Positions 1 to 64,000 of a stretch of DNA of 64,000 nucleotides are shown here, piece after piece. A model generated the notes under the pieces. It had not been told where the DNA came from and did not search any database. It was given only the letters and a program-made list of their open reading frames with translations. Both the position numbers and the translations under genes were made by a program. Position 1 is the stretch's first letter. Every line of letters begins with the position of its first letter. The DNA comes from Dactylosporangium siamense (GTDB lineage: Bacteria > Actinomycetota > Actinomycetes > Mycobacteriales > Micromonosporaceae), in contig NZ_BONQ01000083.1 in the NCBI RefSeq assembly GCF_016862795.1, positions 62,001-126,000 on the forward strand, written 5' to 3'.

Positions 1-728
1 TTGGCATAACCGAAGACCGCGAACCAGTGGAAGATGTTGCTGTTCGGGTGCCCGGCCAGGTGCTTGCCGCCGACGACCTCGTAGGCGTCACCCGCGATCG
101 GGTAGCCGTTGTCGATGTCGTGGGCGACGTTGCTCCGCCAGTTCGTCTTCTCGGTGGAGGTGGCCGAACCGTAGCCGTGAGGCACGTAGAACGACGTGTT
201 CAGCTTGTAGTTGAGCGTGTCCCGCACCGGGTAGCCCGTCGGGGACGGCACGTTGGCGTTGATGCCCGACCACGCCGTCCCGTCCGCCTGGGTCGTCTTC
301 ATCATGCTCGCCGCCTGCGACTGCGAGAAGGAGACACCCTTCGCGTTGAGCATGGCGGACACCATCGCCGGACCGCACCAGTAGTTGGTCTGCTGCGGCT
401 GCTGCACGATGCTCAGGTTGTTGGCGCCGATGGAGTTCATCGGGGACACGCTGCTGGCCTTCTGCGCGCCGGCGGCGGCGAGCTTGTCCTTCTGGTGCTT
501 GGCCGCGGCAGCCTCCTTGATCTTCGCGGCCTTCTTGTCCGCCGCCGACAGTGGCGTGTGCGGGTCCGTGTCGTGTGCCGCCTTGTACGCCTCCTCCTGC
601 GCGTCGGACATGGTCGTCGCGCCGTCCTGGGCGGCCGCCGGGCTGGCCAGGCCGGCCACGGCGAGGGTGATCGCGACGCCTACCGCCGCGATTCGTGAGC
701 CACGGATTCGACCGAGGGCACGGTGCAT
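1..728 (-). CDS. Secreted C39-like cysteine peptidase family protein (C-terminus cut by window edge)
   Basis: The frame is open from an ATG at 728 to the window edge, so about 242 residues are seen and the C-terminus is missing. A GGAGG ribosome site lies 6 bases upstream of the ATG. The N-terminus has Arg residues and a hydrophobic signal segment ending near AAAQDG (about residue 35), then an Ala/Lys-rich stretch. A papain-like domain follows, with the Cys motif YWCGPAM and, near the edge, the His motif HWFAVFGY, as in Peptidase_C39_2 proteins. Family knowledge suggests a secreted cysteine protease or related hydrolase; the substrate is unknown. The Cys and His positions support an active enzyme, but the final Asp/Asn is outside the window. 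Confidence 0.8.
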   Translation of the reverse strand, partial: MHRALGRIRGSRIAAVGVAITLAVAGLASPAAAQDGATTMSDAQEEAYKAAHDTDPHTPLSAADKKAAKIKEAAAAKHQKDKLAAAGAQKASSVSPMNSIGANNLSIVQQPQQTNYWCGPAMVSAMLNAKGVSFSQSQAASMMKTTQADGTAWSGINANVPSPTGYPVRDTLNYKLNTSFYVPHGYGSATSTEKTNWRSNVAHDIDNGYPIAGDAYEVVGGKHLAGHPNSNIFHWFAVFGYA

Positions 729-976
729 CTCTTGCCTCCTACCCCGTCAGGGGATCGGGACCTTTTTCGGCGCCGGGCGCGATTCATCGCCGCCTGAACA
801 CGACGATGATGCCGCCCGGTTCCGGACCGGAATTCCCCCACCGACATCGCCACGACAATGACCGTGGCGCGTGTCGAACCAGGTGACTGTCGACGTTGCC
901 GAAAGCCGCCTCACGGCCTGAGATACGATGTGCGCACCTCACGCCGATTCCGTGCATGGGAGTGGTCGAGGGAGTC

Positions 977-1005
977 GGTCAGCGGCGCTTCCGACGCCGC
1001 TGACC
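977..1005. terminator. Perfect hairpin, terminator-like
   Basis: The arms GGTCAGCGGCG (977-987) and CGCCGCTGACC (995-1005) are perfectly complementary with a 7-base loop. There is no U-tract. It could end transcription of the minus-strand HTH gene before the C39 peptidase gene, or act as an operator. Confidence 0.4.
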
Positions 1006-1207
1006 GCAGACATTAGCAAGCTGCGCGGCCCGGACAAGGCCCTCGAAATCCCGCCGCGGCCGGTGGCTGTGTGCATTCCGTGACGGCCGGGACAGCGCTC
1101 TCTCAACCCGATCGGGTCCGGCTCACCAGTCGTCCCAGGTCATCCGGTTCGCCGCCCGGCCGGCCCGTCCCGCCGTGCGGTTACCCAGCGGAGGATCGAG
1201 CCCGATG

Positions 1208-1231
1208 AACCTGGCGGGATCCCGCCAGGTT
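1208..1231. repeat. Perfect 24-bp palindrome
   Basis: Positions 1208-1219 (AACCTGGCGGGA) are exactly complementary to 1220-1231 with no spacer. It lies 142 bases downstream of the HTH gene stop at 1373. It could be a factor-independent terminator without a U-tract or a dimeric-protein binding site. Confidence 0.4.
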
Positions 1232-1372
1232 CCGGACCGTCGATGGCGATCGGCACAATGTCCCTGTTCACAGGCGTTTGCCGGCCTGATGCCGGGCGGC
1301 TTCGTGAGCCGGCGCGCGGCACCGCCACGAGCCGCGGCCGCGGCTTGCGGCGGTGCCGCGCCGGCGCCGAGG

Positions 1373-1627
1373 CTAGGGCAGTCGCACGGTCTGCGGATGC
1401 CCGTCGGCGACGATCTGATGGTGCACGGACACCAGCCCGGCGCTGACGCTGAGACACCCGAGCTGGAAGCGGCTGGTCGCGCCGAGCTCCTCCGAGTAGG
1501 CGCTGATCCGACGCTGCACCGTGCGGACCCCGAGGTGCAGTTGCCGGGCAACCGCCTCATCCGTGAGTCCGGCCGCCAAAAGGGACAACACTGACTGTGT
1601 GGTGCTGTCGAATCGTATTTCGGGCAT
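1373..1627 (-). CDS. Solitary LuxR-type helix-turn-helix protein
   Basis: This short protein (84 aa) is almost wholly a GerE/LuxR DNA-binding domain. The segment from LLAAGLTDEAVARQLHLG through VRTVQRRISAYSEELGA gives the scaffold, turn and recognition helices. The chosen ATG at 1627 has an AGGTGA ribosome site; the frame is open further upstream but without domain signal. There is no receiver, PAS or ATPase domain, unlike normal NarL/LuxR regulators of about 210 aa or more. It is divergent from the two-component pair starting at 1950 and could bind that region. It may be a stand-alone regulator or the surviving C-terminus of a decayed larger one. Confidence 0.65.
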   Translation of the reverse strand: MPEIRFDSTTQSVLSLLAAGLTDEAVARQLHLGVRTVQRRISAYSEELGATSRFQLGCLSVSAGLVSVHHQIVADGHPQTVRLP

Positions 1628-1949
1628 ACCGAAATCACCTGTACCCAATGCATTCCCCCGTGTGCTGTGACCTGATGCGCATGGCGGCGGCGCCATGGCC
1701 AAGGCAGTGATGGAGTCCAATCACCGCTCGGCACGAGGATTATTGCGGAAGAGATTCGCGGCAGCAAGAAGCGCCGTCCTCCGGCCGCCGACTGCTGACC
1801 AGCCGATACACCGGGTCGCCCGGCCGGTCAACAGCCGACCTCGTTTGGCCCCAGACGAACCGGGCGAGCAGATCGGGACGGCGCCACAGCGGCACCGCCT
1901 GTTACCGAGCCGGTGGCCCGGAAGCCCGGCTGGCCTAGGCTTCCACCTT
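1628..1949. promoter_or_regulatory. Divergent promoter region between the HTH gene and the response regulator
   Basis: The 322 bases between two divergent starts hold no supported gene. A TAGGCT -10-like hexamer at 1936-1941 ends 8 bases before the GTG at 1950, consistent with a leaderless or near-leaderless transcript for the response regulator. Confidence 0.45.
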
Positions 1950-2585
1950 GTGATCCGCGTGCTCATCGCCGACGACCAGCCGATGGTCCGGGCGGGGCTG
2001 CGGCAGATCCTCGGCGCCGAGCCCGATGTCGAGGTGGTCGCCGAGGCCGCCGACGGGGTCGAGGCGCTGCGGCTCGCCCGGGAGCTCGCCCCGGACGTCG
2101 CCCTGCTCGACATCCGCATGCCGCGCATGGACGGCCTCACCGTGACCCGGCACCTCGCCGGCGGGCCGACCAGGGTCGTCGTGGTCACCACGTTCGACCT
2201 GGACGAATACGTCTACCCGGCGCTGCGCGACGGCGCCTCCGGCTTCCTGCTCAAGCGGTCCGGGCCGGCACTGCTGGCCGAGGCGGTCCGGGCCGCGTAC
2301 GCCGGCGACAGCCTGATCAGCCCGTCGATCACGGTGCGGCTGCTGAAGCACGTCACCGGTCCCCGCCCGGTCCGGCCCGCACCGGTCGAGGCGCTCACGG
2401 AACGGGAGCTGGAGGTGGCCGCGCACGTCGGCGCCGGGCGTACCAACGCGGAGATCGGCGCCGAACTGTTCATCTCGGCGGGCACGGTCAAGACGCACGT
2501 CGCCGCGATCCAGCGCAAGCTCGGCGTGCGCAACCGCGTCGGGATCGCCGTGTGGGCGTGGGACACGGGCACCGTGGCACCGTGA
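1950..2585 (+). CDS. NarL/FixJ-family response regulator
   Basis: The 211-aa protein has an N-terminal receiver (VIRVLIADDQPMVRAGL, acidic pocket; phospho-Asp in VALLDIRMP near residue 53) and a C-terminal LuxR HTH (LTERELEVAAHVGAGRTNAEI through GTVKTHVAAIQRKL). The GTG start at 1950 gives the normal receiver N-terminus. Its stop overlaps the start of the sensor kinase gene (GTGA), so the two are translationally coupled and form a two-component pair. Targets are unknown; the ABC exporter at 4178-6534 is a plausible one by proximity only. Confidence 0.9.
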   Translation: MIRVLIADDQPMVRAGLRQILGAEPDVEVVAEAADGVEALRLARELAPDVALLDIRMPRMDGLTVTRHLAGGPTRVVVVTTFDLDEYVYPALRDGASGFLLKRSGPALLAEAVRAAYAGDSLISPSITVRLLKHVTGPRPVRPAPVEALTERELEVAAHVGAGRTNAEIGAELFISAGTVKTHVAAIQRKLGVRNRVGIAVWAWDTGTVAP

Positions 2586-3625
2586 ACCTCAAGCTGCTCC
2601 TGGTGGTGCTGCCGGTCGGGCTGCTGGGGCTGTGCGCGCTGCCGCTGACCGGGCCCGCCGGCATCATCCCCGGCGCGGCCGCGGTCGCCGCGGTGGCAGT
2701 CGCCGCACTGCAACGCGCGCCGTGGCCGGCGGCGCTGGTGGCCGGCGGTTCGTTGCTGGCCGACGCGCTCTACACCGGGCCGCCGCAGCCGCCGGCGCTG
2801 TGGGCGCCGGTCGAGTTCACCGCGCTGACCGTCCTGCTGGTGTCGCTCGCCCGCCGGGGACCGGCCCGCGCCACCGTCGCCGTCGGCCTCGCCGTCACCG
2901 CGCTGCCGCTGCGGATGTCCCTGCACGTGCCCGGCGACCGGGTCGAGGCGTCGGTGCTGCTCGCCGCGGCCGCGTTCACGGCGGCGGTCGGCGCGGCCGG
3001 CTCCGGGCTGTACCTGCGGCTCGGCGACCACCGGCGCCGGCTGGCCGAGGAGCAGGCCCGCCGGGCGCACCGCCTGGACCTGGCCCGCGACCTGCACGAC
3101 CTGGTCGCCCACGAGGTCACCGGCATCGTGATCGCGGCGCAGGCGGCGGCGCTGCCCGACATCGAGGCGGCGGGCCTGCGGGCGCTGGACGCCATGGACC
3201 GGATGGTCAGCACCCTGCGCGGGCCGGTCTCGCAGCGCGTCCACGGCGTCGTGGACCTGCCGGACGTCGTGCGCCGCTTCTCAGCGACCGGCCCCGCCGC
3301 GGCGACACTCACGATGTCAGAGCTGCCCGGGTTGTCGGACGAGGCGTCGAAGGCCGCCTACCACGTGGTGATCGAGGCGCTGACCAACGTCCGCCGGCAC
3401 GCCCCGGCCGCGACCACCGTGACGGTGACCGTGACATCGACAGGCCCGGGGGTCGAGCTGCGGATCGTGAACGACCGGAGCGCGGAACCGCGGCCGGAAA
3501 GGGACGGCGGCGGCACCGGCCTCGCCGGCCTCGACGAGCGGGTGAGGTCCCTCGGCGGTGACCTGACCGCCGGTCCGCTCGGCGACGGCTGGCAGGTGAT
3601 CTGCCACCTGCCAGCCGCCGGCTGA
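2582..3625 (+). CDS. NarL-type sensor histidine kinase
   Basis: This 347-aa membrane kinase has about five hydrophobic segments in residues 1-140 and no recognisable extracytoplasmic sensor domain. A HisKA_3 dimerisation region follows (ARDLHDLVAHEVTGIV, with the phospho-accepting His in the H box), then a HATPase domain with the N box (VIEALTNVRRHA) and G box (GTGLAGLDERV). It starts on a GTG overlapping the stop of its response regulator. The small loops suggest sensing within or at the membrane, as in kinases linked to envelope stress, but the signal is not visible. Confidence 0.88.
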   Translation: MNLKLLLVVLPVGLLGLCALPLTGPAGIIPGAAAVAAVAVAALQRAPWPAALVAGGSLLADALYTGPPQPPALWAPVEFTALTVLLVSLARRGPARATVAVGLAVTALPLRMSLHVPGDRVEASVLLAAAAFTAAVGAAGSGLYLRLGDHRRRLAEEQARRAHRLDLARDLHDLVAHEVTGIVIAAQAAALPDIEAAGLRALDAMDRMVSTLRGPVSQRVHGVVDLPDVVRRFSATGPAAATLTMSELPGLSDEASKAAYHVVIEALTNVRRHAPAATTVTVTVTSTGPGVELRIVNDRSAEPRPERDGGGTGLAGLDERVRSLGGDLTAGPLGDGWQVICHLPAAG

Positions 3626-3629
3626 GGTA

Positions 3630-4064
3630 TCAGCCGAGGTTGACGATGATCACCAACGCGATGATCAGGAGAAACGGGACGCACAGCCCGATGATGGTGA
3701 TCGGGCGGGCCAGCAGCCGGGGGCCCGGGTCCATCGGCTGGCGGGCGCCGCCGAACGGCGAGGGCTGCGGCGGGGCGAGCCTGGCGACCTTGCCCCGGTT
3801 GATGATGTTCCACAGCACGATGAACGGCGTGATCAGGAACGAGATGTAGCCGTACCAACCCTGGATGAGGGTCTTCGAGGTCATCTCGCGGAACGTGGCC
3901 ATGCCGCAGTCCCGGCAGAACGGGCCGTCGACGTGGCGGAACTGCATCACGATGATCATGCCCCGGTGACCGCGGAACTTGGTCTTGGCGGTGGGGACGT
4001 TGTTGCAGAAGCGGCAGGGGGTGAGCTGGGCAGCCTGCTGTTGCTGCTGAGCCGATGTTGACAT
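3630..4064 (-). CDS. Zinc-ribbon membrane protein
   Basis: The 144-aa protein has a Gln-rich N-terminus, then two CxxC knuckles (CRFC near residue 20 and CRDC near residue 54) that form a likely zinc ribbon. Two hydrophobic helices follow (around YISFLITPFIVLWNII and a C-terminal IGLCVPFLLIIALVII segment), separated by a Pro-rich loop. The ATG at 4064 has a GGGAGGA ribosome site 7 bases upstream. It is convergent with the sensor kinase (4-base gap). I recognise the architecture as common in actinobacteria but not a function. Confidence 0.75.
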   Translation of the reverse strand: MSTSAQQQQQAAQLTPCRFCNNVPTAKTKFRGHRGMIIVMQFRHVDGPFCRDCGMATFREMTSKTLIQGWYGYISFLITPFIVLWNIINRGKVARLAPPQPSPFGGARQPMDPGPRLLARPITIIGLCVPFLLIIALVIIVNLG

Positions 4065-4177
4065 GGTGGTTCCTCCCGTGAAGGGCAACAGGCTACGACA
4101 TCTCCGGCGGCCGCGGGAGCCCCGAAATCTGCCGTTCGGCAGATGTGCGCCGCGGCGGCAGTCGGGACGCTCGAACG

Positions 4178-5053
4178 ATGCTGGAACTGATCGACATCAC
4201 GAAGGTCTACAAGGGCCACAAGCGCGCCGTCGACGGGCTGACGCTGCGGCTCGGGCCGGGTCTCGTGGGACTGCTCGGGCCCAACGGGGCCGGGAAGTCC
4301 TCGCTGCTGCGCATCGCGGCGACGGTCACCCGGCCGACCGGTGGGCAGGTGCGCTTCGCCGGCGGCGACGCGGTGGCCAAACCGGGCCCGCTGCGCCGGG
4401 CGCTCGGGTACCTTCCGCAGGACTTCGGCGTGTACCCGCACCTCACCGGGCACGAGTTCCTCAGCTACCTGGCCGCCGTCCGCGGGCTGGCGGGACGCTC
4501 CGCCCGGGCGCGCGTCGGCGAGCTGCTCGAACTGGTCAACCTCACGCATGCCGCGAAGCGGCCGCTCGGCGGGTACTCCGGCGGCATGCTGCGGCGGGTC
4601 GGGATCGCGCAGGCGCTCCTCGCGGACCCGCGGATCATCGTCGTGGACGAGCCGACCGCGGGTCTCGACCCGGAGGAGCGGGTGCGGTTCCGCAACCTGC
4701 TGAGCGACCTGTCCGCGGACCGGTCGGTGCTGCTGTCGACGCACATCGTCTCCGACGTCGAGTCGGTCGCGACCCGCATCGTGGTCGTCACCGGCGGCCG
4801 GATCCGCTTCGACGGCGAACCCGTCGAGCTCCAGCGCGGCGTCGCCGGGCACGTCTGGGAGCTGACCGTGCCGCCGGCCGAGCTGACCGCCCTCCAGCGG
4901 CGCCTGCCGGTGACCCGCCTCGTCCGCACCGCCGAGCAGGTCCGGGTGCGGGTCCTGGCGGCGCACCGGCCGGCGCCGGACGCGACCCCGGTGCCGCCGG
5001 ACCTGGAGGACGCGTACCTCGCCGTCGTGCACCGCACCCGGGTCACGACATGA
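4178..5053 (+). CDS. ABC-2 type exporter ATP-binding protein
   Basis: The 291-aa protein has Walker A (GPNGAGKSS, residues 34-42), a Q-loop (YLPQDFGVYPH), the ABC signature (YSGGMLRRVG), Walker B (IIVVDEPTAGLDP) and an H-loop (STHIVSD). The C-terminal 80 residues form a regulatory tail typical of exporter ATPases. It overlaps the permease gene by ATGA. The substrate cannot be read from sequence; drugs, bacteriocins or lipids are typical for this class. Confidence 0.9.
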   Translation: MLELIDITKVYKGHKRAVDGLTLRLGPGLVGLLGPNGAGKSSLLRIAATVTRPTGGQVRFAGGDAVAKPGPLRRALGYLPQDFGVYPHLTGHEFLSYLAAVRGLAGRSARARVGELLELVNLTHAAKRPLGGYSGGMLRRVGIAQALLADPRIIVVDEPTAGLDPEERVRFRNLLSDLSADRSVLLSTHIVSDVESVATRIVVVTGGRIRFDGEPVELQRGVAGHVWELTVPPAELTALQRRLPVTRLVRTAEQVRVRVLAAHRPAPDATPVPPDLEDAYLAVVHRTRVTT

Positions 5054-6534
5054 AGGCCGGCGTGACGGCCTGGTGGGGGCTCGCCGTCGCGGACTTCCGT
5101 GAGCGGGTGCGCCGGCCCGCATACCTGGTGATGCTGATCTCGGCGGTCGGCCTGGGCTGGCTCGCGGTGCCGCCCACCGACGCACGCTGGGTGGTGCTCG
5201 ACGCCGGCGGGCACCGTGGTCTCTACACCAGTGCGTACGTCGGCCTGGTGACCGCCCTGACCAGCGCGCTGTGGCTCACGTTCGTCGGGTTCTACCTGGT
5301 CCGGGACGCTGTCGCCCGCGACGTGCGCACCGGCGTCGGCCAGCTGCTCGCCGCCGGCCCGCTGCGCACGCCGGTGTATCTGGCCGGCAAGTTCACCAGC
5401 AACCTGCTGGTGCTCGGCTCGATGGCCGGGGTCCTCGCGGTGACCGCGCTGGTGCTGCAGCTGCTGCGGGGCGAGTCCCGCACCGTCGACCCCGTCGGGC
5501 TGCTGGCACCGTTCGTGTTCCTGGCGCTGCCGATGCTCGCGGTGACCGCCGCCGCGGCGCTGCTGTTCGAGACGACGCCGGTGCTGCGCTCCGGGTTCGG
5601 CAACATGCTGTGGTGCTTCGTGTGGATGGCCGGCGCGGTCGGCGGCCAGTCGGCGTCGGCACCGCTGGGCGGCATCGGCGTCGGTCAGCTGGCCGGGACG
5701 ATGCCGGCGACGGCCGACACGTTCGGGTTGGGTCTCATGTACGTCGACCGTCCACTGCGGACCTTCGAGTGGTCCGGGCTGCCACTGGACGCCGGCTTCG
5801 TCGCGGGGCGGGCCGCGCTGACCCTCCTCGCGGTGGCCGTCGCGCTGCTGCCGGCGCTGTGGTTCCACCGCTTCGACGTCGCCACCCGCTCCACCGCCCG
5901 GTCGCTGCCGGAGCCGCACACCGTCTACCAGGGGCTGCCACCGACCGCGGCCGTCGCCGGGTCCGCGACCGGGCGGCTGCTGGCCGCCGAGGTGCTGATC
6001 CTGGTCCGGGGCGCGCCATGGTGGTGGTGGGCCGGCGCGGCGCTGCTCGCGGTCGCGGGTCTCGCCGCGCCGCCCGGCCCGGTGCTCGCCGTCGTGTGGA
6101 TCTGGCCGGTGCTGCTCTGGTCCCGCCTCGGGACCCGCCAGGAGACGGCGGCGATCCTCGCGGCGTATCCCGCTCCACGACGGCGTCTCGTTGCCGAGTG
6201 GGCGGCCGGGGTACTCCTCGCCGCCGCCACCGGCGCCCTCCCCGCCGTCCGGATGCTGGCCGGCGCCGACCTGCCCGGCCTCGCCGCCTGGACCGCCGGC
6301 GCCCTGTTCATCCCGGCGCTGGCACTCGCGCTCGGCACGCTGACCGGCGCGCCACGCACCTTCCAGGCGCTCTACACCGTGCTCTGGTACATGGTGATCA
6401 ACGATGTCGCGGCCCTGGACTTCATGGGAGCACTGCCCTCCGGCGGCCCGCCGCCCGCAGCGGTCGCGGGCGCGGCGGTGGCGCTGTTCGGGCTCGCCTT
6501 CGGAGTGACGCGGCTGCGCCACGCCCGCCGCTGA
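5050..6534 (+). CDS. ABC-2 type exporter permease
   Basis: The 494-aa, very hydrophobic protein has roughly 12 predicted membrane segments in two halves, with a hydrophilic break around residues 280-320. It is translationally coupled to the preceding ATPase and is its obvious membrane partner. No solute-binding protein is nearby, which fits export. The gene ends just before the palindromic element at 6541. Confidence 0.85.
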   Translation: MKAGVTAWWGLAVADFRERVRRPAYLVMLISAVGLGWLAVPPTDARWVVLDAGGHRGLYTSAYVGLVTALTSALWLTFVGFYLVRDAVARDVRTGVGQLLAAGPLRTPVYLAGKFTSNLLVLGSMAGVLAVTALVLQLLRGESRTVDPVGLLAPFVFLALPMLAVTAAAALLFETTPVLRSGFGNMLWCFVWMAGAVGGQSASAPLGGIGVGQLAGTMPATADTFGLGLMYVDRPLRTFEWSGLPLDAGFVAGRAALTLLAVAVALLPALWFHRFDVATRSTARSLPEPHTVYQGLPPTAAVAGSATGRLLAAEVLILVRGAPWWWWAGAALLAVAGLAAPPGPVLAVVWIWPVLLWSRLGTRQETAAILAAYPAPRRRLVAEWAAGVLLAAATGALPAVRMLAGADLPGLAAWTAGALFIPALALALGTLTGAPRTFQALYTVLWYMVINDVAALDFMGALPSGGPPPAAVAGAAVALFGLAFGVTRLRHARR

Positions 6535-6540
6535 GGTCCC

Positions 6541-6595
6541 GTGATCCGGAAGACCTTGTGCACTCAGGGGTGCCCAGGATCTTCCGGATCATGAG
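6541..6595. repeat. Palindromic repeat family A, copy 1
   Basis: Arms GATCCGGAAGA (6543-6553) and TCTTCCGGATC (6580-6590) flank a short centre that includes CCTTGTG. A clearly related copy lies at 40621-40673. Both copies sit between convergent genes. Here the stop codon and about the last ten codons of the DeoR gene lie within the repeat. It probably acts as a bidirectional terminator and may be REP- or MITE-like. Confidence 0.75.
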
Positions 6596-7361
6596 AACTC
6601 ACGACGGTGACGCCCGCGAGGCGGATCGCCTCAAGTTCCAAAGGGTCGGCGGTGGGGTCGGTGACGAGGACCGCGACCGACGTCAGCGGGGCGATCGTGG
6701 CCAGGCAGTTGCGGCCGATCTTCGAGCCGTCGGCGACGACGATGACGTGGGCGGCGCGGCGGAGCATGGTGGCGTTGGTGTTGGCCTCGATGTCGTCGTG
6801 GGTGGTGAGGCCGCCGGCGGCGGAGACGCCGTCGACGCCGATCACGGCGACCTGCAGGTGCAGCCCGTTGAGGGTGCGGTCGGCGATGGGGCCGACCAGC
6901 TCGTAGGACTGCGTGCGGGTCACGCCGCCGGTCATGATCAGTTTGAGGCGGGGAAGCAGGGCCAGTTCGGCGGCGATGTTGACCGCGTTGGTGACGACGG
7001 TGAGGTCGACGCGGGTGGCGAGCAGGCGGGCCAGCAGATGGGTCGTCGTGCCGCCGGTGAGGCCCAGGATCAGCGGGCCGTGCGGGAGCAGGTCGAAGGC
7101 GAGCCGCGCGATCGCCGCCTTGGCCTCGCGGTGCTGGCCGGTGCGGTAGCGGACCGGGAGCTCGAGCTGGGACGGCGAGGCCGCGACCGCGCCGCCGTGG
7201 GTGCGGGCGAGCAGCTTCTGGTCCTCCAGGGTCTGCAGGTCGCGGCGGATGGTCGCGGCGGAGACGCCGAACTCGGCGGCGAGGGAGCCGGCGTCGATCG
7301 AGCCGTCGCCCGAGACGCGGGACAGGATCGCGGAGACACGGTCGGCGCGGCGGCGGCTCAC
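6564..7361 (-). CDS. DeoR-family sugar-operon repressor
   Basis: The GTG at 7361 gives a 265-aa protein of normal DeoR length. The N-terminal winged helix includes DGSIDAGSLAAEFGVSAATI and RRDLQTLEDQKLLARTHGGA. The C-terminal DeoRC sensor domain has the sugar-phosphate motifs GLTGGTTTHLLA, TNAVNIAAEL and GVDGVSAAGGLT. DeoR repressors are released by a phosphorylated sugar. Here the divergent operon at 7451-10000 encodes an isomerase, kinase and aldolase, so a hexose- or tagatose-phosphate is the likely inducer. The last residues (around HDPEDPGHP) are encoded by the right arm of the palindromic repeat, so the C-terminus seems to have been rewritten by it. Confidence 0.9.
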   Translation of the reverse strand: MSRRRADRVSAILSRVSGDGSIDAGSLAAEFGVSAATIRRDLQTLEDQKLLARTHGGAVAASPSQLELPVRYRTGQHREAKAAIARLAFDLLPHGPLILGLTGGTTTHLLARLLATRVDLTVVTNAVNIAAELALLPRLKLIMTGGVTRTQSYELVGPIADRTLNGLHLQVAVIGVDGVSAAGGLTTHDDIEANTNATMLRRAAHVIVVADGSKIGRNCLATIAPLTSVAVLVTDPTADPLELEAIRLAGVTVVSSHDPEDPGHP

Positions 7362-7450
7362 GCGCGGATACCGACAAACGCGCAGTTCAGATTGTCCACT
7401 TGAGCAAGATAGCTTGTGAGACGCGCAGGAATCGCGCAACCCTGGTGGGC
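7362..7450. promoter_or_regulatory. DeoR / sugar operon divergent promoter
   Basis: The 89-base divergent gap carries an 8-bp direct repeat, ACGCGCAG, at 7378-7385 and 7421-7428, and is the only AT-enriched stretch nearby. DeoR repressors usually bind repeated sites in such gaps, so these repeats are candidate operator half-sites; the assignment is inference. Confidence 0.4.
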
Positions 7451-8326
7451 ATGACGGACACCGCGAACGAGATCGCCAGCCAGCCCGAGACGTGGGCGCG
7501 GGCCGCAAGCGTTGACGGCGCCGCGCTCGTCGCGCCCGGGAAGCGGGTGCTGGTGCTGGGCTGCGGCACGTCGTGGTTCATGGCGCAGAGCCTGGCCGAG
7601 CTGCGGGAGTCGGCCGGCTTCGGCGAGACCGACGCCGTGTGCGCGTCGGAGTTCGTGCCGCGCCGCCGCTATGACCGGGTCATCGCGATCACCAGGTCGG
7701 GCACGTCGACCGAGGTGCTCGACGCGCTGCGGCAGATCCCGGCGGGCACGCACCGGGTGGCGATCACCGCGGTGGACGGCGAGCCGGTCGACGGGCTCGT
7801 CGAGGAGCGGATCCTGCTGGACTTCGCCGACGAGCGCAGCGTCGTGCAGACGAGGTTTCCGACCACGCTGCTGGCGGTGGCGCGCCGGGCGTACGGGGAG
7901 GACCTGTCGCACCTGGTCGCCGACGGAGAGGCCGCGCTGGCCGCGCAGCTCCCCGGCGACATCAGCACGACAGAGCACCTGGTGTTCCTCGGCACCGGCT
8001 GGACCGTGGGGCTGGCGCACGAGGCGGCGCTGAAGGTCCGCGAGGCGGCCCAGGCCTGGTCGGAGTCGTATCCGGCGATGGACTACCGGCACGGACCGGT
8101 TGCCGTGGCCGGGGCGCGGAGCCTGGTCTGGGCGTTCGGCGCGGTGCCGGAGTCGCTGGACGAGCCGATCCGCGGCGCGGGGGCGACCCCGGTCCGCAAC
8201 GGCCTCGACCCCCTCGCCCAGCTCGTCCTCGCGCAGCGGTTCGCCGTCGCGCTCGCGGAGCGCAAGGGGCTCGACCCGGACCGGCCCAGGCTGCTGACCC
8301 GTTCCGTGATCCTGACCCAGCCATGA
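7451..8326 (+). CDS. SIS-domain sugar-phosphate isomerase/deaminase (AgaS-like)
   Basis: This 291-aa protein has two SIS folds. The first has the phosphosugar-binding LVLGCGTSWFMAQS and AITRSGTSTEVLDAL motifs; the second includes FLGTGWTVGLAHEAALKVRE and a C-terminal region like the isomerase half of GlmS. Family members interconvert or deaminate ketose/aldose 6-phosphates, including galactosamine-6-P. The ATG at 7451 is preferred to an upstream in-frame ATG because it matches domain length. It leads an overlapping three-gene operon with a kinase and an aldolase, so conversion to a ketose-6-phosphate is the likely step. Confidence 0.8.
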   Translation: MTDTANEIASQPETWARAASVDGAALVAPGKRVLVLGCGTSWFMAQSLAELRESAGFGETDAVCASEFVPRRRYDRVIAITRSGTSTEVLDALRQIPAGTHRVAITAVDGEPVDGLVEERILLDFADERSVVQTRFPTTLLAVARRAYGEDLSHLVADGEAALAAQLPGDISTTEHLVFLGTGWTVGLAHEAALKVREAAQAWSESYPAMDYRHGPVAVAGARSLVWAFGAVPESLDEPIRGAGATPVRNGLDPLAQLVLAQRFAVALAERKGLDPDRPRLLTRSVILTQP

Positions 8327-9186
8327 TCGTCACGGTGACGCTGAACCCCGCGCTGGACCTGACGTACACCGTGGACGCGCTGGTGCCGCACGCCACGCAC
8401 CGCGTCCAGCGGGTGGCTGAGCGGGCCGGCGGCAAGGGGCTCAACGTCGCCGCGGTGCTGCACGCGCTCGGCGAGCCGGTCCTGGCGGCCGGGCTGCTCG
8501 GCGGGGCGACCGGCGCCGCCGTCCGGGCGAAGGTCGACACCCCGCACAGCTTCACGCCGATCGGCGCGGAGACCCGGCGGACCGTAACGGTCGTCGACGA
8601 CATCGACGCGACCGGGCTGTGGGAGCCGGGCCCGGTGGTGACCGGCGAGGAGTGGGCCGCGTTCCAGGAGCACTACCTCGGGCTGGTCAAGGACGCCGAG
8701 GTGATCGTGCTGTCAGGGTCACTGCCGCAGGGGCTGCCGGACGACGCCTATGCGGTGCTGATCCGGCTGGCTCGGCGGCACCACTGCCGCAGCGTGCTCG
8801 ACACGAGCGGTGCGGCACTCGGGCGAGGCGCGGCGGCCGGGCCGGATGTGGTCAAACCCAACGCCAAAGAGCTGGCGGCACTGCAAAGCCCGACGACGGC
8901 GGCGGTCGTCGAGTCGCACGGGCCGGACGGGCTGATCGCCCGGACACCGCAGGGGTCGTGGCGGGCGGCACCGCCGGAGGTGGTGACCGGCAACCCGACC
9001 GGCGCCGGCGACGCGTGCGCGGCGGCGCTCGCCCGTGGCCTGCGCGACGGCACGCCGTGGCCGGAGCTGCTCGCGGACGCGGTGGCCCTGGCCGCGGCGG
9101 CCGTCAAGGCACCGGTCGCCGGTGAGATCGACATCAACCACTACCGAGCGACGAGGGAACGGGTCCATGTTCAGCCCCACAGGTGA
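8323..9186 (+). CDS. PfkB-family hexose-phosphate kinase (1-phosphofructokinase/tagatose-6-P kinase type)
   Basis: This 287-aa PfkB kinase begins with VTLNPALDLTY, has the substrate motif AGGKGLNVAAVLHALG and the catalytic GNPTGAGDACAAALA motif with the Asp base. This pattern is that of LacC/FruK hexose-phosphate kinases. The start overlaps the isomerase stop (ATGA). With an aldolase directly downstream, phosphorylation of tagatose-6-P or fructose-type phosphate at C1 to a bisphosphate is the expected reaction. The exact sugar is not decidable here. Confidence 0.85.
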   Translation: MIVTVTLNPALDLTYTVDALVPHATHRVQRVAERAGGKGLNVAAVLHALGEPVLAAGLLGGATGAAVRAKVDTPHSFTPIGAETRRTVTVVDDIDATGLWEPGPVVTGEEWAAFQEHYLGLVKDAEVIVLSGSLPQGLPDDAYAVLIRLARRHHCRSVLDTSGAALGRGAAAGPDVVKPNAKELAALQSPTTAAVVESHGPDGLIARTPQGSWRAAPPEVVTGNPTGAGDACAAALARGLRDGTPWPELLADAVALAAAAVKAPVAGEIDINHYRATRERVHVQPHR

Positions 9187-10000
9187 GATCGTCGAGGCCG
9201 CGCGGGCGGCGGGGATCGGTGTCGGCGCGTTCAACGTCATCACCGTCGAGCACGCCGAGGCGATCGTCGCCGGGGCGGAGGCGGCGGGCCGGCCGGTGGT
9301 GCTGCAGATCAGCCAGAACGCGGTGAAGTTCCACGGCGGACGGCTCGGGCCGATCGCGGCGGCGGCGCGGCGGGTCGCGGAGCTGTCGGCGGTGGCCGTG
9401 GGGCTGCACCTCGACCACGTGGAGAGCGACGAGCTGTTCGACCTGGCGGCCGCGCACGGGTTCGGCTCGGCGATGTACGACGCGTCGCGGCTGCCGTTCG
9501 CTGACAACGTGGCGAAGACCGGGGACGCGGTCCGGCGGGGGCACGCGGCCGGGATCTGGGTGGAGAGCGAGCTCGGCGAGGTCGGCGGCAAGGACGGGGC
9601 GCACGCGCCGGGCGCGCGGACCGACCCGGCGGAGGCGGCGGCATACGTGGCGGCGACCGGCGTCGACGCCCTCGCGGTCGCGGTCGGGTCGAGCCACGCG
9701 ATGACCACCCGGACGGCGGCCCTCGACCACGCGCTCATCGCGCGGCTCACCGCGGCGGTGCCGGTGCCGCTGGTGCTGCACGGTTCGTCGGGGCTGCCGG
9801 ACGGCGAGCTCCGCGCGGCGGTCCGGGGCGGGCTCGTGAAGATCAATATCGGCACGGCGCTGAACGTCGCGTTCACCGACGCGATCCGGGCCACGCTCGA
9901 TGACCCGGCGGTGGTCGACCCGCGGAAGTACCTGACGGCCGCCAGGGCCGCGATGGCGGACACGGTGACGCGTTCGCTGCGGGTGGTGACCGAGCTTTAG
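9167..10000 (+). CDS. Class II fructose/tagatose-bisphosphate aldolase
   Basis: This 277-aa protein has the class II aldolase zinc and catalytic motif LHLDHV (near residue 80), the metal-binding region ESELGEVGG, SSHAM in place of the usual VHG-type segment, LVLHGSSGLP and the phosphate-binding KINIGTAL. It starts 20 bases inside the kinase gene. It should cleave the ketose bisphosphate made by the kinase into DHAP and glyceraldehyde-3-phosphate, completing a short catabolic route. GatY/KbaY-type tagatose aldolase is possible. Confidence 0.87.
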   Translation: MFSPTGEIVEAARAAGIGVGAFNVITVEHAEAIVAGAEAAGRPVVLQISQNAVKFHGGRLGPIAAAARRVAELSAVAVGLHLDHVESDELFDLAAAHGFGSAMYDASRLPFADNVAKTGDAVRRGHAAGIWVESELGEVGGKDGAHAPGARTDPAEAAAYVAATGVDALAVAVGSSHAMTTRTAALDHALIARLTAAVPVPLVLHGSSGLPDGELRAAVRGGLVKINIGTALNVAFTDAIRATLDDPAVVDPRKYLTAARAAMADTVTRSLRVVTEL

Positions 10001-10038
10001 GCCACCTTTACGTTCGACTTAGATCTCCGGGGAACCCT

Positions 10039-10056
10039 TGAGAGAGCGCTCTCTCA
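10039..10056. promoter_or_regulatory. LacI-type operator palindrome
   Basis: The perfect 18-bp palindrome TGAGAGAGCGCTCTCTCA lies 45 bases before the start of the CBM-DUF1996 gene. The AGCGCT core with symmetric flanks is the classical LacI-family operator form. It differs from the CebR-type box at 36206 by having GAGAG instead of GGGAG flanks, suggesting a different or relaxed LacI regulator responding to a carbohydrate. Confidence 0.7.
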
Positions 10057-10101
10057 CTGTCTACGGTCGCGGTGCTTGCCCCAACTTTCCCCGGAGGGCT
10101 C

Positions 10102-11568
10102 ATGCCGACCCAGCGGCAGACCAGACGACGTACCCTGCTCGCCCTGCTCGCCGTGCCGGTCGTCGGCGCGGTCGCGACGACCGTCATCGTCACCACCAGC
10201 GCGGGCGCCGAACAGTCCGACACCGCCGGCCTCATCCAGGCCGAGGCGTGGAGCGGCCAGTCCGGCGCGAAGACCGAGAACACCGGCGACACCGGCGGCG
10301 GCAAGAACGTCGGCTGGCTCGCCAACGGTGACTGGATGCGCTACGACGCCATCGACCTCGGCAGCAGCGGACCCCTGACCGCCAGCGTCCGCGTCGCCGC
10401 GGCCAGCCGCGCCGGCGGCACCGTCGAGCTGCACGCCGGCTCGCAGACCGGCGAGCTGCTCGCCAGCTACCCGGTGAACTACACCGGCGGCTGGCAGACG
10501 TGGACCACCAAGACCGCCGTCAGCCCGTCTGCGCTGACCGGCCCGCAGACCGTCTTCGTCGTGCTGAAGAGCAACCAGGCCGGCGACTTCATCAACATCA
10601 ACTGGCTGCAGTTCAAGCGGACCCCGACCGCGACGATCCCCGGCTCCCCGACCGGCGGCGCCACCACCAAGGCGCCGACGGGGGCACCGACCAGCGCCCC
10701 GCCGGCCCCGCAGACCGGCTGGCCGACCGTCGACGCGGCGAAGCAGGCCGCCGACACCGCCGCGTTCTTCGCCCGCAAGCCCAAGCCGATCACCAACAAC
10801 CCGGTGAAGGTCCCCGAGTTCAACGCGCAGTGCACGGTGAGCCACCACAACAACGACGACCCGATCGTCTTCCCGGGCCTGGCCGGCGCCGCGCACAACC
10901 ACACGTTCTTCGGCAACAAGACCACCGACGCCGCCTCGACCGCCGAGAGCCTGTTCGCCGGGGCGACGACCTGCAACCCGGCCGGCGACCACTCGGCCTA
11001 CTGGATCCCGACGCTGTACCAGAACGGCAAGGTCGTCGACCCCAAGGGCGCGGTGACCATCTACTACGGGTCGCGCCTGAAGGACCCGAGCAAGACCCAG
11101 CCGTTCCCGTTCGGCCTGCGCATGATCGCCGGTGACGCGAAGACCCAGACGGACACGCCCGACAAGCAGGGCAACCACTTCTGGTGCGCGGGCATCGGCG
11201 GCTCGACCGGGCGCACCCCGGACGGCGAATACCCGGTCTGCGCACCGACGGCCGAGCTGGTCCGCCAGATCACGTTCCCCGACTGCTGGGACGGCGTGCA
11301 CCTGGACAGCCCCAACCACAAGGACCACATGGCCAACGGCGACTACACCGGCGCCTGCCCGAAGTCGCACCCGGTGCCGATCCCCTCGGTGTCCTTCGTG
11401 ATCGCGTACCCGCTGAACACCAACACGACCGGGATCACGCTCTCCTCCGGCAACGGGTATTCGATGCACGCGGACTTCTTCAACGCATGGGAGCCCGAGG
11501 AGCTGGCCCGGCGAGTCCGGGACTGCCTCGACCAGGGCTACAAGTGCAACTCGGCGGGCAACTTCTAA
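10102..11568 (+). CDS. Secreted CBM6/35-like module fused to DUF1996
   Basis: This 488-aa protein has a twin-Arg-like N-terminus (RQTRRRTLLALLAV) and a signal peptide ending near AGAEQ. A carbohydrate-binding module of the CBM6/CBM35 type spans about residues 44-165 (IQAEAWSGQSG, GWLANGDWMRYD, FININWLQFKR). A Thr/Pro linker leads to a DUF1996 domain from about 215 (CTVSHHNNDDPIVFPG, AHNHTFFGNK, HPVPIPSVSF). DUF1996 is of unknown activity and is often secreted with carbohydrate-active enzymes. GGAGG lies 6 bases before the ATG at 10102. The palindromic operator upstream suggests control by a sugar-responsive LacI repressor. The His-rich motifs could bind metal. Confidence 0.85.
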   Translation: MPTQRQTRRRTLLALLAVPVVGAVATTVIVTTSAGAEQSDTAGLIQAEAWSGQSGAKTENTGDTGGGKNVGWLANGDWMRYDAIDLGSSGPLTASVRVAAASRAGGTVELHAGSQTGELLASYPVNYTGGWQTWTTKTAVSPSALTGPQTVFVVLKSNQAGDFININWLQFKRTPTATIPGSPTGGATTKAPTGAPTSAPPAPQTGWPTVDAAKQAADTAAFFARKPKPITNNPVKVPEFNAQCTVSHHNNDDPIVFPGLAGAAHNHTFFGNKTTDAASTAESLFAGATTCNPAGDHSAYWIPTLYQNGKVVDPKGAVTIYYGSRLKDPSKTQPFPFGLRMIAGDAKTQTDTPDKQGNHFWCAGIGGSTGRTPDGEYPVCAPTAELVRQITFPDCWDGVHLDSPNHKDHMANGDYTGACPKSHPVPIPSVSFVIAYPLNTNTTGITLSSGNGYSMHADFFNAWEPEELARRVRDCLDQGYKCNSAGNF

Positions 11569-11625
11569 GGCGTGTTTGGTAAGTGGGGTCCGCCGCAGCC
11601 CGGCATCCACTTACCAAAACACGCC
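11569..11625. repeat. Stop-abutting stem, family B, short copy
   Basis: The stem begins immediately after the TAA of the DUF1996 gene: 11569-11586 pairs with 11607-11625 with one bulged base. The inner part AAGTGG...CCGCCGCAGCCCGGC..CCACTT is shared with the longer element at 40413-40579, while the outer arms differ but are self-complementary in each. It probably forms an RNA stem at the mRNA 3' end. Confidence 0.75.
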
Positions 11626-11648
11626 TCAGGTCCCCGCCGCACGATCGG

Positions 11649-11679
11649 AAAGGCCACCCGCCGCCACGGGTGGCCTTTT
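11649..11679 (+). terminator. Intrinsic terminator
   Basis: Stem AAAGGCCACCCG / CGGGTGGCCTTT with a six-base loop, followed by TTTTC: a canonical factor-independent terminator. It lies just after the family B stem and ends the DUF1996 transcript. Confidence 0.85.
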
Positions 11680-11784
11680 CACAGCCGGCTGCCAAGTTCG
11701 GCGGACGTTCCTCGCAGGGACGGCCGTGACAGTTGCTTCCAGCGGCCCTCCCGGAGCGGGCCGACCGACCGCGGGAGCGACACC

Positions 11785-12468
11785 ATGAGCAGCACCGAGC
11801 AGACCACGCCGGTCTGGGCCGAGCCGATCGCCGTCAACGGCACGGCGGTGCCCCACCTGACCGAACCGAGCCTGGCTGAAGCGCCGTCACTGCGGAACGA
11901 GACGCCGGGCAGGTCGTCGAGGTTGAAGACCGCCATCGTCGGTGCGGTCGCGGCGCTGGTCATCGGCGGTGGCGGGGTCGCGGTGATCAGGGCGTCCAGC
12001 GACAACGGCGCGTCCACCAGCCAGCAGACCGGGGCGCAGGGGGCCCAGGGCGCACAGGGGGCGCCGGGCGGTGGCCAGGGTGCTCCGGGTGGCATGGGTG
12101 GCGGGGGCATGGGCGGAGGCACGGGCCGTGGGGCCAACGGCCTCGCCGGGGTGCTCTACGGGGACTTCGTCGCGTCCGACGGGAACGGCGGCACCGTCAC
12201 CAGGCGCATGCAGACCGGCACGGTCACCGCGGTCAGCGCCTCGTCGATCACCGCGAAGAGCGCCGACGGGCACGCCACGACGTTCGCGGTCACGTCTTCC
12301 ACGACGGTCGGCGGCGGCACGATCGGCGACGTGAAGGTCGGCGACACCGTGACCGTGGTCGGCGCAATCAGCGGCGATGCCGCGATCGCCACCACGATCA
12401 CCGACTCCACGCTCAACCAGACCAACGGCGGCGGCCAGCAGGGTGGCCAGCCACCGGCCACGAACTGA
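11785..12468 (+). CDS. Single-pass membrane protein with DUF5666-like extracytoplasmic domain
   Basis: The 227-aa protein has a cytoplasmic head of about 47 residues, one membrane helix (TAIVGAVAALVIGGGGVAVI), a low-complexity Gly/Gln/Ala linker with GAQ repeats and MGGGG runs, then a small beta-rich domain (TGTVTAVSASSITAKSADG, VKVGDTVTVVGAISG) like DUF5666. The ATG at 11785 has a GGGAG ribosome site. Function unknown; such proteins sit on the outer face of the membrane. Confidence 0.75.
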   Translation: MSSTEQTTPVWAEPIAVNGTAVPHLTEPSLAEAPSLRNETPGRSSRLKTAIVGAVAALVIGGGGVAVIRASSDNGASTSQQTGAQGAQGAQGAPGGGQGAPGGMGGGGMGGGTGRGANGLAGVLYGDFVASDGNGGTVTRRMQTGTVTAVSASSITAKSADGHATTFAVTSSTTVGGGTIGDVKVGDTVTVVGAISGDAAIATTITDSTLNQTNGGGQQGGQPPATN

Positions 12469-12495
12469 CCGGCCGGGAGGGATGCAGATGCGGGG

Positions 12496-12735
12496 TCAGA
12501 CCGAGGTGAGGGCCCGGCTGCACAGCGTGCGGGCCCACTGGATGCGGTCCAGCGCGACCTCGGGGCGGTCACCGAAGACCTCGGCGGCGCGGGCGTAGCA
12601 CTCGTCCGGGCCGAGCCGGTCGAGCGTCCGGTCGACGGTGTCGCGAACGGTCGCGTCGTCGAGATCGGCGTGGTTGGGGGTGTCGGAGACGAACAGGGCC
12701 ATGCACAGGACCGGGTCGACCAGGCAGGTCGTCAT
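12496..12735 (-). CDS. Small conserved-looking protein of unknown function
   Basis: A 79-aa acidic protein with a good GAGGTGA ribosome site before its ATG at 12735. It contains TPNHADLDDATVRDTVDRTL and a C-terminal helix (ALDRIQWARTLCSRAL). I recognise no domain. It lies downstream, on the same strand, of no close gene, but its reading frame and codon use (GC-rich third positions) fit a real gene. Confidence 0.55.
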   Translation of the reverse strand: MTTCLVDPVLCMALFVSDTPNHADLDDATVRDTVDRTLDRLGPDECYARAAEVFGDRPEVALDRIQWARTLCSRALTSV

Positions 12736-12872
12736 TGTGGCTCACCTCTCACAGAGGTCGTTGGTGTCCCGTCCACCGTCGCTCGGGTGAGGGTGCGGGG
12801 CATCTGCGCCAGCATGCGTCCGGCACTGCGGGTTTCCCGACCCGGACATACCGGCTGGCCACCACCGGCATC

Positions 12873-14807
12873 TCAACCGGCGTCACCCTTGTCGGGTGCG
12901 TCCACCAGCGGGATCCTGATCTCGAGCCGGGTGCCCCGGCCCGGCCGGCTGGCGATGTGCATCGTGCCGCCGAGCGCGGCGACCCGGTCGTCGAGGCCGA
13001 TCAGGCCGGTGCCGGTCTGCGGATCGGCGCCGCCGACCCCGTCGTCCTCGATCGAGAACTCGAGCAGGCCCGCCGGGGGGTCACCGCCGGGGGCCTCCAC
13101 GATCGACGCGCGGACGGAGATGAGCGTCGCGTGAGCGTGCCGGATGGCGTTGGTCAGCGCCTCGGCGACGACGTAGTAGACCCCGATCTCGATCTTCGTG
13201 TCGAGGCGGGAGGGCAGCGCGAGGCGCACCTCCACCGGCACCGGCGACCTGCGGCCGAGCGACTTGATCGCCGGGACCAGTCCGCCCTCCGACAGGATCG
13301 ACGGATGGATGCCGCGGGCCAGCTCGCGCAGCTCGTCGATCGCCTCGGCCAGGTCGGTGCCGATCCCCCGCAGCCGGTCCTGCAACCCGTCCTCGACCTG
13401 GGTCTCGGTCGCCCGCAGCTGCAGCAGCAGGGCGATCAGCCGCTGCTGGGTGCCGTCGTGCAGGTCGCGTTCGATCCGGCGCCGGCTCTCGTCGGTCGCG
13501 GCGACGACCCTGGCCCGGGACGCGGTCAGGTCGGCGCGGGCCTGCGAGTTGGCGATCGCGCTGGCGATGAGGTCGGTGAACTCCGCCGCCCGGGCGGCGT
13601 CGTGCTGCAGCAGCGGCCGGGCGCGGGTCGACAGGGCCTTCAGCACGCCCCAGGTCCGCCCGGCGACGAGGACCGGCGCGCCGATCGCGGAGCGGATCGA
13701 CAGGTCGCCGAACTCGCGGCCGAGGAAGTCCGCGCTCCTGGGTCCTTCGAGGCGGATCGGCTTGCCGGAGCGCAGGACCTGCCCGGCGATGCCCTGGTTC
13801 TCCAGCTTGACCTTGCCCAGCGAGATGCGGTGCGAGACGTCCCAGCACCAGCTGGCCACGACGGTGGCGCCGCCGTCGGGTTCGAAGCGGAGCAGGGCCG
13901 TGGCGTCCGCGCCGAAGAGCTTGCCGGCCTCCTCGGTCACCGTGCCGAACACGGCCTCCGCCGGCTTCCCCTTGGCCGCGACGGTCGCCACCCGGCGCAG
14001 TGCCGCCTGCTCGGCGGCGATCGAGCTGAGCGTGTCGCGGCTCTGCTCCAGCACGCCGACCATCGAGTTGAACGTGCGCTGCATACTGCCGATCTCCACC
14101 GGCCCGTCGGTGGCGACGCGGACGCTCAGGTCACCGTTGGCGACCTTGTCGGCGGCGGACACCAGCCGGTGCAGGGGGCGGGCCACCATCACGGCGAGCG
14201 ACCTGGTCAGGATGGCGACGCCGATCAACGAGGTGGCGAAACCGGCGATCCCGGCGACGAAGGCCCGCTGGCCGGCGATCATCGCGTCCCGCCGGCTGCG
14301 TTCGACCGTGGTGCGCTGCGCGTTGGCGAAGTCGTCGAACTGCTGGCGCAGGTCGGAGATCTGCCGCTGGCCGGCGCGGATCGACTCGGCGTTGATGTTC
14401 TGCGGCACCGCGCCCTCCTCCATCGCGATGGAGGGGTCGGCGTAGTCGTCGAGGTAGTCGGTGATCTCCACGTTGATCTGGGCGATCCGCTGGGACTGTG
14501 CGGGATCGCCGGCAACGGCCGCCACGAGCTCCTCCTGCCGGGCCGGGATCTGATCCTGCGCCGCCTTCCACGGCACCAGCAGGGCCGGGTCACGGGTGAG
14601 GGCGAACCCCCGCCGGCCCGCCTCCACGTCCAGCAGGAGCCGCTCGAGGGTGGTCGCCGCGGAGACCGCCTGCTCGGCCTTCGACACCGCAAGCACGGAC
14701 TCCCGCAGCTGGTAGACGGACAGCAGGATGGCTGCGAACGCGGTGCTGATCAGCAGTGTGAACAGCGCGCACGTCACCCCCAGGCGGAGCGTCAACCCCC
14801 CGTGCAT
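12873..14807 (-). CDS. CHASE3-HAMP-GAF sensor histidine kinase
   Basis: The 644-aa protein begins with a membrane helix (VTCALFTLLISTAFAAILL). An extracytoplasmic CHASE3-like helical domain follows (about 30-175; LLLDVEAGRRGFALTRDPALL is typical). Next come a second helix, HAMP (RPLHRLVSAADKVANGDLSV), a GAF domain (about 290-430), HisKA_3 with the H box ERDLHDGTQQRLI, and a HATPase with N box EALTNAIRHAHA and G box GTGLIGLDDRV. It is divergent, with a 41-bp gap, from the NarL regulator at 14849, which is its likely partner. Confidence 0.9.
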   Translation of the reverse strand: MHGGLTLRLGVTCALFTLLISTAFAAILLSVYQLRESVLAVSKAEQAVSAATTLERLLLDVEAGRRGFALTRDPALLVPWKAAQDQIPARQEELVAAVAGDPAQSQRIAQINVEITDYLDDYADPSIAMEEGAVPQNINAESIRAGQRQISDLRQQFDDFANAQRTTVERSRRDAMIAGQRAFVAGIAGFATSLIGVAILTRSLAVMVARPLHRLVSAADKVANGDLSVRVATDGPVEIGSMQRTFNSMVGVLEQSRDTLSSIAAEQAALRRVATVAAKGKPAEAVFGTVTEEAGKLFGADATALLRFEPDGGATVVASWCWDVSHRISLGKVKLENQGIAGQVLRSGKPIRLEGPRSADFLGREFGDLSIRSAIGAPVLVAGRTWGVLKALSTRARPLLQHDAARAAEFTDLIASAIANSQARADLTASRARVVAATDESRRRIERDLHDGTQQRLIALLLQLRATETQVEDGLQDRLRGIGTDLAEAIDELRELARGIHPSILSEGGLVPAIKSLGRRSPVPVEVRLALPSRLDTKIEIGVYYVVAEALTNAIRHAHATLISVRASIVEAPGGDPPAGLLEFSIEDDGVGGADPQTGTGLIGLDDRVAALGGTMHIASRPGRGTRLEIRIPLVDAPDKGDAG

Positions 14808-14848
14808 GGGGGTGTCCTACCCGGTTGAGCGGGGATATGTTGGCTTTG

Positions 14849-15508
14849 ATGACATCTGTGGTGGTTGCCGACGACGATGTACTGCTCCGGGAGGGACTCG
14901 CCAGCCTCCTGGACCGGCACGGGTATGCCGTGACCGGGATCGCCGACGACGGGGCGCACCTGCTGCGGCTGGTCGAGGAGGTCAGGCCGGACCTGGCGGT
15001 CGTGGACATCCGCATGCCGCCGACACACACCAACGAGGGCCTCGCCGCGGCCCGGGAGATCAGGGCCCGGTTCCCGTCGGTGGCGATCCTCGTGCTGTCG
15101 GCGTTCGTCGAGGTGGAGCACGCGATCGAACTGCTGGCCAGCGGCGAGCGCATCGGCTACCTGCTCAAGACCAGGATCACCGACGTCGAGGAGTTCCTGG
15201 AGACGCTGCACCGGGTCCAGGACGGCGGGACCGTGGTCGACCCGGCGGTCGTGCAGGAACTGGTCGCCGCGCACCGGCGGCGGGACCCCCTCGACGTGCT
15301 GAGCCCCCGCGAGCGGGAGGTCCTCGCGCTGATGGCGGAGGGGCGGTCCAACGCGGGCGTGGCCAGGGCGCTGTGGGTCACCGAGGGCACCGTCGAGAAG
15401 CACGTGCGGTCGATCCTGACGAAGCTCGACCTGCCCGAGACCGACGAGACGCACCGCCGGGTCCTGGCGGTCCTCACGTTCCTCGAAGCCGCGTCAGCAG
15501 GCACCTGA
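14849..15508 (+). CDS. NarL/FixJ-family response regulator
   Basis: The 219-aa protein opens with MTSVVVADDDVLLREGL and has the phospho-Asp in LAVVDIRMP and the conserved Lys in YLLKTRI, then a LuxR HTH (LSPREREVLALMAEGRSNAGV to EGTVEKHVRSILTKL). In-frame TTG (14825) and ATG (14837) starts exist upstream, but ATG 14849 gives the usual receiver N-terminus. It is divergent from the CHASE3-GAF kinase and overlaps the convergent receiver gene by 15 bases within a tandem duplication. Confidence 0.87.
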   Translation: MTSVVVADDDVLLREGLASLLDRHGYAVTGIADDGAHLLRLVEEVRPDLAVVDIRMPPTHTNEGLAAAREIRARFPSVAILVLSAFVEVEHAIELLASGERIGYLLKTRITDVEEFLETLHRVQDGGTVVDPAVVQELVAAHRRRDPLDVLSPREREVLALMAEGRSNAGVARALWVTEGTVEKHVRSILTKLDLPETDETHRRVLAVLTFLEAASAGT

Positions 15509-15544
15509 TCGCGGCAGCCGGGTCAGCAGGCACCTGATCGCGGC
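15493..15544. repeat. 29-bp-period tandem duplication across two convergent gene ends
   Basis: A 23-bp unit (starting GTCAGCAGGCACCTGATCGC) occurs at 15493-15515 and 15522-15544. The first copy supplies the stop codons of both convergent genes (TGA at 15506-15508 on plus, TGA at 15494-15496 on minus). The second copy is read in another frame in the receiver gene, where it encodes IRCLL before the duplicated segment encodes RSGAC. Confidence 0.85.
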
Positions 15545-15859
15545 GGCGGACAGGTGCTCCTTCGGCAGGAAGCCGATGGCCCTGCTCTCGGCGAGCAGGT
15601 CAGCGACCTCCTCGGCGGAGAACGCCGACACCATGATGACCGGGCTGGTGTCGATGAGGGCGGCGAGGTCGAACCCGCTCTCGTCGCCGAGGCCGACGTC
15701 CACCAGCACCACGTCCGGCGTCTGTTCCCGCACGGCGCGCAGCGCCTGTTGGCTGTTCGCCGCGTCCGCGACGACCGTGATGCCCTGTGCGGTCAGCAGG
15801 CGCCTGGCACCGACACGGAAGCGTTCCGAGTCGTCAACGATGACGCAGCGGATCGTCAT
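15494..15859 (-). CDS. Receiver-only NarL-type response regulator
   Basis: This 121-aa single receiver domain starts TIRCVIVDDSERFRVGARRLL, with the phospho-Asp in VVLVDVGLGDESGFDL and the conserved Lys in GFLPKEHLS. It lacks the DNA-binding domain of NarL proteins, so it may act as a phosphate sink, a protein-interaction switch, or a partner of a nearby kinase. Its last 15 or so residues come from a 29-bp tandem duplication that also changes its stop position. Confidence 0.85.
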   Translation of the reverse strand: MTIRCVIVDDSERFRVGARRLLTAQGITVVADAANSQQALRAVREQTPDVVLVDVGLGDESGFDLAALIDTSPVIMVSAFSAEEVADLLAESRAIGFLPKEHLSAAAIRCLLTRLPRSGAC

Positions 15860-15926
15860 ACCGTGAACGGTGCCAGGTGTAGCCGCCGTCGACCTTGCGG
15901 CTAGCGGGAAAGAGCAGACCTCAGAC

Positions 15927-15964
15927 CCGGACTCACCCCCGCGGGACCGCGGGGGTGAGTCCGG
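15927..15964 (-). terminator. Strong stem-loop terminator
   Basis: The 18-base arms 15927-15944 (CCGGACTCACCCCCGCGG) and 15947-15964 are perfectly complementary. On the minus strand it lies just downstream of the membrane protein stop at 15977 and before the receiver gene start, and is followed by CTCTTTCCC, so it probably ends the membrane-protein transcript. Confidence 0.75.
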
Positions 15965-15976
15965 ATGGAGCAGGCT

Positions 15977-16990
15977 TCAGACGGCCGCCGTCTCGGGCAG
16001 CCGCCCGGCGGAGGCCGGCTCAGCCGCGGCGGGGCGGCGCGAGGTGCGCACCGCCGCCAGGCCGGCGAGGGCCAGGCCGAAGACCGCCCAGCCGAGCAGC
16101 ACCCAGACGTGCGACGCGGCCGCGTGACCGTCGAAGAACGCCGTGCTGCGCAGCAGCGAGCCCGCCGCGCCCGGGGGAAGGAACTGGCCGAACGTGCCCC
16201 AGCCCGACGGCAGCATCTGCGGGGCGCTGGTCAGCCCCGACAGCGGGTTTCCCAGCAGCATCATGGTCGCCGCCCCCAGGCCCAGACCGGCCGCGCCGAG
16301 CAGGGACTCCAGGCCGAGGATGGTCAGGGCGGTGGCGGCGATGCCGAGGGCGACGGCGCCGGCGTTGAGCCAGTAGGAGCCCTCGATCGAGCCGAGCCAG
16401 AACTGCAGGATCGCGGTGAGGGCGAGGGCGCCGGTGACGGAGAAGGCGAGCGCCCCGGCGAGGCGGCGGGCGAGCCCGACGACGAGGCTGGTGAGCAGGC
16501 CGGCGGCGGCGATCCCGCCGAGGACGAGCGGCAGCGCGCCGGCGGCCAGGCCGGAGCCGCGCGGGTCGTCGGCGGGCAGCGGGACCAGATCGCGGACCGG
16601 CACGGCGGGCTCGGCGCCACCCAGGGCCTGGGCCACCTGCTGGAGGGCCTGCGCGACGACGGGGCTGGCGGCGGAGGCGATGATCAGCTGCGGGTGACCG
16701 CTGGAGACGTCGATCGCGCCGTACACCTCGCGGTCGAGGATGAGCCGCTCCGCCGCGGCGGTGCCGTCCACGATGGTGACGTCGAACGTGCCGGGCCGTT
16801 TCGCCGACAGCTGCTGGGCGATCTGCGCGGTGGCGGCGGGCGGCCCGGCGACGGCGATCGGGATGTCGTGGACGCTCGACCGGGTCGCCGGCCAGGCGAA
16901 CGCGATCATGATGAGGCTGAGCAGGGCGGTCAACAGGAGCACGATCGCGCCGACGCGGGACCAGGGCGACCGAGGTGCGGTGGGTGCCAT
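15977..16990 (-). CDS. Multi-pass membrane protein, ABC-2/Pip-like permease
   Basis: The 337-aa protein has one N-terminal membrane helix, an extracytoplasmic domain of about 130 residues (residues 35-170, including VDGTAAAERLILDREVYGAI), and five or six C-terminal membrane helices. This layout matches phage-infection-protein/DUF3533-like or ABC-2 permease families, which are commonly controlled by TetR repressors. Two TetR-type boxes lie directly upstream, but no TetR gene is in the window. The ATG at 16990 has an AGGAGA ribosome site. Confidence 0.75.
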   Translation of the reverse strand: MAPTAPRSPWSRVGAIVLLLTALLSLIMIAFAWPATRSSVHDIPIAVAGPPAATAQIAQQLSAKRPGTFDVTIVDGTAAAERLILDREVYGAIDVSSGHPQLIIASAASPVVAQALQQVAQALGGAEPAVPVRDLVPLPADDPRGSGLAAGALPLVLGGIAAAGLLTSLVVGLARRLAGALAFSVTGALALTAILQFWLGSIEGSYWLNAGAVALGIAATALTILGLESLLGAAGLGLGAATMMLLGNPLSGLTSAPQMLPSGWGTFGQFLPPGAAGSLLRSTAFFDGHAAASHVWVLLGWAVFGLALAGLAAVRTSRRPAAAEPASAGRLPETAAV

Positions 16991-17007
16991 CGGAAGTCTC
17001 CTAAAAG

Positions 17008-17075
17008 GAACGTTCATTCGCTTACCGTCGAGCATGCCCCCGGCCGGGCAACGAGTCAAGAACGAGCGTTCGCTT
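17008..17075 (-). promoter_or_regulatory. Two TetR-type operator copies
   Basis: GAACGTTCATTCGCTT (17008-17023) and GAACGAGCGTTCGCTT (17060-17075) agree at 13 of 16 positions. The second contains the perfect inverted repeat GAACG-AG-CGTTC. The first lies 18 bases upstream of the membrane protein start; the second overlaps the last codons of the sensor kinase gene. The form is typical of TetR-family operators. Confidence 0.6.
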
Positions 17076-19089
17076 TGACGGCGTGGGCTACCTCACGGCG
17101 GGTCGCCTTCGGCAGCGTGAACACGAACCGGGAGCCGCCGTCCGGGTTGTCGGTCGCGGTGATCGAGCCGCCGTGCCGCTCCACGATCCGCTTGCAGATC
17201 GCCAGGCCGAGGCCAGTGCCGGCGTAGCCACCGGAGCGGTGCGCCCGGTGGAAGTTGTTGAAGATCGCCTCGTGCTGCCCGGCGGGAATGCCGATGCCGT
17301 TGTCGGTGATCTCGACCCGGACCAGGTCGCCCTCGACGCGCACCGAGCAGATCTCGATCCGCGGGACGACCCCGGGCGCGGTGTACTTCACCGCGTTGCC
17401 GATCAGGTTGTCGACCAGCTGCCGCAGCAGCACCGGGTCGGCGTGCACGTCGTGCAGCCGGCCGAGCGTGAACAGCGGCGCGGTCGCGGCACCCGCCAGG
17501 TCGGCGCGGGCCGTGGTCACGTCCACGACCAGGTCCCGCAACCGGACGTCGACCGGCGCGATGACAGCGTTGCGGGTGGTGGTGTACGCGAGCAGATCGT
17601 TGATCAGGTGCCGCATGCGGCCGGAGGCGCGCACGATCCGGCTGAGGCTGTCGGTGGCGTCGCGCTGCGCCGCGGTGTCGGGCATGCCGCGCAACGTGTC
17701 GTCGAGGTTCTCGGCCCAGCCGTCGATGGTGGTCAGCGGGTTGAGCAGGTCGTGCGCCACCACCCCGGCGAAGGCCGCGAGCTCGTCGCGCTGCCGCCGC
17801 TCGGCCGTGACGTCGTGGAACACGACCACGACACCGTCGTCGCCCAGCAGCCGCCGGGCGCTGACGCTCACGATCCGGCCGTCGGGCACGCCGCTGTTGC
17901 GCACCAGCAGCTCCATGTTGTGCACGTCCTCGCCCGCGAGGGCCCGGGTGTGCGCCATGTCCGCGTCCGGCAGCGGGGTGCCGTCCGGATGGAAGAGGCC
18001 GTAGTGGCCGGGGTCGGCGATGGTGCCGGTGCCGCTGGTCACGCCGCCGAGCAGCGCCACCGAGGCGGGGTTGCGCATCGCCCAGGTGCCGTCGGCCCGG
18101 ATCACGGCCACGCCGTCGCTCATCGAGTCGACGATCGTGGTGAGCAGCTGGGCCTGCGCCGCGGCGGCCCGGCCGGTGTCGGTGAGCTGCCGCAGCAGCT
18201 CAGACCGCTCGTCCCGGCCGAGGGCGATCGACAGCCCGACGATGGCGACCATGCCGACGAACGCCTGCGCCACCAGCGCCCGCGCCTGGTGGGACTCGAT
18301 CGTGGCGAACGGCCCGTCGCCGTGCAGCGTGAAGAGCACCGCGACGGCGCCCAGGCACAGATCGTGCAGGACCACGAAGGTGGTGTGCAACCGCAACCCC
18401 GCCCAGACCGTGACCGCGAGCAGCGGAAACGCCAGCGGCAGGCCGTGGTTCACGGCGAAGGCGATGACGTACGCGCTGAGCGAGCACACGATCAGCGCCC
18501 CGTACTCGGCGAGGCGCAGCGGCGAGATCCGCCGCACCTGCCAGCCACCGCGCCAGTGGTGCCCGACCCGCAGCCCGACCGCCGCGATCAGCAGGATGCT
18601 GACCGTGTTGCGGGTGAACCAGACGGCCGCGTCCACCCAGGAGACGTGACCGGACACCAGCCAGACCGCGGGCGGCCCGATCGCCGCGCCGGCGAGCGTG
18701 CCCGCCACCGTGGCGAACAGCAGCCGCCACAGGTCGGTCGCGCGGGACAGCGGCGCGTCGCCGCCGGCGCCCCAGAGCTGCGGGCTGAGCCGGGCGTGCA
18801 CCCGCAGGAACACGGCCACCTGGGTCAGGTTGGCCGCGACGAACCACAGCGCCAGGACCAGCGGGGCGCCGGTCGCCATGTTCACCGCCAGGGTGATGGC
18901 CGCCAGCATCAGCGGATCGGCCCAGCGCAGCCTGGCCCGGCGCTGCATGGAGAACCACAGGACGGTGACCCCCGCCGCCGGCCAGACCAGGCTGAGGCTC
19001 GTGCCGTCCATGATGGTCAGCCGGCCCGCGAACGTGGCCAGCAGGCAGAGCACCGACCAGGCCAGCGTCCGCCCGAGGGAGCCGATCAT
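17056..19089 (-). CDS. MASE1-PAS hybrid-partner sensor histidine kinase
   Basis: The ATG at 19089 (ATGA overlap with the receiver gene) gives 677 residues. The N-terminal 290 residues have eight or so membrane helices with the MASE1 pattern (LTIMDGTSLSLVWPAAGVTV). A PAS domain follows (TTIVDSMSDGVAVIRADG), then HisKA with the H box GVVAHDLLNPLTTI, and HATPase motifs DNLIGNAVKYTAPG, DNGIGIP and GTGLGLAICKRIVERHGG. It should autophosphorylate on His and pass phosphate to the coupled receiver protein. MASE1 ligands are unknown. Confidence 0.9.
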   Translation of the reverse strand: MIGSLGRTLAWSVLCLLATFAGRLTIMDGTSLSLVWPAAGVTVLWFSMQRRARLRWADPLMLAAITLAVNMATGAPLVLALWFVAANLTQVAVFLRVHARLSPQLWGAGGDAPLSRATDLWRLLFATVAGTLAGAAIGPPAVWLVSGHVSWVDAAVWFTRNTVSILLIAAVGLRVGHHWRGGWQVRRISPLRLAEYGALIVCSLSAYVIAFAVNHGLPLAFPLLAVTVWAGLRLHTTFVVLHDLCLGAVAVLFTLHGDGPFATIESHQARALVAQAFVGMVAIVGLSIALGRDERSELLRQLTDTGRAAAAQAQLLTTIVDSMSDGVAVIRADGTWAMRNPASVALLGGVTSGTGTIADPGHYGLFHPDGTPLPDADMAHTRALAGEDVHNMELLVRNSGVPDGRIVSVSARRLLGDDGVVVVFHDVTAERRQRDELAAFAGVVAHDLLNPLTTIDGWAENLDDTLRGMPDTAAQRDATDSLSRIVRASGRMRHLINDLLAYTTTRNAVIAPVDVRLRDLVVDVTTARADLAGAATAPLFTLGRLHDVHADPVLLRQLVDNLIGNAVKYTAPGVVPRIEICSVRVEGDLVRVEITDNGIGIPAGQHEAIFNNFHRAHRSGGYAGTGLGLAICKRIVERHGGSITATDNPDGGSRFVFTLPKATRREVAHAVKANARS

Positions 19090-19448
19090 CCGGGCACCAG
19101 CACCATGTCGAGCGCGGTCCGGAGGCTCTCCGTCGTGAAGGGTTTGCGCAGGTACAGCGCGCCGGTGTCGCGCACGCGCGCGACGACCGCCCCGTCCCAC
19201 AGCACCGTCAGGAACATGGCCGGCAGGTCGGCCCGCTGCTCCCGCAACCGGAGCAGCAGGTCGATGCCGTCCATGCCGGGCAGGTCGACGTCGAGGATCG
19301 CGCCGTCCGGCAACCCGTGCCGCGCGACCTGCTCCAGTGCCGCATCGCCGCTGCCGGCGGCGAGGACCTCGTGCCCGTCGGCACGCAGGCGTTTCACGAT
19401 CAGTTCAAGGACGTCCTGCTCGTCGTCAACGACCAGAATCCGCGCCAT
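19086..19448 (-). CDS. CheY-like receiver-only response regulator
   Basis: This 120-aa receiver has the acidic pair in ILVVDDEQD, the phospho-Asp in AILDVDLPGMDG, a Thr in FLTVLWD and the Lys in LYLRKPFTTE. It has no output domain. It is translationally coupled to the following MASE1-PAS kinase, which is its likely partner. Confidence 0.88.
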   Translation of the reverse strand: MARILVVDDEQDVLELIVKRLRADGHEVLAAGSGDAALEQVARHGLPDGAILDVDLPGMDGIDLLLRLREQRADLPAMFLTVLWDGAVVARVRDTGALYLRKPFTTESLRTALDMVLVPG

Positions 19449-19454
19449 ACCGGC

Positions 19455-19490
19455 CCCCTGCCTGTCACCGTGATGATCGACAGGCAGGGG
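19455..19490 (-). terminator. Stem-loop terminator
   Basis: Arms CCCCTGCCTGTC (19455-19466) and GACAGGCAGGGG (19479-19490) are perfectly complementary with a 12-base loop. It lies between the DUF2637 gene stop and the receiver gene start on the minus strand, separating the two transcripts. Confidence 0.75.
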
Positions 19491-19503
19491 AGAGTGTTGA
19501 GCA

Positions 19504-20853
19504 TCAGCGCTTGGTCGGGATCACATCTTGCAGGTGGCGGCCGTTGACCGAGGCGCGGCGGCCGGCGTCGACCTCACGCTTCCATGTCCGCACGTAGTTG
19601 GAGGCGGTCAGCCGCTCCACGTCGTTGAGCTCGAGCAGGTCACCGACGAACGAGGTCAGTGCCATCGTGTCGCGAGGGTCGTTGTCCGGCACGTGCTCGT
19701 GCAGCGCGGCGTGCACCTGGCTGCGCAGCGAGCCCTCACGGATCGCCCGGCTCGGGGTCAGCGTCGGCTCGTCGCCGAGATCCGGTGTGACCACCTTCGA
19801 CTGGCCCCGGGCCCGGCGCGGGGCCGGCGGCGGCAGGATCTCGGCGATCTCGCCCCGCCACTCGCCCAGCGGCGAGACGGCCGGCGGCTCGGGAGTGGCG
19901 GGAACGGCCACCTCAGCGGGCCCGGCGGCCACAGCAGGCGCTGGGGGCGCACCAGGCGCAACGGGAACGTCAGCCACCTCCGGCAGCGTCAGTTGCTCCT
20001 CAGCCGGCACCGATTCCGCATCGGTGATGGCCGGCCGGCGCGCCGGCTCGTCGACCACGGAGATGATCCGCGCGTCGGATGCCAGGCGGGCCGGGGACAG
20101 GTCCGCGGCGATGAGCGCGGTGAGGCCGTCGTAGTCGGCACCGTCGGCGAGCCGCACGGCGATCTCGTCCAGGTCGTAGACGGCGACCGCGATGTCGGCC
20201 GTCGTCGGGTCGACCGCGGCGCGGATCTTGCGGTGCAGCACCTTGGCGATCGCCTTGGTCCGCACCTCCTTGCGCTTCTCGGCGCGCGCCGCCGCGAGGG
20301 AGGTGTAGAGCCCGAGCCGGTCGTCGGCCTTCGCCAGGTTCTTGGCCCGCAGGGTCAGCCACGGGTGCCGGATCCAGTGCCCGACCATCTCGTAGGCGGG
20401 CGTGGTCGGCGGCAGGTCGCCGGTGGCCCGCAGCCGGTCGCGGCGCTGGTTCTCCGTGTGCATCAGCCACACCAGGTAACCCAGCAACGACATGCCGGCG
20501 AAGAAGCCGGCGAGCAGCTTGTTGTCGTGCGCCAGCCAGTTGAAGGCGACGGCGAAGCCGGCGATGGCCGCGGACAGCACCCGCGAGGCCGTCGCCCGCT
20601 CACCCAGCCGGCGCCGGACGTCGGCGTTGGCCAGGACCACGATGCCGCCCAGCTCCAGCGCGCCGACCGCGGGGATGGCCCACAGGAGCGGGATGCCGAG
20701 CGCCTCGACCGCGCCGGACACCTGCCCGGCGAGGGCGACCAGCAGCACCACGAAGTAGAAGAGCTGGCGCATGTATGAGGTGCGGCGGACCGTGCGTTGC
20801 AGGTCGGCGTCGAGTTCGACAATTCCAGGTCGCTTACTGCCCGGCGAAGTCAC
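19504..20853 (-). CDS. DUF2637-type (SpdB-like) membrane protein
   Basis: The 449-aa protein starts on a GTG overlapping the upstream gene stop. Residues 30-140 hold four membrane helices (QLFYFVVLLVALAGQVSGAV, IPAVGALELGGIVVLANAD, LAGFFAGMSLLGYLVWLM) in the DUF2637 pattern. A charged cytoplasmic region, a Pro/Ala linker (about 280-350) and a C-terminal helical domain (SNYVRTWKREVDAGR) follow. DUF2637/Spd proteins are known from actinomycete conjugative elements and also as chromosomal stand-alone genes. No integrase, replication or transfer gene is nearby, so this is probably a domesticated or remnant pair with the preceding small gene. Confidence 0.75.
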   Translation of the reverse strand: MTSPGSKRPGIVELDADLQRTVRRTSYMRQLFYFVVLLVALAGQVSGAVEALGIPLLWAIPAVGALELGGIVVLANADVRRRLGERATASRVLSAAIAGFAVAFNWLAHDNKLLAGFFAGMSLLGYLVWLMHTENQRRDRLRATGDLPPTTPAYEMVGHWIRHPWLTLRAKNLAKADDRLGLYTSLAAARAEKRKEVRTKAIAKVLHRKIRAAVDPTTADIAVAVYDLDEIAVRLADGADYDGLTALIAADLSPARLASDARIISVVDEPARRPAITDAESVPAEEQLTLPEVADVPVAPGAPPAPAVAAGPAEVAVPATPEPPAVSPLGEWRGEIAEILPPPAPRRARGQSKVVTPDLGDEPTLTPSRAIREGSLRSQVHAALHEHVPDNDPRDTMALTSFVGDLLELNDVERLTASNYVRTWKREVDAGRRASVNGRHLQDVIPTKR

Positions 20854-21071
20854 CGGCTTCTCCTGTCATCCGTTGCGGGCAGCGGGTAGCCCCGCGCCGC
20901 GAGGAACTCGGCCAGCGCGAGGTCCACGGAGCTCTGCACCGTGGTGTTGTGGTCTTCGACGAAGCGCTGGAGCATCTGCTCGATCTCCACCCGGACCCGC
21001 GTGTTGAGCTGCACACGCTCGAATCGCGGTCGCTGCGGCGGCATCGCCACCGCGTTCTCTGTCGTTTCCAA
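20850..21071 (-). CDS. Small ribbon-helix-helix-like DNA-binding protein
   Basis: A 73-aa protein with a short beta-like strand (FERVQLNTRVRVEIEQML) followed by two helices (VQSSVDLALAEFLAARG), the layout of CopG/Arc repressors. It is coupled by GTGA to the DUF2637 gene. A 9-bp-arm inverted repeat of GCTAGC type lies immediately upstream of its start and is its likely autoregulatory operator. Confidence 0.65.
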   Translation of the reverse strand: METTENAVAMPPQRPRFERVQLNTRVRVEIEQMLQRFVEDHNTTVQSSVDLALAEFLAARGYPLPATDDRRSR

Positions 21072-21082
21072 CCCACACTCCT

Positions 21083-21114
21083 GCTAGCCGTTTGCTAGCG
21101 GGGACGCTAGCAAA
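21083..21114 (-). promoter_or_regulatory. Triple GCTAGC operator
   Basis: TTTGCTAGC (21091-21099) and GCTAGCAAA (21106-21114) form a perfect inverted repeat, with a third GCTAGC at 21083-21088, 12 bases before the ribbon-helix-helix gene start. RHH dimers bind arrays of short repeats, so autoregulation is likely. A TTGACG (21125-21120, minus strand) could be the -35 box. Confidence 0.6.
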
Positions 21115-21130
21115 GGAAGCGTCAATGTCC

Positions 21131-22354
21131 TCAATCGACGCGCCGGGCCAGCGCCACCGCGGTCACCAATGCGGCGAGCAGCCCGCCGGCGCCGGCCACG
21201 ATCAGGGTCGTCGGCGCGTCGGTGGCGTCCAGCAGCAGGCCACCGAGCACGTAGGACAGCGCGGCGGACGCGCCCACCGCGCCGTACAGGTTGGCGAAGA
21301 CCCGGCCCAGCAGTGCGTCCGGGACGAGCCGTTGCAGCAGCGTGTTGCTCGCCACATCGATCGCGGCGATGCCGAGCCCGCGCCCCGCCTGCATCGCGAA
21401 CACCGCCGCCACGGCCCAGGTGACGTGCGCGAACGCCCCGGTGAGCAGGTTACCGGCCGAGCTGACCGCGAAGCCCGCGACCAGCAGCACGGTCATCCCA
21501 AGGTGGTTGCCGGCCTTCGACAGCAGCGCATAGCCGGCGGTGAGGCCGAAGCCGACCGCGCCGAGCAGCAGCGCCGCGACCGAGTCGTTGGTGTGCAGGC
21601 CCTCCTTGGCCAGCACGACGAGCGCGACGTCGTCGACGCCGGTGCACAGCACGACCGCGCAGAAGCCGAGCGCGATGATCCGCACCGTGCGGTGCCGCGC
21701 CAGGTATCCCAGTCCGGTGCGGGCGCCCTTCCACAGCGACTCGACCTCCGCCTTTTCCACCGGCGCCAGGTGCGGCAGCCCGGTCAGGAGCGCGGCGGAC
21801 ACGACGAACGACGCCGCGTCGACGGCGAGCACGCCCCGCGTCCCCAGGCCCGGCAGCAGGGCCGCGGCCAGCAATGGTCCCGCCAGCTCGGCGATGTTGG
21901 TGACCAGACCCAGCCGGGCGTTGCCGGCGACGAGACCCTCCGGCGGCACCAGCGACGGCACGGCGGCCCGCGACGCCGGCTGGAAGACCTGCCCCGCGAC
22001 GGCCCGGGCGGCGACCAGCACCAGCAGCAGCCACACCGGGGGCAGGGACAGCGCGATGACCAGGACTGCGAGGGCCTGCACCAGCTCGCAGCCGATCATC
22101 AGCCGGCGCCGGTCGAACCGGTCGGCGAGGGCTCCCGCGAACGGCGCGACGAGCGACGGCACGAAGTCCCCGGCGAGCAGCAGCGCGGCGACCGCGAGGG
22201 CCTGGCCGGTCGACGTGGCGACGTGCAGCATCAGCGCGACCATGCTGAGGGTGTCGCCGGCGTACGAGATGGCGCGTGCCCCCAGAAGCATCCGGAAGCC
22301 CCTCGGGGTTGTCTCGGGGTCGCTCCCTGATGTGCCGCTTATCCGCTCAGCCAT
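21131..22354 (-). CDS. MFS transporter (MFS_3/EntS-like)
   Basis: This 407-aa protein has about 12 membrane helices and the MFS loop motif FAGALADRFDRRRLM. It resembles the EntS/MFS_3 exporter group. ATG 22354 is used (a GTG at 22366 is in frame). The start is only 12 bases from the divergent DedA start, so each promoter must lie within the other gene. Substrate unknown; many relatives are drug or siderophore exporters. Confidence 0.85.
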   Translation of the reverse strand: MAERISGTSGSDPETTPRGFRMLLGARAISYAGDTLSMVALMLHVATSTGQALAVAALLLAGDFVPSLVAPFAGALADRFDRRRLMIGCELVQALAVLVIALSLPPVWLLLVLVAARAVAGQVFQPASRAAVPSLVPPEGLVAGNARLGLVTNIAELAGPLLAAALLPGLGTRGVLAVDAASFVVSAALLTGLPHLAPVEKAEVESLWKGARTGLGYLARHRTVRIIALGFCAVVLCTGVDDVALVVLAKEGLHTNDSVAALLLGAVGFGLTAGYALLSKAGNHLGMTVLLVAGFAVSSAGNLLTGAFAHVTWAVAAVFAMQAGRGLGIAAIDVASNTLLQRLVPDALLGRVFANLYGAVGASAALSYVLGGLLLDATDAPTTLIVAGAGGLLAALVTAVALARRVD

Positions 22355-22359
22355 ACCGT
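22354..22359 (+). promoter_or_regulatory. Leaderless -10 box for the DedA gene
   Basis: TACCGT ends 7 bases before the ATG at 22367, placing the transcript start on the start codon. There is no ribosome site. Confidence 0.6.
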
Positions 22360-22366
22360 CATCCAC

Positions 22367-22963
22367 ATGACCGAGTGGCTCGAACCGCTGTACAGCCTTC
22401 CCGCCGCCCTGCTGGGGCTGGCGCTGGGGCTCGTCATGCTGCTCGACTCCATCCCGCTGCTCGGCATCCTCATCCCGGCCGATGTCGCCATCCTCACCAC
22501 GGCCGGCGCCACCGATCCGTTCAGCAGCCTGGGCTGGATCATCGCAGGGTGCCTGGCCGGCTGGTCACTGAGTTTCTTCGTCGGCTGGACCTTCGGCCAG
22601 CGGCTGCGGCAGGGCCGGTTCGGCCGCTGGATCGGCGAGGACCGCTGGGCGAAGGCGGACCACGTGGTCCGCACCGGCGGCGCCCGGATCCTGGTCACGG
22701 CGCCGTTCCTGCCGTTCCTCAACACCCTGGTGCCGCTCGCCGCGGGCGGGCTGCGGATGCCCTACCTGCGGTTCCTGCGCTCCGCCGTGCTCGGCTCGGC
22801 CCTGTGGGGCGGGCTCTACGTGGGGCTGGGCGTCGCCGCCTCCCGCCTGTCGGGCCTGCTCCCGACCGGTAGCCTGACCACGGTCGCGACGGTCGGCCTG
22901 GGGTGTGCGTTCGGGTGGGTGGCGCTGTTCACGACCCGGCGCATGGCTACGGTCAGTAACTGA
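22367..22963 (+). CDS. DedA-family membrane protein
   Basis: This 198-aa protein has the DedA/VTT pattern: a re-entrant region (SIPLLGILIPADVAILTTAG) with a conserved acidic Asp, then GWTFGQRLRQG, the Arg motif FLPFLNTLVPLAAGG, and C-terminal helices. DedA proteins act in membrane lipid (undecaprenyl phosphate or phospholipid) translocation and envelope homeostasis. The gene seems leaderless. Confidence 0.82.
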   Translation: MTEWLEPLYSLPAALLGLALGLVMLLDSIPLLGILIPADVAILTTAGATDPFSSLGWIIAGCLAGWSLSFFVGWTFGQRLRQGRFGRWIGEDRWAKADHVVRTGGARILVTAPFLPFLNTLVPLAAGGLRMPYLRFLRSAVLGSALWGGLYVGLGVAASRLSGLLPTGSLTTVATVGLGCAFGWVALFTTRRMATVSN

Positions 22964-23041
22964 CCGTACGCGTTCTCGGTCCTGTGCTTCCGGAGGGCAG
23001 TCGGTAATCTGACGGCTGACCAGCCCGCGGAAGGGACACCG

Positions 23042-24049
23042 TTGCGGAAGCGCATCATCGCCTCGCTCCTCGTGGCGCTCGTCATGATCGGTGCCTGGGG
23101 GGTGCCGGCCGGCGCGGCGCCGGGCGACCCGACCGCCGCACCCGATGAGGGCACCGCCAACATGACCCTCGGTGAGCTGCTGGACAAGGCCAACGGCGAC
23201 TTCCTGGACGCCCAGGGCATCCTCGAGGTCTCCAAGAAACGCCAGGCGGAGCTCACCGCGCAGGTCGACTCGATGCAGCGCGAGCTCGACGTGATCCTCG
23301 GCGAGGTCAACGTCATCGCGGGCGCCGCCTACCGCACCGGCGGGGTGCGCACCGCCGCCGCGCTGCTGCAGAGCGACTCCACCGAGTCGTTCATGGAGCG
23401 CACGATGATGGTCAACACGATCGCCCGCTACAACGACCGCCAGATCGGGCGGCTCACGAAGCTGCAGAAGGATCTCGGCGAGGCGAAGAAGGCCGTCGAC
23501 GCGGAGGTCGCGCAGCAGCAGGCGCAGACCGACGTCATGGCGAAGAAGAAGAAGGACGCCGAGACCGCCCTGGTGAAGATGGGCGGCCGGGCCAACGGCT
23601 ACGTCAACGCCAACTCACCGCTGGCCACCCCGGCCCCACGCAACGCCAACGGCTCGTGGCCGAAAGAGAACTGCATCATCGACGACCCGACCACGACCGG
23701 CTGCATCACCCCGCGCACCCTGCACGCGGCGAAGGAGGCCCAGAAGGCCGGCTTCACCCGCTACTACTCGTGCTACCGGCCCTCCGGCCCGTATGAGCAT
23801 CCGAAGGGCCGGGCGTGCGACTTCGCCGCCGCGGCCAACGGCTTCGGCGGCGTGGCGACCGGCGGGGACAAGACCTACGGCGGCAACCTGGCCGCGTTCT
23901 TCGTCCGCAACGCGAGCGCGCTCGGCGTGCTCTACGTCATCTGGTTCCGGCAGGTGTGGACCCCGGCGGCCGGCTGGCACTCCTACAGCGGCGGCAACGG
24001 CGACCCGTCCAGCGACCACACCAACCACGTCCATCTCTCCCTGTACTAG
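23042..24049 (+). CDS. Secreted coiled-coil protein with M15/VanY-like peptidase domain
   Basis: A TTG start with AAGGGA ribosome site gives 335 residues. A signal peptide (IIASLLVALVMIGAWGVPAGA) is followed by a long coiled coil (about 40-180; KKRQAELTAQVDSMQRELD), as in NlpC/P60-associated and RipA-like proteins. The C-terminal domain (about 215-335) has HPKGRACDF, the VanY-type zinc His...Asp pair, and HTNHVHLSLY with the last His ligand. It should act on peptidoglycan stem peptides or be a cell-wall binding relative. A TAATCT -10 box lies at about 23006. It overlaps the convergent ilvE stop by 4 bases. Confidence 0.8.
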   Translation: MRKRIIASLLVALVMIGAWGVPAGAAPGDPTAAPDEGTANMTLGELLDKANGDFLDAQGILEVSKKRQAELTAQVDSMQRELDVILGEVNVIAGAAYRTGGVRTAAALLQSDSTESFMERTMMVNTIARYNDRQIGRLTKLQKDLGEAKKAVDAEVAQQQAQTDVMAKKKKDAETALVKMGGRANGYVNANSPLATPAPRNANGSWPKENCIIDDPTTTGCITPRTLHAAKEAQKAGFTRYYSCYRPSGPYEHPKGRACDFAAAANGFGGVATGGDKTYGGNLAAFFVRNASALGVLYVIWFRQVWTPAAGWHSYSGGNGDPSSDHTNHVHLSLY

Positions 24050-25119
24050 ACCCGGTGGCGCCAGCCGAAGGGGTCCTCGGCGGTGCCGCGCTGGATGCCG
24101 AGGAGCGCGTCGCGGATCCGGGCGGTGACCGGGCCCTCGACCGCGCCGGCGATGGTGAACTCGTCGCCGGCGGTGCGCGCGGTGCCGATCGAGCTGATGA
24201 CGACGCCGGTGCCGCTGGCGAAGGTCTCCTTGAGCGCGCCCGAGCGGGCGTCGTCGCGCCACTCCTGCAGCGTGTAGGGGCGCTCGGTCACCGTGAGCCC
24301 CTGGTGCCCGGCCAGGCGCAGCACCGAGTCACGCGTGACACCGGGCAGGATCGTGCCGCCCAGCGGCGGGGTGACGAGCTCGCCGTCGTAGACGAAGAAG
24401 AGGTTGTTGCTGCCGGACTCCTCGATGTAGCGGCGCTCCACGGAGTCCAGGAACACGACCTGGTCGCAGCCGGCCTCGTGGGCCTGCTCCTGGGCGCGGA
24501 GGCTGGCGGCGTAGTTGGCGGCGGTCTTGACCGCTCCGGTGCCGCCGGGCGCGGCCCGTGAATACTCCTGCGAGACCCACATCGTGACGGGCTTGGCACC
24601 GCCGGCGAAGTAGGAACCGGCCGGCGAGGCGATGACGGCGAACAGGTACTCCGAGGACGGCCGCACGCCGAGGAACGGGTCCGTGGCGATCATGAACGGG
24701 CGCAGGTAGAGGCTCTGCCCGTCGTGGGCGGGCACCCAGTCCCGGTCGGCGTCGACCAGCAGCTCGACGGCACGCAGGAACAGCTCCTCGGGCAGCCGCG
24801 GCATGGCGAGGCGCTCGGCGGTCACGTTGAGCCGGCGGGCGTTCGCCTCGGGGCGGAACAGCGCGACCCCGCCGTCGGGCTGCGCGTAGGCCTTGAGCCC
24901 TTCGAAGATCTCCTGCCCGTAGTGCAGGGCGGCGGTCGCCGGCGAGAGCGAGAGCGGGCCGAACGGCTCCAGCCGCGCGTCATACCAGCCTTTGCCGTCG
25001 GCATATCTGATGGTGACCATGTGGTCGGTGAAGACGCGACCGAAGCCGGGGTCGCTCAACAGGGCCGCGCGCTCGGCCGCGGGGCGGCGCGACGCGGAAA
25101 CGGTTGCGAAATCAAGCAT
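24046..25119 (-). CDS. ilvE: Branched-chain amino acid aminotransferase
   Basis: This 357-aa class IV PLP aminotransferase has HYGQEIFEGLKAY, the Arg-rich RPEANARRLN, the PLP Lys in GAVKTAANYAASL, RRYIEESGSNNLFFV and SGTGVVISSIG. It transfers amino groups between glutamate and the branched-chain 2-oxo acids in valine, leucine and isoleucine metabolism. Length and motifs are full. A TACAGT box 6 bases before the ATG suggests a leaderless mRNA. Confidence 0.93.
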   Translation of the reverse strand: MLDFATVSASRRPAAERAALLSDPGFGRVFTDHMVTIRYADGKGWYDARLEPFGPLSLSPATAALHYGQEIFEGLKAYAQPDGGVALFRPEANARRLNVTAERLAMPRLPEELFLRAVELLVDADRDWVPAHDGQSLYLRPFMIATDPFLGVRPSSEYLFAVIASPAGSYFAGGAKPVTMWVSQEYSRAAPGGTGAVKTAANYAASLRAQEQAHEAGCDQVVFLDSVERRYIEESGSNNLFFVYDGELVTPPLGGTILPGVTRDSVLRLAGHQGLTVTERPYTLQEWRDDARSGALKETFASGTGVVISSIGTARTAGDEFTIAGAVEGPVTARIRDALLGIQRGTAEDPFGWRHRV

Positions 25120-25182
25120 TCCGCGACTGTATGCGCTGACTGAACGATCCCTAAGGTCCTTCCCGAGAACTGGTCAGTAGCT

Positions 25183-26028
25183 TCAGAAGATGCCGGCCGG
25201 CGGCGCCGGGGACTCGGTGGCGATCGCGTCGGTGACGACCCGGGCGCCGGCGACCAGGCGGTCGAGGTCCGCGCCGTGCACGAGCCGGGCCGGGAACGGG
25301 TCCGCGGCGCCGGTCCGGGCGAACCCGGCGACCGGCAGCGGCGCCGCCGACGCGGCCAGGATGACGTTGCCGAACCGCCGGCCGCGCAGGACGGACGGCT
25401 CGGCGAGCAGGCACACGTCGGCGTAGAGCTGCCGCAGCGTCGCGACCTGACCGCGGGCGAAGGCCAGCCCGGTGCCGTCGGCGAGGTTGGCGGTGTAGAC
25501 GCCGCCGGGGCGCAGCAGCGCCGCCGCCGCGGTCAGGAACTCCAGCGACGCCAGGTGCGCCGGGACGCGGGCGCCGCGGTACACATCGGCGATGACCAGG
25601 TCGAAACGGCCGCCGGACATCGATTCCACGGCGGCCCGGGCGTCCATCGCGCGGACCCGGATGTCGGCACCCCGCGGCAGCGGCAGCACCCGTCGCACGA
25701 GGGCGATCAGCGCGGCGTCCAGCTCGACCACCCGCTGCGACGAGCCGGGCCGGGTCGCGGCGACGTAGCGGGCCATCGTCAGCGCGCCGCCGCCGAGGTG
25801 CAGCACCGACAGCGGGGCGCCGGCCGGCGCGACCCCGTCGACGATCGAGGCCAGGCGGCGCATGTACTCGAAGTCGAGCCGCCGGGGATCGTCCAGGTCG
25901 ACGGCGGATTGCGGGTAGCCGTCCACCAGCAGCGTCCACCGCCCGGGCCGGCCGTCGTCGGAGTGCAGCTCGGCGACCCCGCCGTCGATCTGCTCGACAA
26001 TGCCGCCCGCCCGCTTCTGTCGACCCAT
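25183..26028 (-). CDS. Spermidine-synthase-like methyltransferase-fold protein
   Basis: The 281-aa protein has the polyamine synthase / class I methyltransferase core: DYE-like LDFEYMRRLASIVD, the glycine loop VLHLGGGALTMARYVAATRPGS, VVELDAALIALVR and DLVIADVYRG. The actinobacterial members of this family are often annotated spermidine synthase-like without proven polyamine activity. The ATG at 26028 has a GGTGGG ribosome site. It is 63 bases upstream of ilvE, divergent from the CO dehydrogenase operon. Confidence 0.8.
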   Translation of the reverse strand: MGRQKRAGGIVEQIDGGVAELHSDDGRPGRWTLLVDGYPQSAVDLDDPRRLDFEYMRRLASIVDGVAPAGAPLSVLHLGGGALTMARYVAATRPGSSQRVVELDAALIALVRRVLPLPRGADIRVRAMDARAAVESMSGGRFDLVIADVYRGARVPAHLASLEFLTAAAALLRPGGVYTANLADGTGLAFARGQVATLRQLYADVCLLAEPSVLRGRRFGNVILAASAAPLPVAGFARTGAADPFPARLVHGADLDRLVAGARVVTDAIATESPAPPAGIF

Positions 26029-26147
26029 GTGCCCACCGTAGTGACCCGGTGCGTGAAGAATTTTTGTCATCGGGTGTTGTTCAATGTCGCCTTTAGGACG
26101 AACATTTCCCCGTTGGTGCCCGAACGATCCCCTCACGCGGAGGCGCG
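26029..26147 (+). promoter_or_regulatory. cox operon promoter region
   Basis: The divergent gap is clearly richer in A and T than its flanks (AATTTTTGTCATCGGG, GTTGTTCAATG, GAACATTTCCCC) and must hold the promoter of the seven-gene CO dehydrogenase operon. A GGAGG ribosome site at 26139-26143 precedes the coxM ATG by 4 bases. I cannot fix -35/-10 boxes with confidence. Confidence 0.5.
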
Positions 26148-27026
26148 ATGCAAGTACCCGCCGCATTCGAATATGCAAAGGCCACGTCGGTGACCCAGAC
26201 GCTGGACCTGCTGGCCCAGTGGGGCGAGGACGCCCGCGTCATCGCCGGCGGTCACAGCCTGATCCCGATGATGAAGCTGCGGCTGGCCCGGCCCACGGCG
26301 CTGATCGACATCAACGACGTCGACGAGCTGTCCTACATCAAGGTCGAGGGTGGTGAGCTGCGGATCGGGGCGCTGACCCGGCACGCCGAGCTGCTCGAGT
26401 CGGCCCTCGTCGAGGAGCACTACCGCATCTTCCGGGACGCGGAGCGGGTGATCGCCGACCCGATCGTGCGCAACCGGGGCACCGTCGGCGGCTCGCTGTG
26501 CCAGGCGGACCCGGCCGAGGACCTCTCCGCCGCGTTCGCCGCGGTCGGCGCCTCGGTGGTCATCCAGGGTGCGCGGGGGTCGCGCACCGTGCCACTGACC
26601 GAGTTCCACGTCGGCCCCTACGAGACGGTCGTCGAGGCCGGCGAGCTGCTGACCGAGGTGCGCGTGCCGATCCGCCCGGGTGGCGGGTCCGCATACGTGA
26701 AGGTGGAGCGGCGCGTCGGTGACTGGGCGGTCGCCGCGGCCGGCGCCGCGCTGTGGACCTCCTCCGAGGGCACCGTGAGCAACGTCGGCATCGGCCTGGC
26801 CGCCGTGGGCGCCGAGCACTTCCGCGCCGCCGAGGCCGAGGTGTACCTGGTCGGGAAGCCGGCCACGGAGGAGAGCTTCGCCGAGGCGGGACGCATCGCC
26901 GCGCAGCACAGCAACCCGGTCGCCGACCAGCGCGGACCGGTCGACTACAAGCGGCACCTCGCCGGTGAGCTGACCGTGCGCGCACTGCGCGCCGCGGCCG
27001 CCCGCGCGCGGGGTCAGGAGGCCTGA
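26148..27026 (+). CDS. coxM: Aerobic CO dehydrogenase, medium (FAD) subunit
   Basis: This 292-aa subunit has the two FAD-binding motifs of the family, AGGHSLIPMMK (residues 33-43) and the TVGGSL segment (about residue 111), followed by the C-terminal CODH_C domain (VERRVGDWAVAAAGA). CoxM carries FAD and passes electrons from the iron-sulfur subunit to quinone. It leads the operon in the canonical M-S-L order, two bases before coxS. Confidence 0.95.
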   Translation: MQVPAAFEYAKATSVTQTLDLLAQWGEDARVIAGGHSLIPMMKLRLARPTALIDINDVDELSYIKVEGGELRIGALTRHAELLESALVEEHYRIFRDAERVIADPIVRNRGTVGGSLCQADPAEDLSAAFAAVGASVVIQGARGSRTVPLTEFHVGPYETVVEAGELLTEVRVPIRPGGGSAYVKVERRVGDWAVAAAGAALWTSSEGTVSNVGIGLAAVGAEHFRAAEAEVYLVGKPATEESFAEAGRIAAQHSNPVADQRGPVDYKRHLAGELTVRALRAAAARARGQEA

Positions 27027-27028
27027 CG

Positions 27029-27510
<482 letters not shown>

Positions 27511-27514
<4 letters not shown>

Positions 27515-29886
27515 CGGTGACCGAGAACCCCACCCCGATGGGCTTCGGCCGCATGCACCGCAAGGAAGACGCGCGGTTCGTGCGGGGCAAGGGCAACTAC
27601 GTCGACGACGTCAACCTGCCGGGCATGCTGCACGGGTCGTTCCTGCGCAGCCCGTATGCCCACGCGAAGATCGTCTCGATCGACACCAGCGCGGCGGAGG
27701 CGCTGCCGGGCGTCAAGGCCGTCATCACCGGCGCCGTCCTGGAGACGCTGAGCCTGGCCTGGATGCCGACCCTGTCCTACGACACCCAGGCGGTGCTCGC
27801 GACCGACAAGGTCCGCTTCCAGAACCAGGAGGTCGCGTTCGTCGTCGCGGACAACCACTACATCGCGCGCGACGCCCTGGAGCTCATCGAGGTCGAGTAC
27901 GAGCCGCTGCCGGTCGTCGCCGACGCCAAGCAGGCCCTCGCTCCCGGCGCCCCGGTCATCCGGGACGACAAGGAGGGCAAGACCGACAACCACATCTTCG
28001 ACTGGTCCGCCGGTGACAAGGAGAAGACCGACGCGGTCTTCGCGTCGTCGGACGTGGTCGTCGCGGAGGACATCCTGTACCCCCGGGTGCACCCGTCCCC
28101 GTTGGAGACGTGCGGCGCGGTCGCCGACTTCGACAAGGTCACCGGCAAGCTGACGATCTACTCGACCACCCAGGCGCCGCACGCGCACCGGACGGTCTAC
28201 GCCCTCGTCGCGGGCCTGCCGGAGCACAAGATCCGGGTCATCTCCCCCGACATCGGCGGCGGTTTCGGCGGCAAGGTCGGCATCTACCCCGGCTACGTCC
28301 TGGCGATCGTCGGCTCCATCGTCACCGGCAAGCCGGTGAAGTGGATGGAGGACCGCAACGAGCACCTGACGGCCACCGCGTTCGCCCGCGACTACCACAT
28401 GCGCGGCGAGATCGCGGCGACCAAGGACGGCAAGATCCGGGCGCTGCGGGTCGACGTGCTCGCCGACCACGGCGCGTTCAACGGCACCGCCCAGCCGACG
28501 AAGTTCCCGGCCGGCTTCTTCCACATCTTCACCGGGTCCTACGACCTGGAGGCGGCGTCCTGCAACGTCAAGGGCGTCTACACCAACAAGGCACCCGGCG
28601 GCGTCGCGTACGCCTGCTCGTTCCGGATCACCGAGGCCGCGTACCTGGTCGAGCGCATGATCGACGTGCTCGCCTTCGAGCTGAAGATGGACCCGGCCGA
28701 GCTGCGGATGAAGAACCTGCTCCAGCCGGCGCAGTTCCCGTACACCACGCCGACCGGCTGGGAGTACGACTCGGGCGACTACCCGAAGGCGCTGCGCCTG
28801 GCCATGGACATGGTCGGATACGAGAAGCTGCGGGTCGAGCAGGCCGAGAAGCTCCAGCGCGGCGAGTACATGGGCATCGGCATCAGCTTCTTCACCGAGG
28901 GTGTCGGCGCCGGCCCGCGCAAGCACATGGACATCCTCGGCCTGGGCATGGCCGACGGCGCCGAGCTGCGGGTCCACCCGACCGGCAAGGCGGTGCTGCG
29001 GCTGTCGGTGCAGACCCAGGGTCAGGGCCACGAGACGACCTTCGCGCAGATCGTCGCGGAGGAGCTCGGCATCTCCCCCGACGACATCGACGTCGTGCAC
29101 GGCGACACGGACCAGACCCCGTTCGGCCTCGGCACCTACGGCTCCCGGTCCACCCCGGTGTCGGGTGCCGCGACCGCGATCGTGGCCCGCAAGGTCCGCG
29201 ACCGGGCGCGGATCGTGGCATCGGCGATGCTCGAGGTGTCCCCGGACGACCTGGAGTGGGAGAAGGGGAAGTTCTTCGTCAAGGGCGACCCCGACCAGGC
29301 CAAGACGATCCAGGAGATCGCCATGGCCGCGCACTCCAGCCTCGAACTGCCCGAGGGCGTCGAGGGCCACCTGGACGCGACGACGGTCTACAACCCGCCG
29401 AACCTGACCTACCCGTTCGGCGCGTACATCTGCGTCGTCGACGTCGACCCGGCCACCGGGCAGGTCAAGGTCCGCCGGTTCATCGCGGTCGACGACTGCG
29501 GCGTGCGGATCAACCCGATGATCGTCGAGGGCCAGGTGCACGGCGGTCTCGCCGACGGCATCGGCATGGCGCTCATGCAGCTCATGGCGTTCGACGAGGA
29601 CGGCAACCACCTCGGTGCGTCGCTCATGGACTACCTGCTGCCCACCTCCCTCGAGTGCCCCTCGTGGGAGCTCGGCGAGACGGTGACGCCGTCGCCGCAC
29701 CACCCGATCGGCGCCAAGGGCGTCGGCGAGTCCGCGACCGTCGGTTCGCCGGCCGCCGTGGTCAACGCGGTCCTCGACGCGCTGAAGCCCTTCGGGGTCC
29801 GGCACGCCGACATGCCGCTCACCCCGTCCAACGTGTGGCGCGCCGCTCAGGGCCGCCCGATCCGCACAGATTTGGCCATTCAGTAA
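27511..29886 (+). CDS. coxL: Aerobic CO dehydrogenase, large Mo/Cu catalytic subunit (form I)
   Basis: This 791-aa protein has the molybdopterin hydroxylase fold and, at residues 366-372, the loop AYACSFR. Established knowledge: AYxCSFR is the signature of form I CoxL, whose Cys (C369 here) holds the Cu of the Mo-S-Cu centre; form II enzymes have AYRGAGR instead. GGGFGGK (molybdopterin region) and the C-terminal GAKGVGESA with the catalytic Glu are intact. It oxidises CO with water to CO2. This is a true CO dehydrogenase by signature rather than a xanthine dehydrogenase relative. Confidence 0.96.
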
Positions 29887-30794
29887 TGGATCTCCTCCAT
29901 CGCGCCGACCGGTTGCGCGCGGACCGCACCCCGTTCGTCCTGGCCACCGTGGTCCGCGCCGAGCGCCCGACCAGCGCCAAGACCGGCGACCGCGCCCTCG
30001 TGCTGCCGGACGGCACGATGGAGGGGTTCGTCGGCGGCACCTGCGCCGAGTCCACCGTCCGTCTCCAGGGGCTCCGGCTGCTGGAGACGGGCGAGTCGAC
30101 GCTGCTGCGGATCACGCCCAGCGACTCCCCATCCGGCGCTGACGGCGAGCGGGAGGGCCTGCTGACGGTCACGAATCCGTGTCTGTCGGGGGGCACCCTG
30201 GAAATCTTCCTGGAGACGATGATCCCGGCGCCGCTGGTGTACGTGCATGGTGAAGCTCCCGTTGCCCGCGCGATGGTCGACGTGGCGCGCTCGATCGGCT
30301 GGGAAGGGGTCCGCGGGCCCGCTTCCGCGCTTCCGCTGGATGCCTCGGCGGTCGTCGTCGCCTCGCACGGGCGGGATGAGGTCGAGGTGCTGACCGCCGC
30401 CGTTCGCGCTGATGTGCCGTACATCGCGCTCGTCGCCAGCCGGAAGCGCGCTGCCGCGGTCCTGGACGAGCTGCAGCTGACCGCTCTGGAGAAGGCGCGC
30501 ATCCACGCGCCCGCCGGCCTGGACATCGGCGCCCGGACGGCACCGGAGATCGCGCTGTCGATCCTGGCCGAGGTCATCTCCAGCCGGCCGCGGCAGACCG
30601 CACCTCCCCCTGGCCGCATCGAGCTCCCGCTGCTCGTTGTGTCCCAGGTGGCAATCGCCAAGGACCTGGTGTGCGCCATGGACGTGGCGATCTCCCCGGA
30701 CGCGCTGCAGTACGAGCACGAGGGCACCATGTACTACTTCTGCGGCTCCGGCTGCCGGCGGGCGTTCATCGACAACCCGGCCCGGTACCTGTGA
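29886..30794 (+). CDS. XdhC/CoxF-type maturation protein with C-terminal YHS domain
   Basis: This 302-aa protein starts with the XdhC N-terminal domain (FVLATVVRAERPTSAKTGDRALV, GFVGGTCAESTV), then the Rossmann-like XdhC_C region (LVYVHGEAPVARAMVDVARS, AVVVASHGRDEVEVL). A C-terminal YHS-type metal domain (about 258-302) has DLVCAMDV and YYFCGSGCRRAFIDNP. XdhC proteins bind molybdenum cofactor and help sulfuration and insertion; YHS domains occur on copper enzymes and chaperones. Fusion of both suits a factor that matures a Mo-S-Cu centre. That role is inference. It starts on TAATG overlapping coxL. Confidence 0.85.
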   Translation: MDLLHRADRLRADRTPFVLATVVRAERPTSAKTGDRALVLPDGTMEGFVGGTCAESTVRLQGLRLLETGESTLLRITPSDSPSGADGEREGLLTVTNPCLSGGTLEIFLETMIPAPLVYVHGEAPVARAMVDVARSIGWEGVRGPASALPLDASAVVVASHGRDEVEVLTAAVRADVPYIALVASRKRAAAVLDELQLTALEKARIHAPAGLDIGARTAPEIALSILAEVISSRPRQTAPPPGRIELPLLVVSQVAIAKDLVCAMDVAISPDALQYEHEGTMYYFCGSGCRRAFIDNPARYL

Positions 30795-31657
30795 CGGCGT
30801 CGGTCGAGGAGCTGGTCGACGGGCTGGCCGCGCAGGGGTACCTCGCCGACCAGAGCCTCGCCACGGCACTGTTCCTGTCGGTGCGGCTCGGCCAGCCGAC
30901 CCTGCTCGAAGGGGAGCCCGGGGTCGGCAAGACCGCCGCCGCGGGTGCCCTCGCCGCGTTCCTGGACACGCCGCTGATCCGGTTGCAGTGCTACGAGGGG
31001 CTCAGCGCCGCCGAGGCCCTCTACGAGTGGAACTACCCCCGCCAGCTGCTCGGGATCCGGCTCGCCGAGGCCCGTGGCGAGGTGCCCCGCGAGGCGGACC
31101 TGTTCGCCCCCGAGTACCTGCTGCGCCGGCCGCTGCTCGCCGCGATCGAACATCCCGGGCCGCGCCCGGCGGTGCTGCTCATCGACGAGGTCGACCGGGC
31201 CGACGACGAGTTCGAGGCGTTCCTGTTCGAGCTCCTGGCGGAAGGGTCGGTGACCATCCCCGAACTGGGGACGCGGACCGCCGTCGTGCCGCCCGTCGTC
31301 GTGCTCACCAGCAACCGGACCCGGGACCTGCACGACGCGCTGCTGCGGCGCTGCCTGTACCACTGGATCGGCTATCCCGACGCGCACCGGGTCGCGGCGA
31401 TCATCAGGCAGCGGGTGCCGGGCGCCGACGAGCTCCTCGCCGCCCAGGTCGCCGGCGCGGTCTCGCGGCTGCGCGGCCTCGACCTGACCAAGCCGCCCGG
31501 TGTCGCCGAGGCGATCAGCTGGGCCAACGCGCTGCGCCTGCTGGGCCTGCCCCTCGACGAGAAGTCCGCCGGCGCGACCCTCGGCGCGGTCCTGAAGTAT
31601 CGCGAGGACGAGGAGCTGGCCCGCAGGACGGGACTGGCGGACCTTGTCGAGAGGTGA
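30791..31657 (+). CDS. coxD: MoxR-type AAA+ ATPase for CO dehydrogenase maturation
   Basis: This 288-aa protein has Walker A GEPGVGKTAAA, Walker B AVLLIDEVDRAD, sensor I LTSNRTRDLHDAL and the Arg finger LLRRCLYHW. In Oligotropha, CoxD is the MoxR-like ATPase needed to build the Mo-S-Cu site; it works with the VWA protein CoxE, encoded next. The GTG start overlaps the previous stop (GTGA). Confidence 0.9.
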   Translation: MTASVEELVDGLAAQGYLADQSLATALFLSVRLGQPTLLEGEPGVGKTAAAGALAAFLDTPLIRLQCYEGLSAAEALYEWNYPRQLLGIRLAEARGEVPREADLFAPEYLLRRPLLAAIEHPGPRPAVLLIDEVDRADDEFEAFLFELLAEGSVTIPELGTRTAVVPPVVVLTSNRTRDLHDALLRRCLYHWIGYPDAHRVAAIIRQRVPGADELLAAQVAGAVSRLRGLDLTKPPGVAEAISWANALRLLGLPLDEKSAGATLGAVLKYREDEELARRTGLADLVER

Positions 31658-32801
31658 CCTGGCCGGGCTCGTCGCCGCGTTCGGGGCGGCGCTGCACGAC
31701 GCGGGGCTGCCCGTCGGGCCGGACCGCAGCGAACGCTTCGCCCGGGCCGTCACGCTGCTGGCCCCGACCACGACCGCTGAGCTGCACCGCTGCGCGCGGG
31801 CGACCCTGACCTGCCATCCGGAGCAGTTCGAGATCCTCGACCGGGTCTTCGACGCGGTCTTCCGCGGCTACGCCGACGACCCGGCCGACTTCCGCGGCGA
31901 CCCCAACGCCGTCGGCACGTCCACGACCAGTGCTTCCTCCGGGAGCACCCCGTCGGCCGGGCCGCCGCCGGCCGGCACGGCATCCACCGGCCGGGAGATC
32001 GAGATCCCGGTCGCGACCGTCGGCAGCGCGACCGAACGCCTCGCGTCGCGGGACTTCGCCACGCTGACCCCGTCGGAGCTCTCCGAGCTGGCGGACCTGA
32101 TGCGCCGGCTCGCCGTGGCGACCCCGCCACGCCGGACCCGCCGCATGGCCGCCCGGGCGCACGGCAATGCCGTCGACCTGCGGGCCACGCTCCGGCGGGC
32201 CCGGCGCACCGGCGGGCATCCGGTGCGGCTGATGCGCCGCGAACCGCGCGTGCGCCCCCGGCGGCTCGTCGCGCTCTGCGACATCTCCGGCTCGATGGAG
32301 CCCTACGCCAGGGCGATGCTGCAGCTGCTGTACTGCGCGGCCGGCACCTCGCGCGCCGAGGTGTTCACCTTCGCCACCCGGCTGACCCGCCTGACGAAGA
32401 TCCTCGCCCGCACCCGACCGGCCGTCGCCCTCCACCGCGCCGGGCAGGCCGCCCCCGACTGGTCCGGCGGCACCCGCATCGGCGCCGCGCTGAAGGCCTT
32501 CAACGACACCTTCGGCCGGCGCGGGATGGCCCGCGGCGCGGTCGTGCTCATCGTCTCCGACGGCTGGGAGACCGGCGACCCGGCGCAGGTCGGCGTCGAG
32601 ATGGCCCGGCTGTCCCGGCTCGCCCACCGCATCGTCTGGGTCAACCCCAGAACCCAGAGCCCCCGCTACCGGCCGCTCGTCGGTGGCATGGCCGCCGCGT
32701 GGCCCTACTGCGACGCGGTGGTCAGCGCACACTCCCTCAACGCTCTCGACCCCCTCCTGGCCGCATTAGAAGGACGTGCCCGTCATGCTGCTCACCAATG
32801 A
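31644..32801 (+). CDS. coxE: VWA-domain protein, CoxE family
   Basis: This 385-aa protein starts on TTG, 14 bases inside coxD. After an N-terminal CoxE helical region and a Ser/Thr/Pro linker (about 90-115), it has a VWA domain with the MIDAS motif CDISGSMEPY and a later SDGWETGDP. MoxR ATPases and VWA proteins form conserved pairs that insert metals into enzymes. The C-terminus overlaps coxG. Confidence 0.88.
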   Translation: MSRGDLAGLVAAFGAALHDAGLPVGPDRSERFARAVTLLAPTTTAELHRCARATLTCHPEQFEILDRVFDAVFRGYADDPADFRGDPNAVGTSTTSASSGSTPSAGPPPAGTASTGREIEIPVATVGSATERLASRDFATLTPSELSELADLMRRLAVATPPRRTRRMAARAHGNAVDLRATLRRARRTGGHPVRLMRREPRVRPRRLVALCDISGSMEPYARAMLQLLYCAAGTSRAEVFTFATRLTRLTKILARTRPAVALHRAGQAAPDWSGGTRIGAALKAFNDTFGRRGMARGAVVLIVSDGWETGDPAQVGVEMARLSRLAHRIVWVNPRTQSPRYRPLVGGMAAAWPYCDAVVSAHSLNALDPLLAALEGRARHAAHQ

Positions 32802-33537
32802 GTTCGTCGTCCACCGCCCCCTCGAAGAGACCTGGACCGTCCTGACCGACCTGGAGCGGATCGCGCCGTGCATGCCCGGCGCCCAGCTCACCTCGGTGCA
32901 GGGCGACGAATACCACGGCAAGGTCAAGGTCAAGGTCGGCCCGATGACCGCCCAGTTCTCCGGTGTGGCCACGTTCAAGGAGCGCGACGAGGCGGCTCAC
33001 CGCGCCGTCATCGACGCCCGCGGCCGCGACGCGACCGGCAAGGGACGCGCGTCGGCCCTCGTCACGGCGGTGCTGGTGGCCGAGGGCGATGCGACGAAGG
33101 TGACCGTCGAGACGGACCTGACGATCGCGGGCCCGCTCGCGCAGATGGGCCGCAGCACGATCGGCGACATCAGCACCCGGCTGCTCGGCCAGTTCGTCAC
33201 CAACCTGGAGGCGCAACTGGCCGCGGCGCCCCCCTCGGTCGAGTCGCCCCCTTCGGCCGAGCCGGCCCCTTCGGTCGAGCCGGCCCCCTCGGTCGAGCCG
33301 GCCTCCTCGGTCGAGAAGGTCGAAGAGGTCGAGGCGATCCTGCCGACGGCTTCCGTTCCCGACGCGAACGGGGTGACGACCGCGCCCGCCCAGCACGCCG
33401 TCCGGGTCATCGAGGGGCCGGAGGCCGAGCCCGTCAACCTGCTCGAGACCGCCGGTACCACCAACATCATCAAGATCGCGGTCCCGATCGTCGTCCTCGT
33501 CGCGGCGATCGTCGCCGTGGTCATCTGGCTGACCTGA
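32785..33537 (+). CDS. coxG: CoxG, membrane-anchored SRPBCC protein
   Basis: The ATG at 32785 gives a 250-aa protein (a GTG at 32776 is possible but too close to AAGGA). Residues 1-145 form the CoxG SRPBCC fold (FVVHRPLEETWTVLTDLER, CMPGAQLTSVQGDEYHG). A Pro/Ser/Val/Glu repeat linker (about 148-177) and a C-terminal membrane helix (IIKIAVPIVVLVAAIVAVVIWL) follow. CoxG recruits CO dehydrogenase to the membrane and is reported to supply it with quinone. The repeat linker should act as a flexible tether. Confidence 0.92.
   Translation: MLLTNEFVVHRPLEETWTVLTDLERIAPCMPGAQLTSVQGDEYHGKVKVKVGPMTAQFSGVATFKERDEAAHRAVIDARGRDATGKGRASALVTAVLVAEGDATKVTVETDLTIAGPLAQMGRSTIGDISTRLLGQFVTNLEAQLAAAPPSVESPPSAEPAPSVEPAPSVEPASSVEKVEEVEAILPTASVPDANGVTTAPAQHAVRVIEGPEAEPVNLLETAGTTNIIKIAVPIVVLVAAIVAVVIWLT
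33226..33315 (+). repeat. Five 18-bp tandem repeats in coxG
   Basis: Five consecutive units of the form CCGGCCCCCTCGGTCGAG encode PAPSVE-like hexapeptides in the CoxG linker. Unit differences are mostly synonymous or conservative. Copy number probably varies between strains. Confidence 0.85.
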
Positions 33538-33551
33538 ACCCAGACAAGGCG

Positions 33552-33584
33552 AAGGGCACCGGCCGGGTCGCGGTCGGTGCCCTT
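33552..33584. terminator. Bidirectional terminator between coxG and the cellulase gene
   Basis: AAGGGCACCG (33552-33561) and CGGTGCCCTT (33575-33584) form a 10-bp stem, followed on plus by CTGTTTCC. It sits between convergent coxG and the GH9 gene. Confidence 0.8.
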
Positions 33585-33618
33585 CTGTTTCCTCACCCCA
33601 TCCGTGCGGCCCCGAAGA

Positions 33619-36177
33619 TCAGCCGCAAGTGAAGACTGCCGGGGCCGCGTTCGGCCCCCATGCCACCTTGCCGATCAGCAGGATCGTCGTCGACTCGCCC
33701 GGCTTCAGCCTGGTCTGCCACGGCTTGACCTGCACCGAGGCGCCGGTCTGCGTGGCGGTGCCGTTGACCGCCAGCTCGACCTTCTGCGTGCCGGTGTAGG
33801 CGAAGCGCAGCGACCAGTTGTCCAGCGCCTGCTTCGAGGTGTTGCGGACCGTCGCCGAGGCGATGTAGACACCGCCCAGGTCCAGGACCTTGGTGTAGGA
33901 CACGGTGCACGGCGACTTCGGCACCGCGCCGCCCTCGCCCTGGTCCGCGAGGAACGACGACACCCACGACAGCGCCGAGTTCCAGTTGATGGTGATCTCG
34001 TTCGTCGACCACGACTCGATCTCGTCCAGGTAGCAGAACTGCGGCTTGCAGCCCGGCAGGATCTTCGAAGCGACCGGGTCCTGGATCGAGGAGTTCGGGC
34101 CGCCCGACAGCGAGCCGGCCGGCGGGTTGGGCAGCGCCGGGTTGAGCTGGTGGGCGTACATCCGCGAGTGCTGGTTGTGCGACGCCCGCTCGCCGTAGCC
34201 GGTCACGTAGGACTGGTTGAGTGCGTTGCGGCCCAGGATGTAGTCGATGCCCGTGACGACGCCGTCGCGGAACGCGGTGTCGCCGCTGATGTCGTACGCG
34301 GTGGCGATCACCGCCAGGTTGTTGACGACGAGGCCGTTGGAGCCCCAGTCGAACTTCCCGTTGGTCGGGTTGTAGGCGATGTTGTAGGCGTTGCCGCGCA
34401 GCGTCGACAGGTAGCCGCGGGCACCGTCCACAACGGACTGCCGCACCCGGTTGCGGTCGGGCAGCGCATTGGGGACGGTCGCCAGGTCGAGCCGGCCGGC
34501 CGTCGCGGTGAACTTCCAGTCGAAGCCCTCCGGGCGGAACACGTCGGCGGTGTGCCACGGCGACGCGACGACCGCGTCCTGGTAGGCCTTCTCACCGGTG
34601 CTGATGAACAGCTCCGCCGCGGCCCAGTAGAACTCGTCGGTCACGTTGTCGTCGTCGTACGCGCCGCCGCCGGTGCCGTCCGTGACCAGCGCGTAGCGGG
34701 CCGGGTTGGCCAGCGCCGCAGCGTAGGCCGTCTTCGCGGCGGCGAGCAGCTTCGCCGCGAACGCCTTGTCGTAGGGCTGGAAGAGCCGGGCGCCCTGCGC
34801 GGCGGTGGCGGCGAGGTTCAGCGTCGCGGCCGTCGACGGTGCGTGCAGCTCGCGCGGCTGCGGGTCGGCGGCCGGGTCGAGCGGCAGGCCGGTCCAGGCC
34901 GCGTCGTGGACCTTGTGGTGGACCATGCCCGCGAGGGGCTTGCCGGCCGGCACCTGCATGCGCAGCATGAACTCCAGCTCCCAGCGGGCCTCGTCGAGGA
35001 CGTCGGGCACCTGGTTGCCGTGCTCCGGAATCCGCAGCGAGCCGTCGCCGAGCTTGTCCGCGCGGGCCCCGGCGGCGACCTTGGTCCGCTCGAACGTGCT
35101 CAGCAGCTGATACACGGAGATGCCGCCGTTGACGACGTACTTGCCGTGGTCGCCGGCGTCGTACCAGCCGCCGCGCACGTCCAGGCGGTAGTCGCACACG
35201 CCGGGCTGGCACGGCACGTCGGTGTCGCCCTGGTTGGGCGCGACGCCGAGGTGACCGGCGGCGCGGGCGTAGCCGGGGGCGATGCTGTCGAGGATCTCGA
35301 TGCCGCTGCGCTGGGTGTAGTACCACGACAGCGAGTCGGTGCGGAGCTTCTCGTAGGCGGCGTTGACGCCGATGTCGAACGGCACGCTGGTCTCACCGTC
35401 GGCGGTCAGCGTGTAGCCGGTCCCTTTGACGAGGTACGAGCTGAAGTCCGCCGTCTGCACGTGCTGACCGGAGGTCGGGTCGACGCCGGATGGGCCCGGG
35501 GATGGAGCAGTCGTGCCGGTGGCGACGACCGTGCCGGCGGCGTTGCGCAGCTGCCACGGCAGGGCCGTGGTCGCCTCGGTCACGACGGTGGCGGCCTTCG
35601 GGCCGTTGGCGAGGTAGCCGACCTGGTTGACCCGCACCCGCGGGCCGGTGTCCGGGACGTACACGGGCGGCGGTGCACCTCCCTGCAGCGAGATGTCGTC
35701 GAGGCACAGCGTCCAGGCCGCGGCGCTCCCGCCGACCTGGAACGCGACCTGACCCGCGTCGGTGTCGGCGGCCGCGGTGAAGGTGTAGCTGTAGGTCTGC
35801 GGCGTCGCGGTGAGGGCCGGCGCCGCGGAGAGCTCCTGGGTATAGGGCGGCGCCGCGAGCTGGACGTTGGCGCGGACCGTCACCGGGGTGCTGGCGCTGG
35901 CCTTGAACGCCAGCCGGTAGGACTCGCCGGCCTGCAGTTTGACCGCGTTCTGGCCGATGATCGCGTCCCACGGGTTGGCGGTCCCGGCGGGGATGGTCGC
36001 GCACAGCTGCCCGTCCACGACGGCGGCCGGCGCGTTGCCGGTCCACCACCACGGGTCGGTGCCGCTGTCGAAGGTGCCGTTGACGAGCTGTTCAGCCGGG
36101 TCGGCGAAGGCGGCGGAGGCGGTCATCGGCACGACCAGCACCGCCGCCGTTAAGGCAAGCGAGAGTTTGCGCTTCAC
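33619..36177 (-). CDS. Secreted multidomain GH9 endoglucanase
   Basis: This 852-aa protein has a signal peptide (to about FADPAE, residue 26), a CBM4/9-like module (about 28-165), a CelD_N Ig-like domain (about 178-270), the GH9 catalytic domain (about 275-745) and a C-terminal CBM2-like domain (757-852). Catalytic Asp residues lie in WYDAGDHG (D340, D343) and the catalytic Glu is E727 in [11 protein letters not shown]. The His region reads SHNQHSR, close to CenC-type enzymes. It should cleave cellulose outside the cell. A GTG start with AAGGGG ribosome site and a perfect CebR-type box upstream indicate cellobiose-controlled expression. Confidence 0.92.
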
Positions 36178-36205
36178 ACAGACACCCCTTGTGGCGGAAG
36201 GGAAA

Positions 36206-36219
36206 TGGGAGCGCTCCCA
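36206..36219 (-). promoter_or_regulatory. CebR-type cellulose-utilisation operator
   Basis: The perfect palindrome TGGGAGCGCTCCCA is identical to the operator of the LacI-family cellobiose repressor CebR/CelR of actinomycetes. It lies 29 bases upstream of the GH9 cellulase start. Confidence 0.88.
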
Positions 36220-36263
36220 CTGTGGCCCACAGCACAGAGAGTGTCAATACTCTTTCTGCCCGG

Positions 36264-36713
36264 CTATCGCTTCAGCGTCGGGAACACGTACCAGACGGCG
36301 ATGAACGCGGCTCCGAGCGCCGCGGCGACGGCGACGGCCCACGAGGTGGCGACCACGACCTCGAAGACCAGGAACACCGCGCCGACCACCGACAGCCACA
36401 GGAACACCAGACCGGCGCCGGCCAGGGTGCTGCTCGCGTCGACGAGCTCCTCCTTGCGGCCGCGGCGGAACAGGATCCGGTGGTGGCTCACCGGGGCGAT
36501 CAGGCAGAGCGTCGCGAGCGCGGTGAGCAGCAGCGTCACGATGTAGGTCGTCCGCTGCAGGTCGGTGATCTGCTCGAACCGCTGGTTGAACGGAAGCGTC
36601 AGCAGGAACGCGAACAGGATCTGCACGCCGGTCTGCGCGACCCGCAGCTCCTGCAGCAATTCATTCCAGTTCCGGTCGAAACGCTCATCGGGAGTCTCGT
36701 CGCGATCGGCCAT
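36264..36713 (-). CDS. DUF6328-like four-helix membrane protein
   Basis: This 149-aa protein opens with a charged segment, then NWNELLQELRVAQTGVQILFAFLLTLPF, and has four membrane helices in two hairpins with a basic loop (HHRILFRRGRKEEL). I recall this pattern as DUF6328, function unknown. A TAAATG hexamer 7 bases before the ATG suggests a leaderless start. Confidence 0.75.
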   Translation of the reverse strand: MADRDETPDERFDRNWNELLQELRVAQTGVQILFAFLLTLPFNQRFEQITDLQRTTYIVTLLLTALATLCLIAPVSHHRILFRRGRKEELVDASSTLAGAGLVFLWLSVVGAVFLVFEVVVATSWAVAVAAALGAAFIAVWYVFPTLKR

Positions 36714-36806
36714 GCGGGTTCATTTACCCAACGGGTCGGCGAAGCGAACTTGGCGATCGGCCCAAACCCGGCGCGTCGGGGCTGCGACCGGTTGCATGCT
36801 GGGCTT

Positions 36807-37142
36807 ATGGTCGCGAACGTGAGCGCACCCTTCGATGAGTTGACGTCCGGTCGACGCGCGTGGATCGCCCGGGCCGGCCTGGCCGAGCTCGCGTCCGCCA
36901 TCGGACGGCCCGGCCGCGTGGCCGTGTCCACCCGGCCCGACCTGCTGGCGCGGGTCGACCAGCACGCCGCCGCGATCCGGGAGTCGCTCGGCGGCACGCT
37001 GCTCGACCCGGTGGCCCTCGCCGGCTACGCGGCGGCGATCCGCGACGCCGCCCGGGATGCGGGCGAGACCCTGGATGACTGGTCCCGCCCGACCTGGGCG
37101 ATGCTCCGCCTGTTGGCGATCTGCTCGCTGATCCCTTCCTGA
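36807..37142 (+). CDS. Small DUF6401-like protein, paralogue 1
   Basis: A 111-aa protein with VDQHAAAIRESLGG, ALAGYAAAIRDAARDAG and the C-terminal W..LRLLAICSLIP. It is clearly paralogous to the protein at 40068-40415 (shared VDQHAA, A.YA..(I/V)RDA, W.(M/V)RL.AICSL). The pattern matches, from memory, DUF6401, small actinobacterial proteins without a known role. The start is an ATG at 36807. It is convergent with the phytase-like gene (4-base gap). Confidence 0.7.
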   Translation: MVANVSAPFDELTSGRRAWIARAGLAELASAIGRPGRVAVSTRPDLLARVDQHAAAIRESLGGTLLDPVALAGYAAAIRDAARDAGETLDDWSRPTWAMLRLLAICSLIPS

Positions 37143-37146
37143 GGGG

Positions 37147-38325
37147 TTACTTCAGGAAGCGCTTGTCGGCGTGCAGCGGGTCCGTCAGCCGGATGGTGAT
37201 GAACTCGTTGTTGTCCGGCTGGCCCGGGGTACGGCCGTTGGAGAACGGGAAGTTGTTGTCGTTGACCACGCCGAGCGTGCGGTCGTCGAGGATGACGACG
37301 TCCTCGATGGTCTGGAACGGGAACGTGAAGGTGCCCGAGGTGCCGCCCAGGTGGCGCGGGTCGGCGATGTCCATGAGGTCCGCGACCAGGGTCTTCTCGA
37401 GCGTGCCGTTGGTCTTCTTCTTGGCGAGGTAGATCCGCTTGAACTTCGCGGTCGCGCCCTGCCCGTTGTCCCGCTCGATGATCAGGAAGCGGTCGTCGTC
37501 GACGGCGATCGCGTCGCCGATGGCGTTGGCTGGGTCCTCGAGCTGGTAGATCCAGCGCTTGCCCGTGTAGGTCCTCGACGCGATGTCGAACTCGTTGAGC
37601 CGCAGGCCACCCGCCGCGTCGCCGGCGACGACGCCCTCCAGCAGCGCGTACAGCTTCCGGCCGTCGGGCGACTGCGCGAGACCCTCGAAGCCCTTGCTGC
37701 TGTTCAGGTTCGGGTTGCCGGCCGGGTTCTCCGGCGCACGGACCCCGTCGAGCGGGATCGGCGCCTGCAGCAGCCGGCCGGCGCGGTCGAAGTGCAGCAG
37801 GTACGGGCCGAACTCGTCGCCGATCCAGTACGTGCCGTCCTTGGCCCGCTGGATCGACTCCACGTCGAAGTCGGCGCCGGTCAGCACCCGGTCGGGCCGG
37901 GTCAGCGCGAACGGCACGAGGCTGTTCGGGTCGGTGAGGTTGATGCCGCCGACCACGTCCACGGCGTGGTTGCCGTAGTCCGGCGCGACCCGCTGGATGC
38001 GCAGCACGAAGTCGGCACTGTTGGCCTTGTTGCCGTAGCCGTTGTCGGAGAGCACCTCGAAGGTGCCGTCCCCGTTGCGGACGATGCCGCTGAAGCCCTG
38101 GATCGGCTGGTCGGCGAACGGCGGGGTGATCCCGTTGGACGGTGTGCCGCCCAGCAGCGAACCCGACGGGTCACTCGCGGAGACGAACGTGGCGGCCGGC
38201 AGCGACGCGAAACCGGTCAGGGTGGCACGGCCGAAGCTGCCGTGAGCCGAGGCACTGGGGGCGGCGAGGGCGAGCGTGAGCACGCCGAGACCGACGCCGA
38301 TGCCGGCGCGTCTGAGATTTCTCAT
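37147..38325 (-). CDS. Secreted phytase-like esterase
   Basis: The 392-aa protein has a signal peptide (VGLGVLTLALAAPSASAHG) and a beta-propeller of the 'esterase-like activity of phytase' family: FSGIVRNGDGTFEVLSDNGYG, YWIGDEFGPYLLHFD, GFEGLAQSPDGRKLYALLEG, DRFLIIERDN. Substrates are phosphoesters or similar; the activity in this family is poorly defined. A TAGCGT box 8 bases upstream of the ATG suggests a leaderless start. Confidence 0.85.
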   Translation of the reverse strand: MRNLRRAGIGVGLGVLTLALAAPSASAHGSFGRATLTGFASLPAATFVSASDPSGSLLGGTPSNGITPPFADQPIQGFSGIVRNGDGTFEVLSDNGYGNKANSADFVLRIQRVAPDYGNHAVDVVGGINLTDPNSLVPFALTRPDRVLTGADFDVESIQRAKDGTYWIGDEFGPYLLHFDRAGRLLQAPIPLDGVRAPENPAGNPNLNSSKGFEGLAQSPDGRKLYALLEGVVAGDAAGGLRLNEFDIASRTYTGKRWIYQLEDPANAIGDAIAVDDDRFLIIERDNGQGATAKFKRIYLAKKKTNGTLEKTLVADLMDIADPRHLGGTSGTFTFPFQTIEDVVILDDRTLGVVNDNNFPFSNGRTPGQPDNNEFITIRLTDPLHADKRFLK

Positions 38326-38358
38326 GACCCGCGACGCTAGGAGGCCAGGATGAACCGC

Positions 38359-38877
38359 CTACGTTTTCTTGGTGATGGCCCCGAGAAGGGTGTGCAGCCT
38401 GCCGACGACGGCCGGGGCGTCGGTGATGCTGCCGCCGTCCTGGTAGTACACGAACGACACCCGCACGACCAGCTCGCCGCTGGCGGTCTCCACGTGCGCC
38501 TCGCCGGTGTCCGCGGACGAGTACGTCGTCGCGTCGATCGACTTCGGGTCCTTCGCCGTGCCCTTGTCGTAGGCGACCTGCTGCGCGGCGCCCATCGACG
38601 GCCGGACCAGCACCAGGAACAGGTAGAAGTTGCCCGAGACGCCGTCCACGGAGCACGCCTTGAGCGAGTCGGTGTCGCGCCGTTCCTTGGTGCCCGGCGC
38701 CTCCCCGAGCGCGGCCTTGAGCTGGTCGTCGGTGGCGAGGCCGCACACGTCGACGGCGTCGTAGAGCCCGCCGTTGCGTTTCGGATCCGACGGCTGGGCC
38801 GGACCGGACGTGTCATCGCCGCAGCCGGCGAGCGCCAGCACGACGCCCGCCGACAGCACGGCTTTCCGTAGGGTCAC
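38359..38877 (-). CDS. Secreted lipoprotein, DUF3558-like
   Basis: The GTG at 38877 gives 172 residues with a signal sequence and lipobox (VVLALAGCGDD). The mature part has DAVDVCGLATDDQLKAALG, paired Cys residues (VCGL and KACSV), and a C-terminal YQDGGSITDAPAVVGRL helix, similar to actinobacterial DUF3558/DUF3515-type lipoproteins. Function unknown; it lies just downstream of the CAP-domain protein gene on the same strand. Confidence 0.72.
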   Translation of the reverse strand: MTLRKAVLSAGVVLALAGCGDDTSGPAQPSDPKRNGGLYDAVDVCGLATDDQLKAALGEAPGTKERRDTDSLKACSVDGVSGNFYLFLVLVRPSMGAAQQVAYDKGTAKDPKSIDATTYSSADTGEAHVETASGELVVRVSFVYYQDGGSITDAPAVVGRLHTLLGAITKKT

Positions 38878-38896
38878 CCAGTGTTTGTACAGGGTT

Positions 38897-39568
38897 TCAG
38901 ACGCGGCCGAAATCCTGGGTCCAGTACGGGGTCCCGTCGGCCTTGTACGCGAGGCCGACACCGACCGCGACGCTGCCGCAGTTGAGGATGTTGGCCTTGT
39001 GCCCGGGGCTGTTGATCCAGCCGTCGACGACCTCCTTCGGCGTCCGGTAGCCCCAGGCGATGTTCTCCGCCGACGCCCCGGTGGTGTAGCCGGCGGCCAC
39101 CTCCCGCTGCACGAACGTGCTGCCGTTGGATCCGGTGTGGCTGAAGAAGTTGTTCGTCACCATGTCCGTGCTGTGCGCCCGGCCGGCGGCCACGAGCCGG
39201 GTGTCGATGCGCAGCGCGCCGCAGCCGTTCGCGGTGCGGTAGCTGTTGGTCAGCGCCACGACCTCGGACTCCAGCGAGCTGCTCTCCACCGGCTTGGTGG
39301 TCGGAGTCGCCGGCTTGGTGGTCGGCGTGGCCGGCTTCGTCGGGGTGGTCGTCGGCTTCGTGGCCGGCTTCTTGGCGGTCTTCTTCTTCTTTTTCTTCTT
39401 CGACACCGCGGCGGCGACGTCCACACCCGCGACCACGTCACCGGCGGCGGTGACGACCTGGGCGGCGGCGGGGGCGGCCGCCGCAGCGGTGACGGTGAGC
39501 GTGAAGCCGAGCGGCGCCGCGAGCAGCACGGCGGCGAGGATGGTGGCACGGCGAGGGAACCGGGTCAC
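38897..39568 (-). CDS. Secreted CAP/SCP-domain protein
   Basis: This 223-aa protein has a signal peptide, a Lys-rich run (about 57-65), Thr/Pro/Lys repeats (TKPATPT type, about 70-93) and a C-terminal CAP domain (about 97-223). CAP motifs are present: ALTNSYRTANGCGAL, AGRAHSTDM, FSHTGSNGS, ENIAWGYRTP and HKANILN, with the two cavity His and Glu residues. CAP proteins are secreted and often act at the cell wall. The GTG start at 39568 follows GGAAGG. The leader resembles a c-di-AMP riboswitch. Confidence 0.87.
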   Translation of the reverse strand: MTRFPRRATILAAVLLAAPLGFTLTVTAAAAAPAAAQVVTAAGDVVAGVDVAAAVSKKKKKKKTAKKPATKPTTTPTKPATPTTKPATPTTKPVESSSLESEVVALTNSYRTANGCGALRIDTRLVAAGRAHSTDMVTNNFFSHTGSNGSTFVQREVAAGYTTGASAENIAWGYRTPKEVVDGWINSPGHKANILNCGSVAVGVGLAYKADGTPYWTQDFGRV

Positions 39569-39582
39569 GATGAGAGAACCTT

Positions 39583-39699
39583 CCGTCGGTGAGCTTTGAC
39601 GCAGTTGGTATCGGGTCGCTCACAGCCCTCGTGAGCAGCTCAACTACCCCGCAACGGTCGGCAACCGGCCCGCTACCCGTGCGGGTGGGTCCCTAGTGG
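39583..39699 (-). ncRNA. Candidate ydaO-type (c-di-AMP) riboswitch leader
   Basis: On the minus strand, upstream of the CAP gene, the leader holds in order GGGACCCACC, GGGGTAGTTGAG, an inverted repeat GCTCAC/GTGAGC, GCGACCCGATACC and GTCAAAGCTCACC. This resembles the ydaO-yuaA motif order (GGGGACCCA, GGGGUGAA, ACCCGUCAGCUAACC) that precedes actinobacterial cell-wall hydrolase genes. The last conserved block abuts the ribosome site. The assignment is by eye only; P1 pairing is not clear. Confidence 0.45.
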
Positions 39700-39801
39700 A
39701 CCGGCCCGTGAAGTTCCGTCAAAGGTTGGAGGGCGACGGCTCCGGGCATTCATACCGTTGAGCTACACACCTCGCACGCAGGTCTTGTCGAAGGAGCAGC
39801 A

Positions 39802-40002
39802 ATGTCCAGACTGGTCAGACCCAGGGACAACCGTTGGATCGCCGGCGTGTGCTCCGGCCTCGCCCGCCGGTTCGGCCTGTCGCCCAACACGATGCGGCTC
39901 ATCTTCGTGCTCTCGTGCCTGCTGCCGGGGCCGCAGTTCGTGGCCTACATCGTGTTGTGGGTCCTGATGCCCGACGAGTCGAACTCCCACAGTTACAACT
40001 GA
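39802..40002 (+). CDS. PspC-domain membrane protein
   Basis: A 66-aa protein that is essentially one PspC domain: LVRPRDNRWIAGVCSGLARRF followed by a hydrophobic helix (LIFVLSCLLPGPQFVAYIVLW) and an acidic tail. PspC domains sense membrane stress. GAAGGAG precedes the ATG by 5 bases. Confidence 0.88.
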   Translation: MSRLVRPRDNRWIAGVCSGLARRFGLSPNTMRLIFVLSCLLPGPQFVAYIVLWVLMPDESNSHSYN

Positions 40003-40067
40003 GGTCGACACGGGTGCGCTCCGGGTTCACCGGTCAATCGGGGGGCCGGCCGGTCGAACTCGGAGGC

Positions 40068-40415
40068 ATGTTCAAAGACCTCACCGAAGCCACCCGCCAC
40101 AGCGCCGCCCGCTCGACCCTGAACGGGTTGATGACCTGGCTCGGCGAGTCCGGCCTGGCGGCCGCCACCACGTCCGCCGGCCTCCAGGCCGCTGTCGACC
40201 AGCACGCCGCCTCGGTCCGCGACGCCCTCGGCGACCCGGAGCGCGGACCGAACGCCGTCGCCCTGGCCAGCTACGCCACCGGCGTCCGCGACGCGCTGAT
40301 CGAGGCCCAGTGGCAGCTCCCGCCGACCTCGGAGCTCGACTGGTCGAAGGCGGAGTGGCCGACGGTCCGCCTGATCGCCATCTGCTCCCTCGCCCGCTCC
40401 GCCGGCCACCTCTAG
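40068..40415 (+). CDS. Small DUF6401-like protein, paralogue 2
   Basis: This 115-aa protein shares VDQHAASVRDALGD, ALASYATGVRDAL and W.TVRLIAICSLA with the protein at 36807-37142. The two genes lie 3.3 kb apart in the same orientation. Its stop codon TAG is the first triplet of the long family B stem. The GGAGG is only 1 base from the ATG, so the true start or a leaderless mode is uncertain. Confidence 0.68.
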   Translation: MFKDLTEATRHSAARSTLNGLMTWLGESGLAAATTSAGLQAAVDQHAASVRDALGDPERGPNAVALASYATGVRDALIEAQWQLPPTSELDWSKAEWPTVRLIAICSLARSAGHL

Positions 40416-40579
40416 GGGCTGTATCGAAGTGGGGGTCGGAGCGAGGCGAGGCTCAGGCGTCGGCTGGGGCCGCGCCGGGCGCGCCTGGATACCGGGGTTG
40501 TATCCAGGTGTGACCGGCGTGGTTCCAGGCGGCGTCTGAGTCCGCCGCAGCCCGGCCATCCACTTCGATACAGCCCCTA
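40413..40579. repeat. Stop-abutting stem, family B, long copy
   Basis: A perfect 20-bp stem, TAGGGGCTGTATCGAAGTGG (40413-40432) with 40560-40579, encloses 127 bases. Inside is a second perfect hairpin, CCTGGATAC/GTATCCAGG (near 40484-40508). The stem starts at the stop codon of the DUF6401-like gene. The segment CCGCCGCAGCCCGGC..ATCCACTT near the right arm matches the element at 11569-11625. Confidence 0.8.
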
Positions 40580-40590
40580 GCCCTGCCGCC

Positions 40591-40673
40591 GTGATCCGGA
40601 AGACACGCGAATCGCTTTCCGTGATCCGGAAGGCCTTGTGGTGTCAGAGGTGCACAAGGTCTTCCGGATCACG
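40591..40673. repeat. Palindromic repeat family A, copy 2 plus a half copy
   Basis: GTGATCCGGAAG (40621-40632) and CTTCCGGATCAC (40661-40672) are perfectly complementary; with inner CCTTGTG/CACAAGG they make a 20-position stem with one G-U and a 12-base loop. A solitary left arm (GTGATCCGGAAGA) lies at 40591-40603. The TGA stop of the MFS gene (40669-40671) is inside the right arm. It is related to 6541-6595. Confidence 0.8.
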
Positions 40674-42246
40674 AGCGGAGGACGGCTCCGGACGGCTCGG
40701 GACGGCTCGGGGCGCCGAGGAAGATTGCGGACACCGCGCCCGCCAGGCACACCACCGCCGTGATCAGGAAGATTTCGCGATACTCGGTGCGCAGCGCTGA
40801 CTGGAGTGCGTCCGCGTACGCCGACAGCAGGCGCTTCTGCTCCTCGGCGGGCTTGCCGAACACCAGCGGGAAGTCCAGCTCCGCGGTCAGCGTGTGGAAC
40901 CGGTGCAGGCCCCACGCGGTCAGCGCGGCGACGCCGATCAGCATGCCCATCGTCCGCGCCACGACGACGGCGGAGGAGGCCACGCCGTGCTGCGGCGGCG
41001 GGGTCGCCCGCAGCGCCGCCGACGACAGCGGTGCGATGACCAGCCCGAGCCCGAGCCCGGCGAGCGCGAGGTCCGTGTCCATCCGGGGCAGGAAGCCGAG
41101 GTAGCGGGCGGCGGGCAGGTCCACGGGCCAGCCGGCGATGAGCACATACGCCAGCGCCGCGAGCAGCAGGCCGCCGGCGGTGACGACGCGCTCGCTGAGC
41201 CGGCCGGAGCGCAGCAGCAGCCCGCCGAGGACGGCGCCGACCGGCAGGGCGACCAGGAACCGGGTCAGCACCAGGGTGGCCTCGACGCCGGACCTGCCCA
41301 GCAGGGTCTGCGCGACCAGCTCGACGTCGACCAGCGTCACCATGAGGGCGGCGCCGGCGCACCAGCTCGCGGTGAGGGCGGCGAAGAACGGCCCCTTCGC
41401 GGCGCCGGTCAGGTCCAGCAGCCTGGTCTTCGGCCGGCGCTCCCACAGCACGAACAGCACCGTCACCACGGCGGCGCCGGCGAGCACGGGCCAGCCCCAC
41501 GAGGGCAGGACGGACCGCTCGGGGTCGGGGTTGTAGAGCGCGACGACGACGCCGCCGAGGGCCACCGCGAGCAGCAGCCCGCCGACGAGGTCGGTCCGGC
41601 GCGGCGCGGTGGAGGTGGGCGGGCCACCCGGCACGGCCCACCAGACGAGCGCGACCGCGACCACCACGAGCGGCAGGTTGAGCCAGAAGATGCCACGCCA
41701 GCTGCCGAGGAGGGCGGCGACCGCCACGCCGTACAGCGGGCCGAGGACGCTGCCGAGCTCCTGCGCGGCGCCGATGTTGCCGAGGACGAGGTGGCGGTCG
41801 CGGTCCGGCCACAGGTCGCTGACGAGCGCGACGGTCACCGGGAGCAGCGCGCCACCGGCGATGCCCTGCAGGGTGCGACCCGCGGTGAGCAGGAGTATGT
41901 CGCCGGAGGCGGCGGTCAGCGCGGAGCCGGCGCCGAAGCCGAGCAGGCTCGCGACGAGCAGTGCCCGGCGGCCGAAGCGGTCCGAGAGCGAGCCGAGCAG
42001 CGGCATGCCGGCGACGTAGCCGAGCAGGAACCCGGTCACGACCGGGGTGACCCGCTCCAGCCGGGTGTCGGCGATGTGCAGCGAGTCCATGATGTCGGTG
42101 AGGACCCCGACGACGACGTAGGCGTCCAGCGCGGCGAGCAGCACCGCGACGCCGCCGACGCTGATGGCGAGCCGCCGTCGCGGGACGCCGGCCGGCGTCG
42201 GCGCGGCGGTGCTGCTCGCCGCGCTGGTGGGCTGCGTCGACGTCAT
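40669..42246 (-). CDS. P55-like MFS lipid/drug exporter (DHA2, 14 helices)
   Basis: This 525-aa protein has about 14 membrane helices, the loop motif [17 protein letters not shown] and DHA2 features ([21 protein letters not shown]). It follows, 4 bases downstream, an LprG-type lipoprotein gene. That pair is the conserved lprG-p55 (Rv1411c-Rv1410c) module, which in mycobacteria exports triacylglyceride lipids and affects drug tolerance. The stop codon lies within a palindromic repeat. Confidence 0.85.
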
Positions 42247-42250
42247 CGAA

Positions 42251-42982
42251 CTACTTCGGTGCGGTGATGCTGACCGGGGCGTTGAACTCCTTGAACGTCA
42301 CGGTGACCGTGCCGCCCTTGGCCTCACCGACGGCGGGCAGGGTCCATGCGGCCTTCAGCAGCTTCTTGCCGTCCTTGGCGATCCAGAACTTCCCGGGCAC
42401 CGAGCCGGTCACGCCGGGCACCACGTTGCTGAGCGTCTCCGCGGAGTTGTTGGTGGAGACCCGGTAGGTCTCCTGGCCGTCGACGGTCTCCGTGGCCTCG
42501 GTCTTGCCGCCGGTGGCGGTCCCGACGACCTTGGCGATGCCCCGGTCGGGGTTGAGGATCGCCGACGGGTCATACACGGAGGCGGCGAGGGCGAGCGGCA
42601 GCTGCTGGTAGTCGCCGGTGGGGCCCTTCAGCCACATCGTCTGGCCCACGATGCTGAACGCCAGCTCGACCGTCGCGCCCATCTGCTCGACCTGGGCGGT
42701 GCCCTGCGCGTTGCCCTCCTTGGTCAGCACGCCCTCGGCGCGCTTGAGCGCGACGCCGGCGATGGTGCCGTCCGCGGTGATGAGGAACTTCGCCGACGTG
42801 ATCCCGCCCATCGCGGTGGCGGACTCCTTCAGCAGCCCCTCGGCCGCCGGCAGGTTGGGGTCCGCCTTCCCGGCCTCGTCCTCTTTGTTGGACTTGCTGG
42901 TGCAGCCGGTCAGGGCGACGAGGAGCAGCGCGGCGGCCATGAAGGGCACAGAGCCGGTCAGCAGAGCACGGGTGCGGGACAT
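42251..42982 (-). CDS. lprG: LprG-type lipid-carrier lipoprotein
   Basis: The ATG at 42982 gives 243 residues with signal sequence and lipobox ([12 protein letters not shown]). The mature protein has the LppX/LprG fold pattern: [41 protein letters not shown]-like strands and [14 protein letters not shown]. LprG carries triacylated lipids in a hydrophobic pocket and works with the P55 transporter encoded next. An in-frame ATG 9 bases upstream is less likely because TAGCAT sits exactly 7 bases before 42982. Confidence 0.85.
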
Positions 42983-42989
42983 ACCCCGC

Positions 42990-42995
42990 ATGCTA
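42990..42995 (-). promoter_or_regulatory. Leaderless -10 box for lprG
   Basis: TAGCAT ends 7 bases before the ATG at 42982 on the minus strand and helps to choose that start. Confidence 0.55.
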
Positions 42996-43045
42996 GACCG
43001 ACCGGGGTAACAACTCAGGTGCCGTGACCCTGCGCGGTCTCGATG

Positions 43046-44530
43046 TCACCGGCCGGCGAGCAGCTCGGCGACCGCCCGGCCCGAGGCGGCCGTCGCGCCG
43101 AAGGTGGCGATGTGCAGGTCGCCCTTCGGCGCGGCGGGGACACCCATCTCGACCACCACGGCGTCCGGCCGCACGGCGAGGGAGGCGCGCAGCGCGTCGG
43201 TGATCCAGGGGTACCGGTGCGGGTCCCTGACCACCAGCAGCAACGGCCGGCCGAGGGACGACTGCAGCGCGTCGGGCAGGCCTTCCTCCGACGACAGGCG
43301 CACACCGGACGTGCCGGGCACCAGCTCGGCGAGCGGCGCCAGGAGACCCCACGGCGTCTCGGGCGCGATCGCGAAGTTGAGCTCCGGCTGGAACTCGATC
43401 ACGTAGGCCGGCCCGGCGAGCGGGAACGCGGCGTCGGGCGCGGTGATGCGCAGCGCCCGGCGGGCCGCCGACAACCCCAGCGCGGCGGCCTTCGGGTCCA
43501 GCGGTGCCGCCGCCCCGGCACGCTTGGCGGTGGACCAGGCGGCGAGCCGGGCGACCCGCGCGGCGGCGTCGGCGAGCCGCGACTCGGGCAGCTCACCGGA
43601 GCGCACGGCGGCCACGATGGCGTCGCGGAGCAGGTTGGCGGTGTCCTCGTCGGCGTGGTCGCCGCCGACGCAGATCGCGTCGGCGCCGGCGGCCAGGGCG
43701 AGGACCGTGGCGTGGGCCAAGCCGAAGCGGTCGGAGATGGCCCGCATCTCGATGCCGTCGGTGACGATCAGGCCCTGGAAGCCCAGCTCGTCGCGGAGCA
43801 GCCCGGTCATGATCCGCCCGCTGAGGGTGGCCGGCAGGTCCGGGTCGAGGGCGGGGACGCGCAGGTGGGCGCTCATCACGGCCTGCACCCCGGCGGCGAT
43901 GGCGGCGCGGAACGGCACCAGCTCGGTGGCGTCGAGCTCGGCCCGCCCGGCCTTGATGATCGGGACGTCCAGGTGCGAGTCGACGCTGGTGTTGCCGTGT
44001 CCGGGGAAGTGCTTGGCGCAGGCGGCGACCCCGGCCTCCTGCAGGCCGGTGACCCACGCGGCGGTGTGCCGGGCGACCCGCTCGGGCTCGGCGCCGAACG
44101 CACGGGACCCGATGACCGGGTTGTTGGGGTCGGAGTTGACGTCGGCGTCGGGCGCGTAGTCGAACGTGATGCCGACCGAGGCCAGGTCGCGGCCGATGTG
44201 GCAGGCGACCTCGCGGGTCAGGGCGGTGTCGTCGACGGCGCCGAGGGCGAGGTTGCCGGGCCACGGGCTGCCGTTGTGCGCGTCGATGCGGGTGACGTCG
44301 CCGGCCTCCTCGTCGATCGCGACGATGACGTCGGGACGCTCGGCGCGCAGCGCCGCGGTCAGCTCGGCCACCTGGTCACGGTCGACGACGTTGCGTGCGA
44401 AGAGGACGACGCCGCCGAGCCCTTCGGCCAGGCGGCGGCGGACCCACGGTGGGGGCTCCTTGCCCACGAATCCCGGTTGCAGCACGGCGTTGGCCATGCC
44501 CACCAGGTCGTCCCCCGTGCTTGCGTCCAT
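43046..44530 (-). CDS. GH3 beta-N-acetylglucosaminidase, NagZ-like
   Basis: This 494-aa GH3 enzyme has the NagZ signature KHFPGHGNTSVDSH (His-Asp acid/base dyad) and the nucleophile in VTDGIEM. VIVAIDEEAGDVTRI and FDYAPDADVNSDPNNPVIG are also typical. A C-terminal domain of about 150 residues follows the TIM barrel, as in two-domain actinobacterial NagZ. No signal peptide is visible, so it probably acts in the cytoplasm on recycled muropeptides or chitin fragments. NagZ enzymes may also act as phosphorylases. Confidence 0.9.
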   Translation of the reverse strand: MDASTGDDLVGMANAVLQPGFVGKEPPPWVRRRLAEGLGGVVLFARNVVDRDQVAELTAALRAERPDVIVAIDEEAGDVTRIDAHNGSPWPGNLALGAVDDTALTREVACHIGRDLASVGITFDYAPDADVNSDPNNPVIGSRAFGAEPERVARHTAAWVTGLQEAGVAACAKHFPGHGNTSVDSHLDVPIIKAGRAELDATELVPFRAAIAAGVQAVMSAHLRVPALDPDLPATLSGRIMTGLLRDELGFQGLIVTDGIEMRAISDRFGLAHATVLALAAGADAICVGGDHADEDTANLLRDAIVAAVRSGELPESRLADAAARVARLAAWSTAKRAGAAAPLDPKAAALGLSAARRALRITAPDAAFPLAGPAYVIEFQPELNFAIAPETPWGLLAPLAELVPGTSGVRLSSEEGLPDALQSSLGRPLLLVVRDPHRYPWITDALRASLAVRPDAVVVEMGVPAAPKGDLHIATFGATAASGRAVAELLAGR

Positions 44531-44616
44531 GCGTCAACCACCCTTCGCGCCTGGCGAGAATGGTCACATCACATCTCAGTAATAGTCAAGAAACCTTCCA
44601 GTAGTTAACGGCCCTG

Positions 44617-45081
44617 TCATCGATGTGGGCGGATGGTCCAGACGACCGTCATCTCGGTGGTCACCGCGCCGTCGGCCCGCGTGACCTCGATCGCGACGGG
44701 AAACTCGGGGCGCTCACCGGCGGCGAGCTCGGCGATGACATCGCGCACGGGACGGCCGAGTCTGGCGACGGCCTGGACGGGCCCGACGGCGAGTTTCCGG
44801 TACGCGATCTCCGACCGCACCGCGAGTGGGGTGCCGAGCGCGAGGTGCTCGCCGAACGCCGCCATCACCACGGCGCCGGAAGCGGTCTCGGCGAGCGTGA
44901 AGATCGCGCCCGCGTGCGGGCCGGCGACGTGATTGTGCAGCCGCTCCTCGTCCGGGAGCGTGGCGGTGGCACTGATGTCGTCACCGTCCACCCGCACGTC
45001 GGTGATCTCGATGCCGACGGTGCGGGCGAACGGGACTGCAGCGATGAGGCCGGCGGCAAGTGTTGGGGGGTCAACGGTCAT
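44617..45081 (-). CDS. Hotdog-fold thioesterase-like protein (DUF4442)
   Basis: This 154-aa protein has a single hotdog fold with LHNHVAGPHAGAIFTLAETASGA, the DUF4442/PaaI pattern with the helix after HAGAIF, and AVRSEIAYRKLAVGPV. Acyl-CoA thioesterase activity is probable but substrate unknown. TAACAT 7 bases before the ATG indicates a leaderless mRNA. Confidence 0.82.
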   Translation of the reverse strand: MTVDPPTLAAGLIAAVPFARTVGIEITDVRVDGDDISATATLPDEERLHNHVAGPHAGAIFTLAETASGAVVMAAFGEHLALGTPLAVRSEIAYRKLAVGPVQAVARLGRPVRDVIAELAAGERPEFPVAIEVTRADGAVTTEMTVVWTIRPHR

Positions 45082-45088
45082 GCCGCCG

Positions 45089-45094
45089 ATGTTA
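45089..45094 (-). promoter_or_regulatory. Leaderless -10 box for the thioesterase gene
   Basis: TAACAT on the minus strand ends 7 bases before the ATG at 45081. Confidence 0.55.
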
Positions 45095-45111
45095 CCGGCT
45101 GGTAGCTAGCC

Positions 45112-46152
45112 CTAGAAGAGCTCGCCGATCGTGTGGATGATGTTGACGTAGAAGTTGCCCTCGATCTTCCGGAACACCTCGAACGGCTCGTGCGGCTCAC
45201 CGACGAACGGCCGCAGCGTCCACGCGAGCTGGGTGCCGACGAACCCGAAGAGCAGGATCCACACGTGCAGCAGCGTCATGCTGGCCGGACGCTCGCCCGC
45301 CGGGAGCGCGACCGCCCCGGTGCGCATCGCGGGCAGCGGCGGCGCCACCGGATACGCGTAGCGGCCGTCGGGCAGCAGCAGTGGCTTCGGCGGATGGGCC
45401 GGCAGGGTCTGCACCGCGACCGTCCCGTTGGGCTGCGGTTGCACCGCAGGCCCGGCCGACACCGACGCGGCCGGGACAGCCGCCTTGCCTTCGTCCGTGC
45501 CCGCTCCGGCGTCCGCCGTGCCGGCCGGCGCCGGAGACACCGGCGCGTCGGCGGACGGGTTTGCCAGCTCGGCCACCGCGGCAGCCTCGGCGGCCTCGGC
45601 CCGCTCCTGCCGCTCCGCAGCGGCCTTGGCCGTGTGGGCGTTCAGCGCGTGCATGCCGCTGGTGAGGAACTTCAGCCCGACGAACGCGGTCATCGTCAGG
45701 ATCGCCACGTTGAGAATCTTGTAGAACGAGTAGCTGAACGCCGTCAGCAGGAAGAACAGGCTGATCGGCGCGAACGCCAGCGACAGCACCGCGGTCACCG
45801 TGATGGTGACCATGACCAGCGCGAGCGCCTGCCGGACCTGCAACCTGGCGCCGAACACCAGGTTGAACAGGTATAGCGTGGGCAGGCAGATCGCGAGCGT
45901 CATCAGGAACAGCAGGGGCAGTTTCAGCGCCGACAGACCGGCCTGGGCCGGGCTGTGCGACGAGCCGAGGACCGCTCCGTAGCAGGCGAGCGCCAGCACT
46001 GAGCTGGCGAGCATCTGCAACGTGAGCTTGCCGAGATCGCGCTCCTCACCGATCTGTCGCCAGATCGAGTCCCGGTCACGCAAAATCCGCTCGATGATGA
46101 GCAGTCCACTGCCGGGTGGTTGAGCGGTGCTTGTTGTGCCTTGTGCAGCCAT
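45112..46152 (-). CDS. Yip1-like multi-pass membrane protein
   Basis: The 346-aa protein starts with a Pro/Gly-rich head and LLIIERILRDRDSIWRQIGE, then five or six membrane helices (about 50-185) with LKLPLLFLMTLAICLPTLYLFN. A charged Ala/Glu helix and Pro-rich segment (185-275) precede a last membrane helix. Similar proteins are annotated Yip1-like or 'actin-binding WH2 domain' in other bacteria; the latter name is doubtful. Function unknown. A GGGG motif upstream of the ATG is the ribosome site. Confidence 0.7.
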   Translation of the reverse strand: MAAQGTTSTAQPPGSGLLIIERILRDRDSIWRQIGEERDLGKLTLQMLASSVLALACYGAVLGSSHSPAQAGLSALKLPLLFLMTLAICLPTLYLFNLVFGARLQVRQALALVMVTITVTAVLSLAFAPISLFFLLTAFSYSFYKILNVAILTMTAFVGLKFLTSGMHALNAHTAKAAAERQERAEAAEAAAVAELANPSADAPVSPAPAGTADAGAGTDEGKAAVPAASVSAGPAVQPQPNGTVAVQTLPAHPPKPLLLPDGRYAYPVAPPLPAMRTGAVALPAGERPASMTLLHVWILLFGFVGTQLAWTLRPFVGEPHEPFEVFRKIEGNFYVNIIHTIGELF

Positions 46153-46209
46153 CAGAACATTCCCCTATGTCGGAGGGCCAGATCGCCGCAGGCTAGAGCA
46201 GCCGCTTAC

Positions 46210-47529
46210 TCAGCGCCATCCCACATCGATGCGCTGTCCCCTTTCGTCGAAGAAGTGCAGTGCTTCCATGCGGACGGCAACGGTCAGTGGGTGACCATGC
46301 GTCACCGCGGGGTAGGGCGCGAGTCGCACCGCGAGCTCCGCCGGGCGGCGGTGGTGGCGGCCCGGGTCGCTCAGGACGCTGTCGCGCTGGGGCGCGCGAC
46401 GGCCGCGGCCGTTGCCGGCACCGACCAGCTCCAGGTCCTCGACACCACCACCGCGGCCGGTGAGCTTGCTGACGAACCGCTTCAGCCCACCACCGTTGAT
46501 CGGGATGTCGGTCGGCGGCGCGCCGATCTCGTCGACGATCACGGCGGTCGCGCCGATGTCGAGGAACGCGAGCGACTCGTGGCCGTGGTGCTCCAGGTAG
46601 CGGATCCTGCCGCGCAGGACGTCGCCGCCGGTGGTGTCGGGCACGGGCGTGAGCGCCTCGGCGCGCACGCCGATGACGATCCGCTCGCCGTGGAAGTGCG
46701 CGACCTGGCGGGAGCGCAGATCGTTCCACGGCAGGTGCAGCACCTGGTCGCCCATGTGCAGCGCGATGTGCCGGTCGAGGTGCACGTACACCTCGGCCTC
46801 GAGCAGGTTCATCCGTGGGCTGCCGAGGAACGCCGCGACGTAGAGGGTCGCGGGACGCCCGTAGACCTGGGTCGGGGTGCCGACGTCCTGCAGGACACCC
46901 TTGCGCAGGATCGCGACACGGTCCGCCATGGTCAGCGCCTCGGCCTGGTCGTGCGTGACGTAGATCGTGGTGACGCCGAGCTCGCGGACCAGGCCGGAGA
47001 TCTCCGCGCGCAGCTCCGCCCGCAGGCCGCTGTCCAGGTTGGACAGGGGCTCGTCCATGAGGAAGAGCTTGGGCCGGCGCACGATGGCGCGGCCCATCGC
47101 GACCCGCTGGCGCTGGCCACCGGAGAGCTGCCCGGGCTTGCGGGCCAGCACGTCACCGATGCCCAGCGCGCTGGCGACCTCGGCGACCTGCTCGGCCCGC
47201 GGCTCCGGCTCGACCCCGGACAGCCGCAGCGGGAAGCCGATGTTCTCCCCGACGGTCATGTGCGGGTAGAGCGCGAAGTCCTGGAAGACCATCGCCACTC
47301 CCCGCTCGCGCGGCGGGAGGTCGTTGGCCAGGTCGCCGTCGAGCATGATCGCGCCCGAAGTGGGGTCCTCGAGACCCGCGACCATGCGCAGCAAGGTCGA
47401 CTTCCCGCAGCCACTGGGCCCGAGAAGCACCATGAACTCGCCTTGCCCAACATCGAGGTTCACTCGGTCGACGGCCACCGTGCCGTCGGCGAAAACCTTC
47501 ATCACATCTTTGAGTGCGACGGTAGCCAC
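46210..47529 (-). CDS. Orphan MsiK/UgpC-type sugar ABC transporter ATPase
   Basis: The GTG at 47529 (GGAGG 5 bases upstream) gives 439 aa. Motifs: Walker A GPSGCGKST, Q-loop VFQDFALYPHMTV, signature LSGGQRQRVAMGRA, Walker B KLFLMDEPLSNLDS, H-loop VTHDQAEAL. A C-terminal TOBE/OB extension (about 240-439) marks the CUT1 multiple-sugar ATPases. No permease or binding-protein gene is adjacent. In streptomycetes a single such ATPase (MsiK) energises several importers, including the cellobiose one. The C-terminal domain has an unusual Gly/Arg-rich insert around GRGGGVEDLELVG. Confidence 0.88.
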   Translation of the reverse strand: MATVALKDVMKVFADGTVAVDRVNLDVGQGEFMVLLGPSGCGKSTLLRMVAGLEDPTSGAIMLDGDLANDLPPRERGVAMVFQDFALYPHMTVGENIGFPLRLSGVEPEPRAEQVAEVASALGIGDVLARKPGQLSGGQRQRVAMGRAIVRRPKLFLMDEPLSNLDSGLRAELRAEISGLVRELGVTTIYVTHDQAEALTMADRVAILRKGVLQDVGTPTQVYGRPATLYVAAFLGSPRMNLLEAEVYVHLDRHIALHMGDQVLHLPWNDLRSRQVAHFHGERIVIGVRAEALTPVPDTTGGDVLRGRIRYLEHHGHESLAFLDIGATAVIVDEIGAPPTDIPINGGGLKRFVSKLTGRGGGVEDLELVGAGNGRGRRAPQRDSVLSDPGRHHRRPAELAVRLAPYPAVTHGHPLTVAVRMEALHFFDERGQRIDVGWR

Positions 47530-47691
47530 CGTCACCTCCGCCCCAGGTCAGCAAAGCAATTCGCGGATAACTCAGTTACCCCGAGTCAAGTACTGTGACG
47601 AGGGGCACGCTATTGGTCCATCGGGTAAATGACCAGTGTTCAGCGTGTTACCGCGCAACTACCGTTAGGAAAGCTTGCAGTTCGCCCCGCG
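47530..47691 (-). promoter_or_regulatory. Upstream region of the orphan ATPase gene
   Basis: These 162 bases separate the ATPase from the co-oriented DUF4230 gene. They include TTGACT and TTATCC hexamers with non-optimal spacing, and no clear LacI-type palindrome. A CGGAGGTG ribosome site is at 47533-47540. Confidence 0.4.
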
Positions 47692-48567
47692 CTACGACGC
47701 CGGGAAGTTTACGGTCACGGATGTGTATCCGAGTGCCCCGAGGAACTGCTGCAGCATCTTCCGGGTGTTCTCCTCGGCCCGCTTGCTCAGACCGGCCTCC
47801 TTGGCCGCCGTGCCGATCTTCTCCTCGGCGAGCTTGTAGACCTCCTGCAGCCGGTTCGGGTCCGACTTGAAGGCGTCCGCGAGCCGGTTGAAGAGCCCGC
47901 GATCCTCCTGGTACACGTAGCTGCGGTCGTTGTTGATCCGCACCGGGCGCAGCTGCGGCGCCGGCAGCGTGATCTCGACCGTCCGCCGGTCCTCGGACTC
48001 CTTCACCGCGCCCTGACCGATCCCGGCGAAGTCGACATAGACCTCCACCGACCCGGCGGCGACGAACAGGATCCGCTCGTTGAGCAGGAAGTCCGGGATG
48101 TACTTGCGGTCCTTCTGCACGTCGACGATGACCTCGAAGTTGCCCTCGGCCGCCACGTACTGGCTCAGGTCCTGCACCGACTTGAGCAGCGCGGGTCCGC
48201 TGCGGTCGGTCTGCTCCTTCGCGAAGGGGTTCTTCAGGTCGGGGAACAGCCCGATCGTCTTGGCGCCCAGCACCAGCGCGACGATCAGGCCGATCGTGGC
48301 GACCAGCCAGAACAGGCCACGCATCGCGCCGCCGCCGGCCTTGACCGGCACGATCACCGGCGCGTCCCGGCGGTCCTCCCGGTCGCGCGGGTCGATGGGG
48401 TCGCCGATCTTCGGCGACCAGCCCTTACCCTTGCCCGAGGTCGGCGGGGTGTCAGCGGACCCGGACGTGATCTCTGGGTATTCGGCGGTGTTCGGGTCCG
48501 GCTCGCGCCGCTGGGTCGGCTCGTCGTCCGAGTCGTCGGGGGTCACGGTTTCGTCGTTGCGGGCCAT
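47692..48567 (-). CDS. DUF4230 membrane protein
   Basis: The 291-aa protein has an acidic, disordered N-terminus (1-75), one membrane helix (GLFWLVATIGLIVALVLGA) and a DUF4230 extracytoplasmic region (SVQDLSQYVAAEGNFEVIVD, PDFLLNERILFVAAGSVEVYVDF). The ribosome site GGAGGAG precedes the ATG. Function unknown. Confidence 0.8.
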   Translation of the reverse strand: MARNDETVTPDDSDDEPTQRREPDPNTAEYPEITSGSADTPPTSGKGKGWSPKIGDPIDPRDREDRRDAPVIVPVKAGGGAMRGLFWLVATIGLIVALVLGAKTIGLFPDLKNPFAKEQTDRSGPALLKSVQDLSQYVAAEGNFEVIVDVQKDRKYIPDFLLNERILFVAAGSVEVYVDFAGIGQGAVKESEDRRTVEITLPAPQLRPVRINNDRSYVYQEDRGLFNRLADAFKSDPNRLQEVYKLAEEKIGTAAKEAGLSKRAEENTRKMLQQFLGALGYTSVTVNFPAS

Positions 48568-48635
48568 GCTGACTCCTCCGGGAGGATCTTCTTCCTCTCA
48601 CGGTAGAGGGGTCGGTAAAGCGCCGCGAATCGATC

Positions 48636-49805
48636 TCAGCCGAACGCGGCGAGTCCGGTCAGCTTCTGCCCGATGACCAGCTGATGGATCTCCGAGGTGC
48701 CCTCGTATGTGAGCACCGTCTCCAGGTTGGCGGCGTGCCGCATGACCGGATACTCCGCACTGATGCCGTTGGCGCCGAGGATGGTGCGGCACTGCCGGGC
48801 GATGGCGAGGGCCTCCCGGACGTTGTTGAGCTTGCCGACGCTGACCTGCTCCGGCTTCAGGACCCCGGCGTCGGCGCGCCGGCCGAGGTGCAGCGCGAGC
48901 AGGTAGCCCTTCTGCAGCTCGACGGCGGCGTCGGCGAACTTCGCCTGGGTCAGCTGGAACCCGGCGATCGGCCGGCCGAACTGCTCGCGCGCGCCCGCGT
49001 AGTCCAGTGCGGTGTGCAGGCTGTCGCGGGCGGCGCCGAGCGCGCCCCACACGATGCCGTACCGCGCCTCGGTGAGACACGACAGCGGTGCCTTCAGCCC
49101 CTTCGCGTCCGGCAGCAGCGCGTCCGCCGGCAACCGGACGCCGTCCAGGACGATCTCGCCGGTGCAGGAGGCACGCAGCGACAGCTTGTGCTTGACCTCC
49201 CGGGCCGTCACGCCGGGCGTGCCCATCGGCACGACGAACCCGTTGACGCCCGCCTCGGTGCGGGCCCAGATCACGGCCACGTCGGCGAGCGGCGCGTTGG
49301 TGATCCACATCTTGGTGCCGTCGAGGACCCAGTCGTCGCCGTCGCGGCGGGCCCGGGTCTTCATCGAGCCGGGGTCCGAGCCGTGGTCGGGCTCGGTCAG
49401 GCCGAAGCAGCCGATGAGGTCGCCGGCGGCCATGCCGGGCAGCCAGCGGTCCTTGTGGTCGTCGGAGCCGTACTTCCAGATCGCGAACATCGCCAGGGAG
49501 CCCTGGACGCTGACCAGGCTGCGGACGCCGGAGTCGCCGGCCTCCAGCTCCAGGCAGGCGAGGCCGTAGGCGACCGCGCCGGCCCCGGCGCACCCGTATC
49601 CGGTCAGATGCATGCCGAGCAGCCCGACGGAGGCGAACTCCTTCGCCAGGTCGCGGACCGGCACCTGGCCCCGCTCATACCAGTCGGCGACGTTGGGCCG
49701 GACGTGGTCGTCGACGACGCGCCGGACCACGGCGCGGATCGCCAGCTCCTCCTCGGAGTGCAGCGCGTCGACATCGAGCAGGTCCAGGGGCCGGGTCGTC
49801 GTCAC
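48636..49805 (-). CDS. Acyl-CoA dehydrogenase, glutaryl-CoA dehydrogenase-like
   Basis: GTG 49805 (TACAGT 7 bases upstream, leaderless) gives 389 residues. Motifs: FGLTEPDHGSDPGSM, WITNAPLADVAVIWA, AREQFGRPIAGFQLTQAKFA and the C-terminal TYEGTSEIHQLVIGQ with the catalytic Glu. YGCAGAGAVAYGL and the overall pattern match the GCDH group rather than short-chain ACADs. It should oxidise an acyl-CoA (glutaryl-CoA or a close analogue) with FAD. No gene for the electron-transfer flavoprotein is in the window. Confidence 0.88.
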   Translation of the reverse strand: MTTTRPLDLLDVDALHSEEELAIRAVVRRVVDDHVRPNVADWYERGQVPVRDLAKEFASVGLLGMHLTGYGCAGAGAVAYGLACLELEAGDSGVRSLVSVQGSLAMFAIWKYGSDDHKDRWLPGMAAGDLIGCFGLTEPDHGSDPGSMKTRARRDGDDWVLDGTKMWITNAPLADVAVIWARTEAGVNGFVVPMGTPGVTAREVKHKLSLRASCTGEIVLDGVRLPADALLPDAKGLKAPLSCLTEARYGIVWGALGAARDSLHTALDYAGAREQFGRPIAGFQLTQAKFADAAVELQKGYLLALHLGRRADAGVLKPEQVSVGKLNNVREALAIARQCRTILGANGISAEYPVMRHAANLETVLTYEGTSEIHQLVIGQKLTGLAAFG

Positions 49806-49812
49806 AACTAAC

Positions 49813-49818
49813 ACTGTA
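49813..49818 (-). promoter_or_regulatory. Leaderless -10 box for the acyl-CoA dehydrogenase
   Basis: TACAGT on the minus strand ends 7 bases before GTG 49805 and argues for that start over a GTG 9 bases upstream. Confidence 0.55.
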
Positions 49819-49832
49819 AGTCAAAACCACGA

Positions 49833-49856
49833 GGGGCTGTGCCGAGGCACAGCCCC
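49833..49856 (-). terminator. Stop-abutting terminator hairpin
   Basis: GGGGCTGTGC (49833-49842) pairs with GCACAGCCCC (49847-49856). On the minus strand it starts directly at the TAG stop of the 96-aa gene (49858-49856), reading TAGGGGCTGTGC. The outer arm TAGGGGCTGT is shared with the long family B element at 40413. Confidence 0.8.
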
Positions 49857-50146
49857 TACGCCTGGTAGACCCTCGCGTGGATCGAGGTGCGTTGCTGCAG
49901 CGCCCAGCGCAGGGCGCGGTGCAGCCCGTCCTCCAGATACAACCGGTTCTCCCACTGCACCACGTGCGGGAACAGGTCGCCGTAGAACGTCGAGTCCTCG
50001 GCGAGCAGCTTGTCCAGCGCCAGCTCCCGCTTGGTGGTGATGAGCTGGTCGAGCCGCACCGGGCGCGGCGGGATCTCGGACCACTGTTTCAGCGTCAGCC
50101 CATGTTCCGGATAAGGCCGACCGTCGCGGACCGCCTTGAAGATCAT
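49856..50146 (-). CDS. Small conserved actinobacterial protein, ParB/Srx-like fold suspected
   Basis: The 96-aa protein starts at ATG 50146 after GGGGGTGA. It contains PPRPVRLDQLITTKRELALD, STFYGDLFPHVVQW and YLEDGLHRALRWAL. The 'DG.HR' motif after a short basic segment resembles ParB/sulfiredoxin-type domains. I recall near-identical proteins in many actinobacteria but no function. Confidence 0.72.
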   Translation of the reverse strand: MIFKAVRDGRPYPEHGLTLKQWSEIPPRPVRLDQLITTKRELALDKLLAEDSTFYGDLFPHVVQWENRLYLEDGLHRALRWALQQRTSIHARVYQA

Positions 50147-50213
50147 GAACGTTTCACCCCCCTGACGCTGCCAGGGTACCGACCCGGTGCGACAGAACCG
50201 ACGCCGAGCGTTG

Positions 50214-50831
50214 TCACAAATCGGCGGTTGTGCCCCAACGTCCACGGTGGGTGACGGTGAGTGACTCGCGGCGGCCACGTTTGAGTGATGGCGACTTGAC
50301 GTCGGTGGCCCGGTAGCCGATCGTCATCGCGCCGATCGGCGTGTACGCCGCGGGCACCCCGAACGCCTCCCGGTAGGCCGCGTCGGACTCCGGCGGGATG
50401 CCGAAGAAGCAGGCGCCCAGCCCCTCGTCGACCGCGCCGAGCAGCACCAGCAGGCTCGCCATCCCGGTGTCGATGTGCCAGTAGGGCACCGGCCAGCGGG
50501 CCTCGTCGCGGTCGGACCAGCCCTTGTCCGGCTCGGCGTACCGGTCCAGGTACGCGTCGCGGTGACTGTGCGGCACGACGATCACCGGCGCCCGGCTCAT
50601 GCCCTCCATCCACGAGGTCAGGCCGGAGTCGGGCGGCGTGGTCGCCGCCCAGAACCTGGCCCGCTCCTCGTCGGTGGTCAGGACCAGGAACTCCCAGCCC
50701 TGTGAGAAGCCGGCCGACGGTGCGTGCACCGCGTACCCCAGCAGCTTGTCGACCAACGCGGGGTCCACCGGACGCGACGGGTCGTAGTTGCGCACCATCC
50801 GCCGCCGGCGGATCGCCTCAGACAGTTCCAC
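50214..50831 (-). CDS. Nitroreductase-family FMN oxidoreductase
   Basis: The GTG at 50831 (GGGGGA upstream) gives 205 residues: AIRRRRMVRNYDP for FMN phosphate binding, HAPSAGFSQGWEFLVL, DTGMASLLVLLGAVDEGLGACFF and IGAMTIGYRA. These are nitroreductase-fold motifs. The start lies 14 bases inside the aldose epimerase gene. It probably reduces quinone-, nitro- or F420-unrelated substrates with NAD(P)H. Confidence 0.87.
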   Translation of the reverse strand: MELSEAIRRRRMVRNYDPSRPVDPALVDKLLGYAVHAPSAGFSQGWEFLVLTTDEERARFWAATTPPDSGLTSWMEGMSRAPVIVVPHSHRDAYLDRYAEPDKGWSDRDEARWPVPYWHIDTGMASLLVLLGAVDEGLGACFFGIPPESDAAYREAFGVPAAYTPIGAMTIGYRATDVKSPSLKRGRRESLTVTHRGRWGTTADL

Positions 50832-51756
50832 GGATCCCCCATACACCGTGCCAGGACGCTCCCGGCTCCAGCGTCACCACATCACGACCGGACCGGAACG
50901 CGTCAGGGGGGCAGGTCATCGGCTCGATGGCGAGGGCCTTCCGCAGCCGATCGGCAGGCAGCGTGTCGGAGGAGTACACCTGCCACCAGCCGAACGACGA
51001 GTCGGCCCAGACCGTGACGCCCCGGCCGTCGGGCGCGGTGATCGTCACCTGCGAGCCGCCGTCGGCGTCGGGCTCCACCTCGCCGAACGCCGTGTCGAGG
51101 ACGGTGCTGCCGAGCCGCCGGCCCTCCACGAAGTCGTATTCGCTGCCCGCCACCCGGGCCGCGCCGATCGGCAGCAGGCGAGCGTCGACGAGCAGCCGGC
51201 TGCGGGCCGGGACCTTCAGCGTCAGATCGTCCACCGCGACGCCCGGGACCAGCACGTACGGGTGCGTGGCCAGGCCGAACGGGGCCGCCTCCGAGCCGAT
51301 GTTGGTCGCCTCGTGCTCGACGCGCAGGCCGCCCTCGCCGACCGACCACGTGGTGCGCAGGCGCAGCGGCCACGAGTACCCCGGCTGCGGCACCAGGTCG
51401 TGCTCGACGGTCACGCTGTCCGGCGCGGCGTCGACCAGCCGCCAGCGGGTCCAGTTGACCAGGCCGTGGATGGCGTTGTGCCGCTCGGGCTCGGTGAGGG
51501 GCAGTTGCAGGTGATCGCCGCCGAACGCGTACTGCCCGTCGCGGATGCGGTTGGGCCACGGGGCGAGGACCTGCCCGGCGCAGCCGACGGCGTGCTCCTC
51601 CTCGGCGAAGCCGGCGATCACGTCGGCGCCGTTGACGGTGTAGCTGCGAACGCCACCGCCGACCTCGACGATGACGGCCTCATGGCCGCCCGAGGTGATC
51701 GTCCACTGTGTACCTGAAGGGGCGTGCGAGAGCTGCGCGGCGGCGGCGGTGTCCAT
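50818..51756 (-). CDS. galM: Aldose 1-epimerase
   Basis: This 312-aa protein has the galactose mutarotase pattern: PWPNRIRDGQYAF, the catalytic His in NAIHGLV and in THPYVLVPG, and a late Glu in LAIEPMTCPPDAF. It equilibrates alpha and beta anomers of aldoses. TATTGT 7 bases before the ATG suggests that it also has its own leaderless transcript within the pdxH-MFS-galM-nitroreductase run. Confidence 0.88.
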   Translation of the reverse strand: MDTAAAAQLSHAPSGTQWTITSGGHEAVIVEVGGGVRSYTVNGADVIAGFAEEEHAVGCAGQVLAPWPNRIRDGQYAFGGDHLQLPLTEPERHNAIHGLVNWTRWRLVDAAPDSVTVEHDLVPQPGYSWPLRLRTTWSVGEGGLRVEHEATNIGSEAAPFGLATHPYVLVPGVAVDDLTLKVPARSRLLVDARLLPIGAARVAGSEYDFVEGRRLGSTVLDTAFGEVEPDADGGSQVTITAPDGRGVTVWADSSFGWWQVYSSDTLPADRLRKALAIEPMTCPPDAFRSGRDVVTLEPGASWHGVWGIRGTV

Positions 51757-51763
51757 GGCCGCG

Positions 51764-51769
51764 ACAATA
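51764..51769 (-). promoter_or_regulatory. Leaderless -10 box for galM
   Basis: TATTGT (minus strand) ends 7 bases before the ATG at 51756 and lies in the 16-base gap after the MFS stop at 51773. Confidence 0.5.
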
Positions 51770-51772
51770 TCC

Positions 51773-53020
51773 TCAGTGCGACCGGTCGGTGTACCGAAGC
51801 AGGACGGGAAATGTCAGGCCGAGCAGGACGGCCACCACGGCGCAGGCGATCCCGCCGCTGACCCAGGAGAAGGTGGCGCTGGTCGCGTCGGCCACCGAGC
51901 CGGCTCGAAGGTCACCCAGACGTGGACCTCCGGCCACCACGGCGAAGAACACACCCTGCAGCCGGCCGCGCATCGCGTCGGGCGCGCCGAGGAGCACCGT
52001 CTGCCGGTACACGCCACTGATCATGTCGGCGGCGCCGGCGACGGCCATGAAAGCTACACACGCCCACAGCCACGGCACCGCGCCGGCGGCCGCGACCGCG
52101 AGCCCCCAGCCGACGACCGCGCCGACGAGCGCGATCCCCTGCCGGCGGACCCGGCCGATCCAGCCGGACGTGAGCCCGGCCAGGGTCGACCCGATGGCGA
52201 TCGAGGCATACAACCAGCCCAGCGACGCCGCGCCGTAGCGCTGGTCGGCCACGACCGGGAACAGCGCCTTCGGCATCGCGAGGACCATCGCGGCGATGTC
52301 GATCGCGAAGGTCAGCAGGATCACCTTCGAGCCGGCGAGGAACCGCAGGCCTTCGCGGATGTCGCGGAGCCCGCCGGTGGTCCTCACCTCAGCCCCGGTC
52401 AGCGAGGGCGGTGGCAGCGACGGCAGCCGCAGCGCCGCCCACAACACGATCGTGAACAGGACGGCGTCGACGGCGTACGCGACGGAGAAGTCGGCCGAGG
52501 CGATGACCAGACCGGCGCCGACCGGCCCGAAGATCGAGGAGACGCTGGAGGCGGTGAAGCTCAGCGTGTTGGCCGCCGCGACCTCGCCCTCCCCGATCAG
52601 CGCCGGGATGATCGCCTGCCGGACCGGGCTGTTCACACCGAACGCCGCCGACTGGGCCGCGATCAGTGCGAGCATCAGGTAGGGGTTGTCCACGTGCAGG
52701 ACCGCCTGCGCGAGCAGGCCGAGGGTCGTCAGCCACATCAGCGTGGAGCTGGTCAGCAGCACCTTGCGCCGGTCGAACGCGTCCGCGATCGCGCCGCCCC
52801 AGATCGAGAACACGATCAGCGGGATGAGGCCGACGAAGCTGGCGATGCCGACCCACAGCGCCGATCTCGTGATGTCGTACACCTGCACCGGCACGGCGAC
52901 GGCGGTGAACTGGACGCCGAAGAAGGACACCGCGTTGCCGACGAAGAGCCGCCGGTAGGCGACGTGGCGCAACGGCCGCACATCGATCACGTGCTTGCGC
53001 AGCCGCTCCTGCACGCTCAA
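51773..53020 (-). CDS. MFS transporter (MFS_3/EntS-like)
   Basis: This 415-aa protein has about 12 membrane helices with [18 protein letters not shown] (MFS loop) and [18 protein letters not shown], typical of EntS-like exporters. It begins on a TTG that overlaps the pdxH stop (TTGA), so it is coupled to pdxH. The substrate is unknown; a link with vitamin B6 is only suggested by position. Confidence 0.85.
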
Positions 53021-53655
53021 GGCGCGAGTCTTTCCACGGTGTCGCCGGTGTACCGGAGGCGATCGTGCAGCCGGCTCTCCCGCCCCTGCCAGAACTCGAC
53101 CTCGTCCGGGCTGACCCGGAACCCGCCCCAGAACGGCGGGGCGCCCGGCTCCCCGCGGGCCTCCGCCTCCTCAACCAGCACCCGCAGCTCGTCGCGCGAC
53201 CGGATGACCCGCGACTGCGGGCTCGCCCACGCGCCGACCTGCGCGCCGTGCGGCCGGACGGCGAAATACTCCTCGGTCTCCTCGCGGGAGACTTTTTCCA
53301 CAGTCCCGCAGACGATCACCTGGCGGTGCAGCGGGTACCACGGGAAGACCAGGCTCGCCCGAGGGTTCGCCGCGAGGTCCCGGCCCTTGCGGGACTCATA
53401 GTTCGTGAAGAACGTGAAGCCGCGCTGGTCGTAGCCCTTGAGCAGCACGGTGCGCGCACTCGGCCGTCCGCTGCCGTCGGCGGTCGCGAGCAGCATCGCG
53501 TTGGGCTCGGTCAGCCCCGCCTCGACCGCGTCCGCGAACCAGGTCGCGAACTGCTCCAGCCACGTGCCGGCAAGCCCCTGCTCGGTCAACTCCCCGGTGT
53601 ACTCGTTCCGCATCCGCGACAAATCTTGCGGTGATGTGCTGGGTCTCACGCTCAC
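53017..53655 (-). CDS. pdxH: Pyridoxamine/pyridoxine 5'-phosphate oxidase
   Basis: GTG 53655 (GGAGGAAGGA upstream) gives 212 residues. Motifs: [40 protein letters not shown] for FMN/PLP binding, [22 protein letters not shown] and the C-terminal [13 protein letters not shown]. It oxidises PNP or PMP to pyridoxal 5'-phosphate, the cofactor used by IlvE and SerC also encoded in this window. Confidence 0.93.
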
Positions 53656-53685
53656 ATCCTTCCTCCGACGATCACAAATGCGTGA

Positions 53686-53709
53686 AGATGTGTCACGTAG
53701 GACACATCT
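53686..53709. promoter_or_regulatory. Inverted repeat in the pdxH/citrate synthase divergent region
   Basis: AGATGTGTC (53686-53694) and GACACATCT (53701-53709) form a perfect 9-bp-arm inverted repeat with a 6-base spacer, 30 bases from the pdxH start. Size and symmetry suit a dimeric repressor such as GntR or TetR. Confidence 0.6.
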
Positions 53710-53817
53710 GAGCCCCCGTTCAGTCGGCGCTGGCACCCCACCGGGGCGAAGATGTCAAAGGGACCACCGGCGGGTAACAAACCTAGTCAGACACCCCCGA
53801 AACAGCAGGAGTGCGAG

Positions 53818-54915
53818 ATGTCCGATTTCAAGCCGGGACTCGAGGGCGTCATCGCCTTCGAATCCGAGATTGCGGAGCCCGACAAGGAAGGCGGCGCGCT
53901 GCGCTATCGCGGCGTCGACATCGAGGATCTCATCGGCCAGGTGTCCTTCGGCAACGTTTGGGCACTCCTGGTCGACGGCAAGTTCGGCCCCGGCCTGCCC
54001 CCGGCGGAGCCGTTCCCGGTGCCGGTGCACTCCGGCGACATCCGGGTCGACGTGCAGTCCGCGGTAGCCATGCTGGCCCCCTACTGGGGCCTCGGCCAGC
54101 TGCTGGACATCGAGACGCCCCAGGCCCGCGAGGACCTCGCCCGGGTCAGCGTCACCGCCCTGTCGTTCGTCGCGCAGGCCGCCCGCGGCCTGGGGCTGCC
54201 GGCCGTGCCGCAGAAGGAGATCGACAAGGCCGACACGATCGTCGAGCGGTTCATGCGCCGCTGGCGGGGCGACCCCGACCCGCGCCACGTCAAGGCCGTC
54301 GACGCCTACTTCATCTCCGCCGCCGAGCACGGCATGAACGCCTCCACGTTCACCACCCGGGTCGTCGCCTCCACCGGCGCCGACGCCGCGGCCTGCATCT
54401 CCTCCGGCATCGGCGCGCTGTCCGGCCCGCTGCACGGCGGCGCACCTTCCCGTGTCCTGGGCATGATCGAGGCCGTGGAGCGCAGCGGCGACGCGGAGGG
54501 CTACGTCAAGAGCGTCCTGGACCGCGGCGAGCGCCTCATGGGCTTCGGCCACCGCGTCTACCGCGCCGAGGACCCGCGCGCCCGCGTGCTGCGCCGCACC
54601 GCCAAGGAGCTCGGCGCGCCGCGCTTCGAGATCGCCGAGGCCCTGGAGAAGGCGGCCCTCGCCGAGCTGCACGCCCGCCGCCCCGACCGGGTCCTCGCCA
54701 CCAACGTCGAGTTCTGGTCCGCGGTCGTGCTCGACTTCGCCGAGGTGCCGGCGCACATGTTCACGTCGATGTTCACCTGCGCCCGGGTCGCCGGCTGGAG
54801 CGCGCACATCCTCGAGCAGAAGGAGCTGGGCCGCCTGGTCCGGCCGTCCGCCACGTATGTGGGCCCCGGCCCGCGCAAGCCCTCCGACGTCGAGGGTTGG
54901 TCGCACGTCGCGTGA
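53818..54915 (+). CDS. Citrate synthase
   Basis: This 365-aa protein (ATG 53818, AGGAG ribosome site) has the citrate synthase catalytic triad regions: GPLHGGAPSRV, GFGHRVYRAEDPRA and VEFWSAVVLDFAEVP, plus EHGMNAST. It condenses acetyl-CoA and oxaloacetate. The length is of the short actinobacterial CitA/second citrate synthase type; methylcitrate activity cannot be excluded. It is divergent from pdxH. Confidence 0.93.
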   Translation: MSDFKPGLEGVIAFESEIAEPDKEGGALRYRGVDIEDLIGQVSFGNVWALLVDGKFGPGLPPAEPFPVPVHSGDIRVDVQSAVAMLAPYWGLGQLLDIETPQAREDLARVSVTALSFVAQAARGLGLPAVPQKEIDKADTIVERFMRRWRGDPDPRHVKAVDAYFISAAEHGMNASTFTTRVVASTGADAAACISSGIGALSGPLHGGAPSRVLGMIEAVERSGDAEGYVKSVLDRGERLMGFGHRVYRAEDPRARVLRRTAKELGAPRFEIAEALEKAALAELHARRPDRVLATNVEFWSAVVLDFAEVPAHMFTSMFTCARVAGWSAHILEQKELGRLVRPSATYVGPGPRKPSDVEGWSHVA

Positions 54916-56151
<1,236 letters not shown>

Positions 56152-56163
56152 TTTGTATGTACG

Positions 56164-56208
56164 AATGCCCGCCGCCGGTTTGCTTCGTTTGCTCTGGTGG
56201 CGGGCATT
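56164..56208 (+). terminator. serC terminator
   Basis: AATGCCCGCC (56164-56173) pairs with GGCGGGCATT (56199-56208), 12 bases after the serC stop, followed by GCTCTTTGCTTT. The 25-base loop is long. Confidence 0.75.
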
Positions 56209-56320
56209 GCTCTTTGCTTTCTCCCGGCGCGGCACGCTTCGCTCCAGCTAGGGTTACGCGTACTGTGACCGAGTGGTGCCGGGAAAGTCGGTGCCGATGC
56301 GGGTGGGACGGAGGCACGCT

Positions 56321-57427
56321 ATGCGGCCTGTGCGATTCGTCGCCCTCTCCGAGGACGGCCAAGCGTTCGTTCTCGCCGATGAGGTCGGCCGACTGCTCGC
56401 GCTCCCGATCGATGACCGGGTGCACAGCGCGCTGCGTCCTGACCAGAGCCACCCGACCACGACGATGGAGACCGCCGCGTCGCAGCTCGCGCCGCGCGAC
56501 ATCCAGGCGCGCATCCGCTCCGGCGAGTCCGCCGAAGAGGTCGCCCGCGTCGCCGGCGTCCCGGTCGACCGGGTCCTGCGCTACGCCGGGCCGGTCCTGC
56601 AGGAGCGGGCCATGCTCGCCCAGCACGCCCGCCGCACCCGGCTGAAGACCTCCGACAAGGGCTCGTCCCTCGCCGAGGTCGTCGACGCGCGCCTCGGCCA
56701 GCACGGCATCGACACGGAGAAGATCTCGTGGGATGCGTACCGGCGCGAGGACGGCACCTGGCGGATCACCGCGACCTGGCCGAGCGGCAAGGCGACGGCG
56801 CAGGCCGTGTGGGAGCTCGACAAGGCCCGCCAGCAGGTCGCCCCGCACGACGACATGGCGCAGTACCTGTGCACCGAGCGCGCACCGCATGTGCTGGGCC
56901 AGGAGCCGCCGGCGCCGGACCGCACGCTGCCCACCCGCGGCGAGACCAGCCGCGGCGACCTCGGCATGCGCCCCGACCCGCTGCGCCACGGCAGCGGCGG
57001 GCACGAGCTGATCCGCCCCTCGAACGTCCAGCCGTCGGCCCCTTCGACGCGGGGACGTGGGCTGGGCTCCATGAACCCCGACCCGATCCGGGCCGGGCGG
57101 GACGCGCTGCTCGCGTCGCTCGACCGGCCGCTGGGCTCGTCCCCCGCTGATGAGCCCGCGCCCGCTCCCGCCCCGATCGTCCAGGGTGAGAACCGGGCGC
57201 GTGGCGCGGCCGCGCTGATCGGCCGCTCGCCGTTCGACGACGACAGCGACCAGAGCAAGGAGATCCCGGCGGTGCCGTCGCTCGCCGTGCTCCGCCCCCG
57301 GCGCAACACCCCGTCCGCCGCGTCCGCCGACCAGCCGAGCACGCCCGACAAGCCGCGCAAGCGCCTGCCCAGCTGGGACGACGTGCTCTTCGGCGGGGCA
57401 CCGTCCGCTGCCCGGGAAACCAGCTGA
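56321..57427 (+). CDS. sepH: Septation protein SepH
   Basis: This 368-aa protein opens with RPVRFVALSEDGQAFVLADE, the DUF3071 region, followed by a helix-turn-helix-like segment at about 57-95 (PRDIQARIRSGESAEEVARV) and a conserved central part (WDAYRREDGTWRITATW). A disordered Pro/Ser-rich C-terminus ends in KRLPSWDDVLFGG. SepH of streptomycetes binds and activates FtsZ assembly during cell division. ATG 56321 has a GGAGG site 7 bases upstream. Confidence 0.92.
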   Translation: MRPVRFVALSEDGQAFVLADEVGRLLALPIDDRVHSALRPDQSHPTTTMETAASQLAPRDIQARIRSGESAEEVARVAGVPVDRVLRYAGPVLQERAMLAQHARRTRLKTSDKGSSLAEVVDARLGQHGIDTEKISWDAYRREDGTWRITATWPSGKATAQAVWELDKARQQVAPHDDMAQYLCTERAPHVLGQEPPAPDRTLPTRGETSRGDLGMRPDPLRHGSGGHELIRPSNVQPSAPSTRGRGLGSMNPDPIRAGRDALLASLDRPLGSSPADEPAPAPAPIVQGENRARGAAALIGRSPFDDDSDQSKEIPAVPSLAVLRPRRNTPSAASADQPSTPDKPRKRLPSWDDVLFGGAPSAARETS

Positions 57428-57447
57428 TCCCTGCTTTTCCCAGGGGA

Positions 57448-57453
57448 TAGGTT
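57448..57453 (+). promoter_or_regulatory. Leaderless -10 box for the aldo/keto reductase
   Basis: TAGGTT ends 7 bases before ATG 57461. Confidence 0.55.
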
Positions 57454-57460
57454 GGTGTGC

Positions 57461-58447
57461 ATGGAGTACACCAACCTCGGGCGGACCGGCCTCTCGGTCA
57501 GCCGCCTGTGCCTCGGGACCATGAACTTCGGGCCCAAGACCACCGAGCCCGACAGCTTCGCGATCATGGACCGGGCACTGGACCACGGCATCAACTTCTT
57601 CGACACCGCCAACGTCTACGGCTGGAAGCTCGGCGAAGGCGTCACCGAGCAGATCATCGGCCGCTGGATCGCCCAGGGCGGTGGCCGGCGCGAGAAGGTC
57701 GTGCTCGCCACCAAGGTCTACGGCAAGATGCAGGAGTGGCCCAACGGCCAGGGCCTCTCCGCGCGCCACATCATCGCCGAGGCCGAGGCCTCGCTCCGCC
57801 GCCTGCAGACGGATTACATCGACCTGTACCAGATGCACCACATCTCCCGCAGCACGCCGTGGGAGGAGATCTGGCAGGCGATGGAGCTCCTCGTCGCGCA
57901 GGGCAAGGTCCTCTACGTCGGCTCGTCGAACTTCGCCGGCTGGCACATCGCGCAGGCCCAGGAGTCGGCGTCCCGGCGGCACTTCCTCGGCCTCGTCGCC
58001 GAGCAGTGCATCTACAACCTCATGGCGCGCACGGTCGAGCTGGAGGTGCTGCCCGCCGCCCGCCAGTACGGGCTGGGCGTCATCCCCTGGTCACCCCTGC
58101 ACGGCGGCCTGCTCAGCGGCGCCATCGCGAAGGCCGCCGCGGGCTCCGCCGGCCGGTCCTCCGAGGGCCGCGCCGCGGAAGGCCTGCTCCAGCACCGGAC
58201 CGCGATCGAGGCGTACGAGAAGCTGGCCGCGTCGCTTGACGCCGACCCGTCCAACCTGGCGCTCGCGTGGCTGCTCGCGCAGGACGGCGTCACCGCGCCG
58301 ATCATCGGGCCCCGCACGATCGAGCAGCTCGACTCGACCCTCGGCACCTTCGACGTGCCCTTGGACGAGGCCACCCTGCAGCGGCTCGACGAGCTCTTCC
58401 CGCCGGTCGGCAACGGCGGCCCCGGCCCGGAGGCCTGGGCCTGGTAG
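57461..58447 (+). CDS. Aldo/keto reductase
   Basis: This 328-aa protein has the AKR barrel and catalytic residues: INFFDTANVYG (Asp, Tyr), VVLATKVYG (Lys), DLYQMHHIS (His), VGSSNFAGW, and the NADPH motif APIIGPRTIEQL. It resembles the YajO/Gcy-type group. Physiological substrate unknown. ATG 57461 is chosen over a slightly upstream in-frame start by the -10 spacing. Confidence 0.9.
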   Translation: MEYTNLGRTGLSVSRLCLGTMNFGPKTTEPDSFAIMDRALDHGINFFDTANVYGWKLGEGVTEQIIGRWIAQGGGRREKVVLATKVYGKMQEWPNGQGLSARHIIAEAEASLRRLQTDYIDLYQMHHISRSTPWEEIWQAMELLVAQGKVLYVGSSNFAGWHIAQAQESASRRHFLGLVAEQCIYNLMARTVELEVLPAARQYGLGVIPWSPLHGGLLSGAIAKAAAGSAGRSSEGRAAEGLLQHRTAIEAYEKLAASLDADPSNLALAWLLAQDGVTAPIIGPRTIEQLDSTLGTFDVPLDEATLQRLDELFPPVGNGGPGPEAWAW

Positions 58448-58450
58448 GGC

Positions 58451-58591
58451 TTCTGCCTCAGCGCGGTTCTCGGGTGCTGCCTCAGCGTGGTCTCGGGTGC
58501 TGCCTCAGCGTGGTTCTCGGGTGCTGCCTCAGCGTGGTCTCGGGTGCTGCCTCAGCGTGGTTCTCGGGTGCTGCCTCAGCGTGGTTCTCGG
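58451..58591. repeat. Six-unit 23/24-bp tandem repeat
   Basis: Six head-to-tail units of the form GTGCTGCCTCAGCGTGGTTC plus TCGG, in 23- and 24-base variants (one T more or less), fill the gap between convergent genes. The last unit carries the stop codon and final codons (EPR) of the RNA ligase gene. There are no spacers. Confidence 0.9.
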
Positions 58592-59130
58592 GTCGTGGCC
58601 AGCATCTCGTAGGTTGGCCGCGGCCCGAGCTCGCTCTTCATCAGCCGCACGTCGTCCACCGGCCATTCCGGGCCCTCATACGCGCGGAGCACTTCCAGGT
58701 CGGCGGCCAGGTCGGCGCCCGGAAGCCGGTCCCCCGGCCGGGCGATCGTCACGTGCGGCTGCAGCGGCCTGTGGTCGAACGGCAGCTTGCGCTTCTTGAG
58801 CAGCTTCCGCACCGCGTCCCCGAGCGGCGCCACGTCCCCGTCGACCTTCGCGACCAGCGTGGTGAACTTCCCCCGCCCGAACCGGCCGCCACCCCTGATC
58901 CGCACCCGGGGCACGATCTGCGGCAACGCCTCCAGCACCTCGACCGCGTCGTCCCGCCGCTCGTCCTCCACGTCACCGATGAACGCCAGCGTCATGTGCC
59001 ACTGCGCGGCCGGCACGAGCCGCAGCGACTGCCCCTCCGGCATCGGCCTGGCCACGGCGAGCGTGCCGACCATCGCCGCGAAGTGCCGCTCGGCCTCTTC
59101 CGGCAGGTACGCCGCGATGAACAGCCTCAC
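58576..59130 (-). CDS. thpR: RNA 2',3'-cyclic phosphodiesterase / 2'-5' RNA ligase family
   Basis: This 184-aa protein (GTG start) has the two 2H-family motifs WHMTLAFIG and PHVTIARPG, about 85 residues apart, the hallmark HxT pairs. The family cleaves 2',3'-cyclic phosphates or joins tRNA halves in vitro. The start overlaps the stop of the upstream gene (GTGA). Its 3' end lies in a tandem repeat, which supplies the last codons. Confidence 0.88.
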   Translation of the reverse strand: MRLFIAAYLPEEAERHFAAMVGTLAVARPMPEGQSLRLVPAAQWHMTLAFIGDVEDERRDDAVEVLEALPQIVPRVRIRGGGRFGRGKFTTLVAKVDGDVAPLGDAVRKLLKKRKLPFDHRPLQPHVTIARPGDRLPGADLAADLEVLRAYEGPEWPVDDVRLMKSELGPRPTYEMLATTREPR

Positions 59131-59654
59131 CGCTGCTCGGTCTTGGTGTCGCGCAACGCCAGCCCGGCGCGCTGCAACTCGCCCTCGACCCTCAACCGCT
59201 CAACCTCCAGGTCGACCCCGCTCACCTCGTCAAGGTACTGGTCGATCCCCAACTGCACGCACGCGACCCGCAACGCTTCGTCGTACGCCCGCTGCACCGC
59301 GTTGAACCACACCGGCGACCTGGTGGCCACCCCCATCCGCAACCGGTTCAACCGGCGCAGGTCCCCCGCGAGCTGCTCGATCGGCGGCCCCGCCGGCACC
59401 GGCGCCGGCGGCGCGGCGACCGTGTGCAGCACCCGCCCGGCCCAGCTCAGGTGCCACCGCCGCCGCACCGGCCCGTCCCGCCACCCCGGCGCGCGCTCCT
59501 TGCGCCGGAACAGCTTCTTGAAGATCCGCCGGATCCCCCGCCCCACCCGCTCGAACATCTCATCGGCGGAAATGAGCAGCAGGCAGACCAGACACGGCGC
59601 CACGGCGATCAGCCCTATGGCACCGACGACCAGCAGGCCGTGCAACACGCCCAC
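59127..59654 (-). CDS. Membrane-anchored protein of unknown function
   Basis: The 175-aa protein has an N-terminal membrane helix (GLLVVGAIGLIAVAPCLVCLLL), a very basic stretch (RIFKKLFRRKERAPGWRD) and a soluble helical domain (AVQRAYDEALRVACVQLG, VDLEVERLRVEGELQRAG). I do not recognise a family. It is coupled to the RNA ligase gene. Confidence 0.68.
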   Translation of the reverse strand: MGVLHGLLVVGAIGLIAVAPCLVCLLLISADEMFERVGRGIRRIFKKLFRRKERAPGWRDGPVRRRWHLSWAGRVLHTVAAPPAPVPAGPPIEQLAGDLRRLNRLRMGVATRSPVWFNAVQRAYDEALRVACVQLGIDQYLDEVSGVDLEVERLRVEGELQRAGLALRDTKTEQR

Positions 59655-59820
59655 ACCTTGAGGCTAAGCCCGCACGAACAACGATCGCCACCGATCAACC
59701 CAACTTCGGCACCGACTCGCAATCAAGCCGCCCTCCACGTCGCGGCTGCGTCCGCTTCACGCCACTTGCGCCTTTCAGCCGGCCCTCCACTGCCACCGCT
59801 CTCCGCCTCCAGCCCCGCAT

Positions 59821-59846
59821 CTTTGATCACGCCGGGTTGATCAAAG
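59821..59846. repeat. CTTTGATCA inverted repeat
   Basis: CTTTGATCA (59821-59829) and TGATCAAAG (59838-59846) form a perfect 9-bp-arm stem with an 8-base loop. It is AT-rich relative to the surroundings and near no gene start. Confidence 0.6.
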
Positions 59847-60124
59847 CCGTCCCAGGGCCTCCCTGGGGCCTCCCCGGGGCTTCGATCATGCTGGCTGCCG
59901 GGTGCGCGATGTGCTGGCCGGCGTGGCGCGAGGACGCAACGTTTGCGTCGACGGGTCACTCCTGCCGCGTGCGCACTGGCACCGTGGGCAGCGCAGCGTT
60001 CAGTCCATCGCCGCCGAGCTCCCCCGGCGCATCCGCCCCGGCCGCACCACAACAGCCAAGCCACCGTCGCGCCCGTAACGGCGCAGAGGTCGCCGTCATA
60101 CCTCACGGCCATCGGAACCGATCC

Positions 60125-60186
60125 GCGGCAACCCGGAGCTGACCGACGAGGTCCCGGCGTTGATCTGCGGCAACCCGGAGCTGACC
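60125..60186. repeat. 20-bp direct repeat, 42-base period
   Basis: GCGGCAACCCGGAGCTGACC occurs at 60125-60144 and again at 60167-60186 without change. Confidence 0.85.
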
Positions 60187-60664
60187 GGTGCCGGCCGGGT
60201 CGAGCCGGTGGCACCCCTCGTCGCCACCGGATCGCCCACTACCGCATCGCCCGACTGCCAAATCGCCACAGCCAACTCGCCAACTGCTGCCCATCCCGTC
60301 CTCAGGGCACCGCTGTCGGCCCTGCCAGCCGGGTCTTGCCCGTCAGCCCGCTGCTACCCGTCCATCGTCAACCCTGAGCACCCACGGTCAGCCCTGCCCT
60401 TGACCCGTCTTCAGCCCTTGCTGAGCACCCGTGACTGGCTCTGACGGCCCGGACCGTCGGCAGCGAAGCACCCGAGCACCGCTGTCAGCCGGCCTACCAC
60501 CGGCTGTCACCCGTCCCCGTCCCCGTCCCCGTCCTGTCTCCCGAGTCCGCCATACCTCCTGAGCACGTGTTTGTCAGCGTTGCCACCAGGCCTTGCCGTC
60601 AGCCCGACGCCGCCCAGATCCCGGCGTCAACCTTCGCCGAACACCAGCTGGCCAGGCCCGACGC

Positions 60665-60754
60665 TCAGGCCCGAACTTTCAGGCCCGAACTTTCAGGCCC
60701 GGTCGTCAAACCCATCGCCGCCCCATCGCCGCCCCATCGCCGCCCCATCGCCGT
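60665..60754. repeat. Adjacent 14-bp and 11-bp tandem repeats
   Basis: TCAGGCCCGAACTT is repeated at 60665 and 60679 with a partial third copy to 60701; CCCATCGCCGC is repeated four times from 60711 to 60754 (last copy altered at its end). Both are typical of replication-slippage growth. Confidence 0.85.
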
Positions 60755-60987
60755 CGCTGGCGTTGCCGAGCAACCGTGGTCGACCCTGTCCACTCGAGTC
60801 GTGCCGCCGTCCACGCTGCCCGGACCCGCCCGTCAGCCATGCCCGCACAGAGCACCGTCGTCAGTCCCTGCCGTCCGTCGCCCACCCCGCTCTCGTCGTC
60901 GGTTTCCGAAAGACACCACGACTGGTTGCCCGGATCGGCCGCCCCCGTCGGTCAGCCGACCCAGCCCGCTGGTCGCGGTGCAGACAG

Positions 60988-61764
60988 CTACTGCGTCGAG
61001 GCCACCAGTAAGTTGCGCAGCTCGGTCAGGGTGGCTTCGTCGCCCTCGGCCTGGACGTCGGAGCGGCCGGGGGACTCCCGCGCCCACAGCCACCGCAACA
61101 CGCCGGCCGCGTCGCCACTGACGGTGGCGTCCAAGGGGGTCGAGGCGGCGGTCGCCGGGTCGGCGTCGCTGACGTCGGCGCCGGTCTTCTCGGTGCGGAT
61201 CAGCCAGCCAGGCCCGTCGTTGACCCCGACGATCACCGTGCGGCCGGTCGCGCCGGCAAGGACTGGCTGGAAGTCCTCCAGCCACGCGTGTGAGCCATAT
61301 CCCACGAACAGCTTCAGCACCTCGTCGATCCCGTCGACGGCCAGGTCGTCGGGGATCGCGGCGACCGGCACATCGAGCGCCAGCTCGGCGTCGAGGCGGT
61401 GGATCACGGTCTCCTGTGCCATCCGCCGGATCCAGAAGCCGACCGTCTGGTCCGGCTCGTGCCAGGTGCGCGACGGGTCGGTGGCGTCGCGGGCGGCGAA
61501 CTCGGCGGCGAGCTCGGCATAGGCGCGGTCGAGCAGCTCGATCGGGCCTTCGGACTGCAGGCCGGCCGGCGGCCAGGGATCAGGGAACGCGTTGAGCCGC
61601 ATGCACGCGACCTTGTGCAGGTAGACCTCGGCAACGTGCCTGACCAGGTCCGCGACGGTCCATCCGGGGCAGCTCGGCACCGTGGCGGTCAGGTCCGACG
61701 CGGCGACCTCCCGCAGGCGCGCGTAGTCGTCGGCAAGGCATTCCAGCAATCGCGATCGCTCCAT
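60988..61764 (-). CDS. Maleylpyruvate isomerase / mycothiol-dependent enzyme family protein
   Basis: This 258-aa protein starts with the MDMPI N-terminal DinB-like domain: VPSCPGWTVADLVRHVAEVYLHK and later MAQETVIHRLDAELA. The conserved metal His residues are visible (one in RHVAEVYLH, one in VIHRLD). The C-terminal SCP-like part (about 170-258) follows. Members use mycothiol or act as mycothiol transferases. The substrate is unknown. Confidence 0.85.
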   Translation of the reverse strand: MERSRLLECLADDYARLREVAASDLTATVPSCPGWTVADLVRHVAEVYLHKVACMRLNAFPDPWPPAGLQSEGPIELLDRAYAELAAEFAARDATDPSRTWHEPDQTVGFWIRRMAQETVIHRLDAELALDVPVAAIPDDLAVDGIDEVLKLFVGYGSHAWLEDFQPVLAGATGRTVIVGVNDGPGWLIRTEKTGADVSDADPATAASTPLDATVSGDAAGVLRWLWARESPGRSDVQAEGDEATLTELRNLLVASTQ

Positions 61765-61798
61765 GCCCGCGACCTAATCACATGGGTACGACAAAAAA

Positions 61799-63124
61799 TC
61801 AGCGAACGGCCGGCCGCACCCGCGGCACGCGCAGCTCGAACGCCGGCGTGTCCTTCCGGGCCGGCTCGAACACGTGGAGGTGGGGGCTGGGGCGCAGGTG
61901 CACGCTCACCTTCCCGCCGACCTTGCGCAGCTGCATGGCGGCCACCACGAACGTGGCCAGGACGGACACGAGGCCGCCGATCCAGATGCCGGACCGTGGC
62001 CCGTACCGCTCCGCGCACCAGCCGATGATCAGCGAGCCCAGGGGTGTGCTGCCGAGGAAGACCAGGACGTACAGCGCCATGACCCGCCCTCGAAACTCAG
62101 GATCGGTGCCGAGCTGGACGCGCTGGTTCGCCGCCTGCGCGAAGTAGATCATGAAGAACCCGGTGGGCAGGAGGAGCAGCACCGCCGTGAGGAACGTGGG
62201 TGCGAACCCGACGAGCGTCTCGAACCCACCGAACAGCACGGCGGCGGCGAGCACCGCGTAGGCCGTGGGCCGTGCCCGGCGGCGCGAGCTGGCCAGGGCG
62301 CCGGCCAGCGCACCGACCGCGAGCGCGGTGGTGAGCAGGCCGAAATACTGGGCGGAGGCGTTGAACTCGACCTTCGCCAGGACGGCGAGCGTGAGCTGGA
62401 AGTTGAAGCCGAACAGCCCGACCACCAGGACCAGCAGGATGGCGAGACTGAGATCGGAACGGCGTTTGACGTAGCGCAGTCCGTCGATGGTACGGGCATC
62501 GCTCGCCGAAACCGGCGGCCCCTCGACCCGGAACAGTTCCTCGGTGCGCATGCGGGTCAGCCCCACCAGCGGGGCGATGCACAAGGCCGCCGTGATCATG
62601 AAAATCGGGCCGGTTCGGTCGTGCAGCAGCGCGATGACCAGCCCGGCGATCGCGGGGCCGACCACCCGCGCGGTGTTGAACGTGGCGGAGGACAGCGACA
62701 GCGCATTGGGCAGCAGCTCCCTGCTGACCAGTTCGGAGACGAACGCCTGCCGCACCGGGGTCTCGATCGCGCTGATCACGCCGAAGAGGGCCGCGGTCAC
62801 GAAGACCCACCAGAGGTTCACGACCCCGGTGAGGACCAGCGCGCCGAGCAGGGCCGCGACCAGTGCGGATGCGAAGTTTGCGATGAGGAGCAGGCGGCGT
62901 TTGTCGAACCGGTCGGCGAGCTGACCTCCGTACAATGTGAGCAGCAGGACAGGCGTGAACTGCAGGGCCGTCACGATGCCCAGCGCAGTCGGCGAGTTGT
63001 CGGACAGCTGCAGGACGAGCCAGTCCTGCGCGACGACCATCATCCACGTGCCGAGAAGCTTGACCAGTTGTCCGGTCGAGAACAGCCGGTAGTTACGGAC
63101 CTTCAGCGAACCGAAGACGGTCAT
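61799..63124 (-). CDS. MFS transporter under MarR control
   Basis: ATG 63124 overlaps the marR stop (ATGA) and gives 441 residues: GSLKVRNYRLFSTGQLVK, GGQLADRFDKRRLLL (MFS loop) and AIETPVRQAFVSELV, again of the EntS/MFS_3 exporter group. With a coupled MarR repressor it is a typical inducible drug or metabolite exporter. Confidence 0.88.
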   Translation of the reverse strand: MTVFGSLKVRNYRLFSTGQLVKLLGTWMMVVAQDWLVLQLSDNSPTALGIVTALQFTPVLLLTLYGGQLADRFDKRRLLLIANFASALVAALLGALVLTGVVNLWWVFVTAALFGVISAIETPVRQAFVSELVSRELLPNALSLSSATFNTARVVGPAIAGLVIALLHDRTGPIFMITAALCIAPLVGLTRMRTEELFRVEGPPVSASDARTIDGLRYVKRRSDLSLAILLVLVVGLFGFNFQLTLAVLAKVEFNASAQYFGLLTTALAVGALAGALASSRRRARPTAYAVLAAAVLFGGFETLVGFAPTFLTAVLLLLPTGFFMIYFAQAANQRVQLGTDPEFRGRVMALYVLVFLGSTPLGSLIIGWCAERYGPRSGIWIGGLVSVLATFVVAAMQLRKVGGKVSVHLRPSPHLHVFEPARKDTPAFELRVPRVRPAVR

Positions 63125-63567
63125 GCGTTGCGGCCTATCCGGCCGAGGATCTCGGCCGCCTTTCCGAGCGTCTCGCGCTCCTCCGGGGTGAGCGCGGCGA
63201 GCTGCTTGGCCAGCCACTCGTCGCGGGCGCGGCGGTGCTCGAGGATGACGGCGCGGCCCGACTCGGTGGCGGCGAGGATGACCTGCCGGCCGTCGGTCGG
63301 GTGCGGGGTGCGCTGGACCAGGCCGCGCTCCTCCAGCTTCGCCACGATCTTGGTGAGGGTCGGCGGCTGGACCCGCTCGGCGTCGGCCAGCTCGCGGGGG
63401 GTCAGCGCACCGTTGAGTTCGAGGCTTGTCAATGCCGACAGCTGGGTGATCGTCAGGTCGCCGATCGGTCTGGCCTGACGCAGGCGGCGGTTGAGTCGGG
63501 TGATGCTGTCCCGCAGCGCCGCCGCGAGCTGCGCTGCAGTGATCTTCGGGGCACGGACCATCATCAC
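63121..63567 (-). CDS. MarR-family transcriptional regulator
   Basis: This 148-aa protein has a winged-helix MarR core: DLTITQLSALTSLELNGALTP, VQPPTLTKIVAKLEERGLVQ (recognition helix) and RTPHPTDGRQVILAAT (wing), with a dimerisation C-terminal helix. A GTG at 63567 sits 7 bases after TAAGCT, so the mRNA is probably leaderless. A nested palindrome over the -10 box is its likely operator. It should repress itself and the coupled MFS exporter. Confidence 0.9.
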   Translation of the reverse strand: MMMVRAPKITAAQLAAALRDSITRLNRRLRQARPIGDLTITQLSALTSLELNGALTPRELADAERVQPPTLTKIVAKLEERGLVQRTPHPTDGRQVILAATESGRAVILEHRRARDEWLAKQLAALTPEERETLGKAAEILGRIGRNA

Positions 63568-63570
63568 AGT

Positions 63571-63600
63571 CGTTAGCTTATCTAATAAGCTTGGCTAACG
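63571..63600 (-). promoter_or_regulatory. MarR operator overlapping the -10 box
   Basis: CGTTAGC (63571-63577) pairs with GCTAACG (63594-63600); nested inside, AGCTTAT (63575-63581) pairs with ATAAGCT (63585-63591). The minus-strand -10 TAAGCT (63575-63580) lies within it, so binding would block transcription. Confidence 0.7.
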
Positions 63601-63637
63601 ACCTGTGTCGGTGATCACGGGGAGTACCGTGTGCGGC

Positions 63638-63904
63638 GTGACCAGCCAGCCGAAGCCGCTCGACCCGCCGATGGTGCCGTTCGCCCTCGCCGGGCTCGGA
63701 CTGTGGATCATCGCGGTGCTCGTGATGCTGCCGTTCCGCGACGAGTTGGCCGATGCCGGGCACGGCAACTGGTTCGGCATCGCCGTCGCCGGCGTGCTGT
63801 GGGGTATTCCAGGCGGTTTGACCATGGTCGTGCACGACCGCAACCGGAAGCGTCGGCGCGCGACGTCCGATTCGTTCAAGACCGGGGAGCGCGGCGGCGC
63901 CTAG
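63638..63904 (+). CDS. DUF2530 membrane protein
   Basis: GTG 63638 (TACCGT at 63625-63630, 7 bases upstream) gives 88 residues: a Pro-rich head (SQPKPLDPPMVPFALAGLG), two membrane helices separated by RDELADAGHGNW, and a basic C-terminus (HDRNRKRRRATSDSF). This is the DUF2530 pattern, common in actinobacteria next to marR; function unknown. Confidence 0.78.
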   Translation: MTSQPKPLDPPMVPFALAGLGLWIIAVLVMLPFRDELADAGHGNWFGIAVAGVLWGIPGGLTMVVHDRNRKRRRATSDSFKTGERGGA

Positions 63905-63907
63905 CCT
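63902..63907 (+). promoter_or_regulatory. Leaderless -10 box for the VOC gene
   Basis: TAGCCT, whose first three bases are the DUF2530 stop codon, ends 7 bases before ATG 63915. Confidence 0.5.
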
Positions 63908-63914
63908 CGAGGGC

Positions 63915-64000
63915 ATGGCTCCCAAACTCAACTACGTCGGCCTCGTGGTGGCCGACATGCCCAGAACCCTCGCGTTCTACCGGCTGCTCGGCCTGGACAT
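63915..64000 (+). CDS. VOC/glyoxalase-family protein (truncated by window end)
   Basis: Only 28 codons are visible: APKLNYVGLVVADMPRTLAF then YRLLGLD. This is the first beta-alpha unit of a vicinal oxygen chelate fold (VGLVV.DM..ALAFYR.LG). Function cannot be assigned from this fragment. Confidence 0.7.
   Translation, partial: MAPKLNYVGLVVADMPRTLAFYRLLGLD

Follow-up and report, generated by a model that had tools for sequence, protein, structure and literature searches.

MITEs of bacteria are usually viewed as leftovers of a single insertion sequence (IS). Four described families come closest to the element reported here, likened to it by description and not by sequence. ERIC (RU-1) of enterobacteria, about 127 bp long, is a short palindromic MITE with TA ends and one long stem-loop, and in Yersinia the ERIC RNA hairpin regulates neighbouring genes (excerpts of PMC2229807 and PMC2267715). 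For ERIC, these excerpts describe neither mirrored hypervariable ends nor a strand-specific core nor an identified IS partner, by which our element differs. RUP of Streptococcus pneumoniae (107 bp) is likewise a MITE with TA targets, and it is probably moved by the co-resident IS630-Spn1 because its ends match that IS. It belongs to another IS family, and a conserved RNA-like core or switching ends are not described for RUP in the same excerpts (PMC2229807). The Correia/NEMIS elements of Neisseria are short, have terminal inverted repeats and TA ends, and are transcribed into hairpins for which RNase III cleavage has been proposed (PMC2229807, in excerpt); they occur in other organisms. YPAL (RU-2) of Yersinia, about 168 bp, is similar to our element in length, palindromic, not A+T-rich and found as filled and empty sites, and it might influence upstream genes. 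YPAL differs by its lack of TA termini, its target duplications of 3–26 bp and the internal position of its inverted repeats (PMC2229807, in excerpt).

The IS5-family insertion sequences of the NF033580 type share terminal repeats and a TA target with the element, which differs from them in carrying no transposase and in a core whose motifs are absent from all seven IS elements examined. A 2024 review of prokaryotic MITEs (PMC10969869) does not contain the words Actino-, Streptomyces or Mycobacterium. In the actinobacterial literature searched, mostly non-subscription sources available in part, no such element is named for Micromonosporaceae.

Here, we describe a palindromic element of Dactylosporangium (Micromonosporaceae) that was noticed in a 64-kb stretch of the D. 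siamense genome, in the following called the window. Its unusual features are hypervariable arms that mirror each other and a core that folds better on one strand through G.U, and not A.C, pairs.

Two copies of the element in the window

The window is part of a draft assembly of 12.7 Mb in 296 contigs. An initial annotation had placed stems that start at stop codons at 11569–11625 and 40413–40579, and had taken the short stem for the long one with about 110 bases removed. Both stems are present there according to sequence, fold and a covariance model, R1, which was built from 16 copies. The features are the following:

39834–40415, plus strand: DUF6401 gene upstream of the full copy; its TAG stop codon uses the TA of the insertion site
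40413–40414, no strand: left TA target-site copy, shared with the upstream gene as the first two bases of its TAG stop codon
40415–40431, plus strand: left terminal inverted repeat of 17 bp, GGGGCTGTATCGAAGTG class; the boundary at base 17 comes from the mirrored-change profile of 149 close copy pairs
40432–40560, plus strand: conserved core, a strand-specific hairpin; the plus strand of the window is the well-folding strand by MFE and R1 bits
40561–40577, minus strand: right terminal inverted repeat, the mirror of the left one, from the sequence and the mirrored-change profile
40578–40579, no strand: right TA target-site copy, from the sequence
10072–11568, plus strand: gene with CBM6 and DUF1996 upstream of the short copy; its TAA stop codon (11566–11568) uses the TA of the insertion site
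11568–11626, plus strand: internally deleted copy of 59 bp, arm class AGGCGTGTTTGGTAAGTG, from the covariance model, fold and sequence

The full copy (40415–40577; 40413–40579 with the TA on each side) is a 163-nt near-palindromic hairpin and the longest inverted repeat listed for the 64-kb window. The MFE of the whole element is −145.5 kcal/mol on the plus strand versus −106.3 kcal/mol on the minus strand. Since the full copy (L003) is among the 16 from which R1 was built, its E-value of 2.5e-31 and its scores of 152.4 bits on the plus strand and 80.6 bits on the minus strand are a match to itself by construction. The short copy, with an E-value of 0.007, is this element after loss of about 105 bp from the middle, so its initial description was right in kind. 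It is flanked by TA on the left (11566–11567) and by a decayed CA on the right, and its arm class equals the right end of an IS5-family element of the same genome (G000:C126:6145-7178).

Both window copies indeed start at a stop codon, the TAA of the CBM6/DUF1996 gene at 11566–11568 and the TAG of the DUF6401 gene at 40413–40415. The DUF6401 match (Pfam PF19939, E = 1.1e-23) reaches residue 192 of the 193 residues. In the nucleotide alignment, three of four relatives have CTCTGA where the window gene has CTCTAG.

A hairpin at 49833 had been proposed as a third relative and was rejected as a family member. With 15 bits and E = 0.32, among 33 matches up to E = 10, it scores as noise in the covariance model; it has AGGGGCTGT and ACAGCCCCT in common with the element and not the rest, and its two strands fold about equally. 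Likewise, the arms had been called gene-specific, which is wrong because both window arm classes recur in several copies at different places of the genome. A second, unrelated hairpin repeat, GTGATCCGGAAGRCCTTGTG...CACAAGGTCTTCCGGATCAC, adjoins the element at 40590–40673 and is also found elsewhere in the genome (6532–6601 and L001).

Distribution among Micromonosporaceae

By DNA similarity, the window genome contains the element at 15 places with E ≤ 1.6e-7 and at three weaker ones that have the palindrome. Five of seven Dactylosporangium genomes match in this way, the window's own included, and the copies in the other four are mostly 68–77% identical to the window copy. A search for the exact core pattern in one genome per species (84,980 species) returned 33 stretches, 19 of them from Dactylosporangium. 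Others came from Actinoplanes, Winogradskya (some partial), Paractinoplanes and Nucisporomicrobium, and five more (two Streptomyces, Catenulispora and two MAGs) showed no such palindrome by eye.

With the covariance model at E ≤ 1e-6, 138 of 300 sampled Micromonosporaceae genomes matched, the window genome included, representing 19 of 44 genera; the matches in the family number in the hundreds. Such a search of relatives had been suggested at the outset; further copies are plentiful, and chance is thus excluded. The best matches listed (about 150) all cover positions 1–162 of the model. Copy numbers per genome are lower bounds because only nine candidates per genome were scored, and the matches G004:C59, G076:C24 and G076:C27 were not fetched. 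The length of the element is 162–163 bp in 137 of 150 copies, which were partly chosen for MITE features. In a sample of 394 genomes of the class, some of them Micromonosporaceae, two matched, namely the window genome and one of another family, G316, the latter weakly (L239, E = 3.6e-8). L239 is a related-looking palindrome with quite different ends, AGAGCGTGTGTGAGATCG, and perhaps belongs to a cousin family. In genomes G001 and G006, IS5 matches are numerous and the element was not found at the thresholds applied.

Terminal repeats, IS5 partners and target sites

Arms with the sequence AGGCGTGTTTGGTAAG are identical to the ends of a complete, TA-flanked insertion sequence of 1034 bp on contig C126 of the same genome, and the right end of this IS equals the left end of the AGGCGTG-armed copies. 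Its transposase belongs to the IS5 family (NF033580, E = 1.4e-72; PF13340 and PF01609). Past the common end, the right end of the IS reads TGGGGTCAGAGC and the element reads TGGGGTCGGAGC. We searched 37 loci of this transposase family in the genus for inverted repeats with TA on both sides and obtained six further distinct IS5 elements, three of which have arm-like ends. In the window genome, a draft of 296 contigs, one arm class has an IS, and for the other arm classes used as queries no matching IS was found. In genome G103, some copies carry arms, GGGCCTGTCCTGCCGATCAA, that agree in 18 of 20 bases with the ends of an IS5 element of that genome. One set of copies there resembles the 925-bp IS5 elements of the genome in its ends, and a second set has quite different ends; the cores of the two sets differ too, being about 68% identical.

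An IS5_3 transposase (E ≤ 1e-40) was present in nine of 22 genomes with four to nine scored copies. Against expectation, it was absent in the other 13, which argues against continuing mobility in many species. In genome G004 (D. sp. AC04546), seven fragments of 77 residues from the C-terminus of an IS5 transposase were observed with equal scores on seven contigs.

Among the 150 copies, which were partly chosen for such features, 144 have arms with at most two mismatches in 16 bases. TA flanks both sides in 92 copies, one side in 39 and neither side in 19, and 107 of 114 left flanks with TA read YTAR. One copy, on C168, has unrelated arms and no TA. Clean empty CTAG sites in congeners were found for two copies, GTCTAGGG in G001 and GCTCTAGATC in G004. 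At the sites of L018, L021 and, in G001, L019, the element is missing in the relative and the TA is not clear there. In D. sucinum (L199), a 22-nt mini-hairpin lies between two TA in place of the element at the site orthologous to that of L019.

The suggestion of a mobile or self-copying 3′-end element held up, and the stems can be named more precisely: with a probability of roughly 0.8, they are non-autonomous MITEs of IS5-family transposases, with TA duplications and empty sites in relatives.

Mirrored change of the outer arms

We compared 149 pairs of copies with cores at least 97% identical. Arm sites (positions 1–18) differed at 15.0% and core sites at 1.8%, an 8-fold difference. Of 444 differing arm positions, 360 differed on both sides, 346 of these as exact mirror images; the pairs overlap, so that these counts are not independent events. 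Beyond base 17, no exactly mirrored difference occurred. The window copy and L006, for instance, agree in 97.5% of the core and in 8 of 16 arm bases on each side, and for L316 and L334, 115 of 119 core bases are identical, as are 8 of 18 bases in either arm. Copies with mixed arms exist as well (L062, L069 and L078).

The pairing of the arms is partly due to ascertainment: the early extraction accepted a copy when 12 or more of 14 arm bases matched, and the structure model supplied the later ones. In the 12 strongest plain-BLAST matches of the window genome, 13 or 14 of 14 arm bases pair throughout. Permuting the right arms within four genomes (28 copies) gave 87.5 expected mismatches against 22 observed, and none of 20,000 permutations was as low; taken singly, G002 was not significant (2838/20,000) and G004 was weak (629/20,000). 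The strand bias of the arms is mild, with 35 G.T and 15 A.C cells in 145 distinct copies. We infer an exchange of ends, after which either one arm converts the other or copies whose ends match are selected; the data fit both. In L290 (G225), the core is by eye a nearly perfect palindrome where its relatives have G.U pairs, possibly a case of arm-to-arm conversion in the core.

Insertion at stop codons

Among the 214 TA-flanked ends of the 145 copies with enough flanking sequence, 119 coincide with the stop codon of a coding-like frame. The remaining YTAR sites of these flanks served as a control, and 37 of 206 ends there were stops. On 59 copies, the count had been 46 of 89 TA ends, against 6 of 35 sites in a window control. 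Neither a lack of further copies nor a missing link to stop codons, which would have refuted the initial annotation, was thus observed. Part of the preference lies in the target TA itself, which occurs within both TAG and TAA. The target motif was rejected as the sole cause of the link because stops are less frequent at the control sites: it explains the position and only part of the excess. The loss of insertions inside genes appears to be the simplest addition that would account for the remainder. Four copies, L017, L021, L022 and L026, lie apparently in or beside coding DNA and end in CA...TG rather than TA...TA, a mirrored change of the target bases by which the stop codons are removed.

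The gene pairs around the element could be classified for 61 of 150 copies with clear flanks (84 were ambiguous and five too short). They are convergent in 29 cases, tandem in 25 and divergent in 7; the tandem cases run along the well-folding strand in 15 copies and against it in 10. A cruder earlier count on fewer copies gave 23 convergent, 30 tandem (20 along, 10 against) and 2 divergent pairs. Relative to genes, the element thus has a weak orientation preference at most, and this argues against a function in host mRNAs.

Folding of the core on one strand

The strand preference of the core was assessed on 35 copies that had been collected by similarity or by the exact pattern, with core pairing no condition for inclusion. 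Only these first copies are free of structure bias in the core because the model-found ones were chosen for structure. Copies with inserts or large deletions are not among the 35, L088 was left out as a false extraction, and the fixed extraction motifs missed at least L070 and L077. The ends of L058, L059, L065, L076 and L103 were set by hand. Left out later were L209–L211 and L218, which repeat earlier copies, and L233 at a contig end.

On the strand starting GTCGGAGCGAGG, the paired core columns of the 35 copies contain 227 G.T and 10 A.C cells, using a consensus that allows G.U, and the arms 15 and 10. With a consensus without G.U, the core counts fall to 14 G.T and 9 A.C, so the excess sits in the pairs that require G.U. 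Folded with its own consensus, the opposite strand reaches −87 versus −125 kcal/mol and has 40 G.T and 15 A.C cells in the core. All 35 copies fold better on the GTCGGAGCGAGG strand, with a mean gain of 25 kcal/mol in the core, and this preference is independent of the direction of the neighbouring genes. Of 25 further copies, 24 were also more stable on the plus strand, the exception having been oriented wrongly by the script; before L237 and L270 were oriented by their loop motif, the plus strand was lower in 24 of 25 and 149 of 150 copies. Over 145 distinct copies, the core counts are 1110 G.T and 29 A.C.

Compensatory changes point in the same direction. At least two Watson-Crick types occur at 34 of 50 core pairs (59 copies). 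Double changes were found at 35 of 69 pairs, a number reached in none of 500 partner shuffles, and in slid control structures pairing falls to 33–47%. The covariation exceeds both the shuffles and the slid controls, with the qualification that the structure comes from the same alignment and that related sequences can exceed shuffles. Recent changes comprise 51 between Watson-Crick and G.T pairs and 5 between Watson-Crick and A.C. An asymmetric internal loop is kept in most of the 16 aligned copies.

The initial annotation had argued from pairing kept despite sequence change to selection on RNA structure. This fails for the outer arms because these are transposon ends with a mild strand bias only. 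For the inner core the claim stands on other evidence, the strand-specific G.U pairing and the compensatory changes; judged from sequence comparison, it is probable that the core is kept as a structured nucleic acid on one strand, with RNA the likeliest form.

A simple pattern scan found no intrinsic terminator (G+C-rich stem plus T run) between 40350 and 40700, and a simple scan found no promoter-like site at the window copy. Rfam release 15 gave no window matches at the gathering cut-off, and a known Rfam family was accordingly rejected as the identity of the element. At E ≤ 1, six sub-threshold microRNA-like matches appeared in four of six loci; five of them were on the well-folding strand, and the sixth, in L066, was on the opposite one. 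L017, L019 and L096 carry a nested repeat, a GC-rich hairpin of about 48 nt (GGGCTGGGCCGGTCCGGCGCAGCGCGCCGG... in L017) within the core. It sits in the left half of the core in the two copies from the window genome, and in the right half in the one from D. sp. AC04546.

Discussion

We propose that the element is a passenger of about 162–163 bp, too short for a transposase gene, that would be moved by IS5-family transposases. As transposon ends, the outer arms would change whenever the element comes to match other IS5-type ends. The joint change of both ends may come about by conversion from arm to arm within the palindrome, or only copies with matching ends may keep moving. Stop codons would serve as sites through the target TA in TAG and TAA, and the duplication can restore a stop on each side; insertions elsewhere in genes would be lost, as the excess over other YTAR sites suggests. 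The core would be a separate module, a long one-strand hairpin whose G.U pairs and compensatory changes are kept across genera. Its likeliest function, as far as comparison of the copies can tell, is that of a structured RNA of the element itself in whichever orientation, which might be cut by RNase III, persist as a stabilised small RNA or block transcription. More tentatively, an old one-strand RNA hairpin module, present in 19 of 44 genera, could persist as a passenger by repeatedly swapping its 17-bp ends for those of other IS5 transposases, a scenario that we consider possible and rather doubtful. An exchange of both ends at once, with core and unit length nearly fixed and the mirrored hypervariable ends as its trace, is similarly conjectural.

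A bidirectional terminator or mRNA-stabilising hairpin, domesticated by the host and kept at gene ends for its function with mobility incidental, would account for the stop-codon excess over other YTAR sites, for the convergent pairs outnumbering the divergent ones among the clear cases and for the length and great stability of the hairpin. However, no terminator-like site was seen at the window copy, the sites are polymorphic within the genus, and the fold strand is fixed though gene orientation is not, as the 15 and 10 tandem cases demonstrate. Additionally, mirrored hypervariable ends of 17 bp are what recognition by a transposase would give. We therefore hold a host function of this kind, which the initial annotation had offered as an option, to be rather unlikely. 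Even less probable is selection on single-stranded DNA, as for IS200/IS605 or REP transposases, which read imperfect one-strand hairpins. Such selection would produce a strand-specific hairpin with a conserved asymmetric loop and a fold preference independent of host gene direction, but transposition of the IS5 (DDE) type acts on double strands, and the ends, the TA duplications and the identified partner are all of this type.

Two further explanations dispense with selection for part of the pattern. The G.T excess might stem from strand-biased mutation, such as C to T changes on the strand that transcription exposes. A skew of 51 to 5 is present among recent changes already, though these include reversions of many existing G.T pairs. 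On the other hand, the arms of the same copies show far less of this skew than the cores, wobble columns recur across genera, double changes preserve pairing, and the elements lie in both gene orientations; a purely mutational origin is thus unlikely. The covariation of the arms could also result from self-correction of the palindrome through template switching from one arm to the other, in which case matching ends would need no selection. The high share of mirrored arm differences (346 of 444) and the almost perfectly palindromic core of L290, as judged by eye, are in line with this. Yet most cores keep their G.U pairs and the asymmetric loop uncorrected, the mirrored change ends at base 17, about the length of an IS end, and copies with mixed arms exist, so that we give self-correction a chance clearly below even, albeit a better one than mutational bias.

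Under our preferred reading of a MITE moved by IS5-family transposases, one element of nearly fixed length is found in 138 of 300 sampled genomes of an antibiotic-producing actinobacterial family; its ends switch as mirrored pairs, and its core keeps its fold on one strand. This makes it testable how a passenger without genes keeps pace with transposases as they change, and whether such elements themselves function as RNA. The position of many copies at gene 3′ ends could have practical consequences for assembly, annotation and transcript ends in these species.
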